Source: an uncultured Kordia sp. (GTDB taxonomy: Bacteria > Bacteroidota > Bacteroidia > Flavobacteriales > Flavobacteriaceae). From it: DNA of 64,000 nt. Positions 1 through 64,000 of the stretch are shown in pieces. Each line of letters starts with the position of its first letter. The stretch's first letter is position 1. The position numbers and the translations under genes were made by a program. The notes beneath the pieces were generated by a model that saw only the letters and a list, made by a program, of their open reading frames with translations, made no database searches and was not told the origin of the DNA. The stretch spans positions 496,001 through 560,000 of the forward strand of contig NZ_CANMEZ010000003.1 of assembly GCF_947496985.1 (NCBI RefSeq), given 5' to 3'.

Positions 1-101
1 GTTTCATATAAACCAGCAACTTCTATCGTTTCTATATAAGCAATATAATATGTGTCAACAGTATAGTATTTCCATCCAAAAACACGCTGATAAAAAGTCA
101 T
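1..101 (-). CDS. Partial VOC/glyoxalase-like protein, runs off the left edge
   Basis: An open frame reads leftward from an ATG at 101 to the window edge (33 codons). It begins MTFYQRVFGWKYY, which matches the FYxxVFGWK motif of vicinal-oxygen-chelate (glyoxalase/bleomycin-resistance) proteins. The ATG overlaps the TGA of the upstream hydroxylase gene as ATGA, suggesting translational coupling. In this family about 15 residues (first beta strand with a metal ligand) normally precede FYQ, and an in-frame stop lies just upstream of the ATG. The N-terminus therefore looks short, and this may be a truncated or degraded copy. Only the start is visible, so function and integrity are uncertain. Confidence 0.4.
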   Translation of the reverse strand, partial: MTFYQRVFGWKYYTVDTYYIAYIETIEVAGLYE

Positions 102-1000
102 TTGGATTCATAAATAGTGTCGTTTTTTGGCATCCAATCAGGAGGTTTTATAAATGCTAGTAACTTATTTTTTATGCCGTTGATTTGTTTTAATTTTCGA
201 AAGAAGCGCGCAATTCCATGAAAAAATACTTTTACTGGATTTACACTATTTAATGGCTCTGAAATTCCATAGACAACTTTTTCTACTTCGGGTTCAAATG
301 TACCTAATAAACGATCCCAAATGATAAAAATCCCAGCATAGTTTTTATCCCAATATTGACGATTTGATCCATGATGTACTCTATGATGTGATGGTGTATT
401 GAAGATATATTCAACAGGTTTTGTTAATTTTCCAATGATTTCTGTATGCAATAAGGTTTGAAATACTTGCACAAACACTTCTGAAAGTAAAACCAAAATA
501 GGATCAAATCCTAGCATAACTAGCGGCAAGGAAAATGCAATAGGTAAAATAGCATCAAAAGGTCCAAAACGATATGCAACTGACATATTAAAATGCGGAG
601 AACTGTGATGAACAGTATGCGTAGCCCAACCGATCCCAATACGATGCATCATGCGATGTTCCCAGTAATAGGCAAAATCTGCCAAAATGATACAAGCAAT
701 AATTGTTGTTAAGTTTAATTCTAAATGTGGTAAACTAAAATGATGATGTATCCAAAAATAGACTTTAGTTATTGCTAATATTCCTAACGTAATTTCTATG
801 ATTAAGAAAGCTCCAAATGTTATGACATTAGCAATACTATCTAATACCAAATCTTTGTTGAGCCGTTTTAAAAAGGCATATCGAATTAATTCCACTACAA
901 AAAATGGAACAATAATATAGAGCAGACTTAAGTCATTGAATATGTAAAACCAGTATTCAATATCAATCCAATCGATTTTCTTTGATAAAAATTCAATCAT
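98..1000 (-). CDS. Sterol desaturase / fatty acid hydroxylase superfamily membrane protein
   Basis: A 300-residue integral membrane di-iron oxygenase-like protein. The three histidine clusters of the superfamily are visible: HRMMH, HTVHHSS and HRVHHG, set among hydrophobic helices. Members hydroxylate or desaturate lipids or sterol-like substrates; the substrate cannot be read from sequence. The chosen start is the ATG at 1000, two bases after the stop of the upstream gene. A longer frame would need a TTG at 1018 inside that gene. Spacing to the upstream secreted protein (1003-1509) and the overlap with the downstream VOC-like frame suggest one transcript. Confidence 0.85.
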   Translation of the reverse strand: MIEFLSKKIDWIDIEYWFYIFNDLSLLYIIVPFFVVELIRYAFLKRLNKDLVLDSIANVITFGAFLIIEITLGILAITKVYFWIHHHFSLPHLELNLTTIIACIILADFAYYWEHRMMHRIGIGWATHTVHHSSPHFNMSVAYRFGPFDAILPIAFSLPLVMLGFDPILVLLSEVFVQVFQTLLHTEIIGKLTKPVEYIFNTPSHHRVHHGSNRQYWDKNYAGIFIIWDRLLGTFEPEVEKVVYGISEPLNSVNPVKVFFHGIARFFRKLKQINGIKNKLLAFIKPPDWMPKNDTIYESK

Positions 1001-1002
1001 GA

Positions 1003-1509
1003 TTATTGTTTTTTCCAAGTTTCAAAACCATTATACTCATAATAATTGTAACTCAATTGAAAAGTATTTTCATCAACCATATCAATTGTACAATCAACAT
1101 CATATATTTCTCCTTCATATTCAATTTCATAAATGCCTTTTCCTTTGTATCCATCAAATGAAGTTATACTAAGTGTTTTTGTTTTTTTAGCTTTTTCACT
1201 ATGTCCTACTTTGTCCAAATATGAAACAGTATATGCGTTAAATTTGTTACCTTCTTTTTGTATTTCATATAGTATGGAACCTTTAAATTCCTTTTCATTG
1301 TACTTTACAATCCACTTTCCAACAATATAATCTGTTTCATTGTTTATAGTGTATTGTGAAGTTTTTTCAGCACTGTTAACTGAAGTTGTATCATCATAAG
1401 AATTAAAGTTTTGTGGACTGTTTTGAGAAGCATAAGTTACTAAGTGTGCGCCGCCTGCAATGAAGACAATAACCAACAAGCTTCTGAATAATAAAGTTGA
1501 ATTTTTCAT
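1003..1509 (-). CDS. Exported protein of unknown function
   Basis: 168 residues with an N-terminal hydrophobic segment (about residues 8-27), followed by a Ser/Thr/Asn-rich linker and a C-terminal beta-rich domain. The domain opens with GKWIVKYNEKEFKGS and closes with ETWKKQ, a layout reminiscent of small lipocalin-like or DUF2147-type exported domains. No catalytic motif was recognised. It ends two bases before the start of the hydroxylase gene, so the two are probably co-transcribed. Function is unknown. Confidence 0.7.
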   Translation of the reverse strand: MKNSTLLFRSLLVIVFIAGGAHLVTYASQNSPQNFNSYDDTTSVNSAEKTSQYTINNETDYIVGKWIVKYNEKEFKGSILYEIQKEGNKFNAYTVSYLDKVGHSEKAKKTKTLSITSFDGYKGKGIYEIEYEGEIYDVDCTIDMVDENTFQLSYNYYEYNGFETWKKQ

Positions 1510-1611
1510 AAGTTTTGTATTTCGTACAAATATCCATTGTCATTTTCACTCTTTTTTTGACATAGATCAAAAAGGTATTTTGATGGTTGATATTTTTTTA
1601 GCTATGGTAGT

Positions 1612-2176
1612 TTAATTTTGTGTTCTCAATCTGCTCAACGTTTCTTGAGAAATTCCTAAGAAAGAAGCAATATAGCCAAGTTTTATGTATAATTCAATAT
1701 CAGGGAAGTAGGTGAGTAGAGTTTCATATTTTTCATTGGGAAGAAGAAAAGATCAACTTTTTTAAAATTCATCCAGAAAAGTCAGCATTTCTTCTGTGAG
1801 TAACCGGGCAAAATTTCCAAATGAAGGAAAATCGGCAATTAATTTTTGATACTTTATATAACGGATCTCATATGGTACAGAATCTTTCAAACATTCAATT
1901 TGCTTAAAGCCAGCTTTTTGTTAGTAAAAACTATGCCAAGATGTTATGTATTGTTGTTCTTTATAAAACTAAGAAGAAACTTTTTTGCCATCATGATAAT
2001 AGTAACTATGTAAAATTCCTTTATCTATAAAATACAAATAGTTTACTTTATATCTTTGTGTTAAGATCTTAGTTCCTTGTTCAATTTGTTTGACTTCAAA
2101 GTCCGGTTGAATTCTTTATAATAAGTCTTGATTTAAAAAAACAGCATTTGTCTATATACTCTAATAATGTTTCTCT
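1612..2176 (-). pseudogene. Degraded Crp/Fnr-family transcription regulator
   Basis: Reading leftward, one frame gives a recognisable Bacteroidota Crp/Fnr regulator. It has a cyclic-nucleotide-binding-like part (IEQGTKILTQ, DKGILHSYYYHDGKKVS) and a C-terminal HTH (IASFLGISQETLSRLR). The frame is interrupted by five in-frame stops at 2116-2118, 1969-1971, 1921-1923, 1762-1764 and 1753-1755. It also has an apparent frameshift in a run of seven T (read on the minus strand) near 2131-2137, and no ATG at the expected start. It lies directly after the PNPOx-like gene, a common partner of such regulators. It cannot make a full protein. Confidence 0.85.
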
Positions 2177-2177
2177 T

Positions 2178-2843
2178 TTATGAATTTTTATTTTCTTCAT
2201 AATAGGCTAAAACATGTGCTGGAATTTCCATTTGTTGTGGCAAACCTTTGTCAGGAATTGGATATTCTGCAACTTGTTTTAAAGGTACTAAACCAGCCCA
2301 AACATCTAAATTGTAATCTTCTGGCTCGTCACCAACGCCAACATCTCTAACTTTAGCGGAAGCGGTTTCAATTGTCATTTCAACAACCAATGTTCTGTCT
2401 AACTCTTCTTTATGCATTGGTCTAATTTCGTCCCAACGACCTTTCATCATATGTTCCATAAAACAAAATAACGCTGCGTCCTTTTCTTTTGGATCTTCAA
2501 TTTTTTTGACAGCACCAAACAAGGTTGCTGAACGATAATTCACAGAATGATGCAAACCCGAACGTGCTAAAACAAGTGCGTCTAAATGTATTACTGTCAT
2601 GCTCATTTTTTTGGCTTCTAATAAAGCAAGTAACATTCTATTGGCTTGCGAACCGTGTAAATAAATTTTGTCACCTTTCCGTCCATACGCCATAGGTAAC
2701 GTAATGGCGTTGTCTTCATATATATAACTTACATAACCAATGAAACCAGCATCTAAAATGGTATTGATTGCAGAAACATCATACGTAGCTCTTATTTGTC
2801 CACGTTTAATTCTGTTTAATTTTGACTTTGAATATTCTTGCAT
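2178..2843 (-). CDS. Pyridoxamine 5'-phosphate oxidase family (FMN-binding) protein
   Basis: 221 residues with the split-barrel flavin-binding fold of PNPOx-like and nitroimidazole-resistance-like proteins. Visible hallmarks are RGQIRATYDVSAINTILD at the N-terminus, the central GDKIYLHGS strand and HHSVNYRSATLFG. Such proteins bind FMN, or sometimes heme or F420; the substrate is unknown and this is unlikely to be PdxH itself. It is the fourth gene of a cluster (DinB, DUF1272, GNAT, this gene) with only 2-13 bases between genes. The cluster diverges from a MocR regulator that should bind PLP, so PLP-linked control is plausible. Confidence 0.8.
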   Translation of the reverse strand: MQEYSKSKLNRIKRGQIRATYDVSAINTILDAGFIGYVSYIYEDNAITLPMAYGRKGDKIYLHGSQANRMLLALLEAKKMSMTVIHLDALVLARSGLHHSVNYRSATLFGAVKKIEDPKEKDAALFCFMEHMMKGRWDEIRPMHKEELDRTLVVEMTIETASAKVRDVGVGDEPEDYNLDVWAGLVPLKQVAEYPIPDKGLPQQMEIPAHVLAYYEENKNS

Positions 2844-2845
2844 AT

Positions 2846-3361
2846 TTATATCTTTTTTGAGAATACTATATTCTCATAGGAAGTTCCATTTACTAGAAAA
2901 TTTAACTCACCGACGTTTTTAAAATCATTTCTTTCGTAAAATCGGATAGCTCTATTGTTTTTAATATACACGGAAAGCCACATGGTGTCTAATTGTAATT
3001 CTTTGGCTTTTTCTACAATAAAAGCTAAAAATTGTTGCCCAACTTTAAGAGGTATAAACTCATCGAGAACGTAGATTTTTTCTAATCGGCAATTGTTTTT
3101 TGAAACAACATTTTCATTTGGCGCATTCAACACTAGCTTCGCATAACCTATAGGAAACTGATTTACATAAATTATGTAAAAAAAGTTTTTAACGTTTAGT
3201 ATTTCTTGTCTAGTTTTAGAAATAGAAAAAGCATTGTTTACATAGGCTGTTAAGTCATTTTTATCAGCAATAAAATGACCGTGAGATTCAATATATGTAA
3301 TTCTACCTAATAGGGCTAGAACTTCTGTGTTTGCTTCAGTAGCGGTTTTAATTTCAATCAT
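2846..3361 (-). CDS. GNAT family N-acetyltransferase
   Basis: 171 residues. The typical GNAT core is visible: LEKIYVLDEFIPLKVGQQFL (acetyl-CoA-binding beta4/alpha3, with the usual RGxG-type loop weakened to LKVGQ), then LWLSVYIKNNRAIRFYERN and a final hydrophobic strand. It would transfer an acetyl group from acetyl-CoA to an unknown amine. It is packed tightly between the DUF1272 and PNPOx-like genes (13 and 2 bases), so it belongs to the cluster opposite the MocR regulator. Confidence 0.8.
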   Translation of the reverse strand: MIEIKTATEANTEVLALLGRITYIESHGHFIADKNDLTAYVNNAFSISKTRQEILNVKNFFYIIYVNQFPIGYAKLVLNAPNENVVSKNNCRLEKIYVLDEFIPLKVGQQFLAFIVEKAKELQLDTMWLSVYIKNNRAIRFYERNDFKNVGELNFLVNGTSYENIVFSKKI

Positions 3362-3374
3362 TTATAATACTATT

Positions 3375-3665
3375 TTATCTTTCTTCTGGAGGAATTTTTT
3401 TAAACTTTTTTGAATTGAGTTTCACTTTTTCTAAATCTTTTGGTTTAAAGATTTGTTTGGCTGAAGCCGGATACTTCTCAATCATTTTATTTGGTCGAAT
3501 CGGACGTGCTACAAAATTTCCAGAACAACTTGGGCATACATTTTCAAAGATTTCGAGCGCACAATTTTCACAATATGTACATTCAAAAGAGCAAATCATG
3601 GCTTCTGTAGAAGTATTAGGCAATTCTTTGTCGCAATGCTCACAATTAGGTCTTATTTCTAACAT
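3375..3665 (-). CDS. DUF1272 zinc-ribbon-like protein
   Basis: 96 residues. The first 60 match the DUF1272 family: MLEIRPNCEHCDKELP, then a series of Cys pairs (CSFECTYCENCA, CPSCSGN) that probably bind zinc, and the terminal RPIRP motif. Function is not established; members are small cytosolic proteins often found beside DinB and acetyltransferase genes, as here. The tail after residue 65 is Lys-rich. The start overlaps the end region of the DinB gene by spacing of one base. Confidence 0.8.
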   Translation of the reverse strand: MLEIRPNCEHCDKELPNTSTEAMICSFECTYCENCALEIFENVCPSCSGNFVARPIRPNKMIEKYPASAKQIFKPKDLEKVKLNSKKFKKIPPEER

Positions 3666-3666
3666 A

Positions 3667-4185
3667 TTATAGGTATTTATCCTTGATAATTTCTATATGC
3701 CAAACATCGTGACCTAGAATTATAAAAGCTGCAGCTCTAGCAGACAAAGCATCTCCATTTGAATTTCCTATAAAAGACAAATCTTCATCAGTCAAACTAT
3801 TAAGAATTGAAATTGAATTGGTACGATTTACGGTAAATTCATTCAATAAATCTTCAATTGATTTGTCATTTGCTAAAGATGGACCAGCATATATATTTTG
3901 ATCATATCCAGCTAGCGGAGTAGTATCTCGTCTAGCAATTCTAAAACAACGATACATAAAAATACGCTCTGTATCTATCATATGTTGTAATACTTCTTTG
4001 ATGCTCCATTTTTCAGGCTGATACTGATAGGTTAATCTCTCATTAGGAATTGATGTAAAGAAATTGATTATGTCTTCCTTTCCAAGTTCAAAGCCTTTTC
4101 TTAGCACAGTTTCATTAGTTAATGTATTAATATATCGTGCATAATATGTGCCAAATTCTGAAATATTTAGATCTGATTTTATCAT
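3667..4185 (-). CDS. DinB superfamily protein
   Basis: 172 residues, a four-helix-bundle DinB/YfiT-type protein. Metal-binding histidines are visible in LQHMIDTERIF and in the C-terminal ILGHDVWHIEII. Family members are putative metal-dependent (often thiol-dependent) enzymes. It is the first gene of the leftward cluster and shares an 80-base intergenic region with the divergent MocR regulator. The operator half-sites there could control both directions. Confidence 0.8.
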   Translation of the reverse strand: MIKSDLNISEFGTYYARYINTLTNETVLRKGFELGKEDIINFFTSIPNERLTYQYQPEKWSIKEVLQHMIDTERIFMYRCFRIARRDTTPLAGYDQNIYAGPSLANDKSIEDLLNEFTVNRTNSISILNSLTDEDLSFIGNSNGDALSARAAAFIILGHDVWHIEIIKDKYL

Positions 4186-4221
4186 TCTTTCTGCTTTTGT
4201 AGTTCAAAAATACTATATTTA

Positions 4222-4266
4222 TGGACTGTTAAAGTCGTCCAGAATAAATATAATTAGTAGTCCAGA
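4222..4266. promoter_or_regulatory. Candidate MocR operator: three half-sites
   Basis: The divergent region between the DinB and MocR genes has TGGAC at 4222-4226, its reverse complement GTCCA within GTCCAGA at 4237-4243, and a second direct copy GTCCAGA at 4260-4266. The direct copies are 23 bp apart, about two helical turns. The last copy touches the regulator's own ATG. MocR/PdxR-type regulators are known to bind combinations of direct and inverted repeats upstream of themselves and their target genes, so this is a reasonable autoregulatory site. Confidence 0.55.
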
Positions 4267-5744
4267 TGTTTCCATACAAGACCAGTATTAAGTTTGATAG
4301 AAAATGTAACCAACCATTATATTTACAATTGTCTAATCAAATTATTCAATTTATCAAGCATCAAAAATTAATACCAAATACTAAACTTCCTGGTAGTAGA
4401 ACTCTAGCCGAACAATTGCAAGTACATCGAAAAACAATTGTGGCTTGTTATGAAGAGTTATTGCTGCAAGGTTGGGTAGAAAGTATTCCAAAAAAAGGAA
4501 CTTTTGTGCATCGTAATTTACCTGAATTAGATCAACAAAAATTGCATGATACAACAGTTTTTGATTTTAAAAAAACAGCAGGTTTTTCGTTTTATAAAAA
4601 CCCTATTTTACCGAAAAAACCAAAAGAGAAGTTAGAAAAATTCATGTATTTAGATGATGGAGTTTCAGATGGAAGATTAACGCCAATTGATGATATAGCA
4701 AGAACGTACAGAAGAATTTCGGCTAAAAAACACATATATAAGCATTTATCATACGTAACTACTTTTGGAAATAATACGTTGCGAGAAGTTTTAGCCAATT
4801 ATTTAAGCGGAACAAGAGGTTTACGCATTACAAAAGATAACATATTAATTACACGCGGTAGTCAAATGGGAATTTGGTTATCATCACAATTATTATTGAA
4901 AAAAGAGGATGTCATTGTTGTTGGAAGTACTAATTACGGATCAGCTGATTCTACCTTTTTGAATCAACAAACACAATTAAAACGTGTGTCTGTTGATGAA
5001 AACGGAATTGTAACAGACGAGATTGAAAAACTTTGTAAACAAGAGCAAATTAAAGCTGTATATGTGACATCACACCATCATCATCCGACGACAGTAACAC
5101 TTTCTGCCAAAAGGAGAATTCACCTTTTAAACCTTTCACGACAGTACAACTTTGCAATTATTGAAGATGATTACGATTATGATTTTAATTACAATCACGC
5201 TCCAATTCTGCCTTTGGCAAGTCATGATACAAACGGAAACGTAATATACATTGGTTCAGTTTGCAAAACTGTTGCACCAGTATTTAGAATTGGATATTTA
5301 ATTGCTCCAAAGGAATTTGTAGACGAAGCGGCTAAACTAAGAGGTTTCGTAGATAGGCAAGGAGATGCCTTATTAGAGTTGACATTCGCTGATTTTATAA
5401 AATCAGGTGATTTGGATAGACATATTCGTAAAGTGATGAAAATTTACAAACAACGTCGCGATTTATTTTGTAGACTTTTACAAGAGGAATTAGGTGATTT
5501 TTTTGAGTTTGAAATTCCGAAAGGAGGAATGGCAGTTTGGGTAAAATTGAATTCAACCTATTCATGGAAAGCCATTTCAGAAGTTGCAATAACACATAAA
5601 TTAGAAATAGGAACCTGGGAGCGTTATGATATTGCTAATGTGGGACATAATTGTATACGAATAGGTTTTGCATCTTATAATGAAGAGGAAATTCACGAAT
5701 TGATATATAGATTAAAGAAAACGATTTTTGAAGTTGTAAACTAG
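4266..5744 (+). CDS. MocR/PdxR-family regulator (GntR HTH fused to aminotransferase-like domain)
   Basis: 492 residues. A winged helix (about residues 15-80; PLYLQLSNQIIQF, LPGSRTLAEQL, VHRKTIVACYEEL) is joined to a fold-type I aminotransferase-like domain. The PLP-anchoring lysine is present near residue 334 in GSVCKT; the residue before it is Cys rather than the more usual Ser. IIEDDYDYDF, the PLP-pyridine region, is intact. Such proteins sense PLP or a PLP adduct and regulate vitamin B6 or amine metabolism. The gene diverges from the DinB/DUF1272/GNAT/PNPOx cluster, its most likely target. Confidence 0.88.
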   Translation: MFPYKTSIKFDRKCNQPLYLQLSNQIIQFIKHQKLIPNTKLPGSRTLAEQLQVHRKTIVACYEELLLQGWVESIPKKGTFVHRNLPELDQQKLHDTTVFDFKKTAGFSFYKNPILPKKPKEKLEKFMYLDDGVSDGRLTPIDDIARTYRRISAKKHIYKHLSYVTTFGNNTLREVLANYLSGTRGLRITKDNILITRGSQMGIWLSSQLLLKKEDVIVVGSTNYGSADSTFLNQQTQLKRVSVDENGIVTDEIEKLCKQEQIKAVYVTSHHHHPTTVTLSAKRRIHLLNLSRQYNFAIIEDDYDYDFNYNHAPILPLASHDTNGNVIYIGSVCKTVAPVFRIGYLIAPKEFVDEAAKLRGFVDRQGDALLELTFADFIKSGDLDRHIRKVMKIYKQRRDLFCRLLQEELGDFFEFEIPKGGMAVWVKLNSTYSWKAISEVAITHKLEIGTWERYDIANVGHNCIRIGFASYNEEEIHELIYRLKKTIFEVVN

Positions 5745-5855
5745 TAGAATCATTTTTAATTATATAAATGTAAATAGATGGCATTTTAAATTCTGAAGTA
5801 GTATCTATTTTGGCATTTTTATTGCTTTAGTTATATTAGAATAATTAAAAACTAC

Positions 5856-6179
5856 ATGACAAAACACAACAAAGACAACAAAATTTTAAAACTAGTACTA
5901 GGAATCATTTTTGATTTAATAGGATATGTTTCTTATTTCGTCCCAGGATTGGCCGAAATATCAGATATCGCTTGGGCGCCACTTTCTGCTTGGTTAATGA
6001 CTCGTATGTATAAAGGAACTTCAGGAAAAGTAGGAGCTGTAATTACATTCATAGAAGAAGTGTTGCCACTTACAGATGCTATTCCAACATTTACATTGAT
6101 GTGGTTATATACCTATGTTTTTAATCCAAAAAAAGATGATGAAAACGACAATGTAATTGATATTACTGATATGCAATAA
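5856..6179 (+). CDS. Small conserved membrane protein, unknown function
   Basis: 107 residues with two to three predicted membrane segments: residues 12-30, a Trp-containing middle segment, and one near residues 80-95. It has an acidic C-terminal tail. No known catalytic motif. It is a single gene ended by a strong hairpin terminator, with no apparent link to the MocR gene upstream (111-base gap). Confidence 0.65.
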   Translation: MTKHNKDNKILKLVLGIIFDLIGYVSYFVPGLAEISDIAWAPLSAWLMTRMYKGTSGKVGAVITFIEEVLPLTDAIPTFTLMWLYTYVFNPKKDDENDNVIDITDMQ

Positions 6180-6181
6180 CT

Positions 6182-6216
6182 AAAAAATCCCTTAGAAACT
6201 TCTAAGGAATTTTTTA
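6182..6216. terminator. Bidirectional intrinsic terminator
   Basis: Stem CCTTAGAA/TTCTAAGG with a two-base loop, A-run on the left and T-run on the right. It lies between convergent genes ending at 6179 (+) and 6242 (-). Confidence 0.8.
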
Positions 6217-6241
6217 TGTGTAATATACGGTTTATATGCAA

Positions 6242-6802
6242 TTACTGAATAGTTACAGGGAAAGTAACAGAAATATCAGTTTCTCCACCAGCATCACTTA
6301 AACCAGTATTTGGCTTTGTTGGCTCATGACGAAGTGTTATTGTGTACGAACCAGTACTTGCAGCTCCAGTAGTTACATCAAATGTAGTTCCTAATGGGTT
6401 GCCGTTTCCATCTAAGTTTAAGTTTGCAGTTGTAATATTTAAACTAGTTGTTGTAGTAAAGAAGAATTGGTGCTCATCATCTTCTTCTTCAACTTCTAAA
6501 GTAATGTTTTCTGCAGGAGTTTCTGTTTCATTTAATAAAACAATAGCTCCATTATACGTTGTTGAAGCTGCTAAATTTCCAGATACAGTTATTACCGGAG
6601 CATCTGGTCCATCACCATCTAAATCACGTGATTGTAATGTAATTGCTGCGCCACCACCAACTGGAGTTAAGGTTGCTGTTAGTGTAGTAATTACTTCTTC
6701 TTCATTTACAGGAGCAGGTGCATCATCATCACTAGAACATCCTGTAATAAATGTTGCTGTCATTGCCATTACTGCTAAAATTGAAATCTTAAATTTTTTC
6801 AT
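6242..6802 (-). CDS. TonB-receptor-associated lipoprotein
   Basis: 186 residues. A lipoprotein signal peptide ends in the lipobox TGC (Cys near residue 22), followed by an acidic SSDDD stretch. That is typical of Bacteroidota outer-membrane or surface lipoproteins. The mature part is beta-rich, Thr/Asp-rich and His-poor, and has Asp-rich stretches such as RDLDGDGPDAP. It is the third gene of an operon after a TonB-dependent receptor (11-base gap). By analogy with other receptor/lipoprotein pairs it probably helps capture the ligand; the ligand is unknown. Confidence 0.75.
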   Translation of the reverse strand: MKKFKISILAVMAMTATFITGCSSDDDAPAPVNEEEVITTLTATLTPVGGGAAITLQSRDLDGDGPDAPVITVSGNLAASTTYNGAIVLLNETETPAENITLEVEEEDDEHQFFFTTTTSLNITTANLNLDGNGNPLGTTFDVTTGAASTGSYTITLRHEPTKPNTGLSDAGGETDISVTFPVTIQ

Positions 6803-6813
6803 GTTTGAATTTT

Positions 6814-9213
6814 TTAATACGAAATTTTTAAATTAATTGAAATGTTTCTACCCAAATCATCTGCATAATAACGCAAACGGTTTAAGTAATTTCGATAGTT
6901 AGTATCGAATAAATTCGAAATAGATACACCAACATTTAACATTGTTTTTTTACCAATATTAAAATCTGCATTTGTATGCAAGTGAAGTAAATGATACGCA
7001 TCCGGTGGCGTACTTACATCTACTAACTCAAGTGTATTTGTTTCAGGAATAAAAGCTTCAAAATTATTATCAGGGAATTCATTTTGTCTAAATGTATATT
7101 CACTTTGTAATTCAATTCGAAGGTTTTTTAATTCCTCATTTTTATATACCAATCCGTTAGTTGTATTTACGGGTGGCATATCTATTAATGGTAAATCTAG
7201 TGTTCTGTCATATCCTTTGACTAATGAAAATTGATGAAAGAAACTCAAATTTTTTGTAAAGGTTAGCGACGCATCAATATCAAGTCCTAATAGACGAGCA
7301 TTGGTTTGTCGGTATTCCCATACTTGAAAATTTCCTCGTATAGTTTGTCGAATTTCTGTTGGTTCAATAATCATAAAGTCATTTATAAAATTGATATAAG
7401 GATTCACTGAAAAACCAAAAGTACTTCCTTTCTTCTGTAATGTAATCGACATTTTGTGTGCATTTTCAGAATCAAAACGCAAGTCTCCTAATTCAATTCG
7501 AGATGCGGAATGATGCAATCCTTCGCTAAATAATTCAGATGGGTTCGGAGCACGAGACGCCAACGAATAATTAGCAAATAATGTATAATCATCATTGATT
7601 GTATAGCGAGTTCCTATTGTAGCGGATACATTTGAATAGTTCAATTTCGGGTTGGTTAATATTTGATTACCAAATACATCGACTACGATTTCAGGAAATA
7701 GTTCATCGTAGTTACGTTCTTCCCAGAAAGAACTTTTATAAAACTTTTGGGCGTCAATATTAAAATAATCAAATCGACCACCAACTTCGACCAAAAAGTT
7801 GTCCGTTATTGAAAAATCAGCAACACCGTAAATTCCAAAATTAAATCGTTTATAATCAGGAATTAATCTTCTTACACCAGTACTAGGATCAGCCACATTT
7901 TTTTGATATTGTGCCATGACCCCTGTTTTTAAGTTAAAAAGGTCGGTATTGTTTGTATCTAAATCCAAACGTATTGTTTGTGAGTTTAATGCTAAATCTA
8001 GGGATGCTTTGTTTGCATCGTCACCTCTACGAATATCAAATTCTAGACGTTCGTTTTGTTGAAAATCATATTGAAGTGTAAGTTTTCCTAAGTTCTTAAT
8101 ATTTTTAAATGCACGTATTTTAAATAGATGATGTGTTACATCTTGTTTTGGAGCGTCTATTTCGTACGTGAAATCATTAATAATTAAAGGTATGCCACTA
8201 TTAATGGCTCTAACTTGATCACTTGCACCACCAATATGAGATGCACGCAAAATGCCGATTTCATTTTTAAAGAAAGAATAATATGCTTCTACACCGTAGT
8301 CGAAACGATTGACTCCGATTCTGGCAGAAATGCTACGCTCAAATACACCTGTGTTACTAAGTATATAATCTGGCGATTCATAGTCGCCAAAACGTTTCAT
8401 GCTTCCTTGGAGTGATCCGTACCAACCATTTTTATAACTTTTGGTAAGTGTAGAAGTAATGTTTCCTCCGCGACCATTGGTAGCAGCTGTAACATGTGTT
8501 TTACCGTATATGGTATCTTTTACTGGAATTTTGGAAGCCTCTGTTACAATGACTCCACCAACTGCATCACCACTGTATTTCAACGCTCCTGCGCCTTTAA
8601 TAACTGTAATGTTGCCAATGGTATTGACATCGATGCTTGGAGCGTGTTCGGCTCCCCATTCCTGATCTTCCATACGAACACCATTGTTCATCACCACAAT
8701 ACGACTACTGTGTACACCATTTATAATAGGTTTTACAACAGCATTTCCCGTATTTAGAGAAGAAACACCACTCATTGTATTTAGAATATCTCCTAAGGAG
8801 CTATTACTAAAACGATCTAATTGTTTTTCCGTTATTTTCTGCTCAAAAATTGTTTTGGTTTTGTTCCCAAAAACTTCAGCACTTAACGTAATAGCATTCA
8901 GCTCTTCTAAATGATGTTCTAGTTTGAAATTTCTTTCTAAATTACCAGACACCTTTACTTTATAAGCTTTTACCTCACAATTTGGATGTGATATTTGAAT
9001 TGTATATGTTCCTTCACAAAGGTTTGAAAAAGTATACTTTCCATCAAAATCTGATGTCGTTGCTTTTTCAAGTCCTGCAATGATAAGTGTTGCACCCGGA
9101 AGTACAGAATTATCATGCAAGTCAATGATTTTACCAGATAGTGCATAGTTACAAGTTTCATTTTGAGCAACCATACTACTACATAGCAATAACATAAATA
9201 AATATGTTCGCAT
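6814..9213 (-). CDS. TonB-dependent outer-membrane receptor
   Basis: 799 residues. A signal peptide is followed by a carboxypeptidase-regulatory-like (CarboxypepD_reg) domain (about residues 25-110; GKIIDLHDNSVLPGATLIIAG). A plug domain follows (LDRFSNSSLGDILNTMSGVS, GAGALKYSGDAVGGVI), then a 22-strand barrel ending NISINLKISY. It imports a ligand across the outer membrane using TonB energy. The upstream His/Cys-rich exported protein and downstream lipoprotein hint at a metal such as zinc, copper or iron, which is inference. There is no SusD partner, which argues against a glycan receptor. Confidence 0.9.
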   Translation of the reverse strand: MRTYLFMLLLCSSMVAQNETCNYALSGKIIDLHDNSVLPGATLIIAGLEKATTSDFDGKYTFSNLCEGTYTIQISHPNCEVKAYKVKVSGNLERNFKLEHHLEELNAITLSAEVFGNKTKTIFEQKITEKQLDRFSNSSLGDILNTMSGVSSLNTGNAVVKPIINGVHSSRIVVMNNGVRMEDQEWGAEHAPSIDVNTIGNITVIKGAGALKYSGDAVGGVIVTEASKIPVKDTIYGKTHVTAATNGRGGNITSTLTKSYKNGWYGSLQGSMKRFGDYESPDYILSNTGVFERSISARIGVNRFDYGVEAYYSFFKNEIGILRASHIGGASDQVRAINSGIPLIINDFTYEIDAPKQDVTHHLFKIRAFKNIKNLGKLTLQYDFQQNERLEFDIRRGDDANKASLDLALNSQTIRLDLDTNNTDLFNLKTGVMAQYQKNVADPSTGVRRLIPDYKRFNFGIYGVADFSITDNFLVEVGGRFDYFNIDAQKFYKSSFWEERNYDELFPEIVVDVFGNQILTNPKLNYSNVSATIGTRYTINDDYTLFANYSLASRAPNPSELFSEGLHHSASRIELGDLRFDSENAHKMSITLQKKGSTFGFSVNPYINFINDFMIIEPTEIRQTIRGNFQVWEYRQTNARLLGLDIDASLTFTKNLSFFHQFSLVKGYDRTLDLPLIDMPPVNTTNGLVYKNEELKNLRIELQSEYTFRQNEFPDNNFEAFIPETNTLELVDVSTPPDAYHLLHLHTNADFNIGKKTMLNVGVSISNLFDTNYRNYLNRLRYYADDLGRNISINLKISY

Positions 9214-9255
9214 GTAAATATTCTTAATTAAAAATAAAAAGTTGTTTTGCTTTTC

Positions 9256-9588
9256 TTAAGAAAGAGTAGGAGGTGCACGTAATTGCGTATTTGTACGCGG
9301 TAAATCATAACATAATTGAGTAGTTGACCCTAATGTAGTTTCTGAAATAATTGGAGGCACTTGTAATTCAGGAAGATCTATAGCTTCATATATGAAGTTA
9401 GAAAAATGATAATCACATGAGTCACAATGTAAATTGTTTTCATGAATATGTGCCTTTTGTTCATGACATGTAATGATATCGTGGTTTTCTAATAATTGAT
9501 GAGAAAACTGTATAAAAGATGGTAGCGCCAATGTTATGACTAACAATGAAGCAATGCAAATTTCTTTTATATTGATTATAATTTTCAT
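9256..9588 (-). CDS. Small exported His/Cys-rich protein, possible metal carrier
   Basis: 110 residues from the ATG at 9588; a longer frame would need a TTG at 9687 and adds an unlikely second hydrophobic stretch. A signal or anchor segment (residues 6-28) is followed by a His/Cys cluster, HEQKAHIHENNLHCDSCDYHF, and the protein ends with LRAPPTLS. Similar short proteins with a terminal LRxPP motif are, as I recall, common upstream of TonB receptors in flavobacteria. The cluster suggests metal binding. The 42-base gap to the receptor gene supports one operon. A TAnnTTTG-type box (minus strand, 9632-9625) lies 37 bases upstream. Confidence 0.7.
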   Translation of the reverse strand: MKIIINIKEICIASLLVITLALPSFIQFSHQLLENHDIITCHEQKAHIHENNLHCDSCDYHFSNFIYEAIDLPELQVPPIISETTLGSTTQLCYDLPRTNTQLRAPPTLS

Positions 9589-9737
9589 ACTTGTCAAGAA
9601 CAATTTACTTGTTCCAGTAAAGAACAAAAGTACTAAATGCATTACGTTTAAAAAAATTAACTTTATAGAAACAGTGATATCTAACAAAGTAGCGTCAATT
9701 TGTATAATGAAAAGTACTGTTTTTTAGTGAAGTAAAC

Positions 9738-10265
9738 TTATTTTATAATTCGCATACGTCTGAGCATTTTCTTTTCAAATTCCCAGAAAAATTTGAATTG
9801 CCCCAAAAGAGTCCCAAAAATGATTAGTAGTATTTGATAGATTGGTAAAATTATAATGATTCTAACAATCCAATACAAGAAACCGCCAAAAAAACCATCA
9901 GGAAATAGTGTTCGTGTAAAACCAATAAATTCTAGTATAGGTTTTGCTACTCTTACAGAGCTTGTTCCTGTTAAAGCGAAAACAATAAAAATGGTGATAA
10001 TTTCCCAACGATATGTTGTGACCCATTTATTCTCTAGCTTTTTAAAACACCATAGAAAAAAGCGTAGCATTATATAAAAAAGTATACTAACAGCAATGAG
10101 CACTAAGATATAATAAAGCCATCGGTACTCTTGTCTGTCTATAAAATTGCGAATAATTCTTTTTGAAAAAAGGTAAGCTGTATATAATAACGCGAGAATT
10201 CCTAAAAAGGGAAAGGTTAGTTGCCAGTTGTTTTGGATTTCCCAACGTTCTTTAAATGCTTTCAT
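9738..10265 (-). CDS. DUF6787 family membrane protein
   Basis: 175 residues with four or five hydrophobic helices. It opens with KERWEIQNNWQL and contains TIFIVFALTGTSSVRVAKP and the C-terminal GQFKFFWEFEKKMLRRM, all characteristic of the Bacteroidota DUF6787 proteins. Function is unknown. The neighbouring DUF6146 lipoprotein gene upstream (39 bases apart) may be co-transcribed. Confidence 0.8.
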   Translation of the reverse strand: MKAFKERWEIQNNWQLTFPFLGILALLYTAYLFSKRIIRNFIDRQEYRWLYYILVLIAVSILFYIMLRFFLWCFKKLENKWVTTYRWEIITIFIVFALTGTSSVRVAKPILEFIGFTRTLFPDGFFGGFLYWIVRIIIILPIYQILLIIFGTLLGQFKFFWEFEKKMLRRMRIIK

Positions 10266-10304
10266 GTGTAAATTTTACTTTTACAAAGATACACAACTTC
10301 TACA

Positions 10305-10736
10305 TTATAAACGAGCTTGAAATGCTGCCAATCTCTGATTGTATCTTTGTTGAAAATATATGAAGTAATAATACAATTGATAGTTTACTTCATAACCATA
10401 GTCAACGCCTGGGCGAAAGTTAATTTCTTGCTGATACAAACTTGTATCAAAACGTCCCGGCTGAATAACACGTTGATTCCATTCTGTTACATATACAATA
10501 TTACGAGTACGTAAAAATTGTTTAGAATAGTACTGTCGTGGTCGTGCATTTGCAACCATCCAAGCGGTAAAACCAGGTTCGAAGATGATGATTTCATAAC
10601 CATCGTCATCTGCGATACGAATACTATCGGAAACTTGCGTAGTGTCGTCTGTTTTTTTTGTCATTGCTTTTTTTGGTGTGGCGCATGAAAAGACGACAAA
10701 TCCTGCGCAAGCAATTAGTATGAATACTTTTTTCAT
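10305..10736 (-). CDS. DUF6146 family lipoprotein
   Basis: 143 residues. A lipoprotein signal peptide ends in FSC (Cys near residue 18), then there is a Lys/Thr/Asp-rich linker and a compact domain rich in Tyr, Phe and Arg (GFTAWMVANARPRQYYS, NIVYVTEWNQRV, NYQLYYYFIYFQQRYNQRL). This fits the DUF6146 family, of unknown function, found in Bacteroidota. Likely anchored to the periplasmic or outer membrane face. Confidence 0.8.
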   Translation of the reverse strand: MKKVFILIACAGFVVFSCATPKKAMTKKTDDTTQVSDSIRIADDDGYEIIIFEPGFTAWMVANARPRQYYSKQFLRTRNIVYVTEWNQRVIQPGRFDTSLYQQEINFRPGVDYGYEVNYQLYYYFIYFQQRYNQRLAAFQARL

Positions 10737-10873
10737 AAAAAATTCAATTTGTATAAAGGTACGATTTTTTTGAGAGCTGCCCTATCATAACAAGTGAACG
10801 ATACATATGAGTTCGTAACGAGTACTTTTGAGTGATTAAGATTTTTTAAGCAATATTTAGTAAAGTATAAAAG

Positions 10874-13801
10874 CTACGACTGACGCGTTTTTTTAAACCA
10901 TAAAACAACAGCAAATACGAGTATACATATAAAAGCGATTGTAAAGTAGTTTATATAGTTATTTTCTGGCTGAAATGTTATGGCTTCATCCATGCCAATA
11001 TGTGTCCAAGCTGCCCAATAGAAAGGCAATCTGGAAGCTGGACTGCTGATTTCATCATTTTGTAAATATTCTAATTGTGCTTTTTGCAACGCAACGCTTT
11101 TAGACATTCCTTGTTTTAAATTTGTATAGTACAATTTCATAATACTAGCAGAAGAAGCATCGGGAATACTCCATAAAGTTGCCGTAACACTAGGTACGTT
11201 TGAAAAATTGAATGCGCGTGCTAAACTTTGCAAACCTTCTCCTTTTTGATATTTTCCAAATCCTGTATTACAGGCGCTTAGTGTAATCATGCTAGAGTTA
11301 AAGTTATGATTGTAAATCTCGTTCAAACTTAATAAATTACTGTTGTTATCAGTAGTTTTAGTGAAAATCAATGCAGAAATATTCGGGTTTTGAGTATTTA
11401 CCAATGCATGTGTAGCTAGATGAATACTAGTGGAATTTGTTGCGTTTTCAATGAAATTAGTTTTGGTTGCTTGTTCATTAGTCCATGATTTTCCATGCAT
11501 TAATGTGGCGAGTTGTAGTGCTTCATCATCTGAAAAGCTAAGTTTGGAAAATAAACCATTTCGTAGATTTTCAGCAGTCAAATTGTTGTGAAGACTATCT
11601 TTTGTAACTGTTTGTAAATATTCTAATGTAGTTTCATCTAACTCTAAACCAAAAGAAGTAAATTTATTGGTACGTCTTAATTCTTCAGGACTTTGTACTA
11701 ACATTTTTGAAAAATAATGATAGCTAACAGCGTATTTCTTTACAATAGCATTGTCCAAACGTATCCACGAATCACTTTTATTGGTTAGTAATGTTTGAAA
11801 CGGAATTGTATGTAAAACACCATCAGGGATAACAGTAAGTTGTTGAATTTTAGTATTGTTTCGATAATGACTTAGTGGTTTTTCTAAAATTGTTTTATAA
11901 AGTTCAAATGCTGTTTGCAAGTATTGTTTTTCAGCAAGATTAAGATTGTTGTTTATATATACAATATCACTTAACGATTGTCTGTAAGTATCAATTAATT
12001 CTTGAAAATTTTCTGGTAATTTAATTTGATCTATAAAAAACTTTTCTTTCGAAATTGAAAATACATATATGCTTTCCTTTCCAAAAAAATATTTAAGAAA
12101 TAACGTATTTGAATTTAAATTGTGTTGAACTTCTTTTACAGAAATTCCTTCTAAATCGTTGCGAAGTTTGGTAAACTTAGGATAGTTTATTGCAATCAAA
12201 TCTTTCAATTCTTGAAATGCTTCTTTTTTAGTCACAAGTACATTTTGCAATGAATCTTTGTTTTCTGAATATTCAATTTTTTCGTCAAGTGTTGCAATTT
12301 GTTTTCTATGATTTTGAAATAAATCAATTTTATCCATAGGAATTCCTGCAGCTTTTAAAGCAGCTTGTTCGTTTACCAATTCACGTAAAACAAATGCATT
12401 GGCTCTTTGTGCTATTTGGAATGCTTCAGCTATGTATGTGTCATCTTTAGTGCGTTTATGCAAGATTAGTTTTGCCTTGATGAGATCTTTGTAAAAAGTA
12501 TTCGTATGCGAACCCAACAGTAATTTAGAGTTTGTTTCTGTATAGTTTAATCGAATTTTTTCACCAAAGGTAATCGCAAGGTTATAGTTTTCAATTGCTT
12601 TATGTAACCAAGCTTCATTTTTAAAATCATGATACATTTCAATATAACAATCGCCTTTACTTTTAAATATTTCCATCAACCAAATTTCTAAGGTCCATAA
12701 CTCTTGCGAAGGATTTATGGAAGGATCATTTTCTGTAAAATCAGGAATAAAAGTTTGCAGTGCTTTTTGATGATTTGCTAACGCTTTGTCATACTTTTTT
12801 AATGCCTTGTAAGTATCTCCAATTGAGAGTTGTACTTTTCCAATTTCACGTAAATTACCTTCTTCTTTAATATGATTTATACTTTGCTTATATAGGTCAA
12901 GTGCTTTTTTATGTTTACCAAGCTTTGCATAAATATCGCCAAGTAATATGCTCACAGTATTAAAATTAGTAATACAATACTGTTGATTTTTGGAAGCTTC
13001 TTTTTTACACTTTTCAGTGATTAAAAGTGTTTTTTTTGCAGTCACTAATGCTTTTTCATATTCTTCTAATTTATATAATATTTCAGCTTCGTACAACTCA
13101 AATGTACCATCTTTATTATCGATGATTTTTTGTGCACTTTTATATGTTTCTTGTGCCTTTTTTAAATTTTTGAGAAAGAGATAGGCATCACCTAAGGCTT
13201 TTAAGTTTTTCCAAACAATAATAGAATCATTGATAGATTTTCCATATTCGATACCACCTTTTAAATAAGGAATCACTTTTTGGTATTCACCTAGCTGAGT
13301 GTAAATTTGACTTATATTTCCATATGCCAAATTTATCATCAAAGTGTCTTTTGCTTTTTTGGAATTTTTTAAATTTTGTTTATAAGCGTCTAAACTATCA
13401 AAAATACGACCGGTTGCATTGTAACAAAACCCTAAAATGAACTGCATTTCTCCATGTATTTTTACTTCAGAATCTGGAAGTTGCGCAATCCCTTTTTTTA
13501 TAATAGGAATACAAGAATTAGTATCTTTAGCATAATAAAAGTTATAAAAAATTGCTTTATGAGCTTTAAACCAAAGTGTCCATTTTTCTGCTTTTTGTAA
13601 TATTGAAACCGTTTGTAATGCTAGTGTATTAGATTCTTTATATTTACCTTCTTCAGTAAGCGAATCTACTTTAATTAATAATTGTTTTGCAAAAATAGTA
13701 TCACGTTGTATATCCTGCGATTTCCCAATGTATACTGAGCAAACAAGTACATACAACGTGAATATAATTTTTAGTTGTTTAATTTCGAATTTCAAATTCA
13801 A
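10874..13801 (-). CDS. Periplasmic TPR-CHAT protein (caspase-like protease domain) with C-terminal membrane anchor
   Basis: 975 residues. An N-terminal signal-like segment (residues 10-28) is followed by many TPR units (about residues 55-430) and a CHAT domain in the last third. The expected dyad is present: His near 798 in HLATHALVN and Cys near 844 in LSACNTG. A C-terminal transmembrane helix (about 945-968) ends in KKTRQS. The layout places TPRs and protease in the periplasm, anchored in the inner membrane. The only start near the signal is a TTG at 13801 overlapping the TGA of the upstream T9SS gene (TTGA), implying coupled translation. CHAT proteins are separase/caspase-like proteases, but the substrate here is unknown. 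Confidence 0.85.
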   Translation of the reverse strand: MNLKFEIKQLKIIFTLYVLVCSVYIGKSQDIQRDTIFAKQLLIKVDSLTEEGKYKESNTLALQTVSILQKAEKWTLWFKAHKAIFYNFYYAKDTNSCIPIIKKGIAQLPDSEVKIHGEMQFILGFCYNATGRIFDSLDAYKQNLKNSKKAKDTLMINLAYGNISQIYTQLGEYQKVIPYLKGGIEYGKSINDSIIVWKNLKALGDAYLFLKNLKKAQETYKSAQKIIDNKDGTFELYEAEILYKLEEYEKALVTAKKTLLITEKCKKEASKNQQYCITNFNTVSILLGDIYAKLGKHKKALDLYKQSINHIKEEGNLREIGKVQLSIGDTYKALKKYDKALANHQKALQTFIPDFTENDPSINPSQELWTLEIWLMEIFKSKGDCYIEMYHDFKNEAWLHKAIENYNLAITFGEKIRLNYTETNSKLLLGSHTNTFYKDLIKAKLILHKRTKDDTYIAEAFQIAQRANAFVLRELVNEQAALKAAGIPMDKIDLFQNHRKQIATLDEKIEYSENKDSLQNVLVTKKEAFQELKDLIAINYPKFTKLRNDLEGISVKEVQHNLNSNTLFLKYFFGKESIYVFSISKEKFFIDQIKLPENFQELIDTYRQSLSDIVYINNNLNLAEKQYLQTAFELYKTILEKPLSHYRNNTKIQQLTVIPDGVLHTIPFQTLLTNKSDSWIRLDNAIVKKYAVSYHYFSKMLVQSPEELRRTNKFTSFGLELDETTLEYLQTVTKDSLHNNLTAENLRNGLFSKLSFSDDEALQLATLMHGKSWTNEQATKTNFIENATNSTSIHLATHALVNTQNPNISALIFTKTTDNNSNLLSLNEIYNHNFNSSMITLSACNTGFGKYQKGEGLQSLARAFNFSNVPSVTATLWSIPDASSASIMKLYYTNLKQGMSKSVALQKAQLEYLQNDEISSPASRLPFYWAAWTHIGMDEAITFQPENNYINYFTIAFICILVFAVVLWFKKTRQS

Positions 13802-15351
13802 TATTTAATTATCTTTTTTGTGTGTTGACTTTCGGAGGTTTTTAAAGTCATAAAATACAAACCACTTGGCATATGTTGTATATTAAAACTCTTTTTAAAG
13901 ATAGTTGAATCATGTTGATTTATGAAAAGTTCTTCTATAATTTTCCCAGAATAATCTCTAAGTTCAATACTAAACTCTGAAGTTTTTTTTGTGTTAAAGT
14001 TTATTTGAATATTAACTTCACTAGACGCAGGATTTGGATATATATTAAAATCTAAATCATCTGATTCTATTGGTTGTATAAGTTGTAAAGGCAATTGAGT
14101 TTGACTTCTATTGTGCTCTCCACAAATATCATAATCCATACAATCAACTGTGATACAAATTTTTGAAGTATTTGTGTAAAATATAGGTTGTGAATCAAAT
14201 ACAATACTTGCTGTATTTAGAATACAATCAGTCAGATTTGTTTTTGTGCAAATTTTAAAAGAAAAATACGTAGATGCCTGATCATAAGAATATTCAATTG
14301 GTCTTGTTTGGTAGGTTCCAGGTATTATCTGGTTTGTTCCTGGGAGGTTTATATTTAGGAAATTAAAAAAAGCAGAGCCTCTTTCTTCATGCCAAGTAGG
14401 TTGCACTTCATAATCAATCACTGCAATTTTGTCTCCTACTAAAGAAGATTGCAATATATCTTTTACATATACATCTTTTGCATAATTTTCACCATCATTA
14501 AAAAAACCAACGGTATAGACAAGTTCTTGTTGATCATTCAAGCTAGCTTTAATACAGTCTTTATTTACAATTTTAAAATTAGGGTCGTGCGGATATCTAC
14601 GTGTTATAAGCTTTTTTTGGCTTGTAGTTTCTATTCCATTAGCAGCATATTTTACTTCTAAATCAAGTTTATCTCCAACCATTCGTAATGTGGTAGCTGG
14701 AACGTATATATAACGCACTTCATCAACATCTAAGCTAGTAAACGACCAAGTTAATTTTTGATTGTAATGTCCAGTAGATAATATTGATGATGGTTGAGCT
14801 TGTTGACTTGCCCAACCTTGGAGTACTTTTATTTCTGAAGTATCTACTTGTATATCATCTGTGTTATATGAAAATTCGATAAAACCATTTGAAATAGTTT
14901 GACTTGTTGTGTTTTTAAAAGCGATTATGTAAAAATTTTGATAACCGCTTGCTGTTGCCCAACTTGTCATTAGATCAATATTTCCAGTCATATTAATGAT
15001 TGGATTTAATTGTGTATTTGGATTTCCAGTTATGTTGTTAGGTGTTATTTGAACAATTCTTTTTGGTGGTAAATGCGGATCATATGCTTTGGCAAAATAC
15101 ATCTCATTTGTATATGTTAACCCATTTGGATGATGATCAAATATATGAGTTGGTTCATTTTGCGTACTAAATGTTCCATCACCAAATATGGTGAATACAT
15201 GTGTGTTGTTCCCAGCTTTTTCAACATCAAATGTAACAACTCCATTATTGTTTATAATAGGATTTACTATTGGATTGAATTGTGCATATCCAGAAATTAT
15301 AAAACACATCCAAACAAAAGATGTGATTATTAAATTATGTGTTTTTTTCAT
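13798..15351 (-). CDS. Secreted protein with T9SS type A sorting domain
   Basis: 517 residues. A signal peptide (cut after SGYAQ), a PKD-like or beta-sandwich N-terminal region, and a conserved-repeat domain with paired cysteines (KASLNDQQELVYTVGFFNDG) are followed by a C-terminal T9SS type A tail (NIYPNPASSEVNIQ ... KKIIKY). It should be exported through the outer membrane by type IX secretion and attached or released. It overlaps the start of the TPR-CHAT gene by four bases, so both are made together. The role of the pair is unknown. Confidence 0.85.
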   Translation of the reverse strand: MKKTHNLIITSFVWMCFIISGYAQFNPIVNPIINNNGVVTFDVEKAGNNTHVFTIFGDGTFSTQNEPTHIFDHHPNGLTYTNEMYFAKAYDPHLPPKRIVQITPNNITGNPNTQLNPIINMTGNIDLMTSWATASGYQNFYIIAFKNTTSQTISNGFIEFSYNTDDIQVDTSEIKVLQGWASQQAQPSSILSTGHYNQKLTWSFTSLDVDEVRYIYVPATTLRMVGDKLDLEVKYAANGIETTSQKKLITRRYPHDPNFKIVNKDCIKASLNDQQELVYTVGFFNDGENYAKDVYVKDILQSSLVGDKIAVIDYEVQPTWHEERGSAFFNFLNINLPGTNQIIPGTYQTRPIEYSYDQASTYFSFKICTKTNLTDCILNTASIVFDSQPIFYTNTSKICITVDCMDYDICGEHNRSQTQLPLQLIQPIESDDLDFNIYPNPASSEVNIQINFNTKKTSEFSIELRDYSGKIIEELFINQHDSTIFKKSFNIQHMPSGLYFMTLKTSESQHTKKIIKY

Positions 15352-15409
15352 GTTTATTTTTTTAAAAATTAGATAAAATATTGCAATTCTTTAGCTATTA
15401 AATAAACAA

Positions 15410-15450
15410 TCAAATATCACATAACCTATTTATAGATTATGTGATACCTT
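15410..15450 (-). terminator. Hairpin terminator after the 15463-17436 gene
   Basis: Stem TATCACATAA/TTATGTGATA (arms 15415-15424 and 15437-15446), followed on the minus strand by a T-rich stretch. It separates the upstream T9SS gene from the T9SS/CHAT pair. Confidence 0.55.
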
Positions 15451-15462
15451 ATTGATTGAAAA

Positions 15463-17436
15463 TTACTTTTTGATTAATTTTTTGACTTCTTTTTTAGAGC
15501 CAAATTCAATTGATAAAAAGTAAATTCCTGATGTATATTTAGAAATATCTAAACCATATGCTGCAGTAGCATTAATTGCTTTTTCGTTTAGAATTGTTTT
15601 TCCAGAAATGTCTTTAACTGTAATAGAAAATGTTTTCACTTTTTCAGCATGCATAGGATCAAGAGTTACCGTATAGTTTCCGTTTGAAGGATTCGGATAT
15701 ACATTATTATTCATTTTTTCTTTTTCAAATTTCCCTATATCTCCGTTAATGTATGGAGCTTCTCTTTTAAAACTACAATACACAGGAACTGGGACATTGG
15801 CACAGTTTCCATTGTAAAAGCGTAATGTAATATTTGTGATGCATTTTGTACAGCTTCCTTCAAAGCTAGTGTATGTTAAACATAATAAATCGCCATTTCC
15901 ACCATTTCCAAAAATATCATATCCGCCATTTGGATCAGTCAAGGTTAAATTTGTAAATGTTTGTCCTGTAGCATTATTAACAAGTTTAAAACCATCAATA
16001 TTTTGTTGACAATTAGGATCAATAATAGTTGATAAATCAAAACTTGTAGTACCAGCACACCAAGTTGCATATACATTTTGTACTACAGGTTCGGCTAATT
16101 TGTACACAACAGTACAGATACAGCCTTGTGGAGAAGTATAGCTTACTGAATATGAATTGCCTGGTACATAGGAAACCCACATAGAAGGGTCAGTTGTGCG
16201 AATGGCAGTATTATTTACATAATAATCGTAATAACCACCACTACCATTTCCGCAAGCTTCAATTAGTAGTTTACCATCTTTTGAAGGACAAAATTCTCTC
16301 ACGATTTCTTCTTCTTTTTGAATTCTAATATTTAAATATAATATACAACAATCAGGATAGGTAACTTTTAGTAACGCATCTTGAGATAATGACAAAGGCG
16401 CATTTGGAGGATACGAAGTATTGGTAATCATATCTTCAATGGCTAAAATTTGACCACTACATGGATCTATAAAGTCAAACTGACTAATGTCAAATGATTG
16501 TCCGCATTGTAGTGTAATATCTTCAAATTTGTTGATTTCTTCTTTTATAGAAAAATCATAATAGTATGGATAGGTGTTTCCACAGTCATCGTCGTAAATA
16601 AGTGTAACACGATATTGTTTTCCAGCTTGAAAACCATTCCACAAGGTTTTTAGATTTATTAGAGGTGCAGGACCAACAGCTGAAGGAGATGTGTATTGTG
16701 TAACAAGTCCACCAGCAGTGATTTCTGAAATTTCCCATTGATAATCTAATACATTTGAAGGAACATTTAATGGTACTATTGCATCACTTTCACAATAATC
16801 GTTTTCCATTACTAAAGGATTTGGATCAACAACAATATTTATATGCTCTGAAACAATAATGTCGTCTATCGTCATTTCTGCCTGACTAAGTCCATTGAGT
16901 CTTGGTTGTGCCATATATGGAAAAATCCAGAGGCGTTCATAATCAGCAGTAGGAGTGTATTGTACGGTTACAGTTGTCCAATTATATAAATATGATCCCA
17001 TAGTGTCTTGATAGATAATATCTCCATTAGGAGTTGCTGTTACATTTCCAATATTATTAGTTGCAACAAGATTAAATGTAGCAAGATTGGCAACATTTGG
17101 ATCATTTGTGTTACGATCGCCAGTTTTGATTCTAAAACAAATATTATAGGTAACTCCTCGTTCAAAATTTACACGAGAAGCAATAGCTTCTCCAACACCT
17201 TCTACAGACCACATCCATGCAGATCTTGTACCATTATAATCTATTAAACTTGGTGTGCCATCTGGACTTACCCAGTTTTGTACACAGTTATTTACAAAAG
17301 GATTTAGTTTACAACTTGCATTGCTAAAATCTCCATTTACAATAATACTATTTGTAGGGTTGCAACAAGGACCTTGTGCGTGTACAGTGAATGTTGCGAA
17401 TATCAGTAAAAATAATAGGCATATTTCTTTTTTCAT
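15463..17436 (-). CDS. Large secreted protein with T9SS type A sorting domain
   Basis: 657 residues. The signal peptide ends FTVHAQ, then a Cys-containing carbohydrate-binding-like beta-sandwich (about residues 22-200; NGDFSNASCKLNPF, RVNFERGVTYNICFRIKTG). Several Cys-rich repeats of unknown type follow, and a C-terminal sorting tail (NVYPNPSNGNYTVTLD ... KKLIKK). The N-terminal part resembles modules that open with a statement of a named asset and end in a jelly-roll, common in adhesins. It follows the lipoprotein gene 17464-18072 by 27 bases and so likely shares its transcript. Confidence 0.85.
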   Translation of the reverse strand: MKKEICLLFLLIFATFTVHAQGPCCNPTNSIIVNGDFSNASCKLNPFVNNCVQNWVSPDGTPSLIDYNGTRSAWMWSVEGVGEAIASRVNFERGVTYNICFRIKTGDRNTNDPNVANLATFNLVATNNIGNVTATPNGDIIYQDTMGSYLYNWTTVTVQYTPTADYERLWIFPYMAQPRLNGLSQAEMTIDDIIVSEHINIVVDPNPLVMENDYCESDAIVPLNVPSNVLDYQWEISEITAGGLVTQYTSPSAVGPAPLINLKTLWNGFQAGKQYRVTLIYDDDCGNTYPYYYDFSIKEEINKFEDITLQCGQSFDISQFDFIDPCSGQILAIEDMITNTSYPPNAPLSLSQDALLKVTYPDCCILYLNIRIQKEEEIVREFCPSKDGKLLIEACGNGSGGYYDYYVNNTAIRTTDPSMWVSYVPGNSYSVSYTSPQGCICTVVYKLAEPVVQNVYATWCAGTTSFDLSTIIDPNCQQNIDGFKLVNNATGQTFTNLTLTDPNGGYDIFGNGGNGDLLCLTYTSFEGSCTKCITNITLRFYNGNCANVPVPVYCSFKREAPYINGDIGKFEKEKMNNNVYPNPSNGNYTVTLDPMHAEKVKTFSITVKDISGKTILNEKAINATAAYGLDISKYTSGIYFLSIEFGSKKEVKKLIKK

Positions 17437-17452
17437 AATTGTTTAAATTTAA

Positions 17453-17460
17453 GATGTGAC
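17453..17460 (-). promoter_or_regulatory. GATGTGAC box shared with the sigma-factor intergenic region
   Basis: GATGTGAC (plus strand) lies 17-24 bases upstream of the 15463-17436 start codon. The same octamer occurs in reverse at 18148-18155 between the divergent lipoprotein and sigma factor genes. It may be a common control site, but a chance match is possible. Confidence 0.25.
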
Positions 17461-17463
17461 AGA

Positions 17464-18072
17464 TTAATTTTGTGTAATTTCAACAACAAATTCACCATAT
17501 TCACTATTGGAATAATCAATAGGATATGCTCCTGGAAGAATAGTAATTTCTTGAACATCAGTGTCGGGAAGAAGTAATTGTGAAATTTCTTGACCTATGT
17601 ATAGTTCTCCTTCTATATTTATTCTTGTTTTAAATAATTCGTATAACTCCTCTGCAGTAATGTCTGAACCGCTAAGCATGTTAATTCCATCTTGTATTTC
17701 TTCAAAAGGAGTAGGTTCGCGAAGTATTTGCACCTGTAAATGATTTTCATCAATTAAAGAGAAATATACAGGAGTTCCGCCATGCTCATCAGTTAATTGG
17801 AAATCTTCGATATCTGAATTGATAGGAGTAAAATCACAGTAGCCTAAATTAAAACAAGTACTTCCTGTATAGATACCGTTTTCATAGTGTTTTGTTCCTT
17901 CTAGCGGAAGCCAATAAATTATTAATTGCGATATTTCATATGGATTAAGACGCTGACTAAGGTTACTGTTCTGTTCATCTCTAGTATTGTTTTTTAAATT
18001 GTCAGTAGTGTCATTTGTACATGCTAAAAAGATCATGCAAACGAGTAAAAATAAAATTTTTGTGGTTTTCAT
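17464..18072 (-). CDS. Lipoprotein of unknown function
   Basis: 202 residues. A lipoprotein signal ends at the FLAC lipobox (Cys near residue 18), followed by an Asn/Asp-rich linker. The mature part is acidic with no recognised motif; it holds one Cys pair region (GSTCFNLGYCDF). It is divergent from the sigma factor gene (144 bases between starts) and upstream of a T9SS protein gene. The arrangement suggests a cell-surface or periplasmic part of the same locus. Confidence 0.7.
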   Translation of the reverse strand: MKTTKILFLLVCMIFLACTNDTTDNLKNNTRDEQNSNLSQRLNPYEISQLIIYWLPLEGTKHYENGIYTGSTCFNLGYCDFTPINSDIEDFQLTDEHGGTPVYFSLIDENHLQVQILREPTPFEEIQDGINMLSGSDITAEELYELFKTRINIEGELYIGQEISQLLLPDTDVQEITILPGAYPIDYSNSEYGEFVVEITQN

Positions 18073-18132
18073 AAAATAAATGTTAATGATTAATAGATTG
18101 TATTTGTCATATAACCATCGTAAAAATCAAAC

Positions 18133-18155
18133 GTGACATTTTTTTTAGTCACATC
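18133..18155. promoter_or_regulatory. Inverted repeat in the divergent lipoprotein/sigma-factor promoter region
   Basis: GTGAC at 18133-18137 and GTCAC at 18148-18152 form an inverted repeat around a T-run, inside the 144-base divergent region. The right arm extends to GTCACATC, which also appears inverted ahead of the T9SS gene at 17453-17460. Candidate regulator or sigma recognition site. Confidence 0.3.
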
Positions 18156-18216
18156 ACCGTAATTTTTTATTTATACTACCGATGACCACTTTTTTTCTTT
18201 AGTTTTATAGAGAATT

Positions 18217-18819
18217 ATGAAGCATCAACCTACCGAAAATAATACTGAGAAAAATCGCGCGAATGCGAATCAAAATTTTGGACTGAAAGAAGAGGAGTTT
18301 GATGAAATGCTTCAAGCAATGCAAAAAGGAGATGAAGATTTGTTTGAAAAAATATTTTTAGCTCAGTTTGAAGAAACAATCGCTTATTTAATGCGTCGTT
18401 ATAATGCAGACAACGCTATGGCGTATGACGCTACTATGGACGCTATGCTTAAGTTTAGGAGAAGATTGCTTGAGGGAAAAATCACATATTATAACATGCG
18501 CTTTTTGTTTACACAAATGGCTGGTCAGTTTTTAACAGATGCATTTAAGAAAAAGAATAAATTATCAGAAATACAAGAAGATAATAGGGTAGAAGATGAG
18601 TATGAAGAGATTGACGATGTAATTTTAGATTATTTAGATATCGCATGGAAAGGACTAGGTGAAAAGTGTAGTAAGTTGTTGGAAAATTTTTATTATAAAA
18701 AAATCACCTTAAAGGAACTTGCAGAAACATTAGGGAAATCTGATGCTGCTTTACGAAAACAAAAACAACGATGCTTAGAAACATTACGTTCCTATTTTTT
18801 AAAACATTATAAACACTAA
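18217..18819 (+). CDS. Sigma-70 family RNA polymerase sigma factor (ECF-like)
   Basis: 200 residues. An N-terminal polar extension precedes a region-2-like segment (about residues 45-110; FEKIFLAQFEETIAYLMRRYNADNAMAYDATMDAMLKFRRRL). An acidic linker and a C-terminal region-4 helix-turn-helix (LKELAETLGKSDAALRKQKQRCLETL) follow. The downstream gene at 18852 encodes a membrane protein with a cytosolic N-terminus and probably acts as its anti-sigma partner. The likely targets are the divergent lipoprotein, T9SS and CHAT genes, by position only. Confidence 0.8.
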   Translation: MKHQPTENNTEKNRANANQNFGLKEEEFDEMLQAMQKGDEDLFEKIFLAQFEETIAYLMRRYNADNAMAYDATMDAMLKFRRRLLEGKITYYNMRFLFTQMAGQFLTDAFKKKNKLSEIQEDNRVEDEYEEIDDVILDYLDIAWKGLGEKCSKLLENFYYKKITLKELAETLGKSDAALRKQKQRCLETLRSYFLKHYKH

Positions 18820-18851
18820 TCATAGATCGTATTTGCACGATATAGAAGTAT

Positions 18852-19541
18852 ATGCAACATAAGAAATATACAGAAGGAGAAGAATTGTCAGCAGATGAAC
18901 TTGAATCAATTAGTGAAACATTGATTCAGGCTAAGTTTGATCGTGATAAACGAAAAAAATGGGCGCAACGTTTGAAAGAAGATTATAATATTGACAAGGA
19001 ATCTATACAAAAGAAACCAGTTTTTAGACTTTCAAAACTTGCCATAGCAGCTATGATTGCGTGTGTTTTTGGAATTGTAACTTATGGAATTATTACAACC
19101 ACAATGTCTAGTTATGATAGCTTTGTGAAGAATTCTATTGAAAATTTAATTACTATTGATAATCATGCAGTTGTAACACGTGGTGATTCTGTAGTGGATG
19201 CGCAAGTTTTACAAGCTATTGAAGCGTATAAAACACAACAATATGATAAAAGTATTGAACGTTGGAAAACTATTATTACTTCAGGAAAAATACAAGGGTT
19301 TGCTAGTTATAATATAGCTTTATGTTATTTACAAAAAACACCTTCTTCTCCAGAAAAAGCAATTAATTATTTAATAGAAGCTAGACAAACGAAAACGATT
19401 CAAGAAGAAGCTAATTGGGCATTGGCATTGGCATATCTTGATGTAAATCAGAAAGAGAAAGCAAAAGAAGTTTTACAACAAATTATTGCTAGTAAGTCGT
19501 ATAAGTATAAAAAAGCGGAAGCGTTAATAATACTCCTATAA
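18852..19541 (+). CDS. Single-pass membrane protein with periplasmic TPRs, putative anti-sigma partner
   Basis: 229 residues. A charged N-terminal cytosolic segment (1-60), one membrane helix near residues 62-84 (LAIAAMIACVFGIVTYGI) and a periplasmic TPR-type domain (YKTQQYDKSIERWKTII, GFASYNIALCYLQK, NWALALAYLDVNQKEKAKEVLQQII). This topology, directly after a sigma factor gene (32-base gap), fits an anti-sigma or sensor that could relay a periplasmic protein contact. No zinc-binding anti-sigma motif is visible, so the role is inferred from context. Confidence 0.65.
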   Translation: MQHKKYTEGEELSADELESISETLIQAKFDRDKRKKWAQRLKEDYNIDKESIQKKPVFRLSKLAIAAMIACVFGIVTYGIITTTMSSYDSFVKNSIENLITIDNHAVVTRGDSVVDAQVLQAIEAYKTQQYDKSIERWKTIITSGKIQGFASYNIALCYLQKTPSSPEKAINYLIEARQTKTIQEEANWALALAYLDVNQKEKAKEVLQQIIASKSYKYKKAEALIILL

Positions 19542-19549
19542 AAAGATAA

Positions 19550-19567
19550 AGCGAACAGAAGTTCGCT
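19550..19567 (-). terminator. Hairpin terminator for the small leftward gene 19583-19681
   Basis: Stem AGCGAAC/GTTCGCT with loop agaa. On the minus strand it is followed by a T-rich tail, so it suits the leftward small gene better than the rightward TPR gene. Confidence 0.55.
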
Positions 19568-19582
19568 AGGACATGATTATTG

Positions 19583-19681
19583 TTAAAAATTATCTGGTGG
19601 CACTCCGTCGTCGTCACCATGATCACCTCCATAAATGCATTGACAATTTTGAATTTCGAAATTTTTAAGTTTTTCTAACAT
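19583..19681 (-). CDS. Very short peptide gene with a Gly-Gly leader-like end
   Basis: 32 residues: MLEKLKNFEIQNCQCIYGG followed by a short acidic tail (DHGDDDGVPPDNF). The N-terminal part resembles leader sequences of Bacteroidota natural-product precursors that end in Gly-Gly, but the tail is only 13 residues and has no Ser/Thr/Cys to modify. It has its own terminator-like hairpin just downstream. It could be a small or degenerate precursor or a regulatory peptide. Expression is unproven. Confidence 0.45.
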   Translation of the reverse strand: MLEKLKNFEIQNCQCIYGGDHGDDDGVPPDNF

Positions 19682-19787
19682 ACGATCAGTTTTATAAAAT
19701 TAATATGATTGAAATTAATAAGAATTAAGAAAGTGATAAAAGAAAGTAAGTCGTCTTTTATAAATCACGGATCATTTGTGTAAAATA

Positions 19788-19816
19788 AAAAAGCATCAAC
19801 TTTCGTCAATGCTTTC
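19788..19816 (-). terminator. Terminator of the DUF937 gene
   Basis: Imperfect stem AAGCAT...ATGCTT followed by a T-run on the minus strand, 24 bases after the DUF937 stop. Confidence 0.6.
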
Positions 19817-19839
19817 GTATTTGTGTTATGTAAGGATTA

Positions 19840-20505
19840 TTATTTTCCTCCGAAAAGACCACCTAGCAATCCGCCAAGTCCGCCTCCGCTATTTCCGTTT
19901 CCTTTTTTGTCGCCACCTAGGAACATTCCAGCGATATCATCAATAACGCTACCATCATTATCAGCATCTAATATTGCTTCAATGAATCCTTGTTGTCCTT
20001 GTTGCTGTTGTTGGTTTTGTCCGCCACCTAGTAAACCACCAAGTAAATCTCCAATACCACCAGAACTTTGAACGTTTTGTTGTTGTTTTTGCTTTCCTAA
20101 TACTCCCATTAAGATTGGAGCAGCAACTTTTAAGATGTTTCCAATTGAAGATGCATCCATTCCAGATTGCTTACTGATTGCATTTTCAACATTTTGACGA
20201 CGATCTCCAAGTACGTGACCTAGGATTCCATCTCCATCATCTTTTACTTCTTGGTCAACACCACCTCCAAAAAGGCTTCCTAAGTTATCTAGAATACTTC
20301 CGTTGTGTTTACTTTCTAAAGCTCTATTTAATCCTTCTGCACCTTCAGGTGAACTTGCATTTCTTTTCATTGCTCCCATAAGTACAGGTAACGCCATACT
20401 TAATACTGAAGCTGTTTTGTTTTGATCTTGTCCCACTTCATTACTCACACCGCCAATGATTTGTTTCCCCAAATCACTATTTAATAAATCTAAAATTCCA
20501 GACAT
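19840..20505 (-). CDS. DUF937 domain-containing protein
   Basis: 221 residues. The N-terminal DUF937 helical repeat (ILDLLNSDLGKQIIGGVSNEVG, LPVLMGAMKRNA) recurs around residues 100-135 (APILMGVLGKQ). Gly-rich and Gln-rich low-complexity stretches follow (GDLLGGLLGGGQNQQQQQ) and a C-terminal GGLLGGLFGGK tail. The DNADNDGSVIDDI-like segment resembles a dockerin or EF-hand loop (ADNDGSVIDD). No signal peptide. Function of DUF937 proteins is poorly known. The gene is monocistronic, between two terminators. Confidence 0.8.
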   Translation of the reverse strand: MSGILDLLNSDLGKQIIGGVSNEVGQDQNKTASVLSMALPVLMGAMKRNASSPEGAEGLNRALESKHNGSILDNLGSLFGGGVDQEVKDDGDGILGHVLGDRRQNVENAISKQSGMDASSIGNILKVAAPILMGVLGKQKQQQNVQSSGGIGDLLGGLLGGGQNQQQQQGQQGFIEAILDADNDGSVIDDIAGMFLGGDKKGNGNSGGGLGGLLGGLFGGK

Positions 20506-20640
20506 TTTACAAATAATATTTATTGTTAATATGTTAACAAGATAGTAATATTCTGTAAGACTTTAAGTATGCATATATGTTTTTTATGTTAATTGTCAAA
20601 ATGCATAAATATCAGATGAAGCGTTTCTTTATCCGATTAA

Positions 20641-20673
20641 AAACAAAAAAAGCACTCGTTTTGAGTGCTTTTA
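20641..20673. terminator. Bidirectional terminator after serA
   Basis: Stem AAAAGCACTC/GAGTGCTTTT (arms 20648-20657 and 20663-20672) with A/T tails. It lies 23 bases beyond the serA stop codon. Confidence 0.85.
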
Positions 20674-20695
20674 GGTTGTATATATGAACTGAGTT

Positions 20696-21655
20696 TTATT
20701 TTTCAGTTTTCAATATTGCTGTAATTTGAGAAGCCAATTCTAAACCAATTCGGTCTTGTGCTTCGTTAGTTGCAGCTCCAATATGTGGAGTTAAAGACAC
20801 GTTCGGGTTCATTAATACCTTGATAGCAGGTGTTGGTTCATTTTCAAATACATCTAATCCTGCAAAAGCTAGCTTGTCTGAATCTAAAGCATTAATTAAA
20901 GCTACTTCATCAATTACACCACCGCGTGCTGCATTTACAATTCCGGCACCATTTTTCATTAATCCGAATTCCTTCTTACCAATAATATAATCTTTCTGTG
21001 CTGGAACGTGTAATGTTATAAAGTCTGAATGTTGTAAAACATCTTCCATAGGTTCAGTATCAATTTCAACATTGATAAATTGTCCATTATAGAAATCTAC
21101 CTTTACGGTTGCTTTGCTAATGAATTTGTCAGATGCAATAACTCTCATCCCTAACCCTAAAGCAATTTTAGCTACTTCACGACCAATACGTCCAAAACCA
21201 ATAATTCCTAATGTTTTTCCACGCAATTCAGTTCCTTTAGCATATGCTTTTTTCAAGTCTTTAAAACGAGAATCGCCTTCTAATGGCATGTTTCTGTTAG
21301 AGTCAAATACGAAACGAACACCATTAAATAAATGAGCAAATACTAACTCAGCTACAGAACTAGAAGAAGCAGCTGGTGTATTGATAACATGAATTTCTTT
21401 AGAACGTGCATATTCAACATCAATATTGTCCATTCCGACACCACCACGACCAATGATTTTTATACTTTCGCAGGCATCAATGATATCTTTACGAACTTTC
21501 GTTGCACTTCTAACCAAAAGTACATTTATTTGGTTTTTATTGATGTAATTGATTAATTGTTCTTGGGCAACTTTTGTAGTAATTACTTCGAATCCGTCTT
21601 TTTCAAGCGCATCAACTCCGCTTTGAGAGATTCCATCGTTTGCTAATATTTTCAT
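20696..21655 (-). CDS. serA: D-3-phosphoglycerate dehydrogenase (short form)
   Basis: 319 residues. A D-2-hydroxyacid dehydrogenase with the NAD-binding motif GIIGFGRIGREVA and the catalytic Arg (NAARGG), Glu (NEPTP region) and His (PHIGA). It lacks the C-terminal ACT regulatory domain of the long form. It oxidises 3-phosphoglycerate in the first step of serine synthesis. It lies 48 bases after serC, the next enzyme in the pathway, which supports this substrate assignment over other 2-hydroxyacids. Confidence 0.88.
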   Translation of the reverse strand: MKILANDGISQSGVDALEKDGFEVITTKVAQEQLINYINKNQINVLLVRSATKVRKDIIDACESIKIIGRGGVGMDNIDVEYARSKEIHVINTPAASSSSVAELVFAHLFNGVRFVFDSNRNMPLEGDSRFKDLKKAYAKGTELRGKTLGIIGFGRIGREVAKIALGLGMRVIASDKFISKATVKVDFYNGQFINVEIDTEPMEDVLQHSDFITLHVPAQKDYIIGKKEFGLMKNGAGIVNAARGGVIDEVALINALDSDKLAFAGLDVFENEPTPAIKVLMNPNVSLTPHIGAATNEAQDRIGLELASQITAILKTEK

Positions 21656-21703
21656 GATTTAATTTAAATATTCAAAGATTAAATGATTGAAAGTTGTTTT
21701 GTA

Positions 21704-22768
21704 TTAAGCTTTACTTTCGAGAGCTTGCATTACATCAACTAAAACTTGTACACTTTCTAAAGGAAGTGCATTGTACATAGAAGCACGATAACCGCCAACA
21801 CTTCTGTGACCGTTTAGTCCATTGATTCCTGCCTCAGTCCACATAGTGTCAAATGTTTCTTTTAACGATTCGTCTGTTAGTGTGAATGTTACATTCATAT
21901 GACTTCTATCTTCTGTAGCTACTACACCATTAAATAATGGGTTTCTGTCTATTTCATTGTAAAGTAATGCAGACTTTTGCTCGTTGATTTTTTCAATAGC
22001 AGCAATTCCTCCCAAGTTTTTCAACCATTCTAAGGTTAACATCGAAACGTATACTGGAAATACAGGTGGCGTATTGAACATACTATCTTTTCCAATATGT
22101 ACGTTATAATCTAGCATTGAAGGAATAGTTCTGTTCACTTTTCCTAAAATTTCTTCTTTTACAATTACTAAAGTAGCTCCGGCTGGACCCATATTTTTCT
22201 GTGCTCCAGCGTAGATTAAATCAAATTTTGAAAAATCTAACTGACGTGAAAAGATATCAGAACTCATATCGCAAACCAACGGAACGTTTGTTTCGGGAAA
22301 GCGCTTCATTTGTGTTCCAAAAATGGTATTATTACTTGTACAATGGAAATAGTCCGCATCTGAAGGAATTTCAAATCCTTTAGGAATGTATGTAAAACCT
22401 TTGTCTTTAGAAGAACCGACTTCTACAACTTCTCCAAAAAGATTCGCTTCTTTAATCGATTTAGTACTCCAGGTTCCTGTGTTTAAATAAGCAGCTTTTG
22501 TATTTAATAAGTTGTACGCTGTCATTAAAAATTGAGTACTTGCACCACCTTGTAAAAAGAGTGCTTTGTATCCTTTTCCTTCCAATCCTAATAACTCTAA
22601 TGCCAAGCTACGGGCTTTTTCCATTACAGCTACAAAAGGTTTGCTTCTGTGTGAAATTTCAATTAAAGAAAGATTATCATCATTAAAGTTTAAAACGGCT
22701 TCAGAAGCTTTTTGTAGTACTTCTTGCGGTAAGATGCATGGTCCTGCGCTAAAGTTGTGTTTTTTCAT
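21704..22768 (-). CDS. serC: Phosphoserine aminotransferase
   Basis: 354 residues, a full-length class V aminotransferase. Visible marks are HNFSAGPCILP at the N-terminus, LEISHRSKPF-like substrate loop (SLIEISHRSKPF), the PLP lysine in AGAQKNMGPAG and the C-terminal GHRSVGGYRASMYNALP. It converts 3-phosphohydroxypyruvate and glutamate into phosphoserine in the cytosol. It is the first gene of the serC-serA operon. Confidence 0.93.
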   Translation of the reverse strand: MKKHNFSAGPCILPQEVLQKASEAVLNFNDDNLSLIEISHRSKPFVAVMEKARSLALELLGLEGKGYKALFLQGGASTQFLMTAYNLLNTKAAYLNTGTWSTKSIKEANLFGEVVEVGSSKDKGFTYIPKGFEIPSDADYFHCTSNNTIFGTQMKRFPETNVPLVCDMSSDIFSRQLDFSKFDLIYAGAQKNMGPAGATLVIVKEEILGKVNRTIPSMLDYNVHIGKDSMFNTPPVFPVYVSMLTLEWLKNLGGIAAIEKINEQKSALLYNEIDRNPLFNGVVATEDRSHMNVTFTLTDESLKETFDTMWTEAGINGLNGHRSVGGYRASMYNALPLESVQVLVDVMQALESKA

Positions 22769-22906
22769 TGTATATGTTGTGTGTTGTAGTAATTAATTTG
22801 AATGCAAAGTTCCTAAATTATGAACGAATTGTTGTTATGAATTTGCTAAATATTTTATGAGAGTAGTACAGATAATTCATTTTTAGCATCTTTTATCAGC
22901 ACTAAT

Positions 22907-23647
22907 TTATTCATGATAATCATTTTTTTCAATTTCATTTTCTATGAGTAAGAGCAATTCGTTGAGTTCTTTGATTGATGTTTCGTAAAAAGCCAATCCT
23001 TTACCTCGCATTGCCATAGAAAGAGTTAGTATATTTCTAAACTTCGAATCTTTTGAGAGTTCATCATAGTTATTAGGTTTCAAAGCTACAGTTTCGCCTT
23101 CTAGTAAATAACTTAAATGCTCAGTAATAAACGGTAAGGTTACATTTTCAAATAATGACCATTCTGCTTTATCATAATCATTTATAATAAAACCAAGTGT
23201 TGATTCGTGAAATTTTATAACGCCTTCTTTTATCTCTTTACTTTGAATAATACGGATACCTTCAATTTTAAAAATTTCATAAGTAACAAAAGTAGGTAAT
23301 GGACTTTCCCAGTTTGCAATAGCAGGAAATAAGGTGTCCATTGCTGAGGTATATACCGTATTTTTGTTAAGATGATCAAGTGCAATTTCTAGGTTTGATT
23401 TAGATATTTTATTTGCTTTTACGTCTCTTTCTAGTTCGTCTTTAGTGGCAGATAAATCTCTGTGTAAGTTTTGAAGTATATTGTATTCATGCTCATTAAC
23501 CTCTTGTTGTGCTTTCCAACCATCAATTTGTAATGCAAGCAGAATTCCCACAACTACAAGAATAATTTCACCAACCGCATACGCCAAGTATTTTCTGAGT
23601 TTACTATCTTTTAGGAGTTGTTGACGTATTTTTTGAAAGACTTTCAT
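22907..23647 (-). CDS. DUF6090 family membrane-anchored protein
   Basis: 246 residues. The conserved N-terminal block of DUF6090 is visible: LRKYLAYAVGEIILVVVGILLALQIDGW, a single membrane helix with Gly/Leu repeats. A helical extracytoplasmic domain with coiled-coil character follows. Function is unknown; paralogues are abundant in flavobacteria. It follows the LuxC gene by 31 bases and may be co-transcribed. Confidence 0.8.
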   Translation of the reverse strand: MKVFQKIRQQLLKDSKLRKYLAYAVGEIILVVVGILLALQIDGWKAQQEVNEHEYNILQNLHRDLSATKDELERDVKANKISKSNLEIALDHLNKNTVYTSAMDTLFPAIANWESPLPTFVTYEIFKIEGIRIIQSKEIKEGVIKFHESTLGFIINDYDKAEWSLFENVTLPFITEHLSYLLEGETVALKPNNYDELSKDSKFRNILTLSMAMRGKGLAFYETSIKELNELLLLIENEIEKNDYHE

Positions 23648-23678
23648 TGTGGTTATAGCTTGCGTAGATGTAATTTTT

Positions 23679-24746
23679 TCAATTACTATCTAAATTTGTT
23701 AAAAAAGTAAGTGTATCAACACCATCAGCATAATCATGTAATTCAGGATGTTGCGTTTGTCCAAAAGCGATTTGATTTTCTATGTTTACATCAGCTACAA
23801 TACATTGTATGTTTTCAGCGTCAGCATGTAATTTTTCTTGTAATGAATTTAAATCGTCATAATATTCATAAAAAACAGTTGCAATAGGAGAAGCATATTT
23901 TTCATCTTCTTTAATCATTAAAAAACCATTTTCTAAAATATCAAACAAACTCATTAAATATACAGCTTTATTATAATCATAGTTGTTTGCATATTTTGCA
24001 CTATTCATAACGTCACTTTTGTTGTACATTCCGCCAAAGAAATTTTGAAAATCATAATCTTTTGGAACAAATACTTTAGAAACACTTCTACAACCTAAGC
24101 CGAAATAAGTAAAAATATCGTCGCTTAAATCTGTAAGCTGCGCTGCTGTTTCGTTTCCAGTAAGAATGGCAACAGAATTTCTGTTTTTGCGAATAATATT
24201 GGGTTTGCCTTTAAAATAATATTCAAAATAACGAGCCGTATTGTTACTACCAGTAGCTATAACAGCATCAAATCCTTCTAATTTTTCTTGTGTAAATGTA
24301 ATTTTTCCTTTAAAACTTGGTTCAACATGTTCTAAATATTTAGCTAAGTAGGGAAGTAGATGCTTATCATTTGAAGATTGTTTTACTAATACTTCATGAC
24401 CAGAAATTAACACAGATAAAAAATCATGAAAGCCTACAAGTGGAATATTTCCAGCCATGATGATGGCAACTTTTTTAGTAGAAACACCTTGAAGTTGATA
24501 CTTTTTTGTCCAGTTTTCTAGATTTTCTTGTTGCAATGCTTTTGCCCAATTACCGATAGCAAAGCGAAGATTTTCTTTTGTAAACCAGCGATTACTTTCT
24601 TGTGTAAGCTTAAGTTGATGCTTCATTCCATCAAAAAATGGATCATTAAGATTTATTGAAAAGTCAGGTTGTGGATTTTCGGTTGAAAATTGTGATAAAA
24701 AGTCACCTAATTTTATAAAAGCGTTAATTCTTTCTGCTAAAGCCAT
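23679..24746 (-). CDS. Acyl-CoA reductase (LuxC family)
   Basis: 355 residues. LuxC-type NADPH-dependent acyl-CoA reductase with VAIIMAGNIPLVGFHDFLSVL, a conserved ATGSNNTARYFEYYF block and the catalytic Cys in YFGLGCRSVSK. Such enzymes reduce acyl-CoA to fatty aldehyde. No luxD, luxE or luciferase genes are nearby, so a role in light production is not supported. The divergent ferredoxin gene 138 bases away is a neighbour seen in many Bacteroidota genomes and could supply electrons to linked lipid metabolism. Confidence 0.88.
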   Translation of the reverse strand: MALAERINAFIKLGDFLSQFSTENPQPDFSINLNDPFFDGMKHQLKLTQESNRWFTKENLRFAIGNWAKALQQENLENWTKKYQLQGVSTKKVAIIMAGNIPLVGFHDFLSVLISGHEVLVKQSSNDKHLLPYLAKYLEHVEPSFKGKITFTQEKLEGFDAVIATGSNNTARYFEYYFKGKPNIIRKNRNSVAILTGNETAAQLTDLSDDIFTYFGLGCRSVSKVFVPKDYDFQNFFGGMYNKSDVMNSAKYANNYDYNKAVYLMSLFDILENGFLMIKEDEKYASPIATVFYEYYDDLNSLQEKLHADAENIQCIVADVNIENQIAFGQTQHPELHDYADGVDTLTFLTNLDSN

Positions 24747-24752
24747 CTGAAT

Positions 24753-24783
24753 TTGTTTATGAATAGTTTTGGCGTTATTTTTG
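24753..24783 (+). promoter_or_regulatory. Bacteroidota-type promoter ahead of the ferredoxin gene
   Basis: TTG at 24753-24755 and TATTTTTG at 24776-24783, separated by 20 bases, match the TTG-N17-23-TAnnTTTG pattern described for flavobacteria. The 5' leader to the ferredoxin ATG would be about 95 bases. Confidence 0.5.
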
Positions 24784-24884
24784 TAAAACTAAAATTACAC
24801 CAAAATTTGTTTTTGGCGAATTTATAAAACTTTTACCGCATTAGTGGTAGTTGATAACAAGATTGTAAACGAAAAGAAAAAATA

Positions 24885-25238
24885 ATGGCAATAATTATAA
24901 CTGACGAATGCATCAATTGTGGAGCCTGTGAGCCAGAGTGCCCAAATACAGCTATATATGAAGGAGCAGATGATTGGCGTTATTCTGATGGAACTTCTTT
25001 GAAAGGAAGTGTTGTACTTCCTGATGGAAAAGAAGTGAATGCAGACGAAGCGCAAGAACCAATTTCTGACGAAATTTATTATATATCTCCAGATAAGTGT
25101 ACAGAATGTAAAGGATTTCATGAAGAACCACAATGTGCTGCGGTATGTCCTGTAGACTGTTGTGTACCTGACGAAGATATTGTAGAAACAGAAGAAGAAC
25201 TATTAGGAAAACAAGCCTTTATGCATCCTGAAGGTTAA
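24885..25238 (+). CDS. 4Fe-4S dicluster ferredoxin
   Basis: 117 residues. Two cluster motifs are visible: C9-x2-C12-x2-C15-x3-C19 (CINCGACEPECP) and CTECKGFHEEPQCAAVCP with the long insertion between the second and third cysteines typical of 7Fe/8Fe Alvin-type ferredoxins. A cytosolic low-potential electron carrier. An insertion of about 45 residues separates the two motifs, as in other Bacteroidota homologues. Divergent from the acyl-CoA reductase gene. Confidence 0.9.
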   Translation: MAIIITDECINCGACEPECPNTAIYEGADDWRYSDGTSLKGSVVLPDGKEVNADEAQEPISDEIYYISPDKCTECKGFHEEPQCAAVCPVDCCVPDEDIVETEEELLGKQAFMHPEG

Positions 25239-25303
25239 TTTGTAATTCAGAGTTATGAATTATCAATGTTGAAAAATTAATTTTTTTATACTGAAAAACT
25301 AGA

Positions 25304-25337
25304 AAGCCACTCACGTTACTGTGAAGTGGCTTTTTTG
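25304..25337 (+). terminator. Terminator after the ferredoxin gene
   Basis: Stem GCCACT(T)CAC/GTGAAGTGGC with a one-base bulge, then a T-run. Its outer stem is the same as the terminator at 25731-25770 on the other side of the small peptide gene. Confidence 0.8.
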
Positions 25338-25484
25338 TTATTGATGATTTTGTTTATGTTACAATGGAAAATCTATACTTTAGTTGTGACTTACTTAAAT
25401 TAGATGATTTAAGGTGATATCAGTTGTACATGTGTTTATTTGGTGCTTAAATTGGCATAAATAATTAATTTAAAACTTTATATC

Positions 25485-25658
25485 ATGTTAAAAAACTTGA
25501 AAAATTTAAAAGGCGCAAAAGCAATTTCGAAAAAAGAACAACAACTTATTATTGGAGCTACAGGTACACCATTTAATAATCCAACGTATTTTCAATGTTT
25601 AAGAACTTGTGGTGGTTCTTGTACAGGCTCGGGTAATTGTTATGAGATGGAAAAGTAG
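25485..25658 (+). CDS. Putative RiPP/bacteriocin-like precursor peptide 1
   Basis: 57 residues. A basic, Leu/Lys-rich leader (MLKNLKNLKGAKAISKKEQQ) is followed by LIIGATG, a weak Gly-containing cleavage-like site, and a Cys-rich C-terminal part with four Cys plus several Thr/Ser (FQCLRTCGGSC, GNCYEMEK). The leader matches the KxLxKxEQxxIxG pattern seen in Bacteroidota peptide precursors, as I recall them. No modifying enzyme is adjacent. It is a single gene between two similar terminators and divides the otherwise housekeeping ferredoxin-PUR interval. Confidence 0.65.
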   Translation: MLKNLKNLKGAKAISKKEQQLIIGATGTPFNNPTYFQCLRTCGGSCTGSGNCYEMEK

Positions 25659-25730
25659 TATATGATGAATGTTGATTCATATATGAGGAGTATATGGGTA
25701 ATCTTATATTGAATTAATATTCTATAAAAA

Positions 25731-25770
25731 GCAAAAAGCCACTTATGATAACATAAAAGTGGCTTTTTTT
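25731..25770. terminator. Bidirectional terminator between the peptide and PUR genes
   Basis: Stem GCCACTT...AAGTGGC with A-run on the left and a T7 run on the right. It serves the rightward peptide gene and the leftward PUR gene. Confidence 0.8.
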
Positions 25771-25794
25771 GGTTTTGGGTTGGTTGTTAATTGT

Positions 25795-26172
25795 TTATAT
25801 ATCTTCGAAATTTACATCTGTAAAACTTCCTGAAGCAGCGTCTCCACCTTGATTATCTTCGGTTACATACTCTCTTTTGAAGTCTTTTTGATGACGTTCA
25901 GAAATTACTTCTTCACCTTTTTCATCTACAATATAAGCTGTCATTTCTCCTAATATTTCTGAGAATGCTGCAAAATCTTCTTTGTATAAATAAATTTTGT
26001 GTTTTTTGTAATGGAAAGATCCGTCGTCGTTAGTAAACTTTTTACTTTCAGTAATGGTTAGGTAATAGTCGCCAGCCTTGGTAGCTCTGACATCAAAGAA
26101 ATAAGTTCTCCTTCCTGCCCTCAATACTTTAGAGAAAATTTCTTCTTTCTCTAATAATTCTTTTTCACTCAT
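25795..26172 (-). CDS. PUR family (DUF3276) DNA/RNA-binding protein
   Basis: 125 residues. It matches the single-PUR-domain DUF3276 proteins of Bacteroidota: IFSKVLRAGRRTYFFDVRATKAGDYYLTITESKK and HKIYLYKEDFAAFSEIL, with an acidic disordered tail. Structures of the family show a Pur-alpha-like fold, so nucleic-acid binding is likely, but the cellular role is unknown. Monocistronic, 79 bases upstream of the ABC exporter stop region. Confidence 0.88.
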   Translation of the reverse strand: MSEKELLEKEEIFSKVLRAGRRTYFFDVRATKAGDYYLTITESKKFTNDDGSFHYKKHKIYLYKEDFAAFSEILGEMTAYIVDEKGEEVISERHQKDFKREYVTEDNQGGDAASGSFTDVNFEDI

Positions 26173-26251
26173 AATCCCTTTTTTCTAAAATTTAGTTGTT
26201 TGTTAATCTCCCTCAAAAATGAAAAAAAAAAATTAACTGAACAACAAAATC

Positions 26252-28006
26252 TTACAAATCTTTTTCTGAAAGCTGTTTCAAATAGAGTTCTTTAAAATAG
26301 CCATCTTGTTCTATCAGAGTACTGTAGCTTCCATTTTGAATAATATGTCCGTCATCTAATACAATGATCTTATCTGCATTTTTTGCTGACGAAATTCGAT
26401 GACTTACGATAATTGTTGTTTTATCTTTAGTCATACGTTCAATGTTAGATAAAATTTCTTCTTCTGTTTCGGTGTCAACAGCAGATAAACAATCATCTAG
26501 CAATAATATATTAGGATCTTTTATAACAGCACGTGCAATAGAAACACGTTGTTTTTGTCCACCACTTAAGGTAACACCTCGTTCTCCTAAAATAGTATCA
26601 TAACCTTTTTTGAATCCGATAATGTTTTTATGAACAGACGCAAATTTTGCAGCAGCTGCAACTTCATCATCAGTTGCATCTTCTTTTCCAAACTTGATAT
26701 TATCTTTAATTGTTTCAGAAAACAGAAAAGCATCTTGCGGAACAATACTGATAGCATTTCGTAAACTATTTAAGTTTAACTGTTTTAATGCATTTCCATC
26801 AATTCGAATGCTGCCTTTTTCTATATCATACATTCTACTAATTAAATCTAAAATAGTTGTTTTCCCTGATCCTGTTTTTCCAATAATAGCAAGTGTTTCT
26901 CCAGATTTTAAAGAAAATGAAATGTTTTTTAATGCAGTAATATTTGTATCATCATAGGTAAATGAAACATCTTTAAATTCAATATTTCCAATGATTGGTG
27001 TTATTTCTGTAACTTCATTTTGAATTTCAGGAAGTACTTTTAAAAATTCATTGATACGTTTCTGAGAAACTTCAGCTTGTTGTACAATGGAAGTTACCCA
27101 ACCAATCGTAGCTACAGGCCAAGTAAGCATATTTACATACATAATAAATTCGGCTAGTACACCAAATTCTATCGCGCCATTAATATATTGTTGTCCACCA
27201 ATGTATATTACTAAAATATTACTAGCACCAATCAGTAAAATCATCATTGGAAAAAACCAAGCATTTACTTTTACCAAATCCATACTTTTTTGCTTTCCTT
27301 CAATTGCCATAGCGTTAAAGGTTTGTTTGGTTTGTGGTTCTATTCCGTATGCTTTTATCACAGAAACACCTGAAAAAGATTCTTGTGTAAATGTGGATAA
27401 TTTTGAAAGAAACTGTTGTACAATAGCGCTTCGTTTTTGAATGGCTTTACTTAATTTGTAAATTAAAAATGATAATATTGGAAGTGGAACTAAGGTATAA
27501 ATAGCAACTTTTGGAGCTGTAATAAACATTAACGGAATTAAACAAGCAAATAGCGTGATTGTACGAATACTATACATAATTGCTGGTCCAGCATACATAC
27601 GAACCTTTCCAACATCTTCACTAATACGATTCATTAAATCACCTGTACGGTTCTTTTTGTAAAAATTAGTAGACAGGTTTTGATATTGCTGATATACTTC
27701 ATTCTTTAAATCATATTCTACATAGCGTGAAATATTGATAATAGTTTGTCGCATTAAAAAAGTAAAAAAACTTGCCAAAGCAGCGGCACCTATCAAAATT
27801 AAGATATTCATAAATAACTCATCTTCCACAAATGCGATATCTGTAATTTCTTTTTGAATGTATTTATCGACTACTGTAAGTGAGTTTCCAATAAGTTTTG
27901 GGGCAAAAAGTGCAAAAATTTGTGCAATAACTGTAATTAATATTCCTAAAAGTAAGCGTCCTTTATACTTTGCAAAATATTTATTTAAATACTGTAATTC
28001 TTTCAT
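26252..28006 (-). CDS. ABC exporter, fused permease and ATPase (MsbA/MdlB-like)
   Basis: 584 residues. Six membrane helices in the N-terminal ~320 residues and an ATPase domain with Walker A GKTGSGKTT, Q-loop (VPQDAFLF), signature LSGGQKQR, Walker B ILLLDDCLSAVD and H-loop SHR. It should act as a homodimer or heterodimer exporting lipids, drugs or peptides. The substrate is not readable. There is no N-terminal C39 peptidase domain, so it is not a leader-cleaving peptide exporter for the nearby precursor genes. Confidence 0.9.
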   Translation of the reverse strand: MKELQYLNKYFAKYKGRLLLGILITVIAQIFALFAPKLIGNSLTVVDKYIQKEITDIAFVEDELFMNILILIGAAALASFFTFLMRQTIINISRYVEYDLKNEVYQQYQNLSTNFYKKNRTGDLMNRISEDVGKVRMYAGPAIMYSIRTITLFACLIPLMFITAPKVAIYTLVPLPILSFLIYKLSKAIQKRSAIVQQFLSKLSTFTQESFSGVSVIKAYGIEPQTKQTFNAMAIEGKQKSMDLVKVNAWFFPMMILLIGASNILVIYIGGQQYINGAIEFGVLAEFIMYVNMLTWPVATIGWVTSIVQQAEVSQKRINEFLKVLPEIQNEVTEITPIIGNIEFKDVSFTYDDTNITALKNISFSLKSGETLAIIGKTGSGKTTILDLISRMYDIEKGSIRIDGNALKQLNLNSLRNAISIVPQDAFLFSETIKDNIKFGKEDATDDEVAAAAKFASVHKNIIGFKKGYDTILGERGVTLSGGQKQRVSIARAVIKDPNILLLDDCLSAVDTETEEEILSNIERMTKDKTTIIVSHRISSAKNADKIIVLDDGHIIQNGSYSTLIEQDGYFKELYLKQLSEKDL

Positions 28007-28072
28007 TTTCCTAAATTAGCAAGGGTTTTCTTTGAATTCTTTTGAAAAATATTCATTTTAACAACAAGTTTA

Positions 28073-28102
28073 TTGCATATTTTTTAATTATCACTATTTT
28101 TG
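28073..28102 (+). promoter_or_regulatory. Promoter of the amino-acid dehydrogenase gene
   Basis: TTG at 28073-28075, 19 bases, then TATTTTTG at 28095-28102: an exact match to TTG-N17-23-TAnnTTTG. The ATG at 28144 would have a leader of about 35 bases. Confidence 0.65.
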
Positions 28103-28143
28103 CACTCTATTTTTTATAGATAGTATAATCTAATATAATATAC

Positions 28144-29247
28144 ATGGTTACAGACGTTATACACATAAATGAATTACACAAGGTAGATCCAGTATTTGGT
28201 CAGTTATCTTTTGATAACCACGAACAAGTTGTTTTTTGTAATGACAAAGATACAGGATTAAAAGCAATAATAGGAATACATAACACAGTTTTAGGACCTG
28301 CTTTGGGAGGAACCCGAATGTGGCAATATAAGAATGAATGGGAAGCCCTAAATGATGTACTTCGTTTATCACGTGGAATGACGTTTAAATCAGCAATAAC
28401 AGGTTTAAATCTTGGTGGGGGAAAAGCGGTTATTATTGGAGACGCTAAAACACAAAAGACTCCTGAATTAATGAAAAGATTTGGTGAGTTTGTACATTCA
28501 TTAAGTGGACGTTACATTACTGCAGAAGATATAGGAATGGAAACTGCTGATATGGATTTAGTACGAGATGTAACTCCATACGTAACTGGAATTTCAGAAT
28601 CAAGAGGTGGTGCAGGAAATCCTTCACCTATTACTGCATACGGAGTTTTTATGGGAATGAAAGCTGCTGCTAAATATAAATTTGGTTCAGATGTTTTAGA
28701 AGATAAAAAAGTATACGTTCAAGGAATTGGACATGTTGGAGAAGCATTGGTGGAGCATTTGTCTAACGAAGGTGCAAAAGTAATTATTGCCGACATTAAT
28801 GAAGAACGTTTACAAGTAGTAAGCAAAGCATACGGAGCCGAAATTTACAGAGGTGAAGATATTTATTCAGAAGAAATGGATATTTATGCACCTTGTGCTT
28901 TAGGAGCAACTATAAATGATAATAGTATTAACAAGCTAAAAGCAAAGGTAATTGCCGGGGCAGCTAACAATCAATTAGCAGACGAAGTAAAACACGGAGC
29001 TATGTTACGTGAAAGAGAAATTGCTTACGCGCCAGACTTCTTAATTAACGCAGGAGGAATCATTAACGTATACGCTGAGTTGGAAGGATATGGGAAAACA
29101 GAGATTATGCGTAAAACCGAAAATATCTACAATACAACTTTAGAAATATTTACACATTCAGAAGTAAATAATTCTACAACACACAATTCTGCATTAAACA
29201 TTGCATTAGATAGAATAGAAGCTAGAAAAAAAGAAGCTAATAAATAG
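28144..29247 (+). CDS. Glu/Leu/Phe/Val dehydrogenase family, probably leucine dehydrogenase
   Basis: 367 residues, the length of leucine/valine dehydrogenases. Visible motifs include GPALGGTRMW, the substrate/catalytic lysine in LNLGGGKAVIIGDAK and the NAD-binding GIGHVGEALVEHL. It deaminates a branched-chain or aromatic amino acid to the 2-oxo acid with NAD+. Chain length and the GGGKAVI motif favour leucine/valine over glutamate as substrate. It has its own promoter box and terminator-like hairpin. Confidence 0.88.
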   Translation: MVTDVIHINELHKVDPVFGQLSFDNHEQVVFCNDKDTGLKAIIGIHNTVLGPALGGTRMWQYKNEWEALNDVLRLSRGMTFKSAITGLNLGGGKAVIIGDAKTQKTPELMKRFGEFVHSLSGRYITAEDIGMETADMDLVRDVTPYVTGISESRGGAGNPSPITAYGVFMGMKAAAKYKFGSDVLEDKKVYVQGIGHVGEALVEHLSNEGAKVIIADINEERLQVVSKAYGAEIYRGEDIYSEEMDIYAPCALGATINDNSINKLKAKVIAGAANNQLADEVKHGAMLREREIAYAPDFLINAGGIINVYAELEGYGKTEIMRKTENIYNTTLEIFTHSEVNNSTTHNSALNIALDRIEARKKEANK

Positions 29248-29279
29248 TTACTTTATTCAAAATAATTATATTTTTGCGG

Positions 29280-29313
29280 GGCGAAAGGATGTAATCTTTT
29301 CGCCTTTCATTTT
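29280..29313 (+). terminator. Hairpin after the dehydrogenase gene (terminator or 5'-leader structure)
   Basis: An 11-bp stem GGCGAAAGGAT/ATCTTTTCGCC (one G-U pair) with a three-base loop, then a T-rich tract. A TAnnTTTG box (29269-29276) sits immediately before it, so it could instead be the 5' end of the nusB transcript. Confidence 0.55.
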
Positions 29314-29432
29314 GGTGAAACTTAAGCTTTGTAAAGAGATATACATAAAGTTATAAGTTGAACTAATTTTGCTAGAAAGTACTATTGCAATGAAATATCA
29401 TTTTATTATATACAATTAAAGTTCTTACTTAG

Positions 29433-30374
29433 ATGCTAACAAGAAGACATATTCGAGTTAAAGTAATGCAGTCCATATATGCATTGTCACAATCACAAAG
29501 TGATCAAGTTGATAAAGAATTGAAGTTTATCAATATGAGTATTGCGAATATGCATGATTTATATATACTTACACTAGATTTATTTGTAAAATTAAGTGAG
29601 TATGCAGCGAATCAACTTGCGCTTTCGCAGAAAAAATACTTAGCGACTTCAGAAGATAAAAACCCAAATAGAAAGTTTATTCAAAATGCAATCATTCGTC
29701 ATTTAGTTGAAAATGAAGAATTAAAAGAAGCATTAAATAATAGAAATTTAAACGATTGGGAATTAAACGATGAATACATTCGTGTTATTTTTGATGCAAT
29801 GGTTGCAAGTGATTTGTATAAAAAATACATGGCAGCAACAGAGACAAACTATGATTTAGACAAAGCCTTTGTTGCAAAGTTATTCTCAGAAGTAATTGCA
29901 CCAAATGAGAAATTATACGAATACTTTGAAGATCAAAAACTTACTTGGCTAGATGATATTCCAGTAATTAATACATTGATTTTAAAATCAATAAAGCAAT
30001 CTAGAAAAGGAAAGGAAAAAATCTTTTTGTCAGAATTATATAAAGATGATGAAGATCGTCAATTTGTGAAAGATTTATTCACGAAGACAGTATTAAATGA
30101 TGAAATGTTAACTGCTGAAATTCAGGGAAAAACACCAAACTGGGATAAAGACAGAATCGCAAACTTGGACTTGATTGTCTTAAAAATGGCAATTTGTGAA
30201 TTTTTAAAATTCCCTTCAATTCCTGCAAAAGTGACTATAAATGAATATATTGAGCTCGCTAAAGAATATTCTACATCGAAAAGTAGTATGTTTGTAAACG
30301 GGATTCTTGATAAATTGATTAAAGAATACAAAAAAGAAAATAAGTTAAATAAAATCGGTCGCGGTTTGATGTAA
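29433..30374 (+). CDS. nusB: Transcription antitermination factor NusB
   Basis: 313 residues, the long Bacteroidota form. The start MLTRRHIRVKVMQSIYAL and the C-terminal NusB core (KDRIANLDLIVLKMAICEFLKFPSIPAKVTINEYIELAKEYSTSKSS, here quoted in pieces by motif: IPAKVTINEYIELAKEYS) are diagnostic. The extra N-terminal half is usual in this phylum. It acts with NusE in rRNA antitermination. It is followed by a DUF1573 lipoprotein gene and yajC in an order common in flavobacteria. Confidence 0.9.
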   Translation: MLTRRHIRVKVMQSIYALSQSQSDQVDKELKFINMSIANMHDLYILTLDLFVKLSEYAANQLALSQKKYLATSEDKNPNRKFIQNAIIRHLVENEELKEALNNRNLNDWELNDEYIRVIFDAMVASDLYKKYMAATETNYDLDKAFVAKLFSEVIAPNEKLYEYFEDQKLTWLDDIPVINTLILKSIKQSRKGKEKIFLSELYKDDEDRQFVKDLFTKTVLNDEMLTAEIQGKTPNWDKDRIANLDLIVLKMAICEFLKFPSIPAKVTINEYIELAKEYSTSKSSMFVNGILDKLIKEYKKENKLNKIGRGLM

Positions 30375-30420
30375 CGAAAACAATTATTAAATTTACCATA
30401 TCTAAATTTTAAACACTATT

Positions 30421-31005
30421 ATGATCAGAAAAGGATTTATACTATTAGGAGCTATGTCGCTTGTCTTATTCACATCATGTAAAGACGACGCATCAAAAAA
30501 AGTAAAAAGTGAGAACGTTGCAGAAGCAGCAGAAAGAGATGCACAATCAAAGAATTTTGCAGCAATGACGTTTGACAAAACGGAGCATGACTTTGGTAAA
30601 ATTAACGAAGGAGACCAAGTTGAAACTACATTTAAGTTTACAAATACTGGATCAACACCTTTATTAATTACAAATATTAAAGGAAGTTGTGGTTGTACAG
30701 TTCCTAACGATTGGCCAAGAGAACCTATCGCACCTGGAGCAGAAGGGCAGTTTACTGTAAAGTATAACTCTACTAACAAGCCAAACCTTAAAACAAATAC
30801 AGTTACGGTTACAGCGAATACTGAAAAAGGTAGAGAAATTGTTCGTATCAAGGCATTTGCAAACCCTAACCCTGAGTTAGAAGCTAAAAGAGCTAAAGCA
30901 GCACTTGAGAGAGAAGCTAGAATGAAAGCGCAACAAGAAGCACAACAAAAAGCAGCAGCTACTAAGAAAGCAGCAGCAGCAAAAACCGAAGGGCATAATC
31001 ACTAA
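30421..31005 (+). CDS. DUF1573 lipoprotein
   Basis: 194 residues. Lipoprotein signal with FTSC lipobox (Cys near residue 20). The single Ig-like DUF1573 domain has the hallmarks DFGKINEGDQVETTFKF and the GSCGCTVP motif. The C-terminus is a long Ala/Lys/Glu/Gln-rich helix ending EGHNH. Located in the cell envelope, function unknown. One base separates its stop from the yajC start, so the two are translated from one transcript. Confidence 0.88.
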   Translation: MIRKGFILLGAMSLVLFTSCKDDASKKVKSENVAEAAERDAQSKNFAAMTFDKTEHDFGKINEGDQVETTFKFTNTGSTPLLITNIKGSCGCTVPNDWPREPIAPGAEGQFTVKYNSTNKPNLKTNTVTVTANTEKGREIVRIKAFANPNPELEAKRAKAALEREARMKAQQEAQQKAAATKKAAAAKTEGHNH

Positions 31006-31006
31006 A

Positions 31007-31294
31007 ATGGAAGGAATTTTACAGCAATGGCCTTTATTATTAATGGTGGTAGTCGTATACTTTTTTATACTATCGCCTAGTATTAAACGTCAAAAGAAGG
31101 AGAAAAACTTTATGACTTCTATCAAAAAAGGTGATCGTGTGATTACTAAAAGTGGAATTCATGGAAAAATAGTCGAACTCAATGATAAAGACAATACCTG
31201 TGTTATTGAAACTGGTGCCGGGAAAATTAAATTTGAACGCGCAGCACTTTCAGCAGATGCAACATTGAGAGTCAATACTCCTGAAAAAAAATAA
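31007..31294 (+). CDS. yajC: Preprotein translocase subunit YajC
   Basis: 95 residues with one N-terminal membrane helix (LLLMVVVVYFFILSPSIKRQKKE) and the conserved KKGDRVITKSGIHGKIVELND cytosolic domain. YajC associates with SecDF in the inner membrane. In many flavobacteria the coaE gene follows; here a strong terminator and an unrelated ORF do. Confidence 0.92.
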   Translation: MEGILQQWPLLLMVVVVYFFILSPSIKRQKKEKNFMTSIKKGDRVITKSGIHGKIVELNDKDNTCVIETGAGKIKFERAALSADATLRVNTPEKK

Positions 31295-31314
31295 ATACGC
31301 TTATTAAGCATATA

Positions 31315-31350
31315 TGGAAAAGCATCGTGAAAACGATGCTTTTTTGTTTT
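31315..31350 (+). terminator. Terminator of the nusB-DUF1573-yajC transcript
   Basis: Stem AGCATCGT/ACGATGCT (31321-31328, 31333-31340) with loop gaaa and T-run. Confidence 0.88.
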
Positions 31351-31409
31351 ATGTTATTTTCAGAAAAAGCTTAACTTTAGAAGTATATTAATTAAAGTAG
31401 GATAGTTAT

Positions 31410-31910
31410 ATGAAGATAAATATTGATCTCGATTCTTTGAATTTTGTAAAAAGCATAACTGGCTTATTGGAGAAGTCTTACAACAAAATTACAAACCTCC
31501 AGAAAAAGAATAAACTAAATGCTATTGCAAATCAAATTTCTCGTTTGGTAATACATAAAACTAAATATATAGCTGTTTTAAAACAGGTGGTTTCGTCAGG
31601 GGAAGAAGAAGTTGATTTATATGCTATAAACTCAGCTATTGCAATAGCTGAGAAAGATACAGCAAAATTAAATGAGATGTTAGAAGCATATGATTTAGAC
31701 GCTTCAAAATATACATTTTCATTAAAACACGGTTTAGAAAAGTTAACCATGCTAAAACAAATTAAGCTAAATGAACTTAAAGAAGTTATTTCAAATAATC
31801 ATTCAACATCTATCGATTTAGATAATATGATTAAAGAATTAACATCTTTTGAAGATAAATGGATTGCTTTAGGAAAAGAAATTGACGTATTTATAGAAAA
31901 AAAATTATAA
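31410..31910 (+). CDS. All-helical protein of unknown function
   Basis: 166 residues, predicted wholly alpha-helical, rich in Lys, Glu, Leu and Ile with heptad-like spacing (for example LEKLTMLKQIKLNELKEV). No signal peptide or membrane segment, no Cys, no recognised domain. It sits between the yajC terminator and a convergent gene. It may be a lineage-specific cytosolic protein. Confidence 0.55.
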   Translation: MKINIDLDSLNFVKSITGLLEKSYNKITNLQKKNKLNAIANQISRLVIHKTKYIAVLKQVVSSGEEEVDLYAINSAIAIAEKDTAKLNEMLEAYDLDASKYTFSLKHGLEKLTMLKQIKLNELKEVISNNHSTSIDLDNMIKELTSFEDKWIALGKEIDVFIEKKL

Positions 31911-31948
31911 GGAGAGTATAAAATAAAAGTAAAAATAAGTTACAAAAA

Positions 31949-32545
31949 CTAGCGATACTTATCATTTAAACCTTTTCCTTCCAGAATCATAGGAACAATT
32001 TTTTTCAAACGACTTTCTTTAGTAGCTGCTCTTTTTGCTGTAGCAATATGTTCTGCATATTCTTTTTGTTTGTAATTGGATAATGCTTCAAAGGCAGTTT
32101 TTAAACTAGTATTTGTATCTAACGCACTTTTTAATTCATCTGGTATAATAAATTCAGTGCTTTTTTTCTTCATAAGAACCGTTTTTCCTGCTTTTTTATA
32201 CGCAAGAGTTTCATCTATATAGGTTTGTATTAAAGACTCAGAAACAGTATCAGAATCCATAAACTTCCAATGACGCATGGCTTGTGTTTTTCCTTCTTGC
32301 ACATTTACTAAAACATTTGCTTCATCTTTCAATAAAGCTCCTTGAAAAAACCACAAACTTATATGTGTTTTAAACGCGCCTAAACCAAGCAAGTTTTTTC
32401 CATCTATCATATATACAGGTAAACTCCATTTGAAACCTTCTTCAAAATCTGGGTTTTTAAGAATAATACTTCGTAGCAAGCGTAACTTGTCTTCCCATTG
32501 CGGGAAACTTGAAATATAAGATTCGACAGAAGTATATTTTTTCAT
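31949..32545 (-). CDS. YdeI/OmdA-like protein with DUF1801 fold
   Basis: 198 residues. The N-terminal half fits DUF1801 (SSFPQWEDKLRLLRSIIL, EGFKWSLPVYMIDGKNLLGLGAFKTHISLWFFQGA). The C-terminal half fits the bacteriocin-protection/OmdA-type domain (IPDELKSALDTNTSLKTAFEALSNYKQKEYAEHIATAKR, recognisable by FEALSNYKQKEY). Proteins of this kind are cytosolic, sometimes linked to antimicrobial resistance, but without known biochemistry. Confidence 0.8.
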   Translation of the reverse strand: MKKYTSVESYISSFPQWEDKLRLLRSIILKNPDFEEGFKWSLPVYMIDGKNLLGLGAFKTHISLWFFQGALLKDEANVLVNVQEGKTQAMRHWKFMDSDTVSESLIQTYIDETLAYKKAGKTVLMKKKSTEFIIPDELKSALDTNTSLKTAFEALSNYKQKEYAEHIATAKRAATKESRLKKIVPMILEGKGLNDKYR

Positions 32546-32568
32546 GATCTTTAAGTTTAGACTAAAAT

Positions 32569-32600
32569 AAAAAAAAGCAGCTTTATGTAAAGCTGCTTTT
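32569..32600 (-). terminator. Terminator of the mscS gene
   Basis: Stem AAAAGCAGCTTT/AAAGCTGCTTTT with loop atgt; T-run on the minus strand just beyond the mscS stop. Confidence 0.85.
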
Positions 32601-32619
32601 GTGTAATTCTATATAAATG

Positions 32620-33450
32620 TTATTCTTGTTTCATTGTTACAATGCGTTGTGCAAAAGGCGCATCATAATCGGCAGCACCAAGTGCTTCTACAATTTTTTG
32701 ACGAGTATCCCAATATACATCCCAATAATCTTCGCAGTTAGCGTAAGGCATTGCAAGCAATTCAATACCATTAGTGCCTAAGTTATTCACGGCAACTCTC
32801 GGTGCAGGATCGTTTAGTACTTTGTCATCATTATTTAAAACTTGGAACACAATTTCTTTCGCTTTCTTAATATCAGTTCCATATTGAATTCCGAAAGGCA
32901 TGTCAATACGTAAGTTCCCTATTTGTGTAAGATTTGTGATTTTATTAGCTGTAATGGCACCATTTGGTACAATTACAGTTTCATTCTGAAATGTTTCAAT
33001 AATAGTTACAAACACAGAAATTTCTTTTACAAAACCGAAAGCATCATTCGTCTTAATTAAATCTCCAACTTTAAAAGGTCTGAAAATTAGTAACATCACA
33101 CCAGAAGCTAAATGCCCTAAAGAACCGTTAAAAGCTGCTCCAATAGCAATTCCAATACCTGCAATTAATGCAGCAAAAGAAGCAGTAGGAATTCCGACAA
33201 TTCCAGCAATAGAAATTAGTAAAACAATTTTAAGTATAAAACCAATCAAGGTGAGGAGGAAAGGGCGTAATGTTTCATCTACATGACGTGTTTCAAATGC
33301 TTTTGAAATCGCTTTCATAAGCATTCTAATAATCCAGAAGCCTATAATTAATGCAGCTAACGCGCCAATTAATTTCAATCCCCAATCGCCAATTCCAACT
33401 GCAATTGAATCGTAAAATGTACCTAACGAATCTGTAATTGTATTTCCCAT
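32620..33450 (-). CDS. Small-conductance mechanosensitive channel (MscS family)
   Basis: 276 residues, standard MscS length. Three N-terminal helices with the Gly/Ala-rich pore helix (GIAIGAAFNGSLGHLASGVMLLIFRPFKVGD) and the cytosolic beta/vestibule domain (FVTIIETFQNETVIVPNGAI). It releases solutes upon hypo-osmotic shock from the inner membrane. Ends in its own terminator. Confidence 0.9.
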   Translation of the reverse strand: MGNTITDSLGTFYDSIAVGIGDWGLKLIGALAALIIGFWIIRMLMKAISKAFETRHVDETLRPFLLTLIGFILKIVLLISIAGIVGIPTASFAALIAGIGIAIGAAFNGSLGHLASGVMLLIFRPFKVGDLIKTNDAFGFVKEISVFVTIIETFQNETVIVPNGAITANKITNLTQIGNLRIDMPFGIQYGTDIKKAKEIVFQVLNNDDKVLNDPAPRVAVNNLGTNGIELLAMPYANCEDYWDVYWDTRQKIVEALGAADYDAPFAQRIVTMKQE

Positions 33451-33577
33451 TATTTTTTGTTTTTAAGGTTATATATCCAAAAGTAATAAACACTAAGTTA
33501 GTTAAATTCTTACAAAACAATAAAATAATAGTGATCGATGTATGACTATAAAAAATCGGTCAACTCACAAATATGTA

Positions 33578-34813
33578 CTACTTTTTATACTTTTTTGCAG
33601 TCAGTTCAGTAATTTTTACAATAACATCAATGGCACTCATAATACTTTCTACAGGAACATATTCGTAACGTCCGTGAAAATTATGTCCACCAGCAAAAAT
33701 ATTTGGACATGGTAAGCCCATAAAAGATAATTGCGAACCATCTGTACCACCGCGAATTGGTTTAATAATAGGTGTAATATTTAATGCTTTCATTGCTTCT
33801 TCAGCAATTTCTACAATATGAAATACAGGTTCTACCTTTTCACGCATATTATAATACTGATCTTTTAAAACCAAGGTTACAGGATCGTATGAATAACGAC
33901 TGTTGATGTCAGCTGCAATTTTTTCAAACAATTCTTTACGTGCTTCAAACTTTGCTTTGTCATGATCGCGAATAATATATTCTAATGAAGATTCTTCAAC
34001 ACTTCCTTTTGTGGTGTGTAAATGATAAAACCCTTCACGATCTGTAGTTTCTTGTGGAACTTCGTGTTGCGGTAAAGAATTGATAATTTCATTTGCGATC
34101 AAAATAGAATTAATCATTTTCCCTTTTGCGTATCCAGGATGTACAATTTTTCCTTTAATGTCTATCTTGGCACTTGCTGCATTGAAGTTTTCGTATTCAA
34201 GTTCTCCAATTTCGCTTCCGTCCATCGTATATGCCCAATCTGCTCCAAACTTTTCTACATCAAATTTATGAGCACCACGACCAATTTCTTCGTCTGGAGT
34301 AAAACCAATGCGAATTTTTCCGTGTTTTATTTCAGGATGATTAATTAAGTATTCCATTGCAGAAACAATTTCACAAATTCCAGCTTTATCATCTGCGCCT
34401 AGTAAAGTTGTTCCGTCCGTAGTGATTAAGGTATTTCCTTTGTAAAGTAATAAATCTTCAAAATAATCTGGAGAAAGCACAATATTTTGTTCAGCATTCA
34501 AAACGATATCTTTTCCATCGTAATTTGGTACGATTTGCGGATTTACATTAGCACCAGTAAAATCTGGAGATGTATCAAAATGTGAAACAAAACCGATTGT
34601 TGGCACTTCATGATCTACATTGCTAGGCAGAGTTGCCATGATATACGCGTTTTCGTCAATAGTAACATCAGACAAGCCAATTTGTTTCAATTCGTCAACT
34701 AATAAGTTGGCTAAATCCCATTGTTTTTTTGTACTCGGAGTTGTTTCTGAAGTTGGATCAGATTCAGTGTCAATAGTTACGTAACTAATGAATCTATCTA
34801 TAATATGTTGCAT
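33578..34813 (-). CDS. pepT: Peptidase T (tripeptidase)
   Basis: 411 residues from the ATG at 34813; a longer frame would need a TTG at 34831. An M20-family aminopeptidase with metal ligands in [38 protein letters not shown] and the C-terminal [16 protein letters not shown]. The dinuclear zinc enzyme removes the N-terminal residue from tripeptides in the cytosol. Monocistronic; divergent from the efflux operon regulator. Confidence 0.92.
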
Positions 34814-34919
34814 GTGTAATCTTTTTTTCAAAAATAAGATATTTTGAAAACCATATCTATTATTATGAGATGAAATTTGTAACTTATTGATTTTTAATAT
34901 GAAAAATAATTCAATTTTA

Positions 34920-34937
34920 GTTTCCTTGTTTGGAAAC
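34920..34937. promoter_or_regulatory. Perfect inverted repeat operator upstream of the GbsR/MarR regulator
   Basis: GTTTCC at 34920-34925 and GGAAAC at 34932-34937, six bases apart, lie just ahead of an imperfect -7 box (TAGTTTCG, 34945-34952). They are 20 bases upstream of the regulator ATG. Most likely the binding site for autorepression. Confidence 0.65.
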
Positions 34938-34956
34938 TTTATTGTAGTTTCGCATC

Positions 34957-35442
34957 ATGGAAACCAAAGAAAAGTTAAAAAAAGAAATTACAGATAGCTT
35001 CGGAGAGTTGTTATCCAATGACAATTATCCACCGATAGCAGGTAGAATATTAGGGCTTTTTTATACATCTGATCAGAAGTATTTCACTTTTGAAGAAATA
35101 AAAACAGCTTTAAACATTAGTAAAAGTGCAACTAGTAAAGCATTATCATTTTTAAATCAAATTAATGAAGTTGCGTATACATATGATGAACATAATAAGC
35201 GTTTGCGATTATTTTATCTAAATATTGAAGGATTAGTAAAACGAATTAGTACAGTGTTGGAAGCGTATAAGTTGCAATCTAAATTGTTTGAACAAGTACT
35301 AAATTTAAGGAATGATGACAATTCTACATTAAATAATTATATAGAAAAAAGTATTCTATTTAGTGAAGATGTTTTAGGTTTTGTACAACAAAAACTTGAA
35401 TTTCATTTTGAAGATATTTTAAAAGACAAAATCATATTATGA
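34957..35442 (+). CDS. GbsR/MarR-family transcriptional regulator
   Basis: 161 residues. A winged-helix region (PIAGRILGLFY, FEEIKTALNISKSATSKALSFL) with C-terminal dimerisation helices. Its stop overlaps the next gene's start as ATGA. It is the first gene of an efflux operon and very probably represses it through the inverted repeat in front of the gene until a toxic ligand is present. Confidence 0.85.
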   Translation: METKEKLKKEITDSFGELLSNDNYPPIAGRILGLFYTSDQKYFTFEEIKTALNISKSATSKALSFLNQINEVAYTYDEHNKRLRLFYLNIEGLVKRISTVLEAYKLQSKLFEQVLNLRNDDNSTLNNYIEKSILFSEDVLGFVQQKLEFHFEDILKDKIIL

Positions 35443-37784
35443 AAAACCTTTTTTCAATAGCACTATTCCTATGTGCTACTTTCACTTTTGCCCAAGTAAA
35501 AAAATCTTACGATGTTGGAGTTCTGTTAGATAACAGAACGAAAGATATTGACCCTTTAATTATACAAATTGAAAATCAAATCAAAGCCGTTGTAGGAGAA
35601 GATGCTGTCATTAATTTTTCAGAACAAAACATTCTGGTAAATAATTATGACTTACAAAGGGCACAACAAAACTACACGACACTTTTACAGAATGAAACAG
35701 ATATTATTTTGGCTTTTGGTGTTATGAATAGTGTAATTATAAATAAGCAAACATCCTATGTAAAACCTACAATTTTGTTTGGAGCTGTAAATCAGGATAT
35801 TGCAAATGTTGATTTGTCTAAGAAAACTTCTGGGATAAACAATTTTACGTATTTGATAGAATCAGATTCATATAAAGAAGATCTAGAAAAACTTAAACAA
35901 CTCACTAATTTCAAAAAAGTTGGAATTATTATAGAGCAACAGTTGGTAGATGTATTGCAATTACATAAAACCTTTACACCTATGACAAAAGCTTTAGAGG
36001 TTGATTATAAGATTATTCCATTTTCTTCTGTGTCAGATATTACAAGTAATTTGACAGATATTGATGCGGCTTATATTGCTGGTGGATTTTTTCTGAAAGA
36101 TGAAGAAGTAAAACAATTAGCGAAAGCGTTTATTACTAAAAAAATTCCATCGTTTACTATTAACGGAATCGATCAGGTTAAAGCAGGAATCATGGCTACA
36201 AATCAAACAGAAGATAACTTTGATCAATTCATGCGAAGAATTTCATTGATTATTGAAGCCTATGTTAATGGAACGCCGCTTTCTGAGCAATCAGTATTTA
36301 TAGAATACAATTCGCGCTTAACTATAAATTATAATACAAGTGAATTGGTAAGTGTACCTATAAAATATAGTTTGATTAATGATACAGATTTTGTGGGAGA
36401 TTTTAAAAACGCGATCTCTGAAAAGCAATATAATTTACTAACGGTAATAGAAGGGGTTTTGGATAAAAACCTTTCATTACAATCATTACAAAAAGATATT
36501 GATCTTACAGGGCAAGATGTAAAAACTGCTAAAAGTAATTATTTGCCAAGTCTTACTGCAGCTGCTTCAGGAACTTATGTTGATCCAAATTTAGCAGAAG
36601 TGAGTAATGGACAGAGCCCTGAATTTTCAACGGCAGGAAATCTAACATTGCAGCAAACGGTTTTTTCAGAATCGGCAAATGCAAATATTGACATTCAGAA
36701 AAATTTACAAAAAGCACAACAAGAAAATTACAATGCAGAAGAACTGAATACAATTTTTAATGCTTCCAATGCATATTTCAGTACGTTAATTTTGAAAGCG
36801 AATGCACAAATACAACTTCGTAACTTAGGATTGACTAAGCGAAATTTACAATTAGCAGAACAAAATTTTGACGCTGGACAATCTGGAAAATCAGATATGT
36901 TACGTTTCCGAAGTGAAATGGCACAAAACACACAATCAATGGTGGAAGCTGTAAATCAATTAGAGCAAGCTTTTGTTTTATTAAATCAACTTCTTAATAA
37001 TCCAATAGCTACTGAAATAGACATTGAAGATGTAGAAATGGATAAAGGAATCTTTAAAAACTACAATTACGATCAAATCACTGAGTTGTTAGATGATCCT
37101 AAACTAAGAGAACCTTTTATTGAATTCCTAATTGAAGAAGCAAAGAAAAATGCACCAGAATTAAAAGCCTTAGGCTATAATTTAGAAGCTACCGAGCGTA
37201 ATATAAAACTAAATGGAAGTGGGCGTTTTTTACCAACGGTTGCGTTGCAAGGACAGTACAACCGAACATTTAGTCGTTCAGGAGTTGGCAGTACTTTTCC
37301 AACAGGTTTTCCTGCCGTTCCAGACGGAAACTATAATGTAGGGCTCAATATCTCGATTCCCATATTCAATCAAAATAAAACAAATATCAATCAGCAAATA
37401 GCGATCATTCAAAAAGATCAACTAGAAATAAATCGTGATAATACAGCATTGTCAATCTCAGCAAATGTTAGAAACAGTGTACTAAATCTTGTCAATCAAA
37501 TTTCTAATATAGAACTCTCTAAAGTATCAGAAGCAACTGCGCAAGAATCACTAGAGTTAACACAAACATCTTATGCAAATGGAGCCGTAAATGTTGTACA
37601 ACTTTTAGATGCGCAAAACAATTACTTAAACGCTCAATTATCAAGAACGAATGCTGTATATAACTATCTAATCAATGCGTTGGAGCTAGAACGTTATTTA
37701 GGATATTATTTCTTGCTAAATTCTGAAAGTGAAAATGTAGCTTTTAAACAACGCTTTTTAGAATTTTTAAACAATAAAAACTAA
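35439..37784 (+). CDS. Fusion of an ABC substrate-binding-like domain to a TolC-type outer-membrane channel
   Basis: 781 residues, much longer than a normal TolC (about 450). After a signal peptide (cut after FTFAQ) comes a type-1 periplasmic-binding-like domain (about residues 20-310; DIILAFGVMNSVII, KKVGIIIEQQ, AAYIAGGFFLKDEE) akin to the ABC_sub_bind family. Then follows a full TolC/OMF unit (about 315-770; SLTAAASGTYVDPNLAE, RNLQLAEQNFDAGQSGKSDMLRFRSE). It forms the outer-membrane duct of the RND pump encoded next. The fused domain may sense or deliver substrate. Translationally coupled to the regulator. Confidence 0.85.
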   Translation: MKNLFSIALFLCATFTFAQVKKSYDVGVLLDNRTKDIDPLIIQIENQIKAVVGEDAVINFSEQNILVNNYDLQRAQQNYTTLLQNETDIILAFGVMNSVIINKQTSYVKPTILFGAVNQDIANVDLSKKTSGINNFTYLIESDSYKEDLEKLKQLTNFKKVGIIIEQQLVDVLQLHKTFTPMTKALEVDYKIIPFSSVSDITSNLTDIDAAYIAGGFFLKDEEVKQLAKAFITKKIPSFTINGIDQVKAGIMATNQTEDNFDQFMRRISLIIEAYVNGTPLSEQSVFIEYNSRLTINYNTSELVSVPIKYSLINDTDFVGDFKNAISEKQYNLLTVIEGVLDKNLSLQSLQKDIDLTGQDVKTAKSNYLPSLTAAASGTYVDPNLAEVSNGQSPEFSTAGNLTLQQTVFSESANANIDIQKNLQKAQQENYNAEELNTIFNASNAYFSTLILKANAQIQLRNLGLTKRNLQLAEQNFDAGQSGKSDMLRFRSEMAQNTQSMVEAVNQLEQAFVLLNQLLNNPIATEIDIEDVEMDKGIFKNYNYDQITELLDDPKLREPFIEFLIEEAKKNAPELKALGYNLEATERNIKLNGSGRFLPTVALQGQYNRTFSRSGVGSTFPTGFPAVPDGNYNVGLNISIPIFNQNKTNINQQIAIIQKDQLEINRDNTALSISANVRNSVLNLVNQISNIELSKVSEATAQESLELTQTSYANGAVNVVQLLDAQNNYLNAQLSRTNAVYNYLINALELERYLGYYFLLNSESENVAFKQRFLEFLNNKN

Positions 37785-37810
37785 TCATCTACCGCAAAAA
37801 TCTCATACTC

Positions 37811-38893
37811 ATGAAGCATTTATATAACATATTACTAATAATATTCGTATTCACTTTTACTTCTTGTGGAGAAGAAGAAAAGAAGCAAGAAATCGTAAAA
37901 CGTCCTGTAAAATATCAAAAAGTTGGTTATTTAGGAGGTGAAAAAATTAGATCATTCAGTGGAACTGCACAAACGGATAAAATCATAAAAATGAGTTTTC
38001 GAAACTCTGGTATTATCACAGAATTAAATGTGAAACTTGGACAGAAAGTCAAAAAAGGACAATTGCTTGGGAAGTTAGACAATGTTTCTGCTCGTTTGTC
38101 ATATGAACAAGCGTTAACACAAGTAAATAGTGCAGAATCACAAGTAAACACAGCAAAATTAAGCTTAGATAGAGTGCGTGTATTATATGAAAAAGGAAGT
38201 ACATCGTTAAGTGATTTTGAAGCAGCAAAAAATTCATATAAAACAGCATCTGAAAGCTACAAATCTTCAAAAAGAGGATTGGCTATTCAGCAAGAGCAAA
38301 TTCGTTATGGATATTTATATGCTCCTGAAGATGGAACAATAGCAACTGTTGATGCAGAAATTGATGAAAACGTATCTACAGGGCAATTAATAGCTACACT
38401 AAATTCTGGAAACGAAATGGAAATAACTATTGGAATTCCTGAAAGTGTAATTAATGGTGTGAAAAATGGAATGAATGTATCAGTAGATTTTTCTTCGTTA
38501 ACTAATGAAAAGTTTGAAGCTAAAGTAACGGAAGTTTCTCCAGCGGTAGATCAAAATACAGCAACTTATCCAGTACGTGTAACGCTAAACAATCCTACAG
38601 ATACAATAAAAAGTGGAATGACAGCAAACGTAACATTTGATTTTGGAGATCGAAAAGTAAATAACAAAACCTTAGTTGTCCCTGCAAATGCTGTTGGAGA
38701 AGATAGTAATGGACGATTTGTGTTTTTAATTGAAGGAGAAGGAGAAAATGCAAAAGTGAAAAAGCAAAAAATAACAATTGGAACATTGACGCCTGAAGGA
38801 TTTGAAATAAAATCAGGATTAACAGTTGGGCAAAAAATTGCGACTGCCGGATTGCAAACTTTATTAAATGGTCAAGAAGTTAAATTACAATAA
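37811..38893 (+). CDS. RND efflux periplasmic adaptor (membrane fusion protein), lipoprotein
   Basis: 360 residues. Lipobox TSC near residue 19; barrel-sandwich (lipoyl-like) halves (GIITELNVKLGQKVKKGQLLGKLD, YAPEDGTIATVDAEIDENVSTGQ) flank an alpha hairpin with Ala/Ser/Lys-rich helices. A beta-barrel and membrane-proximal domain follow. It bridges the RND pump and the TolC-like channel. It starts 26 bases after the channel gene. Confidence 0.9.
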   Translation: MKHLYNILLIIFVFTFTSCGEEEKKQEIVKRPVKYQKVGYLGGEKIRSFSGTAQTDKIIKMSFRNSGIITELNVKLGQKVKKGQLLGKLDNVSARLSYEQALTQVNSAESQVNTAKLSLDRVRVLYEKGSTSLSDFEAAKNSYKTASESYKSSKRGLAIQQEQIRYGYLYAPEDGTIATVDAEIDENVSTGQLIATLNSGNEMEITIGIPESVINGVKNGMNVSVDFSSLTNEKFEAKVTEVSPAVDQNTATYPVRVTLNNPTDTIKSGMTANVTFDFGDRKVNNKTLVVPANAVGEDSNGRFVFLIEGEGENAKVKKQKITIGTLTPEGFEIKSGLTVGQKIATAGLQTLLNGQEVKLQ

Positions 38894-38913
38894 TCGGTCA
38901 ACACAATAATCAT

Positions 38914-41900
38914 ATGAATTTAGCGAAATTTTCCATAGAAAAGAACAGAATCACGATCATGGTGTTGCTTACAATTATCCTCATGGGAGTTGTAATGTAT
39001 TCAGGACTGTCCAGAGATAGTATGCCACCTTTTACCATACGAGTTGCTTCGGTAGTATCTGTATTTCCTGGTGCGAGCCCAGAACGTGTAGAGCAATTAG
39101 TATCTGATAAAATAGAAAAATTAGCACAAGAACTTCCAGAATTGAAAGAAGTTACAAGTACGTCCAGAACAGGATTGTCAATTGTAGCTGTGACTTTAAA
39201 AGATGAAGTAGCAGAAGAAAAACTACAAGCAGTTTGGGATCGTTTACGAAGAAAAATAAATGCTGTACAAGGTTTGCCAGAAGGTGTTCGACCAGATTTA
39301 CAAGATGATGGAATTGGTGATGTATATGGAATTGTAGTCGGAATAACATCTGACGGTTATTCATATGCAGAAATGAAAGAATATGCAGATGATATAAAAG
39401 ATGATCTTATAAAGCTTCCAGATGCTGCAAAGGTTGTACTTGGAGGAACGCAAGACGAACGTGTATTTGTTGAATTTGATAATACACGACTCAAAGAATA
39501 TGGTTTGTCAGCATCGAAACTTCAGCAAATCATTGGTTCTACAAACATATTAAGCTCCGGAGGACAAATAAACTCAGGAGAAGAACGTGTCATCTTAGAA
39601 CCAACGGGAAACTTTAACTCAGTTGCTGAAATTAGAGAAATGTTGATCCCAGTTGGTGCAAATGGTTCGCAATTAGTAAAGCTTGGTGATATTACGACGA
39701 TTCGTAAAGGATACATTGATCCGCCAACACAAAAAGTACGATTAAATGGTAAAGATGCAGTATCCATACATGTAAATCTTAAAGAAAACTCTAATGTCAT
39801 AAAACTTGGGGAAGAAGTGGATAAAGTTGTTAGTGAATGGAGAACCAGACTTCCTGTTGGTTTGGAACTTACACGTGTATCTTCCTTGGATACATACATT
39901 GATAATAAAGTTGAAAATTTCATCACAAACTTGATGCAATCCATTGGAATAGTATTAATTGTAATGCTTATTTTCTTAGGATTCCGCACAGGATTTGTCA
40001 TTGCTAGTTTAATTCCAATAGTAACTATCATGACATTAATGATCATGGGAGTTATCAATATGGGATTAAACCAAGTAACACTTGCAGCTTTAATTATGGC
40101 ATTAGGAATGTTGGTTGATAATGCTATTGTGGTCGCCGAAACCATTATGGTAAAAATGGAACAAGGAATTCAGAAAAAAGAAGCAGCTGTACAAGCGTTT
40201 TCAGAACTATGGATGCCATTATTAATCTCAACATTGACAACTTCAGCAGCATTCTTAGCATTCTACATGTCACCAACATCAATGGGAGACATTGTAGGTC
40301 CAATTTTCGTAGTAATTACAATAGCACTACTTTCTTCTTGGGTCATAGCATTAACAGTAATTACAATGTTCTGTTACTTATTCCTAAAAGTAGCACCAAA
40401 AGGTGAGAAGAAACCAAGTTTTATCGATAAAATTATAAACAAATTAAAAGGATATTATAAAAATTTAATTCTATCAGCGCTTACAAACAAATACAAAGTG
40501 ATTGCCGGAATATTTCTAGTGTTCTTTATTTCGCTATATGGGTTTACTAAAATTCCGTTCTTATTCTTTCCAGATAGTGATAGAAATATGATAACGGTAG
40601 ATATCAACTTACCTTCTGGAACAAAAATAGAAGTTACAACAGATTTAGTAAAGAAATTAGAACAATACATGATTGATTCTTTGCAAACAAATGAAACAAG
40701 AACTACGGGAGTAGTTGATTGGTCATCTTATATTGGACAAGGACCAGAATCGTATGATTTAGGGTATTCTCAAGATGAAGCAAATTCTAGTTATGCACAT
40801 ATCTTAGTCAATACATCTTCATTCAATGAAAATAATGCAATGATTGCTAAATTGGATAATTTCGGTTTTGAAAACTTCCCAAATGCAGATATCAAAGTAG
40901 GAGCTTTAGGAGCTGGCGGAGGTGGAACTCCAATAGAAATAAAAGTATCTGGACAAAATCCTGATGAATTAGCAAACATTTCGGAAAGTATCAAAACCAA
41001 ACTGTTCAATATTTATGGAACAAAAAATATCAAGGATGATTGGGGACCAAAAAGTAAAAAGTTTTTAATTCAAATAGATCAAAATAGAGCGCAAACTGCA
41101 GGTGTTTCTAGTCAAGATATAGCCACTTCATTGCAAACTGTTTTAGACGGATTTCAAACTGGAGAATACAGAGAAAATGATAAATCAATTCCAATATTGA
41201 TGCGAAGCAACTCAAGTCAGCAACAATCATTAGCTTCACTAGAAACATTAAATATTTATGCACAAAACTCAGGAAAAAGTGTGCCATTATTACAAGTAGC
41301 AGCTATAATTCCACAATGGCAATACTCAAAAATAAAACGATTAGACTTACGAAGAACCATCAATGTAATGAGTGAATTACGTGAAGATGGAAACGCTTCG
41401 GCAATTACTGCAGAAATCACACCTTGGTTAGAAGAACAGATGAAAACTTGGCCACAAGGATATACGTATGAATTCGGAGGTGACGCAAAAAGTACAGCAG
41501 AAAGTATGGGTTCAGTAATATCATACTTGCCATTATCAGGATTCATCATCATCATGTTATTAATTATACAATTTAATTCATTCAGAAAAATGACAATGGT
41601 CGTTTTAACAATCCCATTAGGAGTAATCGGAGTTGTCATTGGATTATTAATTTTCCAAGAACCATTTGGTTTCATGCCGTTTTTAGGCGTAATTTCCTTG
41701 GCAGGAATTGTCATTAACAACGCAATTGTACTCATTGATCGTATGGAAATAGAACAAAACGATTTAGGACGTTCAGAAGAAGATGCCGTAATCGCAGCTT
41801 GTTTGCAACGTTTCCGACCAATACTATTAGCAACATTTACCACAGTATTAGGATTAATTCCATTATACCTAAGCGGAGGAGAAATGTGGGAAGGAATGGC

Positions 41901-42030
41901 AGTAAGTATTATGGTAGGGTTGTTATTTGGAACGGTAATTACGCTACTTTTCATTCCAGCATTATACAGTGCATTATTCAGAGTAAACTATAAAGATTAT
42001 GAATTTAATGAACAACTTTTAGAAGACTAA
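38914..42030 (+). CDS. RND efflux pump permease (HAE1/AcrB-like)
   Basis: 1038 residues with 12 membrane helices and two large periplasmic loops. The proton-relay Asp lies in GMLVDNAIVVAETI (helix 4). Repeated motifs include FPGASPERVEQLVSDKIE near the N-terminus and FRPILLATFTTVLGLIPL at the C-terminus. It is the inner-membrane proton-driven pump of the tripartite system. Drugs, detergents or lipids are likely substrates; lack of acidic Met/His clusters argues against a heavy-metal (CusA) type. Confidence 0.93.
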   Translation: MNLAKFSIEKNRITIMVLLTIILMGVVMYSGLSRDSMPPFTIRVASVVSVFPGASPERVEQLVSDKIEKLAQELPELKEVTSTSRTGLSIVAVTLKDEVAEEKLQAVWDRLRRKINAVQGLPEGVRPDLQDDGIGDVYGIVVGITSDGYSYAEMKEYADDIKDDLIKLPDAAKVVLGGTQDERVFVEFDNTRLKEYGLSASKLQQIIGSTNILSSGGQINSGEERVILEPTGNFNSVAEIREMLIPVGANGSQLVKLGDITTIRKGYIDPPTQKVRLNGKDAVSIHVNLKENSNVIKLGEEVDKVVSEWRTRLPVGLELTRVSSLDTYIDNKVENFITNLMQSIGIVLIVMLIFLGFRTGFVIASLIPIVTIMTLMIMGVINMGLNQVTLAALIMALGMLVDNAIVVAETIMVKMEQGIQKKEAAVQAFSELWMPLLISTLTTSAAFLAFYMSPTSMGDIVGPIFVVITIALLSSWVIALTVITMFCYLFLKVAPKGEKKPSFIDKIINKLKGYYKNLILSALTNKYKVIAGIFLVFFISLYGFTKIPFLFFPDSDRNMITVDINLPSGTKIEVTTDLVKKLEQYMIDSLQTNETRTTGVVDWSSYIGQGPESYDLGYSQDEANSSYAHILVNTSSFNENNAMIAKLDNFGFENFPNADIKVGALGAGGGGTPIEIKVSGQNPDELANISESIKTKLFNIYGTKNIKDDWGPKSKKFLIQIDQNRAQTAGVSSQDIATSLQTVLDGFQTGEYRENDKSIPILMRSNSSQQQSLASLETLNIYAQNSGKSVPLLQVAAIIPQWQYSKIKRLDLRRTINVMSELREDGNASAITAEITPWLEEQMKTWPQGYTYEFGGDAKSTAESMGSVISYLPLSGFIIIMLLIIQFNSFRKMTMVVLTIPLGVIGVVIGLLIFQEPFGFMPFLGVISLAGIVINNAIVLIDRMEIEQNDLGRSEEDAVIAACLQRFRPILLATFTTVLGLIPLYLSGGEMWEGMAVSIMVGLLFGTVITLLFIPALYSALFRVNYKDYEFNEQLLED

Positions 42031-42032
42031 TA

Positions 42033-42719
42033 ATGAAAGTATTCATAGCATATTTATACAAACATCGATTCGAATTGTTTATAGCAACACAGTTTTTTAT
42101 TCTGTTCGGATCGTTGTTTTTTCCAGACAATTTCTTTCAGCTCATTCTATTGCCAGCACTTTTTATATTAAACATTGCAAGTGGAATTTTATTAGTCTCC
42201 AAAAAAAAGAAAACAATGTGGTTTCTAATCATTTTAATAGCTGTAGCTATTATTGCTTTTGGGAATAGTTTATTTATGGAAGTTGAAAAAAATGAATTCA
42301 TTTTAATGCGATTATCAGTCTATTTTATTTTCTATATCATAGTAACGCTGCATACCATAGAGCAAGTTTGGCATGAAAAGAAAGTAGATAAAACAGTTAT
42401 TATTGGTTTGATGAGTGGTTATATATCTTTAGGTTTCTTAGCGTTTTTTATGCTACTATCTATAGAATTGGTTGAGTCAAATTCATTTACGGGAATATTA
42501 TTAGATGGGCAAAATTTAGATGTTCGTTTTGATAGTTTAATGTATTACGCATATATAACACTCTTAACTATTGGATATGGAGATATCATTCCGGTAACGC
42601 CAATTGCACAAAAAGCGGTGGTTTTAATTGGTTTAATAGGGCAATTTTATGTGATCATTATTACGTCAGTTGTAGTGGCAAAATATATAAATGTCTCAGT
42701 GATAAAAAATAATGACTAA
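42033..42719 (+). CDS. Potassium-channel-like membrane protein at the end of the efflux operon
   Basis: 228 residues with about four N-terminal hydrophobic helices and a two-helix pore module with the selectivity filter TIGYGD (TLLTIGYGDIIPVTP). No cytosolic RCK domain follows. The gene starts two bases after the RND gene's stop, so it is almost certainly on the same transcript. Likely a small voltage-insensitive K+ channel. Why it belongs with the pump is unclear: it could balance charge or potential during proton-coupled efflux (inference). Confidence 0.85.
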   Translation: MKVFIAYLYKHRFELFIATQFFILFGSLFFPDNFFQLILLPALFILNIASGILLVSKKKKTMWFLIILIAVAIIAFGNSLFMEVEKNEFILMRLSVYFIFYIIVTLHTIEQVWHEKKVDKTVIIGLMSGYISLGFLAFFMLLSIELVESNSFTGILLDGQNLDVRFDSLMYYAYITLLTIGYGDIIPVTPIAQKAVVLIGLIGQFYVIIITSVVVAKYINVSVIKNND

Positions 42720-42725
42720 ACATAT

Positions 42726-42754
42726 TTTGACTTCTAAAAATTCGACTATTTTTG
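42726..42754 (+). promoter_or_regulatory. Promoter of pyrD
   Basis: TTTG at 42726-42729, 17 bases, then TATTTTTG at 42747-42754 (TAnnTTTG). It supports the ATG at 42770, because the alternative TTG start at 42752 lies inside the -7 box. Confidence 0.65.
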
Positions 42755-42769
42755 CACAAACAATACAAC

Positions 42770-43789
42770 ATGTACCAATTTCTTGTAAAACCCATCCTTT
42801 TTCTATTCGATCCAGAAAAAGTTCATCACTTTACGTTCTCTTTAATTAGAACATTGTGTAAAATTCCTTTAGTGGCAAGCATTTTTAGAGGAATCTATAC
42901 CGTAAATGACAAACGTTTAGAACGCACTGTTTTTGGTTTAAAATTTAAAAACCCTGTAGGTTTAGCTGCCGGATTTGATAAAGATGCGAAACTCTACAAT
43001 GAGTTATCAAACTTTGGTTTTGGTTTTATAGAAATAGGAACTCTAACACCGAAACCACAAGTAGGAAATCCTAAAAAACGCCTATTTCGCTTAAAGCAAG
43101 ATGAAGCAATCATCAATCGTATGGGATTCAATAATGGAGGTGTTCATGAAGCGGTTGAACGTTTAAAAAAGAATAAAGGTGTGCTGATCGGTGGAAACAT
43201 AGGAAAAAACAAAGTGACACCAAATGCAGCTGCTGTAGAAGATTATAAAATATGTTTTGAAGCATTATTTCCACATGTTGATTACTTTGTCGTAAATGTA
43301 AGTTCTCCAAATACACCAGGTTTACGTGAATTACAAGACAAAGAACCGTTGACTAAGCTTTTGACAACTTTGCAAACAATGAACAAAGAGAAAGAAGCTC
43401 CAAAACCAATCTTACTAAAAATTGCTCCAGACCTAACAAACGAACAATTAGAAGACATCATTGAAATTATAGCAGATACCAAAATAGCAGGAGTCATTGC
43501 TTCTAATACGACAATTTCTCGTGAAGGATTGAAGTCTGAAGATAAAGAGGAAAAAGGTGGATTAAGTGGAAAACCATTGACAAAACGTTCTACAGAAGTA
43601 ATCCGTTTTCTAGCGCAAAAAAGCAACAAAGCGTTTCCAATTGTTGGAGTAGGAGGAATTCACTCTGCTGAAGATGCATTAGAAAAACTAGAAGCTGGCG
43701 CAGATTTAGTCCAATTGTATACAGGATTTATCTATGAAGGTCCTAAACTTATCAAAAATATCAACAAACAAATTCTACAAAAAATGTAG
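42770..43789 (+). CDS. pyrD: Dihydroorotate dehydrogenase (quinone), class 2
   Basis: 339 residues. Class 2 features: an N-terminal membrane-associating helical segment ([20 protein letters not shown]), [11 protein letters not shown], the FMN-binding [12 protein letters not shown], the catalytic Ser in [15 protein letters not shown] and a C-terminal [26 protein letters not shown]. It oxidises dihydroorotate to orotate in pyrimidine synthesis, passing electrons to quinone. The ATG at 42770 fits the promoter position and the family N-terminus. Confidence 0.95.
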
Positions 43790-43810
43790 TTTGAAAACAT
43801 ACACTAAAAG

Positions 43811-43847
43811 AAAAAGTCCAATGTTATTTTACATTGGACTTTTTTTA
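43811..43847. terminator. Bidirectional terminator after pyrD
   Basis: Stem AGTCCAATGT/ACATTGGACT (43815-43824, 43831-43840) with A and T tails; between convergent genes. Confidence 0.88.
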
Positions 43848-43872
43848 TGTTATGTGTAATTATACGATGTAG

Positions 43873-44097
43873 CTATTCTGATGCTTCTTCTTCAGATGGT
43901 TTTCCAATTACAAATAATATAGCTCCTAGGACTATCATTCCAATGCGAATCGCCCATCCAGCAGATTCTCCCCACATATCTATCCACATTAAAAGTCTGA
44001 ATTGCATATCAAAAAAGTATAAAATAATGGAGCCAATCCCAAAAATGGCTAAGTACGTACCTATTGTTCTCATATGGTTTTGATTATTAGTTTCCAT
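43873..44097 (-). CDS. Small conserved membrane protein
   Basis: 74 residues from ATG 44097 (66 if the ATG at 44073 is used). It has two membrane helices, IGTYLAIFGIGSIILYFF and WAIRIGMIVLGAILFVIG, separated by a Trp/Met-rich loop (FRLLMWIDMWGESAG), and an acidic tail. Similar short proteins are common in flavobacteria with no known function. A longer reading from TTG 44142 is not convincing. Confidence 0.65.
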   Translation of the reverse strand: METNNQNHMRTIGTYLAIFGIGSIILYFFDMQFRLLMWIDMWGESAGWAIRIGMIVLGAILFVIGKPSEEEASE

Positions 44098-44157
44098 AAA
44101 TATATAAAAAATAAAGAAACTAGGTATGCGCTTTAAAATCAACTTAGTGAGTCGTAT

Positions 44158-45081
44158 TTATAAAAGTATCTTTTTAGTAATAATTCCATTTTCAGTTTGA
44201 AGTTTTACAACATATAATCCATTTTTAACAGCCGTTAAAGAAATAGAATACTCCGATGAATTTGTAGAAGTAGTATAGCGTTTCACTATGTTCCCAAATG
44301 CATCATAAACGTCCATCTTTTGAATGTTTTTTCGATTATAATTATACACCTGAATAGATTTAGTTGCAGCATTTGTACTAATAGCAATTGGGTTTTTAGC
44401 TGTAAAATCTTCTACAGATAATGAAACCAATGAAACGGTAAGTGTACCAACCTTTACATTAGAAAACGGAGCAATATTTTGTAAACTTGTAATAGGTTCT
44501 TGTGGAATTGTTTCTGTATTATCAAAAGAATAAGTGTCACCATTTTCTGTTCCTGCGTCATAAGGAAACAAATCCATTGTAATAGAAGGAAGCCAATCTC
44601 CGTTTGTATCCAACAATGACAAACTATTAACTTGAATCATCCAATCTGGACTGGGAGCAATCATAGAGGCTAAAGAAAGCAGTGGAAAATCTTTGTCAAC
44701 AGTAATACTTTTTGAAGCACTACTAGTGGGAGAAAAAGCATCAAAAACTTGTTCCAAATACAAATTTGCATTTCCAGCTGTAATCGCATTTAGTACTTCT
44801 TGATTAAAAGTGTCATTAATACCGCTTTCGGCAACACTTTCAATACCAGCGGAAGCAAATAATCCTGCACCAACAAACATGACATTGCTATTATGTGTAG
44901 CACCTACCAGATTTGACCAATGCGCATTTGAAGGGAAGTTTGTAGTAGGATGCGTGATAGGACTCCAAGTTCCTTCAAAAGTAATTGTATAATTGGCTGT
45001 TTGTGTCTGTCCAAAAACGGTAACAGTGCAAAATAATAAGACAAAAAAGAAAATACGAGACAACGTTTGAATAGCTTTCAT
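44158..45081 (-). CDS. Secreted spondin-domain protein with T9SS type A sorting tail
   Basis: 307 residues. Signal peptide, then a spondin_N domain (about residues 28-215; YTITFEGTWSPITHPTTNFPSNAHWSNLVGATH, here recognised by TFEGTWSP, HWSNLVGATHN and PSPDWMIQVNSLSLLD). It ends with a C-terminal T9SS tail (VYDAFGNIVKRYT ... TKKILL). Spondin_N is a beta-sandwich with a Ca2+ site first known from animal F-spondin and found in many marine bacteria. Probably a surface or released protein; ligand unknown. Confidence 0.88.
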   Translation of the reverse strand: MKAIQTLSRIFFFVLLFCTVTVFGQTQTANYTITFEGTWSPITHPTTNFPSNAHWSNLVGATHNSNVMFVGAGLFASAGIESVAESGINDTFNQEVLNAITAGNANLYLEQVFDAFSPTSSASKSITVDKDFPLLSLASMIAPSPDWMIQVNSLSLLDTNGDWLPSITMDLFPYDAGTENGDTYSFDNTETIPQEPITSLQNIAPFSNVKVGTLTVSLVSLSVEDFTAKNPIAISTNAATKSIQVYNYNRKNIQKMDVYDAFGNIVKRYTTSTNSSEYSISLTAVKNGLYVVKLQTENGIITKKILL

Positions 45082-45194
45082 AACAGGAAAAAGATGTTTT
45101 TCTTTACTAAGTCGTGCAAAAAAGCATCTTCATTACAAAAATGAAACTGTTTAATAAAAAAAACATACTTTTATACATCTAAAAAATAATAGAA

Positions 45195-45815
45195 TTGAAC
45201 ATAGAAATACTCATAGGGTTTATTGCAGCAACCTCACTTTTAGCAATTACACCTGGACCTGATAATATTTATGTACTCATGCAAAGCATTGTAAATGGTC
45301 GTAAATACGGAATAGCAACAGTTTTAGGATTAATGTCAGGTTGTTTAATTCATACGACGGTAGTTGCCTTTGGCGCTTCAACAATATTAAAGCAAAATCC
45401 AACCTTATTCTTTATCATAAAACTATTTGGAGCTATATATTTGGTGTATTTAGCATACAAAGTATTCAAAAGTTCAGGTGATATAGAATTAGGAAACGAT
45501 GCAATTCCTAAAAAAAGTGTTTTTGAGCTCTTCAAGCAAGGATTTATTATGAATGTGTTAAATCCGAAAGTAACTTTATTCTTTTTAGCATTATTTCCAG
45601 GGTTTCTTTTTAGTGAAACAATGAATAAAGTAATTCAATTTTATATTCTTGGATTGCTATTTATTTTGGTTTCGTTTGTTGTATTTGGTTCGATAGCTGT
45701 CTTGGCAGGAACTATTTCTGAAACGATTAAAAAAAATAAAAATATTGGAGTTTTTATGAAATGGCTGCAAATCGTCGTTTTTATAGGAATTGCAATATTC
45801 ATAATGGTTACCTAG
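45195..45815 (+). CDS. LysE family amino-acid/metabolite exporter
   Basis: 206 residues with about six membrane helices. The LysE/RhtB signature is visible as ATSLLAITPGPDNIYVLMQS near the N-terminus and GFIMNVLNPKVTLFFLALFPGF. The start is a TTG at 45195; no ATG lies upstream before an in-frame stop at 45180, and the family N-terminus begins here. It exports amino acids or similar compounds. The next gene starts one base after its stop. Confidence 0.85.
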   Translation: MNIEILIGFIAATSLLAITPGPDNIYVLMQSIVNGRKYGIATVLGLMSGCLIHTTVVAFGASTILKQNPTLFFIIKLFGAIYLVYLAYKVFKSSGDIELGNDAIPKKSVFELFKQGFIMNVLNPKVTLFFLALFPGFLFSETMNKVIQFYILGLLFILVSFVVFGSIAVLAGTISETIKKNKNIGVFMKWLQIVVFIGIAIFIMVT

Positions 45816-45816
45816 T

Positions 45817-46560
45817 ATGATTCAATTTAAACTTTTACCAAAATGGTTTTCTATATTCTTCATAAGTTTTATTTTATGCACAATTATTGGAACACAAACA
45901 CATGAGTTAGGACATATTGCAGTTGCTAAATATTTAGGTTATGAAACTCAACTTAGTTATGGAAGTATGTCATACCATCAAAAAGGATTTTCAGAAGACC
46001 AAGATGTGCAAAAATGGCGAAGTATGTTTGAAAAAATAGGTTCATATGATAACTTCACAGAACAGGAAAAGCAAGAGGTAAATGCATTGTATGATAAAAT
46101 TCAAGAAAAATTCCCAAATAATCCTTTAAAAAGTTTCTATGTCACACTTGGTGGGCCTTCTCAAACTATTCTAACATGTTTTATTGGATTATTTTTATTG
46201 GCATATAGAAATAGAAGAAAAGAAGAAAATTTCAAAATTATAGATTGGGTTTCGGTATTTTTATCACTTTTCATACTACGAGAAGTATTCAATACTGTTA
46301 TGGCTGGAGTAAGATATCTCATTAACGGAACCAAACGTTTCAGAGGAGACGAATTTTATATCTCCGAATATTTAGGGCTCAATTATTGGACAGTTCCTGT
46401 AATGACTGCAATTTTAGGAGCAATCATTGCAAGCTTTATTATTTTCATGATCATTCCAATTAAATATAGATTTACATTTATTGTTGCTGGATGTGTAGGA
46501 AGCGTATCTGGATTTATTTTATGGTTCAATTTTTTAGGACCTTGGCTATTTCATTCCTAA
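45817..46560 (+). CDS. M50-like membrane metalloprotease
   Basis: 247 residues. A zinc-protease motif HELGH occurs at residues 29-33 within the first membrane helix. A second conserved segment is LGGPSQTILTCFIGL (position of the family's NPD/GPx motif, here GGPSQ instead of NP). Four or more helices are predicted. The layout resembles site-2-type intramembrane proteases, but the second metal ligand (Asp of NPDG) is not clear, so it may be a divergent or inactive member. Co-transcribed with the LysE gene. Confidence 0.65.
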   Translation: MIQFKLLPKWFSIFFISFILCTIIGTQTHELGHIAVAKYLGYETQLSYGSMSYHQKGFSEDQDVQKWRSMFEKIGSYDNFTEQEKQEVNALYDKIQEKFPNNPLKSFYVTLGGPSQTILTCFIGLFLLAYRNRRKEENFKIIDWVSVFLSLFILREVFNTVMAGVRYLINGTKRFRGDEFYISEYLGLNYWTVPVMTAILGAIIASFIIFMIIPIKYRFTFIVAGCVGSVSGFILWFNFLGPWLFHS

Positions 46561-46571
46561 AATTAAAATAC

Positions 46572-46620
46572 ATTAAAGATAAATAATGGCAAATCATCTT
46601 TAATGAATGATTTGCCATTA
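46572..46620 (-). terminator. Terminator of peptide gene 46630-46806
   Basis: A perfect 14-bp stem TAATGGCAAATCAT/ATGATTTGCCATTA (46584-46597, 46607-46620) with a 9-base loop and a T-rich tract on the minus strand. It lies directly after the peptide stop and faces the rightward M50-like gene. Confidence 0.65.
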
Positions 46621-46629
46621 GTACTACTA

Positions 46630-46806
46630 TTAATCATCAGGGCAACCTAACTTAGTAACACAGATAATAGCACAAGATAATGTGGTAAAGCAAAAAGGTA
46701 AAATAGTAGTAAAAGTTATATTTCCTTCTTTTCCTCCAGTCATTTGATCAAGATTAGAAATCGATTTTTTATTCAATTTCAAATTTTTTAAACTTTTTTT
46801 CTTCAT
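46630..46806 (-). CDS. Putative class I lanthipeptide-like precursor peptide 2
   Basis: 58 residues. Leader MKKKSLKNLKLNKKSIS followed by NLDQMTGGKEG: the LKLNKKSISNL segment matches the leader motif of Bacteroidota class I lanthipeptide precursors, and TGG is a double-Gly-type cleavage site. The predicted core holds four Cys and six Thr/Ser (FTTILPFCFTTLSCAIICV, TKLGCPDD) and is unusually hydrophobic. A TAnnTTTG-type box (minus strand, 46854-46847) lies 41 bases upstream. No lanthionine synthetase or exporter is nearby, so maturation enzymes would have to act from elsewhere. Confidence 0.75.
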   Translation of the reverse strand: MKKKSLKNLKLNKKSISNLDQMTGGKEGNITFTTILPFCFTTLSCAIICVTKLGCPDD

Positions 46807-47051
46807 AATAAATAGTTTTTAATGTTATATAATAGAAGTAAAAGAACAAAAGTATAACCTCATTTCATAAGTATTGATCCTATGATTATCGAATTAAAGG
46901 TGAAAGTATTAGGTTGAAAATTAAGCTATTTGTCATATTTATAGTAGATTTTTTCTGTGCGAATAACAACTATAAAAGTACGGTTAAGACCAAAAGTAAA
47001 AAAGAGTGAAAACTGTTCAAAAAAAATATTTCCTAAAACGTTTTCGTTGAT

Positions 47052-47059
47052 TATCTTTG
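47052..47059 (+). promoter_or_regulatory. Possible -7 box before the HMG-CoA lyase gene
   Basis: TATCTTTG fits TAnnTTTG, only 8 bases before the ATG at 47067. No -33 TTG was found at the right distance, so this would give an almost leaderless transcript; uncertain. Confidence 0.3.
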
Positions 47060-47066
47060 ACAATCT

Positions 47067-47930
47067 ATGGAAAACATTAAAATTATAGAATGTCCACGAG
47101 ATGCCATGCAAGGCATTAAAATGTTTATTCCAACAGAAAAAAAAGTGCAATACATTCAGTCACTACTGCGTGTAGGTTTTGATACAATTGACTTTGGGAG
47201 CTTTGTATCGCCAAAAGCAATTCCGCAAATGGTAGACACGGCCGAAGTTTTATCAAAATTAGATTTAACTACTACAAAAAGTAAGCTCTTAGCAATTGTT
47301 GCCAATGTACGTGGAGCAAATGACGCTAGTATACATCCAGAAATTCAATATTTAGGATATCCATTCTCCATTTCTGAGAATTTTCAAATGAGGAATACAC
47401 ACAAAACTATAGCACAATCCATAGAAACTCTTCAGGAAATCTTGAATATTGCAGCAAAAACGAACAAAGAAGTTGTTGCTTATCTATCCATGGGATTTGG
47501 AAATCCGTATGGTGATCCTTGGAATGTGGAAATAGTAGGTGAGTGGACTGAAAAACTTTCCAATATGGGAGTGAAAATTTTATCACTTTCAGATACGATT
47601 GGCTCTTCTACACCAGATGTAATTGATTACCTATACTCGAATCTAATTCCTAAATATCCAGAAATAGAATTTGGGGCACATTTGCATACAACACCAAGTT
47701 CATGGCACGAAAAAATTGATGCAGCTTACAAAGCGGGTTGCAGACGTTTTGATGGGGCTATTCAAGGATTTGGCGGTTGTCCAATGGCAAAAGACGAACT
47801 CACAGGAAATATGCCTACGGAGAAGATGGTTTCGTATTTTACAACAGTAAAAGCGAATTCAGGTGTGCAAACTATGAGTTTTGAATCATCTTACAATGAA
47901 GCTTCTAAAATTTTCAATTATTATCACTAG
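47067..47930 (+). CDS. Hydroxymethylglutaryl-CoA lyase
   Basis: 287 residues, a DRE-TIM-barrel lyase. It has the N-terminal ECPRDAMQGI (Arg-Asp pair), FGSFVSPKAIPQMVD, the metal-binding GAHLHTTPS and the catalytic-loop motif FGGCPMAKDELTGNMPTE containing the active Cys. It cleaves HMG-CoA to acetoacetate and acetyl-CoA in leucine breakdown. The leucine dehydrogenase-like gene at 28144 could feed the same route, but they are not linked. Confidence 0.9.
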   Translation: MENIKIIECPRDAMQGIKMFIPTEKKVQYIQSLLRVGFDTIDFGSFVSPKAIPQMVDTAEVLSKLDLTTTKSKLLAIVANVRGANDASIHPEIQYLGYPFSISENFQMRNTHKTIAQSIETLQEILNIAAKTNKEVVAYLSMGFGNPYGDPWNVEIVGEWTEKLSNMGVKILSLSDTIGSSTPDVIDYLYSNLIPKYPEIEFGAHLHTTPSSWHEKIDAAYKAGCRRFDGAIQGFGGCPMAKDELTGNMPTEKMVSYFTTVKANSGVQTMSFESSYNEASKIFNYYH

Positions 47931-48116
47931 TTAAGCTTTTTAAATAGTAATATAGTTTAAAAGTGAGGTTTGAGGTTCTCGAAGATCAAATCTTAATACA
48001 TACTAGTAATATCTCAATACTATTGAAAATATTAACAAATTGTTATCTACGTAAGGTATTAGTGTTTATTATATAAAAAGTGGTATATTCGCATGCAATT
48101 ATATTTTAATTGCGAC

Positions 48117-49592
48117 ATGACAGCACACAACAACAAAATTTTAGGCGAAGGATTAACATACGATGACGTTTTATTAGTTCCCGCTTTCTCCGAAGTACTT
48201 CCAAGAGAAGTCAATATTCAAACAAAATTTACTAAAAATATAACGATCAACGTTCCTATCATCTCAGCAGCGATGGATACGGTTACTGAATCGGCTATGG
48301 CTATAGCAATGGCACGTGAAGGTGGAATCGGTGTTTTACACAAAAACATGACAATTGAGCGTCAAGCACAAAAAGTTAGAAAAGTAAAACGTGCCGAAAG
48401 CGGAATGATCATTGACCCAGTAACGTTACCATTAACAGCGGTTGTTTCTGATGCAAAAGCAAGCATGAAAGAACACAGCATCGGTGGAATTCCAATAGTG
48501 GATGAAAACGGAACGTTAAAAGGAATTGTGACAAACAGAGATTTACGTTTTGAGCATAACAATCAACGCCCAATAGTTGAGGTAATGACAAGCGAAGGTT
48601 TGGTTACATCTTCAGAAGGAACTTCATTAAAAGATGCAGAAGCTATTCTTCAAAAAAATAAAATAGAAAAACTTTTAATTGTAGACGACAACTATAAATT
48701 AAAAGGATTAATCACATTTAGAGATATTACTAAAGTAACACAAAAACCAATTGCTAACAAAGATTCGTACGGACGTTTACGTGTTGCTGCAGCTTTAGGA
48801 GTTACGGCAGATGCTGTTGATAGAGCAGAAGCACTTGTAAACGCAGGTGTAGATGCCGTTGTAATTGATACTGCACACGGACATACAAAAGGTGTGGTAA
48901 ATGTATTAAAAGAAGTAAAAGCTAAATTTCCAACATTAGAAGTAATTGTAGGAAACATTGCAACTGGTGATGCAGCTCGTTATTTAGTAGAAGCTGGTGC
49001 TGATGCTGTAAAAGTTGGAATTGGACCTGGTTCTATCTGTACAACACGTGTTGTTGCAGGAGTAGGATTTCCTCAATTCTCAGCAGTATTAGAAGTTTCA
49101 GCAGCTATCAAAGGAAGTGGTGTTCCTGTAATTGCAGATGGAGGAATTCGTTATACCGGAGACATTCCTAAAGCAATTGCCGCAGGAGCAGATTCTGTAA
49201 TGTTAGGGTCATTATTAGCTGGGACGAAAGAATCGCCAGGAGAAACGATTATTTATGATGGAAGAAAATTCAAATCATATCGTGGAATGGGTTCTGTAGA
49301 AGCAATGAAACAAGGTTCAAAAGATCGTTATTTTCAAGATGTAGAAGCAGATATCAAAAAACTAGTTCCTGAAGGAATTGTAGGCCGTGTACCATACAAA
49401 GGAAATCTAGATGAGAGTATTCATCAATTTATTGGCGGGTTACGTGCAGGAATGGGATATTGTGGAGCAAAAGATATTGAAACACTAAAAGAGACTGGGA
49501 AATTTGTACGTATTACAGCAAGTGGAATTAATGAAAGTCATCCACATGATGTTGCTATTACGAAAGAAGCACCAAACTATTCAAGACGTTAA
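48117..49592 (+). CDS. guaB: Inosine-5'-monophosphate dehydrogenase
   Basis: 491 residues from the ATG at 48117; a second ATG at 48093 adds eight residues not typical of the family. The TIM-barrel contains [18 protein letters not shown], the catalytic Cys in [11 protein letters not shown] and the [17 protein letters not shown] phosphate loop. Two CBS domains lie at about residues 95-205. It catalyses the rate-limiting NAD-dependent step to XMP in guanine synthesis. A near-match -7 box TATATTCG (48084-48091) also favours the downstream ATG. A GCAATT/AATTGC inverted repeat (48095-48113) ends just before it. Confidence 0.94.
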
Positions 49593-49611
49593 TTTATCTA
49601 TTTTTAAAATA

Positions 49612-49648
49612 AAATAAAGCCTGTTGCAATAAAGTAACAGGCTTTTTC
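49612..49648. terminator. Bidirectional terminator between guaB and two peptide genes
   Basis: Stem AAAGCCTGTT/AACAGGCTTT with A/T tails. Confidence 0.85.
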
Positions 49649-49665
49649 TTTATGTGAATTATTTA

Positions 49666-49857
49666 TTAATAATCATCTGGAGCGCAAGCATACGCACACA
49701 CTAAAATAAAGCTAGTATGAGCTCCATAGCATAAATCTGCAAAACGACTTGTGTAAATTGCTGAAGTTGTAATTCCTCCTTTAACTGCTTTTTCAGATAA
49801 GGTAGAAATTGTAGTTTTCTTCAAATGTAGGTTGTTTTTGATGTTTCTTTTTTTCAT
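49666..49857 (-). CDS. Putative class I lanthipeptide-like precursor peptide 3
   Basis: 63 residues. Leader MKKRNIKNNLHLKKTTIS, then TLSEKAVKGG (double Gly). The LHLKKTTISTL segment matches the LxLxKxTIxxL leader pattern of Bacteroidota class I lanthipeptide precursors. The core has three Cys and six Ser/Thr (ITTSAIYTSRFADLCYG, LVCAYACAPDDY). It lies 58 bases after peptide gene 4 on the same strand, so the two probably form one transcript ended by the shared terminator. Confidence 0.75.
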   Translation of the reverse strand: MKKRNIKNNLHLKKTTISTLSEKAVKGGITTSAIYTSRFADLCYGAHTSFILVCAYACAPDDY

Positions 49858-49915
49858 GATTTAAAATTTATAATTAATGTAAAATAATATTCTTAAAATT
49901 TAAATTGAAAATTGG

Positions 49916-50116
49916 TTATACAGGAAGTGTTCCTGTTCCACAATTAACAGCACAATTGATTCCTTGACTACTTATAGAGCCGCCACCATCACAAACTGTA
50001 GGATGATAAGAAGGACAATCTATAGATCCCATAGTTCCTCCTTTAATAGTATGTTCTTTTAAGTTTGCAACTAAAGTTTTTTCAAGTCTAAGTACTTTCA
50101 AATTCTTTCTTTTCAT
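49916..50116 (-). CDS. Putative class I lanthipeptide-like precursor peptide 4
   Basis: 66 residues. Leader MKRKNLKVLRLEKTLVANL, then KEHTIKGG; core with four Cys and many Gly/Ser (CPSYHPTVCDGGGSISS, NCAVNCGTGTLPV). Leader spacing parallels peptide 3 (charged start, Leu-x-Leu-x-Lys, double Gly at about residue 26-27), although the cores differ. First gene of a two-gene peptide operon. Confidence 0.75.
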   Translation of the reverse strand: MKRKNLKVLRLEKTLVANLKEHTIKGGTMGSIDCPSYHPTVCDGGGSISSQGINCAVNCGTGTLPV

Positions 50117-50240
50117 GATATTATATAGTTTTGATTTGATAACAAGATATTAAATCATACTGCGTTGGAGAAGAAAATCAAGCAAAGAAAACACAATTAC
50201 TGCCTCAAATTTATCAATTTGAGATAAGTTGATTCCATAA

Positions 50241-50278
50241 AAAAAACCTTGTATTTAAAAGGGATACAAGGCTTTTTT
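50241..50278 (-). terminator. Terminator of the Skp-like gene
   Basis: Stem CCTTGTAT/ATACAAGG (50247-50254, 50264-50271) with a T-run on the minus strand. Confidence 0.8.
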
Positions 50279-50299
50279 TATAAAATTGAGGTGTGAAAA

Positions 50300-50824
50300 C
50301 TACTTTTTCTCCTCTTGTAAATTAATTCCAAGTTTTGCAGCAACTTTTAAGGTTAAATCATAAACAGGGCTTGCATATGCTAACTCGTTTCCATCAAGTG
50401 TGAAAACTTGTGTAAACTTTTCTGCTTTTGCAATTTCTGCTACAGAAGCTCCAACTTTTTGGTATAATGGTCGCATCAATTCGTCTTGTTTTAATTGGAC
50501 TAACTGAGCTGCATTTTGTCTAAATTTTTGGATATCATTCTCAAGAGCAAAAATTTCTTCTTGCTTTTTCTTCTTTGCTTCAGGTGTCATACCAGCAAAT
50601 GCTTTATTTGCTGCATCAACTTCCGTTTTGTATGCATTCATTTTAGCATCCAAGTCATCTTGTAGTGTCTTTTCATACGCTGTAATTCCTGTTTTTACTT
50701 GTGCAATTTCAGGTAATTTAGAAACGAGAATGTTTATATTAACTGTTCCCACTTTTGACTGTGCTGAAGCAGTAAATGAACAAAGCACAATTGCTAACGA
50801 ATAAAGTAAATGTTTAATTTTCAT
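50300..50824 (-). CDS. OmpH/Skp family periplasmic chaperone
   Basis: 174 residues. Signal peptide (cut after TASAQ), N-terminal KVGTVNINILVSKLPE strand and a long coiled-coil arm (KTLQDDLDAKMNAYKTEVDAANK, KKKKQEEIFALENDIQKFRQ). A C-terminal Skp-like cap follows. It assists outer-membrane protein folding in the periplasm, matching the SurA/PPIase operon 2 kb away. Confidence 0.9.
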   Translation of the reverse strand: MKIKHLLYSLAIVLCSFTASAQSKVGTVNINILVSKLPEIAQVKTGITAYEKTLQDDLDAKMNAYKTEVDAANKAFAGMTPEAKKKKQEEIFALENDIQKFRQNAAQLVQLKQDELMRPLYQKVGASVAEIAKAEKFTQVFTLDGNELAYASPVYDLTLKVAAKLGINLQEEKK

Positions 50825-50918
50825 CTATTTGATATTTTATTTTTCAAAGTTGGCTAAAGTAATGAAAACATCATACCAAAAAAACGTTCTCACATAAAAT
50901 TAACGTTTTTTGGTATAA

Positions 50919-51152
50919 TTATTTTACTAATTGACCTCTGTGTGGCTTTAATTTGGCTCTCATAAACGGAACATCATCCTGATTAATAATCATAGAAGCA
51001 TTCGCATGCATCTCTGAAAACGCCTCTACTTTAATAGCTTCTCCGTCAATGCGTTCGAGTTTTATAAAGTCATTTAAGTGAATACAATGATGTTCAGCAG
51101 TACGTTTTGCAGCTGGACCTCTAAACTCCCAAATCAATTTTACTTTTGCCAT
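50919..51152 (-). CDS. Small conserved Bacteroidota protein, unknown function
   Basis: 77 residues, no signal or membrane segment. It has a conserved look (KLIWEFRGPAAKRTAEHHCIHL, FMRAKLKPHRGQLVK), basic and with a His pair. I recall such short proteins as widespread in flavobacteria, but know of no function. Confidence 0.65.
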   Translation of the reverse strand: MAKVKLIWEFRGPAAKRTAEHHCIHLNDFIKLERIDGEAIKVEAFSEMHANASMIINQDDVPFMRAKLKPHRGQLVK

Positions 51153-51207
51153 AAGTTATAAATTTCCACAAAATTACCATTCTTTACACAGAATATAAGG
51201 AAAAGAC

Positions 51208-51240
51208 ATAAAAAAAGCGAATGTTAATACATTCGCTATT
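51208..51240 (-). terminator. Terminator of the T9SS gene 51266-52009
   Basis: Stem AGCGAATGT/ACATTCGCT (51216-51224, 51229-51237), loop taat, T-run on the minus strand. Confidence 0.85.
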
Positions 51241-51265
51241 TCTGTAATTTTATTTGTGATAAAAA

Positions 51266-52009
51266 TTACTTTGCTACAATTTTAAAAGTTTTAGAAAAAT
51301 TAGGCGAAGTTATTTTTACGATGTAAATGTTGTTTTTTGGTAAATCTAAATATTTACTAAATGTACCATTAATGGCAATGTTTTTTAAATCAACTACTTG
51401 ACGACCTAACAAATTATAAATTGCAATATTAGAAGTTGTATTAACTCCAGTAATGGTTAATTTTCCGCTGTTGTAACTTGTACTTACTTTCGTTAAAGCA
51501 TGCTCATCACGATTTAATGTACTAGAATTTAAAGTAGCATCAACTAAATCAATATATAAATCTACACTTTGGTTATTTCCTCCACCACCAAATTGGTTTT
51601 GAAATAAAAAATCAATTCCTAAAATTGTTTGATTTTCAAGAGTAGGGAACAATTGACCTGGTGTAAATGTTATACTATATCTATTTGGAGGACTTGCAGC
51701 ATTTCCATTAGATATATTTAATATAGGTTGCCAGTTTAGGTCATTAAACATACCAGGAACTGCTTGAAAACTTCCAGAAGAAGTACGCAATCCAAGATAT
51801 ATATAAATACTGGATTGATTTTCAGTGTAAAAATTATTTATAATATCTAGATCTTCAAACTCGATAGTAATTTCATCATTTATATCAGCAGTTGTTGCTA
51901 CTAATGTATTAGAAGCTCCATCATATCCATTAAACTCGAAAACTTCTTCTTGAGCAAAAAGTGTTATAGATATTAATAAAAAGAAAAGTAAAATGTAATT
52001 TTTTTTCAT
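51266..52009 (-). CDS. Secreted protein with T9SS type A sorting tail
   Basis: 247 residues. Signal peptide (cut after TLFAQ), a beta-rich domain with acidic and Asn-rich loops (about residues 20-165) and a T9SS tail (GVNTTSNIAIYNLLGRQVV ... FKIVAK). The NQFGGGGNNQSVD stretch is low complexity. Function unknown; may be a surface or released beta-sandwich protein. Confidence 0.82.
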   Translation of the reverse strand: MKKNYILLFFLLISITLFAQEEVFEFNGYDGASNTLVATTADINDEITIEFEDLDIINNFYTENQSSIYIYLGLRTSSGSFQAVPGMFNDLNWQPILNISNGNAASPPNRYSITFTPGQLFPTLENQTILGIDFLFQNQFGGGGNNQSVDLYIDLVDATLNSSTLNRDEHALTKVSTSYNSGKLTITGVNTTSNIAIYNLLGRQVVDLKNIAINGTFSKYLDLPKNNIYIVKITSPNFSKTFKIVAK

Positions 52010-52146
52010 GGATGCAATTTAAATTGGATGCGATAATAATTTTTAAAAATAGTAAAATCAAAAAGGAAAAACACACTTTTACACAAAAATTAACAAATAT
52101 CACGCCATTTATGTTGAGAAACTCTTATAATCAATATTAGAATTCC

Positions 52147-52176
52147 TTGTGAAATATTGCTGAATTATTATTTTTG
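52147..52176 (+). promoter_or_regulatory. Promoter of the foldase-moxR operon
   Basis: TTG at 52147-52149, 19 bases, then TATTTTTG at 52169-52176. Leader of about 100 bases to the ATG at 52286. Confidence 0.6.
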
Positions 52177-52285
52177 TCTTTCTCAAAAAAATGAAAATGT
52201 AATGAGCCTTACGAATTAGTTTATAAAAACTAAGATGATTTTTGGTGAATTCCATCTGACATTTAAAGAAAATAAAAATTTACAG

Positions 52286-54271
52286 ATGAAAAATAGCATA
52301 CAATTAATTCTTATTCTTTTGGTTTCGTTGACAAGTTTTGCGCAATCGAAAAAGGATAAAATACTATTTACTATTGAAGGTGAACCTACGTACGTTTCTG
52401 AATTTTCAAGAGTTTACAAAAAGAATTTAGATATCATTGATGAAAAAGATCAAAAAGATATTCAAGAATACTTTGATTTATTTGTTGAATACAAATTAAA
52501 ACTCAAAGAAGCACAAAAATTAAAATTAGACGAAAAAGATAGTTACAAGAAAGAACTAGCAGGTTATAAAAAACAACTTTCTAGAAACTATTTAACAGAT
52601 AATATAACTACAGAACAATTAGTAAAAGAAGCATACGATCGTTTAAAAACGGAAGTAAAAGCAAGTCACATATTAATTAAAGTCTCCTTAGACGCTTCTC
52701 CAGTTGATACATTAGCTGCGTATGAAAAGATTACAGCGTTGCGAAAGTCAATTTTAGATGGTGCTGATTTTGGTGAAGTTGCTATGAAAAGTTCAGAAGA
52801 TCCTTCTGCAAAAGGAAATCAAAGAACACCCGCAAATAAAGGGAACTTAGGATATTTCTCAGCATTTAGAATGGTGTATCCTTTTGAATCAGCTGCTTTT
52901 AAAACGAAGAAAGGAGAAGTTTCAATGCCAGTTAGAACACAATATGGATACCATATTATAAAAGTAACAGACATTCGTGAAAATACAGGAGAAGTTACAG
53001 TTGCTCATATATTATTGTTAGATAAAGAGAATGGAGAAAATAAGCAAGATCCTGCTGAAAAAATAAAGGAAATCTATTCGCAAATAACTTCAGGAAGCGA
53101 TTTTGGAGCAATGGCAAAGAAATATTCTGAAGACAGAAGTTCCGGGGTAAACAACGGAAAATTGCCAAAATTTAGTCGTGGTCGTTTACGCTCAAAAGCA
53201 TTTGAAGATGTTGCTTTTTCATTAAATGAAATTAACGAAATGTCAAAACCGTTTAAATCTGAGTTTGGATGGCATATTGTTAAATTGATCTCAAAACACG
53301 AACAAGATACTTTTGAGAACGAAAAATACAAGCTAGAGCAACGTATCAAAAGAGATAAAAGAGCTAATGTTATCAATACTTCTGTGGTTAAAAAAATTAA
53401 AAGACTCTATACAATTACTGAAAATCCAACCCTTAGAGAAGATTTTCACACTTTGGCAAAGGCAAACAACTTTTTTACACGTTCTTGGCAAAAGCCAACC
53501 GATAATGCATTCTTAAGCAAAACACTATTTCAAGTAAAAGATACAAAATTTACATATAATGATTTTGCAACATATTTATCGAAAAATAAAGCAAGAATGA
53601 TGCAAAAGAATGGTGATCCAAAAGGATTTATCAATCGTTCTTTCAGAGAATATATGGAAGGAAAACTGTTAGCATTCTATGAAAATGATTTAGAAAACGT
53701 AAATGAAGAATTTGCAGCTATTTACGGAGAATACAGAGATGGTTTATTATTATTTGATTTAATGGAAGAGCAAATTTGGGACAAAGCCAAAAAAGATTCT
53801 ATCGGATTAGAAACATTCTTTAATAAAAACAAAGAAAATTACAAATGGAAAGATAGAGTAGAGGCTGTTATTGCTTCATGTACAGATGAAAAGGCTGCTG
53901 AAAAAGTGCAACAATTGCTAAAAGAAGGAAAAGCTTTAGATGAAATTAAAAAGACTGTAAATGAAGATGCTAAAGTAAATGTAATCTTCACCATGGGAAC
54001 TTTTGAAGAAGGACACAGAAATCTTCCAAAAGAATTTGATCAGAAAAAAGGTGTTTCAAACATTTTAAAAGATAAAGAGAGCGATTTCACTATTGTAAAA
54101 GTAAACGAATTAATTCCTGCGAGTTACAAAGAACTTTCAGAAATAAAAGGAAAAGTTATTAGTGACTATCAAGTACATCTTGAAAAGGAATGGATCAAAA
54201 ATCTAAAAGAAAATTACAAAGTAAAAATCAACAAAAAAGTATACAGAAAACTAGAAAAACTCGTTAAATAA
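52286..54271 (+). CDS. Periplasmic peptidyl-prolyl isomerase with tandem PpiC domains
   Basis: 661 residues from the ATG at 52286, which opens directly with a signal peptide (MKNSIQLILILLVSLTSFAQ); the upstream ATG at 52235 would bury it. Two parvulin domains are clear. The first, about residues 105-210, has ASHILIKV and NLGYFSAFRMVYPFE; the second, about 220-330, has VAHILLLD and EFGWHIVKL. The C-terminal half is helical and chaperone-like. It helps outer-membrane and secreted proteins fold in the periplasm. First of four tightly spaced genes. Confidence 0.9.
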   Translation: MKNSIQLILILLVSLTSFAQSKKDKILFTIEGEPTYVSEFSRVYKKNLDIIDEKDQKDIQEYFDLFVEYKLKLKEAQKLKLDEKDSYKKELAGYKKQLSRNYLTDNITTEQLVKEAYDRLKTEVKASHILIKVSLDASPVDTLAAYEKITALRKSILDGADFGEVAMKSSEDPSAKGNQRTPANKGNLGYFSAFRMVYPFESAAFKTKKGEVSMPVRTQYGYHIIKVTDIRENTGEVTVAHILLLDKENGENKQDPAEKIKEIYSQITSGSDFGAMAKKYSEDRSSGVNNGKLPKFSRGRLRSKAFEDVAFSLNEINEMSKPFKSEFGWHIVKLISKHEQDTFENEKYKLEQRIKRDKRANVINTSVVKKIKRLYTITENPTLREDFHTLAKANNFFTRSWQKPTDNAFLSKTLFQVKDTKFTYNDFATYLSKNKARMMQKNGDPKGFINRSFREYMEGKLLAFYENDLENVNEEFAAIYGEYRDGLLLFDLMEEQIWDKAKKDSIGLETFFNKNKENYKWKDRVEAVIASCTDEKAAEKVQQLLKEGKALDEIKKTVNEDAKVNVIFTMGTFEEGHRNLPKEFDQKKGVSNILKDKESDFTIVKVNELIPASYKELSEIKGKVISDYQVHLEKEWIKNLKENYKVKINKKVYRKLEKLVK

Positions 54272-54277
54272 TACATA

Positions 54278-55126
54278 TTGAGAAAATTAATAGCCATTAT
54301 TAGTATCTTTTTGTGTTGTTCTTGTGAATACTTTCGGTCGTCGCCAGATGGAGAACCTATTGCAAGAGTTGGTGAAAACTATCTCTACAAAAGTGATATT
54401 GCTCCGTTACTATCTGAAAATACATCCCAAGAAGATAGTACCATCATTGTTACCAATTATATCAATCGATGGGCAACACAACAATTATTCATTCAAAAAG
54501 CAAAAATCAATCTCTCACAAGAAAAACAAACTGCTTTTGATGAATTGGTAGAAGAATACAGGAAAGATTTATACATAGAAGCTTATAAAGAAGCTGTTGT
54601 AAAGAAAACCATAGACACAACAGTAACCGGATTTGATGAAGCCGCGTATTACGATTCAAACAAAGAAAATTTCAAGCTAAATGAAGAATTGCTCAAATTG
54701 CGTTACATAAGTATTAGCAAAGACAATTCTAATATAGAAGAAATTACAGAGCGTTTTGAACGTTTTGATACAGAAGATAAAATCATATTAGATTCTTTAG
54801 CAATTCAGTTTAATAACTATTCATTAAACGATTCTATTTGGGTAAAAGCGACCCAAGTTTTTAATAAAATTCCCGTCATAACTACTGAAAACAAAGCGAA
54901 ATACTTAAAAAAATCACAATTTTCTAAAATAGAAGATTCAATAGGACTATATTTGGTGCGAATTGAGGATATGATAGGTAGAAACGACATTGCGCCACTT
55001 GCGTATGTACGTCCTACAGTACAACAAATTATCCTAAATAAGCGTAAGCTGGAATTTATTAGAAAATTAGAAAAAGACATCACAAAAGATGCAGTTAAGC
55101 GAAAACAGTTTGAAATTTACAATTAA
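54278..55126 (+). CDS. Lipoprotein related to SurA/PpiC foldases, lacking a parvulin domain
   Basis: 282 residues starting at a TTG (54278), six bases after the previous stop. The N-terminal lipoprotein-like segment (KLIAIISIFLCCSC) fits this start and no ATG is nearby. The mature part has a SurA-N-like helical segment (ARVGENYLYKSDIAPLL, TNYINRWATQQLFIQKA), and a C-terminal helix (YVRPTVQQIILNKRKLEFIRKLEKDI). No PpiC core is visible. It probably partners the two isomerases on either side. Confidence 0.75.
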   Translation: MRKLIAIISIFLCCSCEYFRSSPDGEPIARVGENYLYKSDIAPLLSENTSQEDSTIIVTNYINRWATQQLFIQKAKINLSQEKQTAFDELVEEYRKDLYIEAYKEAVVKKTIDTTVTGFDEAAYYDSNKENFKLNEELLKLRYISISKDNSNIEEITERFERFDTEDKIILDSLAIQFNNYSLNDSIWVKATQVFNKIPVITTENKAKYLKKSQFSKIEDSIGLYLVRIEDMIGRNDIAPLAYVRPTVQQIILNKRKLEFIRKLEKDITKDAVKRKQFEIYN

Positions 55127-55127
55127 A

Positions 55128-56540
55128 ATGAAGAAAAGTATATACTTGTTAGTAATGCTTGTGGGAATAGGAATGCAAGCACAAGATAAAATGGTTTCTG
55201 AGTCATCAATGATGAAATCAAAAGCAAAAGCAAACGATTCTACAAAAACAACTTCTAAGCGTATCAAAATAGATGGAGTAGCAGCAGTAGTTGGTGATTA
55301 TGTAATCTTAGAATCAGATATAGATAAAACATTTTTAGACTTAAGGCAACAAGGAGTTTCTGTAGAAGGATTAACAAGATGTAATCTTTTAGGAAGATTA
55401 ATGGAAGACAAATTGTACGCGCATCAAGCAGTACAAGATAGTATAGTGATTAGTCAAGGAGAAATTAGAGATCGTGTAAATAAATCAATTGAATATTTTA
55501 GCCAGCAATTAGGCGGAATGGACAAATTATTGAAGTTTTATGCAATGGATGATGAAGCTTCTTTACGTGAGCGTCTAACGAAAGTTACCAAAGAACAATT
55601 CCTAACGCAGCGTATGCAATCACAAGTAGTAAGTGATGTAGAAATTACACCAGAAGAAGTACGTCAATTTTTTGATAAAATTCCAGAAGATCAACGTCCA
55701 AGAATCGGAGTTGAATTAGAAGTAGCACAAATTATCATTGCTCCAAAACCTTCAAAAGAAGCTGTTAAAAAAGTAATTGATAAGTTGAAAAGTATAAAAG
55801 CAGATGTAGAAGGTGGCGCTAGTTTTGGAACAAAAGCGATTCTGTATTCTAAAGATAGAGCATCAGGTCGTCAAGGTGGATTTATGTCTATCACAAAAAG
55901 AATGGCATTGGCTAAAGAATTTAAAGACATGGCATTCACATTACAAGAAGGAGAAGTTTCTGATCCTTTTGAGACAGAATTTGGATGGCATATTGTACAA
56001 ATTGATAAAGTTCGTGGACAAGAAAGAGATGTACGTCACATTTTATTAATTCCAGAAATTTCAAACAAAAAGTTAGACGATGCACGTAAACAAATAGATA
56101 CATTACGTCAACGCATTGTAGCGGAAGAATTGACTTTTGATGAAGCAGCTCGTTCGTTTTCGGATGACAAAGAAACACGTAACAATGGTGGAAAATTAAT
56201 CAATCCAGCAACCTTAGGAACACATTTTGAACTTACGAAAATGGACCCTGAACAATATTCTCAAATACAAGGATTAAAAGGAGATGAAATCTCAATTCCT
56301 TTAATAGATGAAACACGCACAGGTCAGAAACGTTACAAACTACTAAAAGTAACGAATCGTTATGAAGATCACGTAGCTGATTACTCTAAAGATTATATAA
56401 AAATCAAAAGTTTAGCTCTCAAAGAAAAGCAGCTAAAAGAAGTTGAAAAATGGATTACAGAGAAAATCAATGACACATATATAAATGTAAACACAGGAAA
56501 TCGTGATTGTGAATTTCACAATAATTGGTTAAAAAAATAA
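55128..56540 (+). CDS. SurA-like peptidyl-prolyl isomerase
   Basis: 470 residues from the ATG at 55128, one base after the previous stop, followed by a signal peptide ending MQAQ. SurA-type N-terminal helices (AVVGDYVILESDIDKTFLDLR) precede two parvulin domains, GVELEVAQIIIAPKPSKEA to ETEFGWHIVQ, and DVRHILLIPEISNKKLD onward. It is the chaperone for outer-membrane proteins in the periplasm and completes the foldase trio. Confidence 0.9.
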   Translation: MKKSIYLLVMLVGIGMQAQDKMVSESSMMKSKAKANDSTKTTSKRIKIDGVAAVVGDYVILESDIDKTFLDLRQQGVSVEGLTRCNLLGRLMEDKLYAHQAVQDSIVISQGEIRDRVNKSIEYFSQQLGGMDKLLKFYAMDDEASLRERLTKVTKEQFLTQRMQSQVVSDVEITPEEVRQFFDKIPEDQRPRIGVELEVAQIIIAPKPSKEAVKKVIDKLKSIKADVEGGASFGTKAILYSKDRASGRQGGFMSITKRMALAKEFKDMAFTLQEGEVSDPFETEFGWHIVQIDKVRGQERDVRHILLIPEISNKKLDDARKQIDTLRQRIVAEELTFDEAARSFSDDKETRNNGGKLINPATLGTHFELTKMDPEQYSQIQGLKGDEISIPLIDETRTGQKRYKLLKVTNRYEDHVADYSKDYIKIKSLALKEKQLKEVEKWITEKINDTYINVNTGNRDCEFHNNWLKK

Positions 56541-56546
56541 AAGCTT

Positions 56547-57500
56547 ATGTCAGATGTTGCCGCTATTGAAAACCTTGTAAAAAAACACAAGGAACTCAAG
56601 AACGAAATTGCAAAAATTATTGTTGGTCAAGAAAAAGTAGTAGATCAAATATTACTTTCTATATTTTCTGGTGGACATGCATTGTTGATTGGTGTTCCTG
56701 GATTAGCAAAAACATTAATGGTAAATACCATTGCTACAACATTAGGTTTAGACTTTAAAAGAATTCAGTTTACACCAGATTTAATGCCAAGTGATATCTT
56801 GGGAAGTGAAATCTTAGATGAATCACGTAATTTCAAATTCATCAAAGGACCAATCTTTGCAAACATAATTTTGGCTGATGAAATCAACCGTACGCCACCA
56901 AAAACCCAAGCTGCCTTACTAGAAGCAATGCAAGAACGCGCAGTAACTGTTGCGGGACATCATTATAAATTGGATTTACCATACTTTGTATTAGCAACGC
57001 AAAACCCAATTGAACAAGAAGGAACATATCCGTTACCAGAAGCACAATTGGACCGTTTTATGTTTGCTATTCACTTAACATATCCAACATTTGCAGAAGA
57101 AGTACAAGTTGTAAAAGCAACTACTACAGATGTAGAAGCTTCCGTAAAACCATTATTCAATGCACAAGAAATTATTGCGATTCAAAAACTAATTCGTAAA
57201 ATTCCTGTAGCAGATAATGTAATTGAATATGCAGTGCGTTTGGTATCAAAAACACGTCCAAAGGAAGAAAGTGCTACGGATTTAGTAAAGCAGTATGTAG
57301 ATTGGGGAGCAGGACCAAGAGCTTCACAAAACTTAATATTAGCCGCAAAAGCACACGCAGCAATTAATGGTAAATTTTCTCCAGATATTGAAGACGTGCA
57401 AGCAGTAGCCATTGGAATCTTATCACACAGAGTAATTCGAAATTATAAAGCAGAAGCGGAAGGAATTACTATAGAAAAAATCATAGAAAGTCTATTCTAA
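56547..57500 (+). CDS. MoxR-type AAA+ ATPase
   Basis: 317 residues. Walker A GVPGLAKT, Walker B IILADEINRTPPKTQAALLEAMQE (ILADEINR), sensor 1 ATQNPIEQEG and the AAA_lid_2 C-terminus. MoxR ATPases work as chaperones for metal or envelope complexes, usually with a von Willebrand-type partner. None of the usual DUF58/VWA/BatA genes follows here. The last 27 codons are duplicated 617 bases downstream, so the 3' end may have been replaced in a recombination event. Confidence 0.92.
   Translation: MSDVAAIENLVKKHKELKNEIAKIIVGQEKVVDQILLSIFSGGHALLIGVPGLAKTLMVNTIATTLGLDFKRIQFTPDLMPSDILGSEILDESRNFKFIKGPIFANIILADEINRTPPKTQAALLEAMQERAVTVAGHHYKLDLPYFVLATQNPIEQEGTYPLPEAQLDRFMFAIHLTYPTFAEEVQVVKATTTDVEASVKPLFNAQEIIAIQKLIRKIPVADNVIEYAVRLVSKTRPKEESATDLVKQYVDWGAGPRASQNLILAAKAHAAINGKFSPDIEDVQAVAIGILSHRVIRNYKAEAEGITIEKIIESLF
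57420..57500 (+). repeat. Direct repeat copy A: the 3' end of moxR
   Basis: 81 bases ending with the moxR stop codon. They recur at 58037-58117 with two changes: ATT to ATC in an Ile codon and GCG to GCA in an Ala codon. Both are synonymous when read in the moxR frame. Confidence 0.92.
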
Positions 57501-57502
57501 AA

Positions 57503-57546
57503 AAACTCCACTTTTTAGATTTTCACCTAAAAAGCGGAGTTTATTT
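57503..57546. terminator. Terminator between moxR and peptide gene 5
   Basis: Stem ACTCC-x-CTTTTTAG/CTAAAAAG-x-GGAGT. The middle pair is A-C as read rightward but G-U as read leftward. With its T7 run, it is better suited to ending the leftward peptide gene. Confidence 0.75.
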
Positions 57547-57600
57547 AAAGTTTAACAAAATTAAACCTTGTTAAAGTAGCGTTTAATCTATTCTTGATTA

Positions 57601-57780
57601 TTATCCAATAACTGGACCTGCACACGTTATTTGTTTACAATAAGTAAATGCTGTTGGTGGTCTACAACCATTGTGTATATAAGTAGGACAACGTAATGTA
57701 TCACCACCTCCAGTTATTAAATTTAAATTCTTAGTAATTGTTACTTTCTTTAATCCTAACTTTAGATTTCGTTTTTTCAT
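57601..57780 (-). CDS. Putative class I lanthipeptide-like precursor peptide 5
   Basis: 59 residues. Leader MKKRNLKLGLKKVTITKNL, then NLITGGG; the LxLKKVTITxNL motif matches Bacteroidota class I lanthipeptide leaders, and ITGGG is a double-Gly site. The core has four Cys and several Thr (DTLRCPTYIHNGCRPP, FTYCKQITCAGPVIG). The gene lies inside a segment bounded by two copies of the moxR 3' end, and upstream has a palindrome and a pair of direct repeats. No maturation enzyme is present nearby. Confidence 0.75.
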   Translation of the reverse strand: MKKRNLKLGLKKVTITKNLNLITGGGDTLRCPTYIHNGCRPPTAFTYCKQITCAGPVIG

Positions 57781-57808
57781 AATTAAATGTTTTAAATATT
57801 AATGTTAA

Positions 57809-57832
57809 AAACAATATTAACTAATATTGTTT
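57809..57832. promoter_or_regulatory. Inverted repeat upstream of peptide gene 5
   Basis: Perfect 10-bp arms AAACAATATT/AATATTGTTT with a four-base spacer, 29-52 bases upstream of the peptide start codon (57780). Candidate repressor or activator site near the promoter. Confidence 0.4.
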
Positions 57833-57852
57833 ATTAAATACCTATTGAATTA

Positions 57853-57883
57853 ATAAGCGTATGCTATTTATTGATAAGCGTAT
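57853..57883. promoter_or_regulatory. Tandem direct repeat upstream of peptide gene 5
   Basis: ATAAGCGTAT at 57853-57862 and again at 57874-57883, identical and exactly 21 bp apart (two helical turns). It is 73-103 bases upstream of the peptide ATG. The geometry is that of LytTR-type response-regulator sites, which often control peptide genes. Confidence 0.5.
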
Positions 57884-58036
57884 ATTTAATGCATAAATAG
57901 TTAATACTTTTAACATATAAATTAGGTGTCGTAATTCTGAATTTATCGTACAATGTTTAAGCCATAGACCGCTTTTTTATTAAAAAAATGTAAAAACATG
58001 TGTTGACTATTAAAATGCATTATTCTAAAATTTAAT

Positions 58037-58117
58037 TTATCACACAGAGTAATCCGAAATTATAAAGCAGAAGCAGAAGGAATTACTATAGAAAAAATCA
58101 TAGAAAGTCTATTCTAA
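58037..58117 (+). repeat. Direct repeat copy B: duplicated 3' end of moxR without the rest of the gene
   Basis: 81 bases with 79 identical to 57420-57500, ending at the equivalent stop codon. Upstream of it there is no moxR-like sequence, so it cannot encode a protein alone. Followed by a long hairpin at 58176. Confidence 0.92.
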
Positions 58118-58555
58118 GAAAAACTTTTTAAGAATCTTTATTAAAAGCAATTCTTACAAATTTGTGAGTATCTAAAAAAATATCACTTCAAATTATGAAT
58201 TCCATAATTTGAAGTGATATTTTTAGTTTATTTTAAATTTAACGCAATGAAATCAAGGGTTTGGTAAAAATAATTAGCTTAAAATAATGGTATACTGTTA
58301 ATTTTTAAAAATGAAGATAATTTTGTAATTTTGCAAGACTTTCAAAACACTAAAAAACGCAATAATCTGGATATTAATATGATAGATTTTTTTATTCAAT
58401 AATTTTTAGAAAAAATGTTTTACAGAGTATAAAATTATTGCAAAAAAGAATCTTTTTGGAAAAGATTTAGTTCGTATTTCTAGAAAAGAAAGAACAAATC
58501 AATAAACAGATTGTTTCAGAAAGTATCTATTAATATACTGAAAAAGAAATCTTAT
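58118..58555. other. 438-base stretch without a recognisable gene
   Basis: AT-rich. It holds the 22-bp hairpin at 58176-58224, a possible -7 box TAATTTTG at 58326-58333 without a clear -33 partner, and the leader of the AcnB gene. A frame starting at a TTG (58511) is the same frame as AcnB and adds 15 residues not typical of the family. Confidence 0.6.
58176..58225. terminator. Long perfect hairpin, probable terminator
   Basis: 22-bp stem AAAAATATCACTTC.../...GAAGTGATATTTTT with a five-base loop AATTC, A-run and T-run on either side. Likely the ancestral moxR terminator, 59 bases after repeat copy B. Confidence 0.75.
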
Positions 58556-61333
58556 ATGAATACTTATCAAGATTACCTCAAAGAGATCGAAGAACGAAAA
58601 AAGCAAGGACTACATCCAAAACCAATTGATGGAGCTGAATTATTATCTGAAATAATTGCACAAATTAAAGATGTAAATAATTTATACAGAGAAGATTCTC
58701 TACATTTTTTTATCTACAATACCTTACCTGGTACCACAAGTGCAGCTGGTGTAAAAGCTAAATTTTTAAAAGAAATCATTCTTGGACAATTTACATTGGA
58801 AGAAATTTCACCTGCTTTTGCATTTGAGCAATTATCACACATGAAGGGTGGACCTTCTGTTGAAGTGTTGTTAGATTTAGCTTTGGGTGATGATCTTGCT
58901 ATTGCGAATGAATCAAAAAAGATATTAAAAACTCAAGTATTTTTATATGAAGCAGATACAGAACAATTAGAAAAAGCTTATAGAGCAGGAAATACTATTG
59001 CTAAAGAATTATTAGAAAGCTATGCTCAAGCAGAATTCTTTACCAAGTTACCAGATGTTGAGGAAGAAATAGAGATTGTAACTTTTGTTGCAGGTATTGG
59101 AGATATTTCTACAGATTTATTATCTCCAGGAGCAGATGCACATTCAAGGTCAGATCGTGAATTACATGGTCAATGTATGTTTGAGCATAATAAAGAGATG
59201 CAAAATGCATTATTGGCATTAAAAGACAAACACCCTAATAAGCGTGTTATGTTAATTGCTGATAAAGGAACAATGGGAGTTGGGTCTTCAAGAATGTCAG
59301 GTGTAAATAATGTGGCATTATGGACAGGAATTTCTTCTAGCCCATATGTACCATTTATTAATATTGCTCCAGTAATTGCTGGTACTAACGGTATAGCGCC
59401 AATTTTCCTAACAACTGTTGGTGTAACTGGTGGTATTGGTATCGATTTAAAAAACTGGGTAAAGCAAAAAGACGCTGATGGTAATACTATTGTTGATGCA
59501 GATGGTGAGCCAATCTTAAAAGAAGAGTATTCAGTAGCTACAGGTACTGTTTTAACTATTAACACAAAAACAAAAAAATTATATAAAGGAGACAAAGAGT
59601 TAAAAGATATCTCTACAGCTTTAACACCTCCAAAAATGGAGTTTATAAAAGCAGGAGGTTCTTATGCTGTTGTTTTCGGTAAAAAATTACAAACATTTGC
59701 TTGTAAAGTTTTAGATATAGATGTTCCTCAAGTATATGCTCCATCAAAAGAAGTTTCTATAGAAGGACAAGGTTTAACTGCTGTTGAGAAAATATTCAAC
59801 AGAAATGCAGTAGGAACTACACCTGGAAAAACATTACACGCAGGTTCAAATGTTAGAGTTGAAGTAAACATTGTAGGTTCTCAAGATACTACAGGTTTAA
59901 TGACTTCTCAAGAATTAGAAATGATGGCCGCCACAGTTATCTCTCCAATTGTTGATGCAGGTTATCAATCTGGATGTCATACAGCTTCAGTTTGGGATGA
60001 TAAGTCTAAAGCGAATATTCCAAGATTAATGAAATTTATGAATGACTTCGGATTAGTTACTGCACGTCATCCAGAAGGGAAATACAATGCAATGACTGAT
60101 GTAATTCATAAAGTATTAAATGATATTGCTGTTGATGATTGGGATGTTATCATTGGAGGAGATTCACATACACGCATGGCAAAAGGTGTAGCTTTTGGAG
60201 CGGATTCAGGAACAGTTGCTTTAGCATTAGCTACAGGAGAAGCTACGATGCCAATTCCAGAATCTGTAAAAGTTACTTTTAAAGGAGAAATGAAATCTTA
60301 TATGGATTTCCGTGATGTGGTTCACGCTACTCAAGAACAAATGTTAAATCAGTTTGAAGGTGAGAATGTTTTCCAAGGAAAAATTATAGAAGTACATATT
60401 GGTACATTAACTTCTGACCAAGCATTCACATTTACAGATTGGACGGCTGAAATGAAAGCTAAAGCATCTATATGTATTTCTGAGGATGATACTTTAATAA
60501 AATCATTAGAAATTTCTAGAGATCGTATTCAGATTATGATTGATAAAGGTATGGATAATGAGAATCAGGATTTTAAAGGATTAGTTGATAAGGCAAATAA
60601 CCGTATCGCTGAAATTAAAACAGGAACTAAACCAGCATTAAAGCCAGATTCAGACGCTAAGTATTATGCTGAAGTTGTTATCGATTTAGATAAGATTGTT
60701 GAGCCTATGATTGCTGATCCAGATGTAAATAATGAAGATGTATCCAAGCGTTATACGCATGATAATATTCAACCATTATCTTTCTATGGAGGAACTAAGA
60801 AAGTAGACCTAGGTTTTGTTGGTTCGTGTATGGTACATAAAGGAGATATGCAAATATTAGCAAAAATGCTTAAAAATGTTGAAGCACAACATGGAGAAGT
60901 AGTTTTTAAAGCTCCTTTAGTTGTTGCTCCACCTACATATAATATTGTAGATGAATTAAAAGCAGAAGGCGATTGGGAAGTTCTAGAAAAATATGCAGGA
61001 TTTGTATTTGATGATAGTGCTCCTAAAGCAATTGCAAGAACTAAGTACGAAAATAAATTATACTTAGAACGTCCAGGTTGTAGTTTATGTATGGGTAACC
61101 AAGAAAAAGCTGAGCCAGGAGATACAGTAATGGCTACATCTACACGTTTGTTCCAAGGAAGAGTTGTAAGAGATACTGAAGGGAAGAAAGGTGAATCGTT
61201 ATTATCTTCGACACCAGTTGTAGTATTGTCTACAATTCTAGGAAGAACACCTACTATGGAAGAATATGAAGCGGCTGTAGATGGAATTGTATTAACGAAA
61301 TTTAAACCATCTCAAAAACAATTAGTAATATAG
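58556..61333 (+). CDS. acnB: Aconitate hydratase B (bifunctional aconitase / 2-methylisocitrate dehydratase)
   Basis: 925 residues from ATG 58556; a TTG at 58511 is unlikely. AcnB architecture: N-terminal HEAT-like region (about 1-160), swivel domain next (EIVTFVAGIGDISTDLLSPGADAHS, KGTMGVGSSRMSGVNN) and the catalytic domain (GGDSHTRM, GSCMVHKGDMQ, GCSLCMGNQ with Cys ligands of the 4Fe-4S cluster). It interconverts citrate and isocitrate and may act on methylcitrate. A terminator and then a second, unrelated aconitase follow. Confidence 0.92.
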   Translation: MNTYQDYLKEIEERKKQGLHPKPIDGAELLSEIIAQIKDVNNLYREDSLHFFIYNTLPGTTSAAGVKAKFLKEIILGQFTLEEISPAFAFEQLSHMKGGPSVEVLLDLALGDDLAIANESKKILKTQVFLYEADTEQLEKAYRAGNTIAKELLESYAQAEFFTKLPDVEEEIEIVTFVAGIGDISTDLLSPGADAHSRSDRELHGQCMFEHNKEMQNALLALKDKHPNKRVMLIADKGTMGVGSSRMSGVNNVALWTGISSSPYVPFINIAPVIAGTNGIAPIFLTTVGVTGGIGIDLKNWVKQKDADGNTIVDADGEPILKEEYSVATGTVLTINTKTKKLYKGDKELKDISTALTPPKMEFIKAGGSYAVVFGKKLQTFACKVLDIDVPQVYAPSKEVSIEGQGLTAVEKIFNRNAVGTTPGKTLHAGSNVRVEVNIVGSQDTTGLMTSQELEMMAATVISPIVDAGYQSGCHTASVWDDKSKANIPRLMKFMNDFGLVTARHPEGKYNAMTDVIHKVLNDIAVDDWDVIIGGDSHTRMAKGVAFGADSGTVALALATGEATMPIPESVKVTFKGEMKSYMDFRDVVHATQEQMLNQFEGENVFQGKIIEVHIGTLTSDQAFTFTDWTAEMKAKASICISEDDTLIKSLEISRDRIQIMIDKGMDNENQDFKGLVDKANNRIAEIKTGTKPALKPDSDAKYYAEVVIDLDKIVEPMIADPDVNNEDVSKRYTHDNIQPLSFYGGTKKVDLGFVGSCMVHKGDMQILAKMLKNVEAQHGEVVFKAPLVVAPPTYNIVDELKAEGDWEVLEKYAGFVFDDSAPKAIARTKYENKLYLERPGCSLCMGNQEKAEPGDTVMATSTRLFQGRVVRDTEGKKGESLLSSTPVVVLSTILGRTPTMEEYEAAVDGIVLTKFKPSQKQLVI

Positions 61334-61352
61334 TTGCTGTTAAATCAAAATA

Positions 61353-61388
61353 AAAAATGCCTAAGTAAATTTACTTAGGCATTTTTTA
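61353..61388 (+). terminator. Terminator between acnB and the second aconitase
   Basis: Perfect palindrome AATGCCTAAGTAAA/TTTACTTAGGCATT flanked by A and T runs. Confidence 0.88.
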
Positions 61389-61514
61389 TTTTGTATATTG
61401 ATTGTAATCAGTTGATTATATTGCTATTTAGTATGATTATATATAAAGAAAGATGATGATTTTCATCTTTATTTTTTGCTAAATTGCAATCAGTGAAACT
61501 AAAAAAACGAATAT

Positions 61515-63785
61515 ATGGCCTTTGATATTGACATGATAAAAAAGGTTTACGAAACAATAGTGGATCGTGTAGATAACGCACGTGAAGTTACTGGTAAACC
61601 ACTAACACTTTCAGAAAAAATACTGTATTCACATTTATGGGATGGAACGGCAGACAAAGCGTTTGTAAGAGGAAAAGACTATGTAGACTTTGCCCCAGAT
61701 CGTATTGCTTGTCAAGATGCAACAGCGCAAATGGCATTATTGCAATTTATGCAAGCTGGTAAAAGTAAAGTAGCAGTTCCAACAACAGTGCATTGTGATC
61801 ACTTAATCCAAGCTAAAGTTGGAGCAAGTACAGATTTACAAGCTGCGATGAATAATAGTAGTGAAGTATTCAATTTCTTAGAGTCAGTATCAAACAAATA
61901 TGGTATCGGATTCTGGAAACCAGGTGCAGGAATTATTCACCAAGTAGTATTAGAAAATTATGCTTTTCCAGGTGGAATGATGATTGGAACAGATTCACAT
62001 ACTGTAAATGCCGGTGGATTAGGAATGGTAGCTATTGGAGTCGGTGGAGCTGATGCAGTAGATGTAATGGCTGGAATGCCTTGGGAATTAAAATTCCCTA
62101 AACTAATTGGTGTGAAATTAACTGGAAAAATCTCTGGTTGGGCAGCACCAAAAGATGTAATTTTAAAAGTAGCTGGAATTGTTTCTGCGAAAGGTGGAAC
62201 TGGAGCTATTGTAGAATATTTTGGACCTGGAGCTGTTTCTATGTCTTGTACAGGAAAAGGAACCATCTGTAACATGGGAGCTGAAATAGGAGCTACAACT
62301 TCTACTTTTGGATATGATGAATCTATGGAACGTTACTTACGTGCCACTGATAGGAGTGATGTTGCGGATGCAGCAAACGAAGTAAAAGAGTATTTAACAG
62401 GTGATGCTGAAGTATACGCTAATCCAGAACAATACTTTGATCAAGTTATTGAAATTAACTTATCAGAACTTGGTCCATTATTAAACGGACCGTTTACACC
62501 AGATTTATCTACAACGGTTGGTACAGAAATGACAGGGAAAGCACAAGAAAATGATTGGCCATTACAAGTAGAATGGGGATTAATAGGTTCTTGTACAAAC
62601 TCATCATACGAGGATTTATCAAGAGCATCTTCTGTTGCACAACAAGCGCTTGATAAAGGAATCAAAATGAAGTCTGAATTAGGAATCAATCCAGGATCAG
62701 AACAAGTGCGTTACACAGCAGAACGCGATGGAATCCTTGATATATTTGAAAAATTAGACGCAAAAATATTTACAAACGCATGTGGACCATGCATTGGACA
62801 ATGGGCGCGTTACTCAGATCCAAAAAACGCACCAAAAAACAGTATTGTTCATTCATTCAACAGAAACTTTGCAAAGCGTGCTGATGGAAACCCAAATACG
62901 CATGCATTTGTAGCTTCTCCTGAAGTTACAGCAGCAATCGCTATTGCAGGTCGTTTAGACTTTAATCCAATGACAGACACGCTGATTAATGAAAATGGAG
63001 AAGAAGTAATGCTAGATGAGCCGACTGGATGGGAATTACCTCCAAAAGGTTTTGATGTAAAAGACAACGGATACTTAGCTCCAGAAGAAGATGGAAGTCA
63101 TGTAGAGATTAAAGTTGATCCTAATTCTGAGCGTTTAGAGTTATTAACTCCATTTACACCAATCGGTTCTGAAATCAACGGAGCAAAACTATTAATAAAA
63201 GCACATGGGAAATGTACAACAGATCATATCTCAATGGCTGGACCTTGGTTACGTTTCCGTGGACATTTAGATAACATTTCTAACAACTGTCTAATTGGAG
63301 CCGTAAATGCATACAACATGAAAACTAACTTTGTAAAAAGTCAGTTAGATGGTGAATATGACGCAGTTCCAAAAACAGCTCGTGCATATAAAGCAGCTGG
63401 AGTGTATACAATTGTAGTTGGAGATCATAACTACGGAGAAGGTTCTTCACGTGAGCATGCAGCAATGGAGCCAAGACACTTAGGTGTTGCAGCAGTAATT
63501 GTAAAATCATTTGCACGTATTCACGAAACAAACCTTAAAAAACAAGGAATGTTAGGATTAACGTTTGCTACTGAAAGTGATTATGATTTAATTCAAGAAG
63601 ATGATACATTCAACTTTGTAGACTTAAACGAATTTGCACCAGGAAAACCATTAACTATTGAAGCAGTTCATGCAGATGGAAGCAAAGACGTAATCGTTGC
63701 AAATCATACTTATAACCAAAGTCAGATTGACTGGTATAATGAAGGTTCTGCTTTAAACTTAATAAAGAAAGAAAACAACGCTTAA
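61515..63785 (+). CDS. Aconitate hydratase (mitochondrial-type, AcnA superfamily)
   Basis: 756 residues, the length of eukaryote mitochondrial-type aconitase rather than the 890-residue AcnA/IRP1 form. Cluster ligands are in [10 protein letters not shown] and [10 protein letters not shown]; other motifs are [14 protein letters not shown] and, in the C-terminal swivel domain, [22 protein letters not shown]. It should serve the TCA cycle. It is unrelated in domain order to the AcnB encoded just before it. Confidence 0.93.
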
Positions 63786-63810
63786 TAAAAAGCAGTTTGT
63801 TTTAAGATAA

Positions 63811-63850
63811 AAAAGCCCTGAATGGAAACATTCAGGGCTTTTTGTTTTGG
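63811..63850 (+). terminator. Terminator of the second aconitase gene
   Basis: Stem AAGCCCTGAATG/CATTCAGGGCTT with loop gaaa and T-run. Confidence 0.88.
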
Positions 63851-64000
63851 ATGATATAATTTTTAACTTACTAAGATTAATATCTTTAAGACATATATAA
63901 ATAATCCGTTTTTTTGTAGATTAGAATACTGAGGATACGTAAACTATCAATAGATACTGAATTGATAATAGCTATAGTGTAGTTTAGATAGAAGGCTTTC

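Follow-up and report, generated by a model that had tools for sequence, protein, structure and literature searches.

Apparent insertion of a lanthipeptide-like precursor unit at the restored 3' end of moxR in Kordia

Comparison of a marine Kordia genome (G000) with ten congeners shows that its lineage acquired a unit of 617 nt precisely at the native 3' end of moxR. The unit is made up of a moxR 3' end, a terminator, a convergent precursor gene and the region upstream of that gene. moxR itself was left intact, now with a new terminator, and its old last 81 nt persist before the old flank. We consider insertion with restoration of the gene end to be very nearly certain at this site. The explanation that best covers all of the observations, a 617-nt addition that recurs with other cargo and proceeds by gene-end-anchored recombination, is one towards which we lean slightly; the recombination mechanism taken by itself, which is read from the anatomy of the insertion, is evenly poised.

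Results

The window, by which we mean the whole stretch of DNA that was analysed (64 kb, C3:496001-560000), belongs to a draft genome of 5.48 Mb in 61 contigs. It has the following features at the moxR site.

56547 to 57500, + strand: moxR, intact, 317 aa, with AAA_3 and AAA_lid_2 domains (open reading frame; Pfam)
57420 to 57500, + strand: copy A, the 81-nt end of the working moxR, here assigned to the incoming unit
57498 to 57545: terminator hairpin between the convergent moxR and precursor genes (-17.8 kcal/mol, z -8.2 on the + strand; forms on the - strand too)
57501 to 58036: inserted segment, 536 nt, or 617 nt with one repeat copy (flank of copy A unlike that of congeners)
57601 to 57780, - strand: precursor gene, 59 aa, GG leader, core with 4 Cys and 5 Thr (open reading frame; leader alignment)
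57781 to 58036, - strand: upstream region of the precursor, 256 nt, with two TAAGCGTAT repeats (read from the sequence)
58037 to 58117, + strand: copy B, the old moxR 3' end, a relic with the native flank after it
58118 to 58384, + strand: native moxR 3' flank with a hairpin at 58176-58224 (congener alignment; folding)
58556 to 61333, + strand: aconitase gene downstream of the gap, which it also adjoins in G008 (open reading frame)

A first-pass annotation of this DNA had reported a second copy of the final 81 nt of moxR at 58037-58117, with two differences, both of them synonymous, and both repeat search and alignment agree with it. The unguided search returned a direct repeat of 86 nt (57420-57505 and 58037-58122, 97 % identity, spacing 617), and copies A and B have two mismatches in 81 coding nt, ATT/ATC and GCG/GCA. 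When the moxR end was aligned locally with the final 700 nt of the gap, the score was 76, compared to 14.5 or less in 200 dinucleotide shuffles, and a whole-genome search with the 86-nt repeat gave two full-span matches, the next being of 25 nt (E 0.0026). The terminator, precursor and repeats described between the copies are all present as a hairpin, an open reading frame and the 9-nt TAAGCGTAT pair (57854-57862 and 57875-57883, 21 nt apart). As a side observation, TATTCTAAAA at 58020-58029, immediately 5' of copy B, is similar to the final bases of moxR and may be a trace of the joint or an AT-rich chance match.

An orthologue of moxR is present in 11/11 genomes, and the 330 nt after its stop were compared across the ten Kordia congeners (G001-G010). 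The flank of copy B (58149-58384 or part of it) aligned just after the moxR stop in six of them (G001, G003, G005, G006, G007 and G010), with scores of 185-237 against shuffled maxima of 33-50, and was without a match in G002, G004, G008 and G009 (scores 24-30). The flank of copy A, by comparison with the post-moxR sequence of all ten congeners, scored 19-29, approximately the shuffle level. Five of these congeners agree to within 2 nt in the distance from the stop to the aligned block, G003 being off by 25 nt. As moxR is joined directly to sequence like 58149-58384 in 6/10 congeners, copy B and its flank are the old end; copy A together with 57501-58036 (617 nt) is the newcomer, and copy B with the downstream flank is the native moxR end. 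This bears out the first-pass proposal of an insertion at the moxR 3' end in which the reading frame is preserved: the flank of copy B is native and that of copy A is not. It reverses the accompanying idea that copy B was the foreign one. The same six congeners have the arrangement that had been predicted for relatives, namely moxR directly before the 58176 hairpin without the segment. None of the ten has the 617-nt unit (repeat and peptide) at moxR; close relatives all sharing both at this site, with shared divergence, had been named as the observation that would speak against insertion. In the moxR-aconitase gap, G002, G008 and G009 have a 316-aa protein (DUF6438 in the G008 copy) and G004 has a 154-aa open reading frame. 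A gap survey took the best 80 moxR loci (L075-L154), 75 of which have the aconitase gene in the stretch; in 40 of these 75, mostly from other genera, the gap is ≥700 nt.

The gain of the unit is recent. Copies A and B differ at 2/81 nt, whereas congeners differ from either at 10-17/81. A tree of the upstream sequence and moxR minus its end paired G000 with G004 (support 100/100), and this sister species is without the 617-nt unit. Synonymous divergence was 0.13 between A and B (two changes, 17 sites), 0.71 to G004 and 0.58 to G009, and because of the last value moxR distance alone does not single out G004. The first-pass annotation had argued protein-level selection from the synonymous-only differences. 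Both changes are indeed synonymous, but the argument is weak, because a drifting copy would show two out of two with a chance of approximately 0.12 if both are transitions (28/81 possible transitions being synonymous), and because changes in the working end A would be synonymous anyway.

A single open reading frame of ≥40 aa, the 59-aa precursor, lies between copies A and B. It had no NCBIfam or Pfam match of its own, and NCBIfam lant_leader_L1a did not match its leader; the leader does, however, align with other Kordia leaders. The leader motif of Bacteroidota class I lanthipeptides is described as LxLxKx5L with a GG end (PMC7268733). LxLxK and GG are both present at the moxR site, with six residues before the last Leu compared to five in that motif, and the core has the residues of a lanthipeptide (Cys, Ser/Thr) in the form of 4 Cys and 5 Thr. 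The peptide is a lanthipeptide-like precursor with a putative modified product. A clear orthologue was absent from the 11 genomes, the best other match in the genus having an E value of 0.0015, and the precursor was found in 2/299 genomes of the family, its own included, the other at E 8e-4. It had no match among plasmids, phages and viral contigs. The leader region alone of 57501-58036 matches elsewhere in the genus, and travel of the whole segment, as the first-pass annotation had envisaged, was not found. TACGCTTA, tried as a shared regulatory motif, was dropped: it stands upstream of 1/162 precursors, namely the moxR-site one.

Regarding mobility, the ends of 57501-58036 have no transposon-type terminal inverted repeats, and the duplication measures 81 nt; the sole inverted repeat noted is internal to the segment (18 nt, 78 %, 57520-57537 and 57969-57986). 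The absence of an integrase, as first described, is upheld by the lack of tyrosine recombinase matches (PF00589) in the 64-kb window. There are eight such matches genome-wide, two of them on the moxR contig at a distance of about 394 kb or more, one of which is below the curated cut-off, and the genome has no Y1 transposases (PF01797).

Similar leaders are abundant in Kordia. G000 has at least 148 at E ≤1e-4 among the 150 of 356 candidates that were scored, a list from which the moxR-site precursor itself is absent, and the 11 genomes have from 108 to at least 150 leaders each (E ≤1). A LanB N-terminal match occurs once per genome in 11/11. In G000, contig C1 has matches to PF04738, PF14028, PF05147 and PF03412 (LanB, LanC and a GG-cleaving transporter); the LanB locus includes LanC and a separate LanB C-terminal protein, with a C39-peptidase transporter and an HlyD-type protein nearby. 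The moxR-site peptide probably belongs to a set of at least 148 substrates that are scattered over the genome and served by a single central LanB/LanC/C39 locus, so that a bare precursor unit would suffice to add a product. The window also has a further precursor of the same GG-leader type at 46630-46806 (- strand). Two more lie in its guaB/OmpH-like gap, at 49666-49857 and 49916-50116 (both - strand). A precursor of the 49666-49857 type occurs at the guaB site in 9/11 species (the pattern missed G006 and G008), and that at 49916-50116 is common to G000 and G004 only; inheritance with local gain is the mode that rules at this site.

To survey gene-end insertions, whole genes were searched against the intergenic DNA of their own stretch, and copies of gene 3' ends were counted when they were ≥75 nt, on the same strand, downstream and away from stretch edges. 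The Kordia set held 1312 genes: 49 in the window, 447 in 80 precursor-centred stretches from six species and 816 in 58 evenly spaced stretches from G003, G006 and G009, a few of which overlap precursor-centred ones slightly. The control held 733 genes at 80 moxR loci, mostly of other genera (two Kordia). One 3' copy was counted in the window (moxR), one in the precursor-centred stretches (L215) and three in the evenly spaced ones (L277, L290 and L301), compared to no 3' relic of ≥75 nt in the control. Copies of 5' or internal sequence of that size came from L295, L268 (an internal fragment, 72 %) and L278 in the same Kordia sets. In the control there was a single 5' copy (L109, 71 %), besides one located at a stretch edge. 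Sorting left insertions at three of the 1312 Kordia genes, moxR and the two listed below, and the difference between 3/1312 and 0/733 was not significant.

L215, G009: insertion at an OmpA-family gene, 2.4 kb, the cargo being genes for a cNMP-binding protein, DoxX and a tautomerase and one unassigned open reading frame
L290, G003: insertion at folP, 1.45 kb, with a 339-aa LamG-domain open reading frame as cargo

For the first of these, G000 (L155) and G005 (L060) give the reference layout, in which the OmpA-family gene has behind it a terminator, a precursor in convergent orientation and a NUDIX gene. The OmpA-family gene of G009 is intact (84 % identical to the G000 orthologue over 451 aa). 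Behind it come the 2.4-kb unit and a degraded version of the gene's final 80 nt (84 %), after which the order resumes with terminator, precursor and NUDIX gene. An interpretation of this relic as an intact small open reading frame proved wrong; it is the decayed OmpA end. In G006 (L187) the OmpA-family and NUDIX genes lie 3.1 kb apart, unlike in G000 and G005.

At the second, the order in G003 is folP, the LamG open reading frame, 176 nt of the folP end (91 %) and a flank like that of folP in G006. The flank behind the relic scored 366 against the G006 flank (shuffled maximum 39), compared to 21 for that of the working copy (maximum 38), and includes a convergent GG-type precursor-like open reading frame. 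The last codons of the working folP differ from both the relic and G006, and look as if they were supplied by incoming DNA. Differences in 176 nt numbered 15 between working end (A) and relic (B), 29 between A and G006 and 32 between B and G006.

The relics of the three cases are 80, 81 and 176 nt long, though whole genes were queried, and end at the stop or within 9 nt of it. The synonymous share of differences between gene end and relic was 2/2 for moxR, 4/11 for the OmpA-family gene and 9/15 for folP. No core common to the three gene ends was found (33, 46 and 123 of 200 shuffles were equal or better), no recombinase family was recognised in the three cargoes, in which one open reading frame is without assignment, and no microhomology was visible by sight at the joints. 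Gene-end insertion with restoration recurs in Kordia, on the survey sequences, with cargo that is not always a precursor. The first-pass suggestion of mobile minimal precursor cassettes at gene ends stands as regards recurrence (OmpA-family gene in G009, folP in G003) and falls as regards precursor cargo, other genes being found there. Its expectation of further gene 3' ends repeated beside precursors was matched by only one case in the 80 precursor-centred stretches.

A further moxR relic may exist in G008, where 20 nt identical to the last codons of G006 moxR stand directly behind the inserted DUF6438 gene (0/500 shuffles; 0/200 with the G006 moxR end and 2/200 with its own). This relic is suggestive, because 7/20 nt overlap the end of that gene.

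Several look-alike repeats were rejected. L301 (RskA gene, G003) has a moxR-like layout with one precursor between the copies but arose by tandem duplication: at L301:2829-4875 the last 101 nt of the RskA-like gene, the terminator and the precursor are doubled in tandem with further precursors behind, and both units keep terminator and precursor, at 70 % identity over 474 columns. L205 (G003) consists mainly of terminator and precursor repeated, without a longer coding repeat; at L205:4040-5150 a single gene has two precursor units behind it, separated by repeated terminators and an interspersed repeat, and the counterpart of this gap in G000 and G001 has about 157 nt between flanking matches. 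L205 is probably a tandem duplication too. L277 is an IS transposase relic, L309 a 104-nt tandem repeat starting in a gene end, L278 an intact paralogue and the 5' copy in L295 a common interspersed repeat. The matches of L174 and L220 are at stretch edges, and that of L200 is 30 % over 30 aa only. The interspersed repeat (about 300 nt; L205, L295:18067-18190, 11 genomes) gave up to approximately 30 matches per genome in one search.

Discussion

In the recombination that we propose, the donor would be DNA of a close strain with the cargo already behind the gene in question. The donor would recombine by homology inside the resident gene, which would give the first joint. The second joint could form without homology, 80-176 nt before the resident stop, and would then represent homology-facilitated illegitimate recombination; alternatively, the fragment could circularise and a single crossover in the gene end could integrate the circle. 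Either route, homology with an illegitimate joint or a single crossover with a circle, would seem to require the fewest parts. Homology-facilitated illegitimate recombination has one homologous end and one that is not, and involves small linear DNA (PMC3240628); it is described there for competent bacteria and E. coli conjugation, whereas the Kordia case is read from anatomy. A donor allele or conspecific strain was found in none of the genomes compared (G000 and ten congeners). The shortness of the relics (80, 81 and 176 nt) speaks against gene-end recombination, as free illegitimate joining might spread wider. The joints without visible microhomology, the count of just three such insertions in 1312 Kordia genes and the lack of any in the control loci of mostly other genera also weigh against it, although that last contrast is not significant.

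The main rival, which we consider unlikely, is a long target duplication, in which a staggered break of approximately 80-180 nt at a gene end captures a fragment (57501-58036 at moxR) and fill-in copies the end on both sides. This would require no donor gene end, would account for short relics that end at the stop or within 9 nt of it, and would suit the finding that, for both moxR and folP, copy A is closer to copy B than either is to any congener compared. To our knowledge, however, breaks of about 80-180 nt are not a standard bacterial insertion route, and three cases at gene ends with none inside genes would be left unexplained unless selection removed others.

An integrative element offers another explanation, either as a remnant or as a cassette moved by an integrase in trans, with the moxR end as attB. 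The anatomy is the same as that of E. coli e14 at icd, where the element inserts at the 3' end and supplies a new end, leaving the old one as a 163-bp duplicated pseudogene (PMC6379469). As at icd, the moxR 3' end is duplicated around the insert with the frame restored, and 6/10 congeners have an empty site. The possible second moxR-site relic in G008 would also suit a fixed attachment site, although 7 of its 20 nt overlap the end of the inserted gene. Unlike e14 as described in that account (15.2 kb, site-specific), the Kordia moxR unit has 617 nt and no recombinase gene, and the ends used are unrelated, with no core shared between those of moxR, folP and the OmpA-family gene. About 394 kb separate the site from the closest tyrosine recombinase match. 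Furthermore, the 40 long moxR-aconitase gaps of other genera have no relic beyond chance (L104 1/200, L110 5/200, the rest 17/200 or worse), BLAST of all 80 moxR loci for relics gave four matches of 20-30 nt, and G002, G004 and G009 have no moxR relic. The lack of a shared core and of a cargo recombinase, the distance of the tyrosine recombinases and the absence of Y1 transposases together argue against one site-specific system, and we regard this explanation as distinctly improbable.

Tandem duplication of the moxR 3' end and precursor unit, in which the second precursor was later lost, is very improbable. The process is real at the RskA gene of G003 (L301), and L205 is alike. At moxR, however, what lies behind copy B is the native flank rather than a second version of the terminator found after A, and the deletion would have to restore the native joint. 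An assembly artefact can be dismissed as next to inconceivable, as the site is inside a 636-kb contig, two positions distinguish the copies and the inserted sequence is unique, even though the genome is a draft of 61 contigs.

We return to a recombinase-less addition at the moxR gene end. Its two elements are already known separately, gene-end restoration from e14 and scattered precursors around one enzyme from other bacteria (PMC10783134, PMC7268733). The prochlorosins of marine picocyanobacteria are scattered precursors of one promiscuous enzyme, with 79 in one Synechococcus strain (PMC10783134), and the many Kordia precursors are likewise scattered genome-wide around one modifying locus. 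The prochlorosin system, as described there, uses a class II LanM and Nif11-type leaders, in contrast to the split class I LanB, LanC, C39 transporter and at least 148 leaders of Kordia. The class I lanthipeptides of Bacteroidota, including pinensins, share GG leaders, an LxLxK-type motif, a split LanB and a C39 protease with Kordia (PMC7268733); unlike those described in that source, the Kordia precursor is far from the enzymes and has six, not five, residues before the last Leu. The literature searched, including that on Kordia lanthipeptides (PMC7477175, PMC10734526), held no account of such a unit that we recognised, although this search was not exhaustive. The new aspect is a variant: a recombinase-less unit of 617 nt, recurring with other cargo at unrelated gene ends.

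Conclusion

The moxR site represents a recent gain of a single RiPP precursor for which both the filled and the empty site are seen, and two more gene-end insertions carry other cargo. As a tentative proposal, which we hold with some reserve, Kordia may have a general recombinase-less route in which short DNA pieces starting with a resident gene end replace that end, preserve an intact gene and leave a relic of 80-176 nt. Bare lanthipeptide precursor units would be a frequent cargo or neighbour, and the more than 100 scattered precursors would have been collected singly, partly via tandem duplications starting in gene ends. Such bacteria may regularly acquire single genes by gene-end insertion. 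If general, this simple route would let genes be added singly, with no mobile element involved and with the neighbour unharmed, and would be the elementary step in the growth of a large, scattered set of peptides that share a modifying enzyme.
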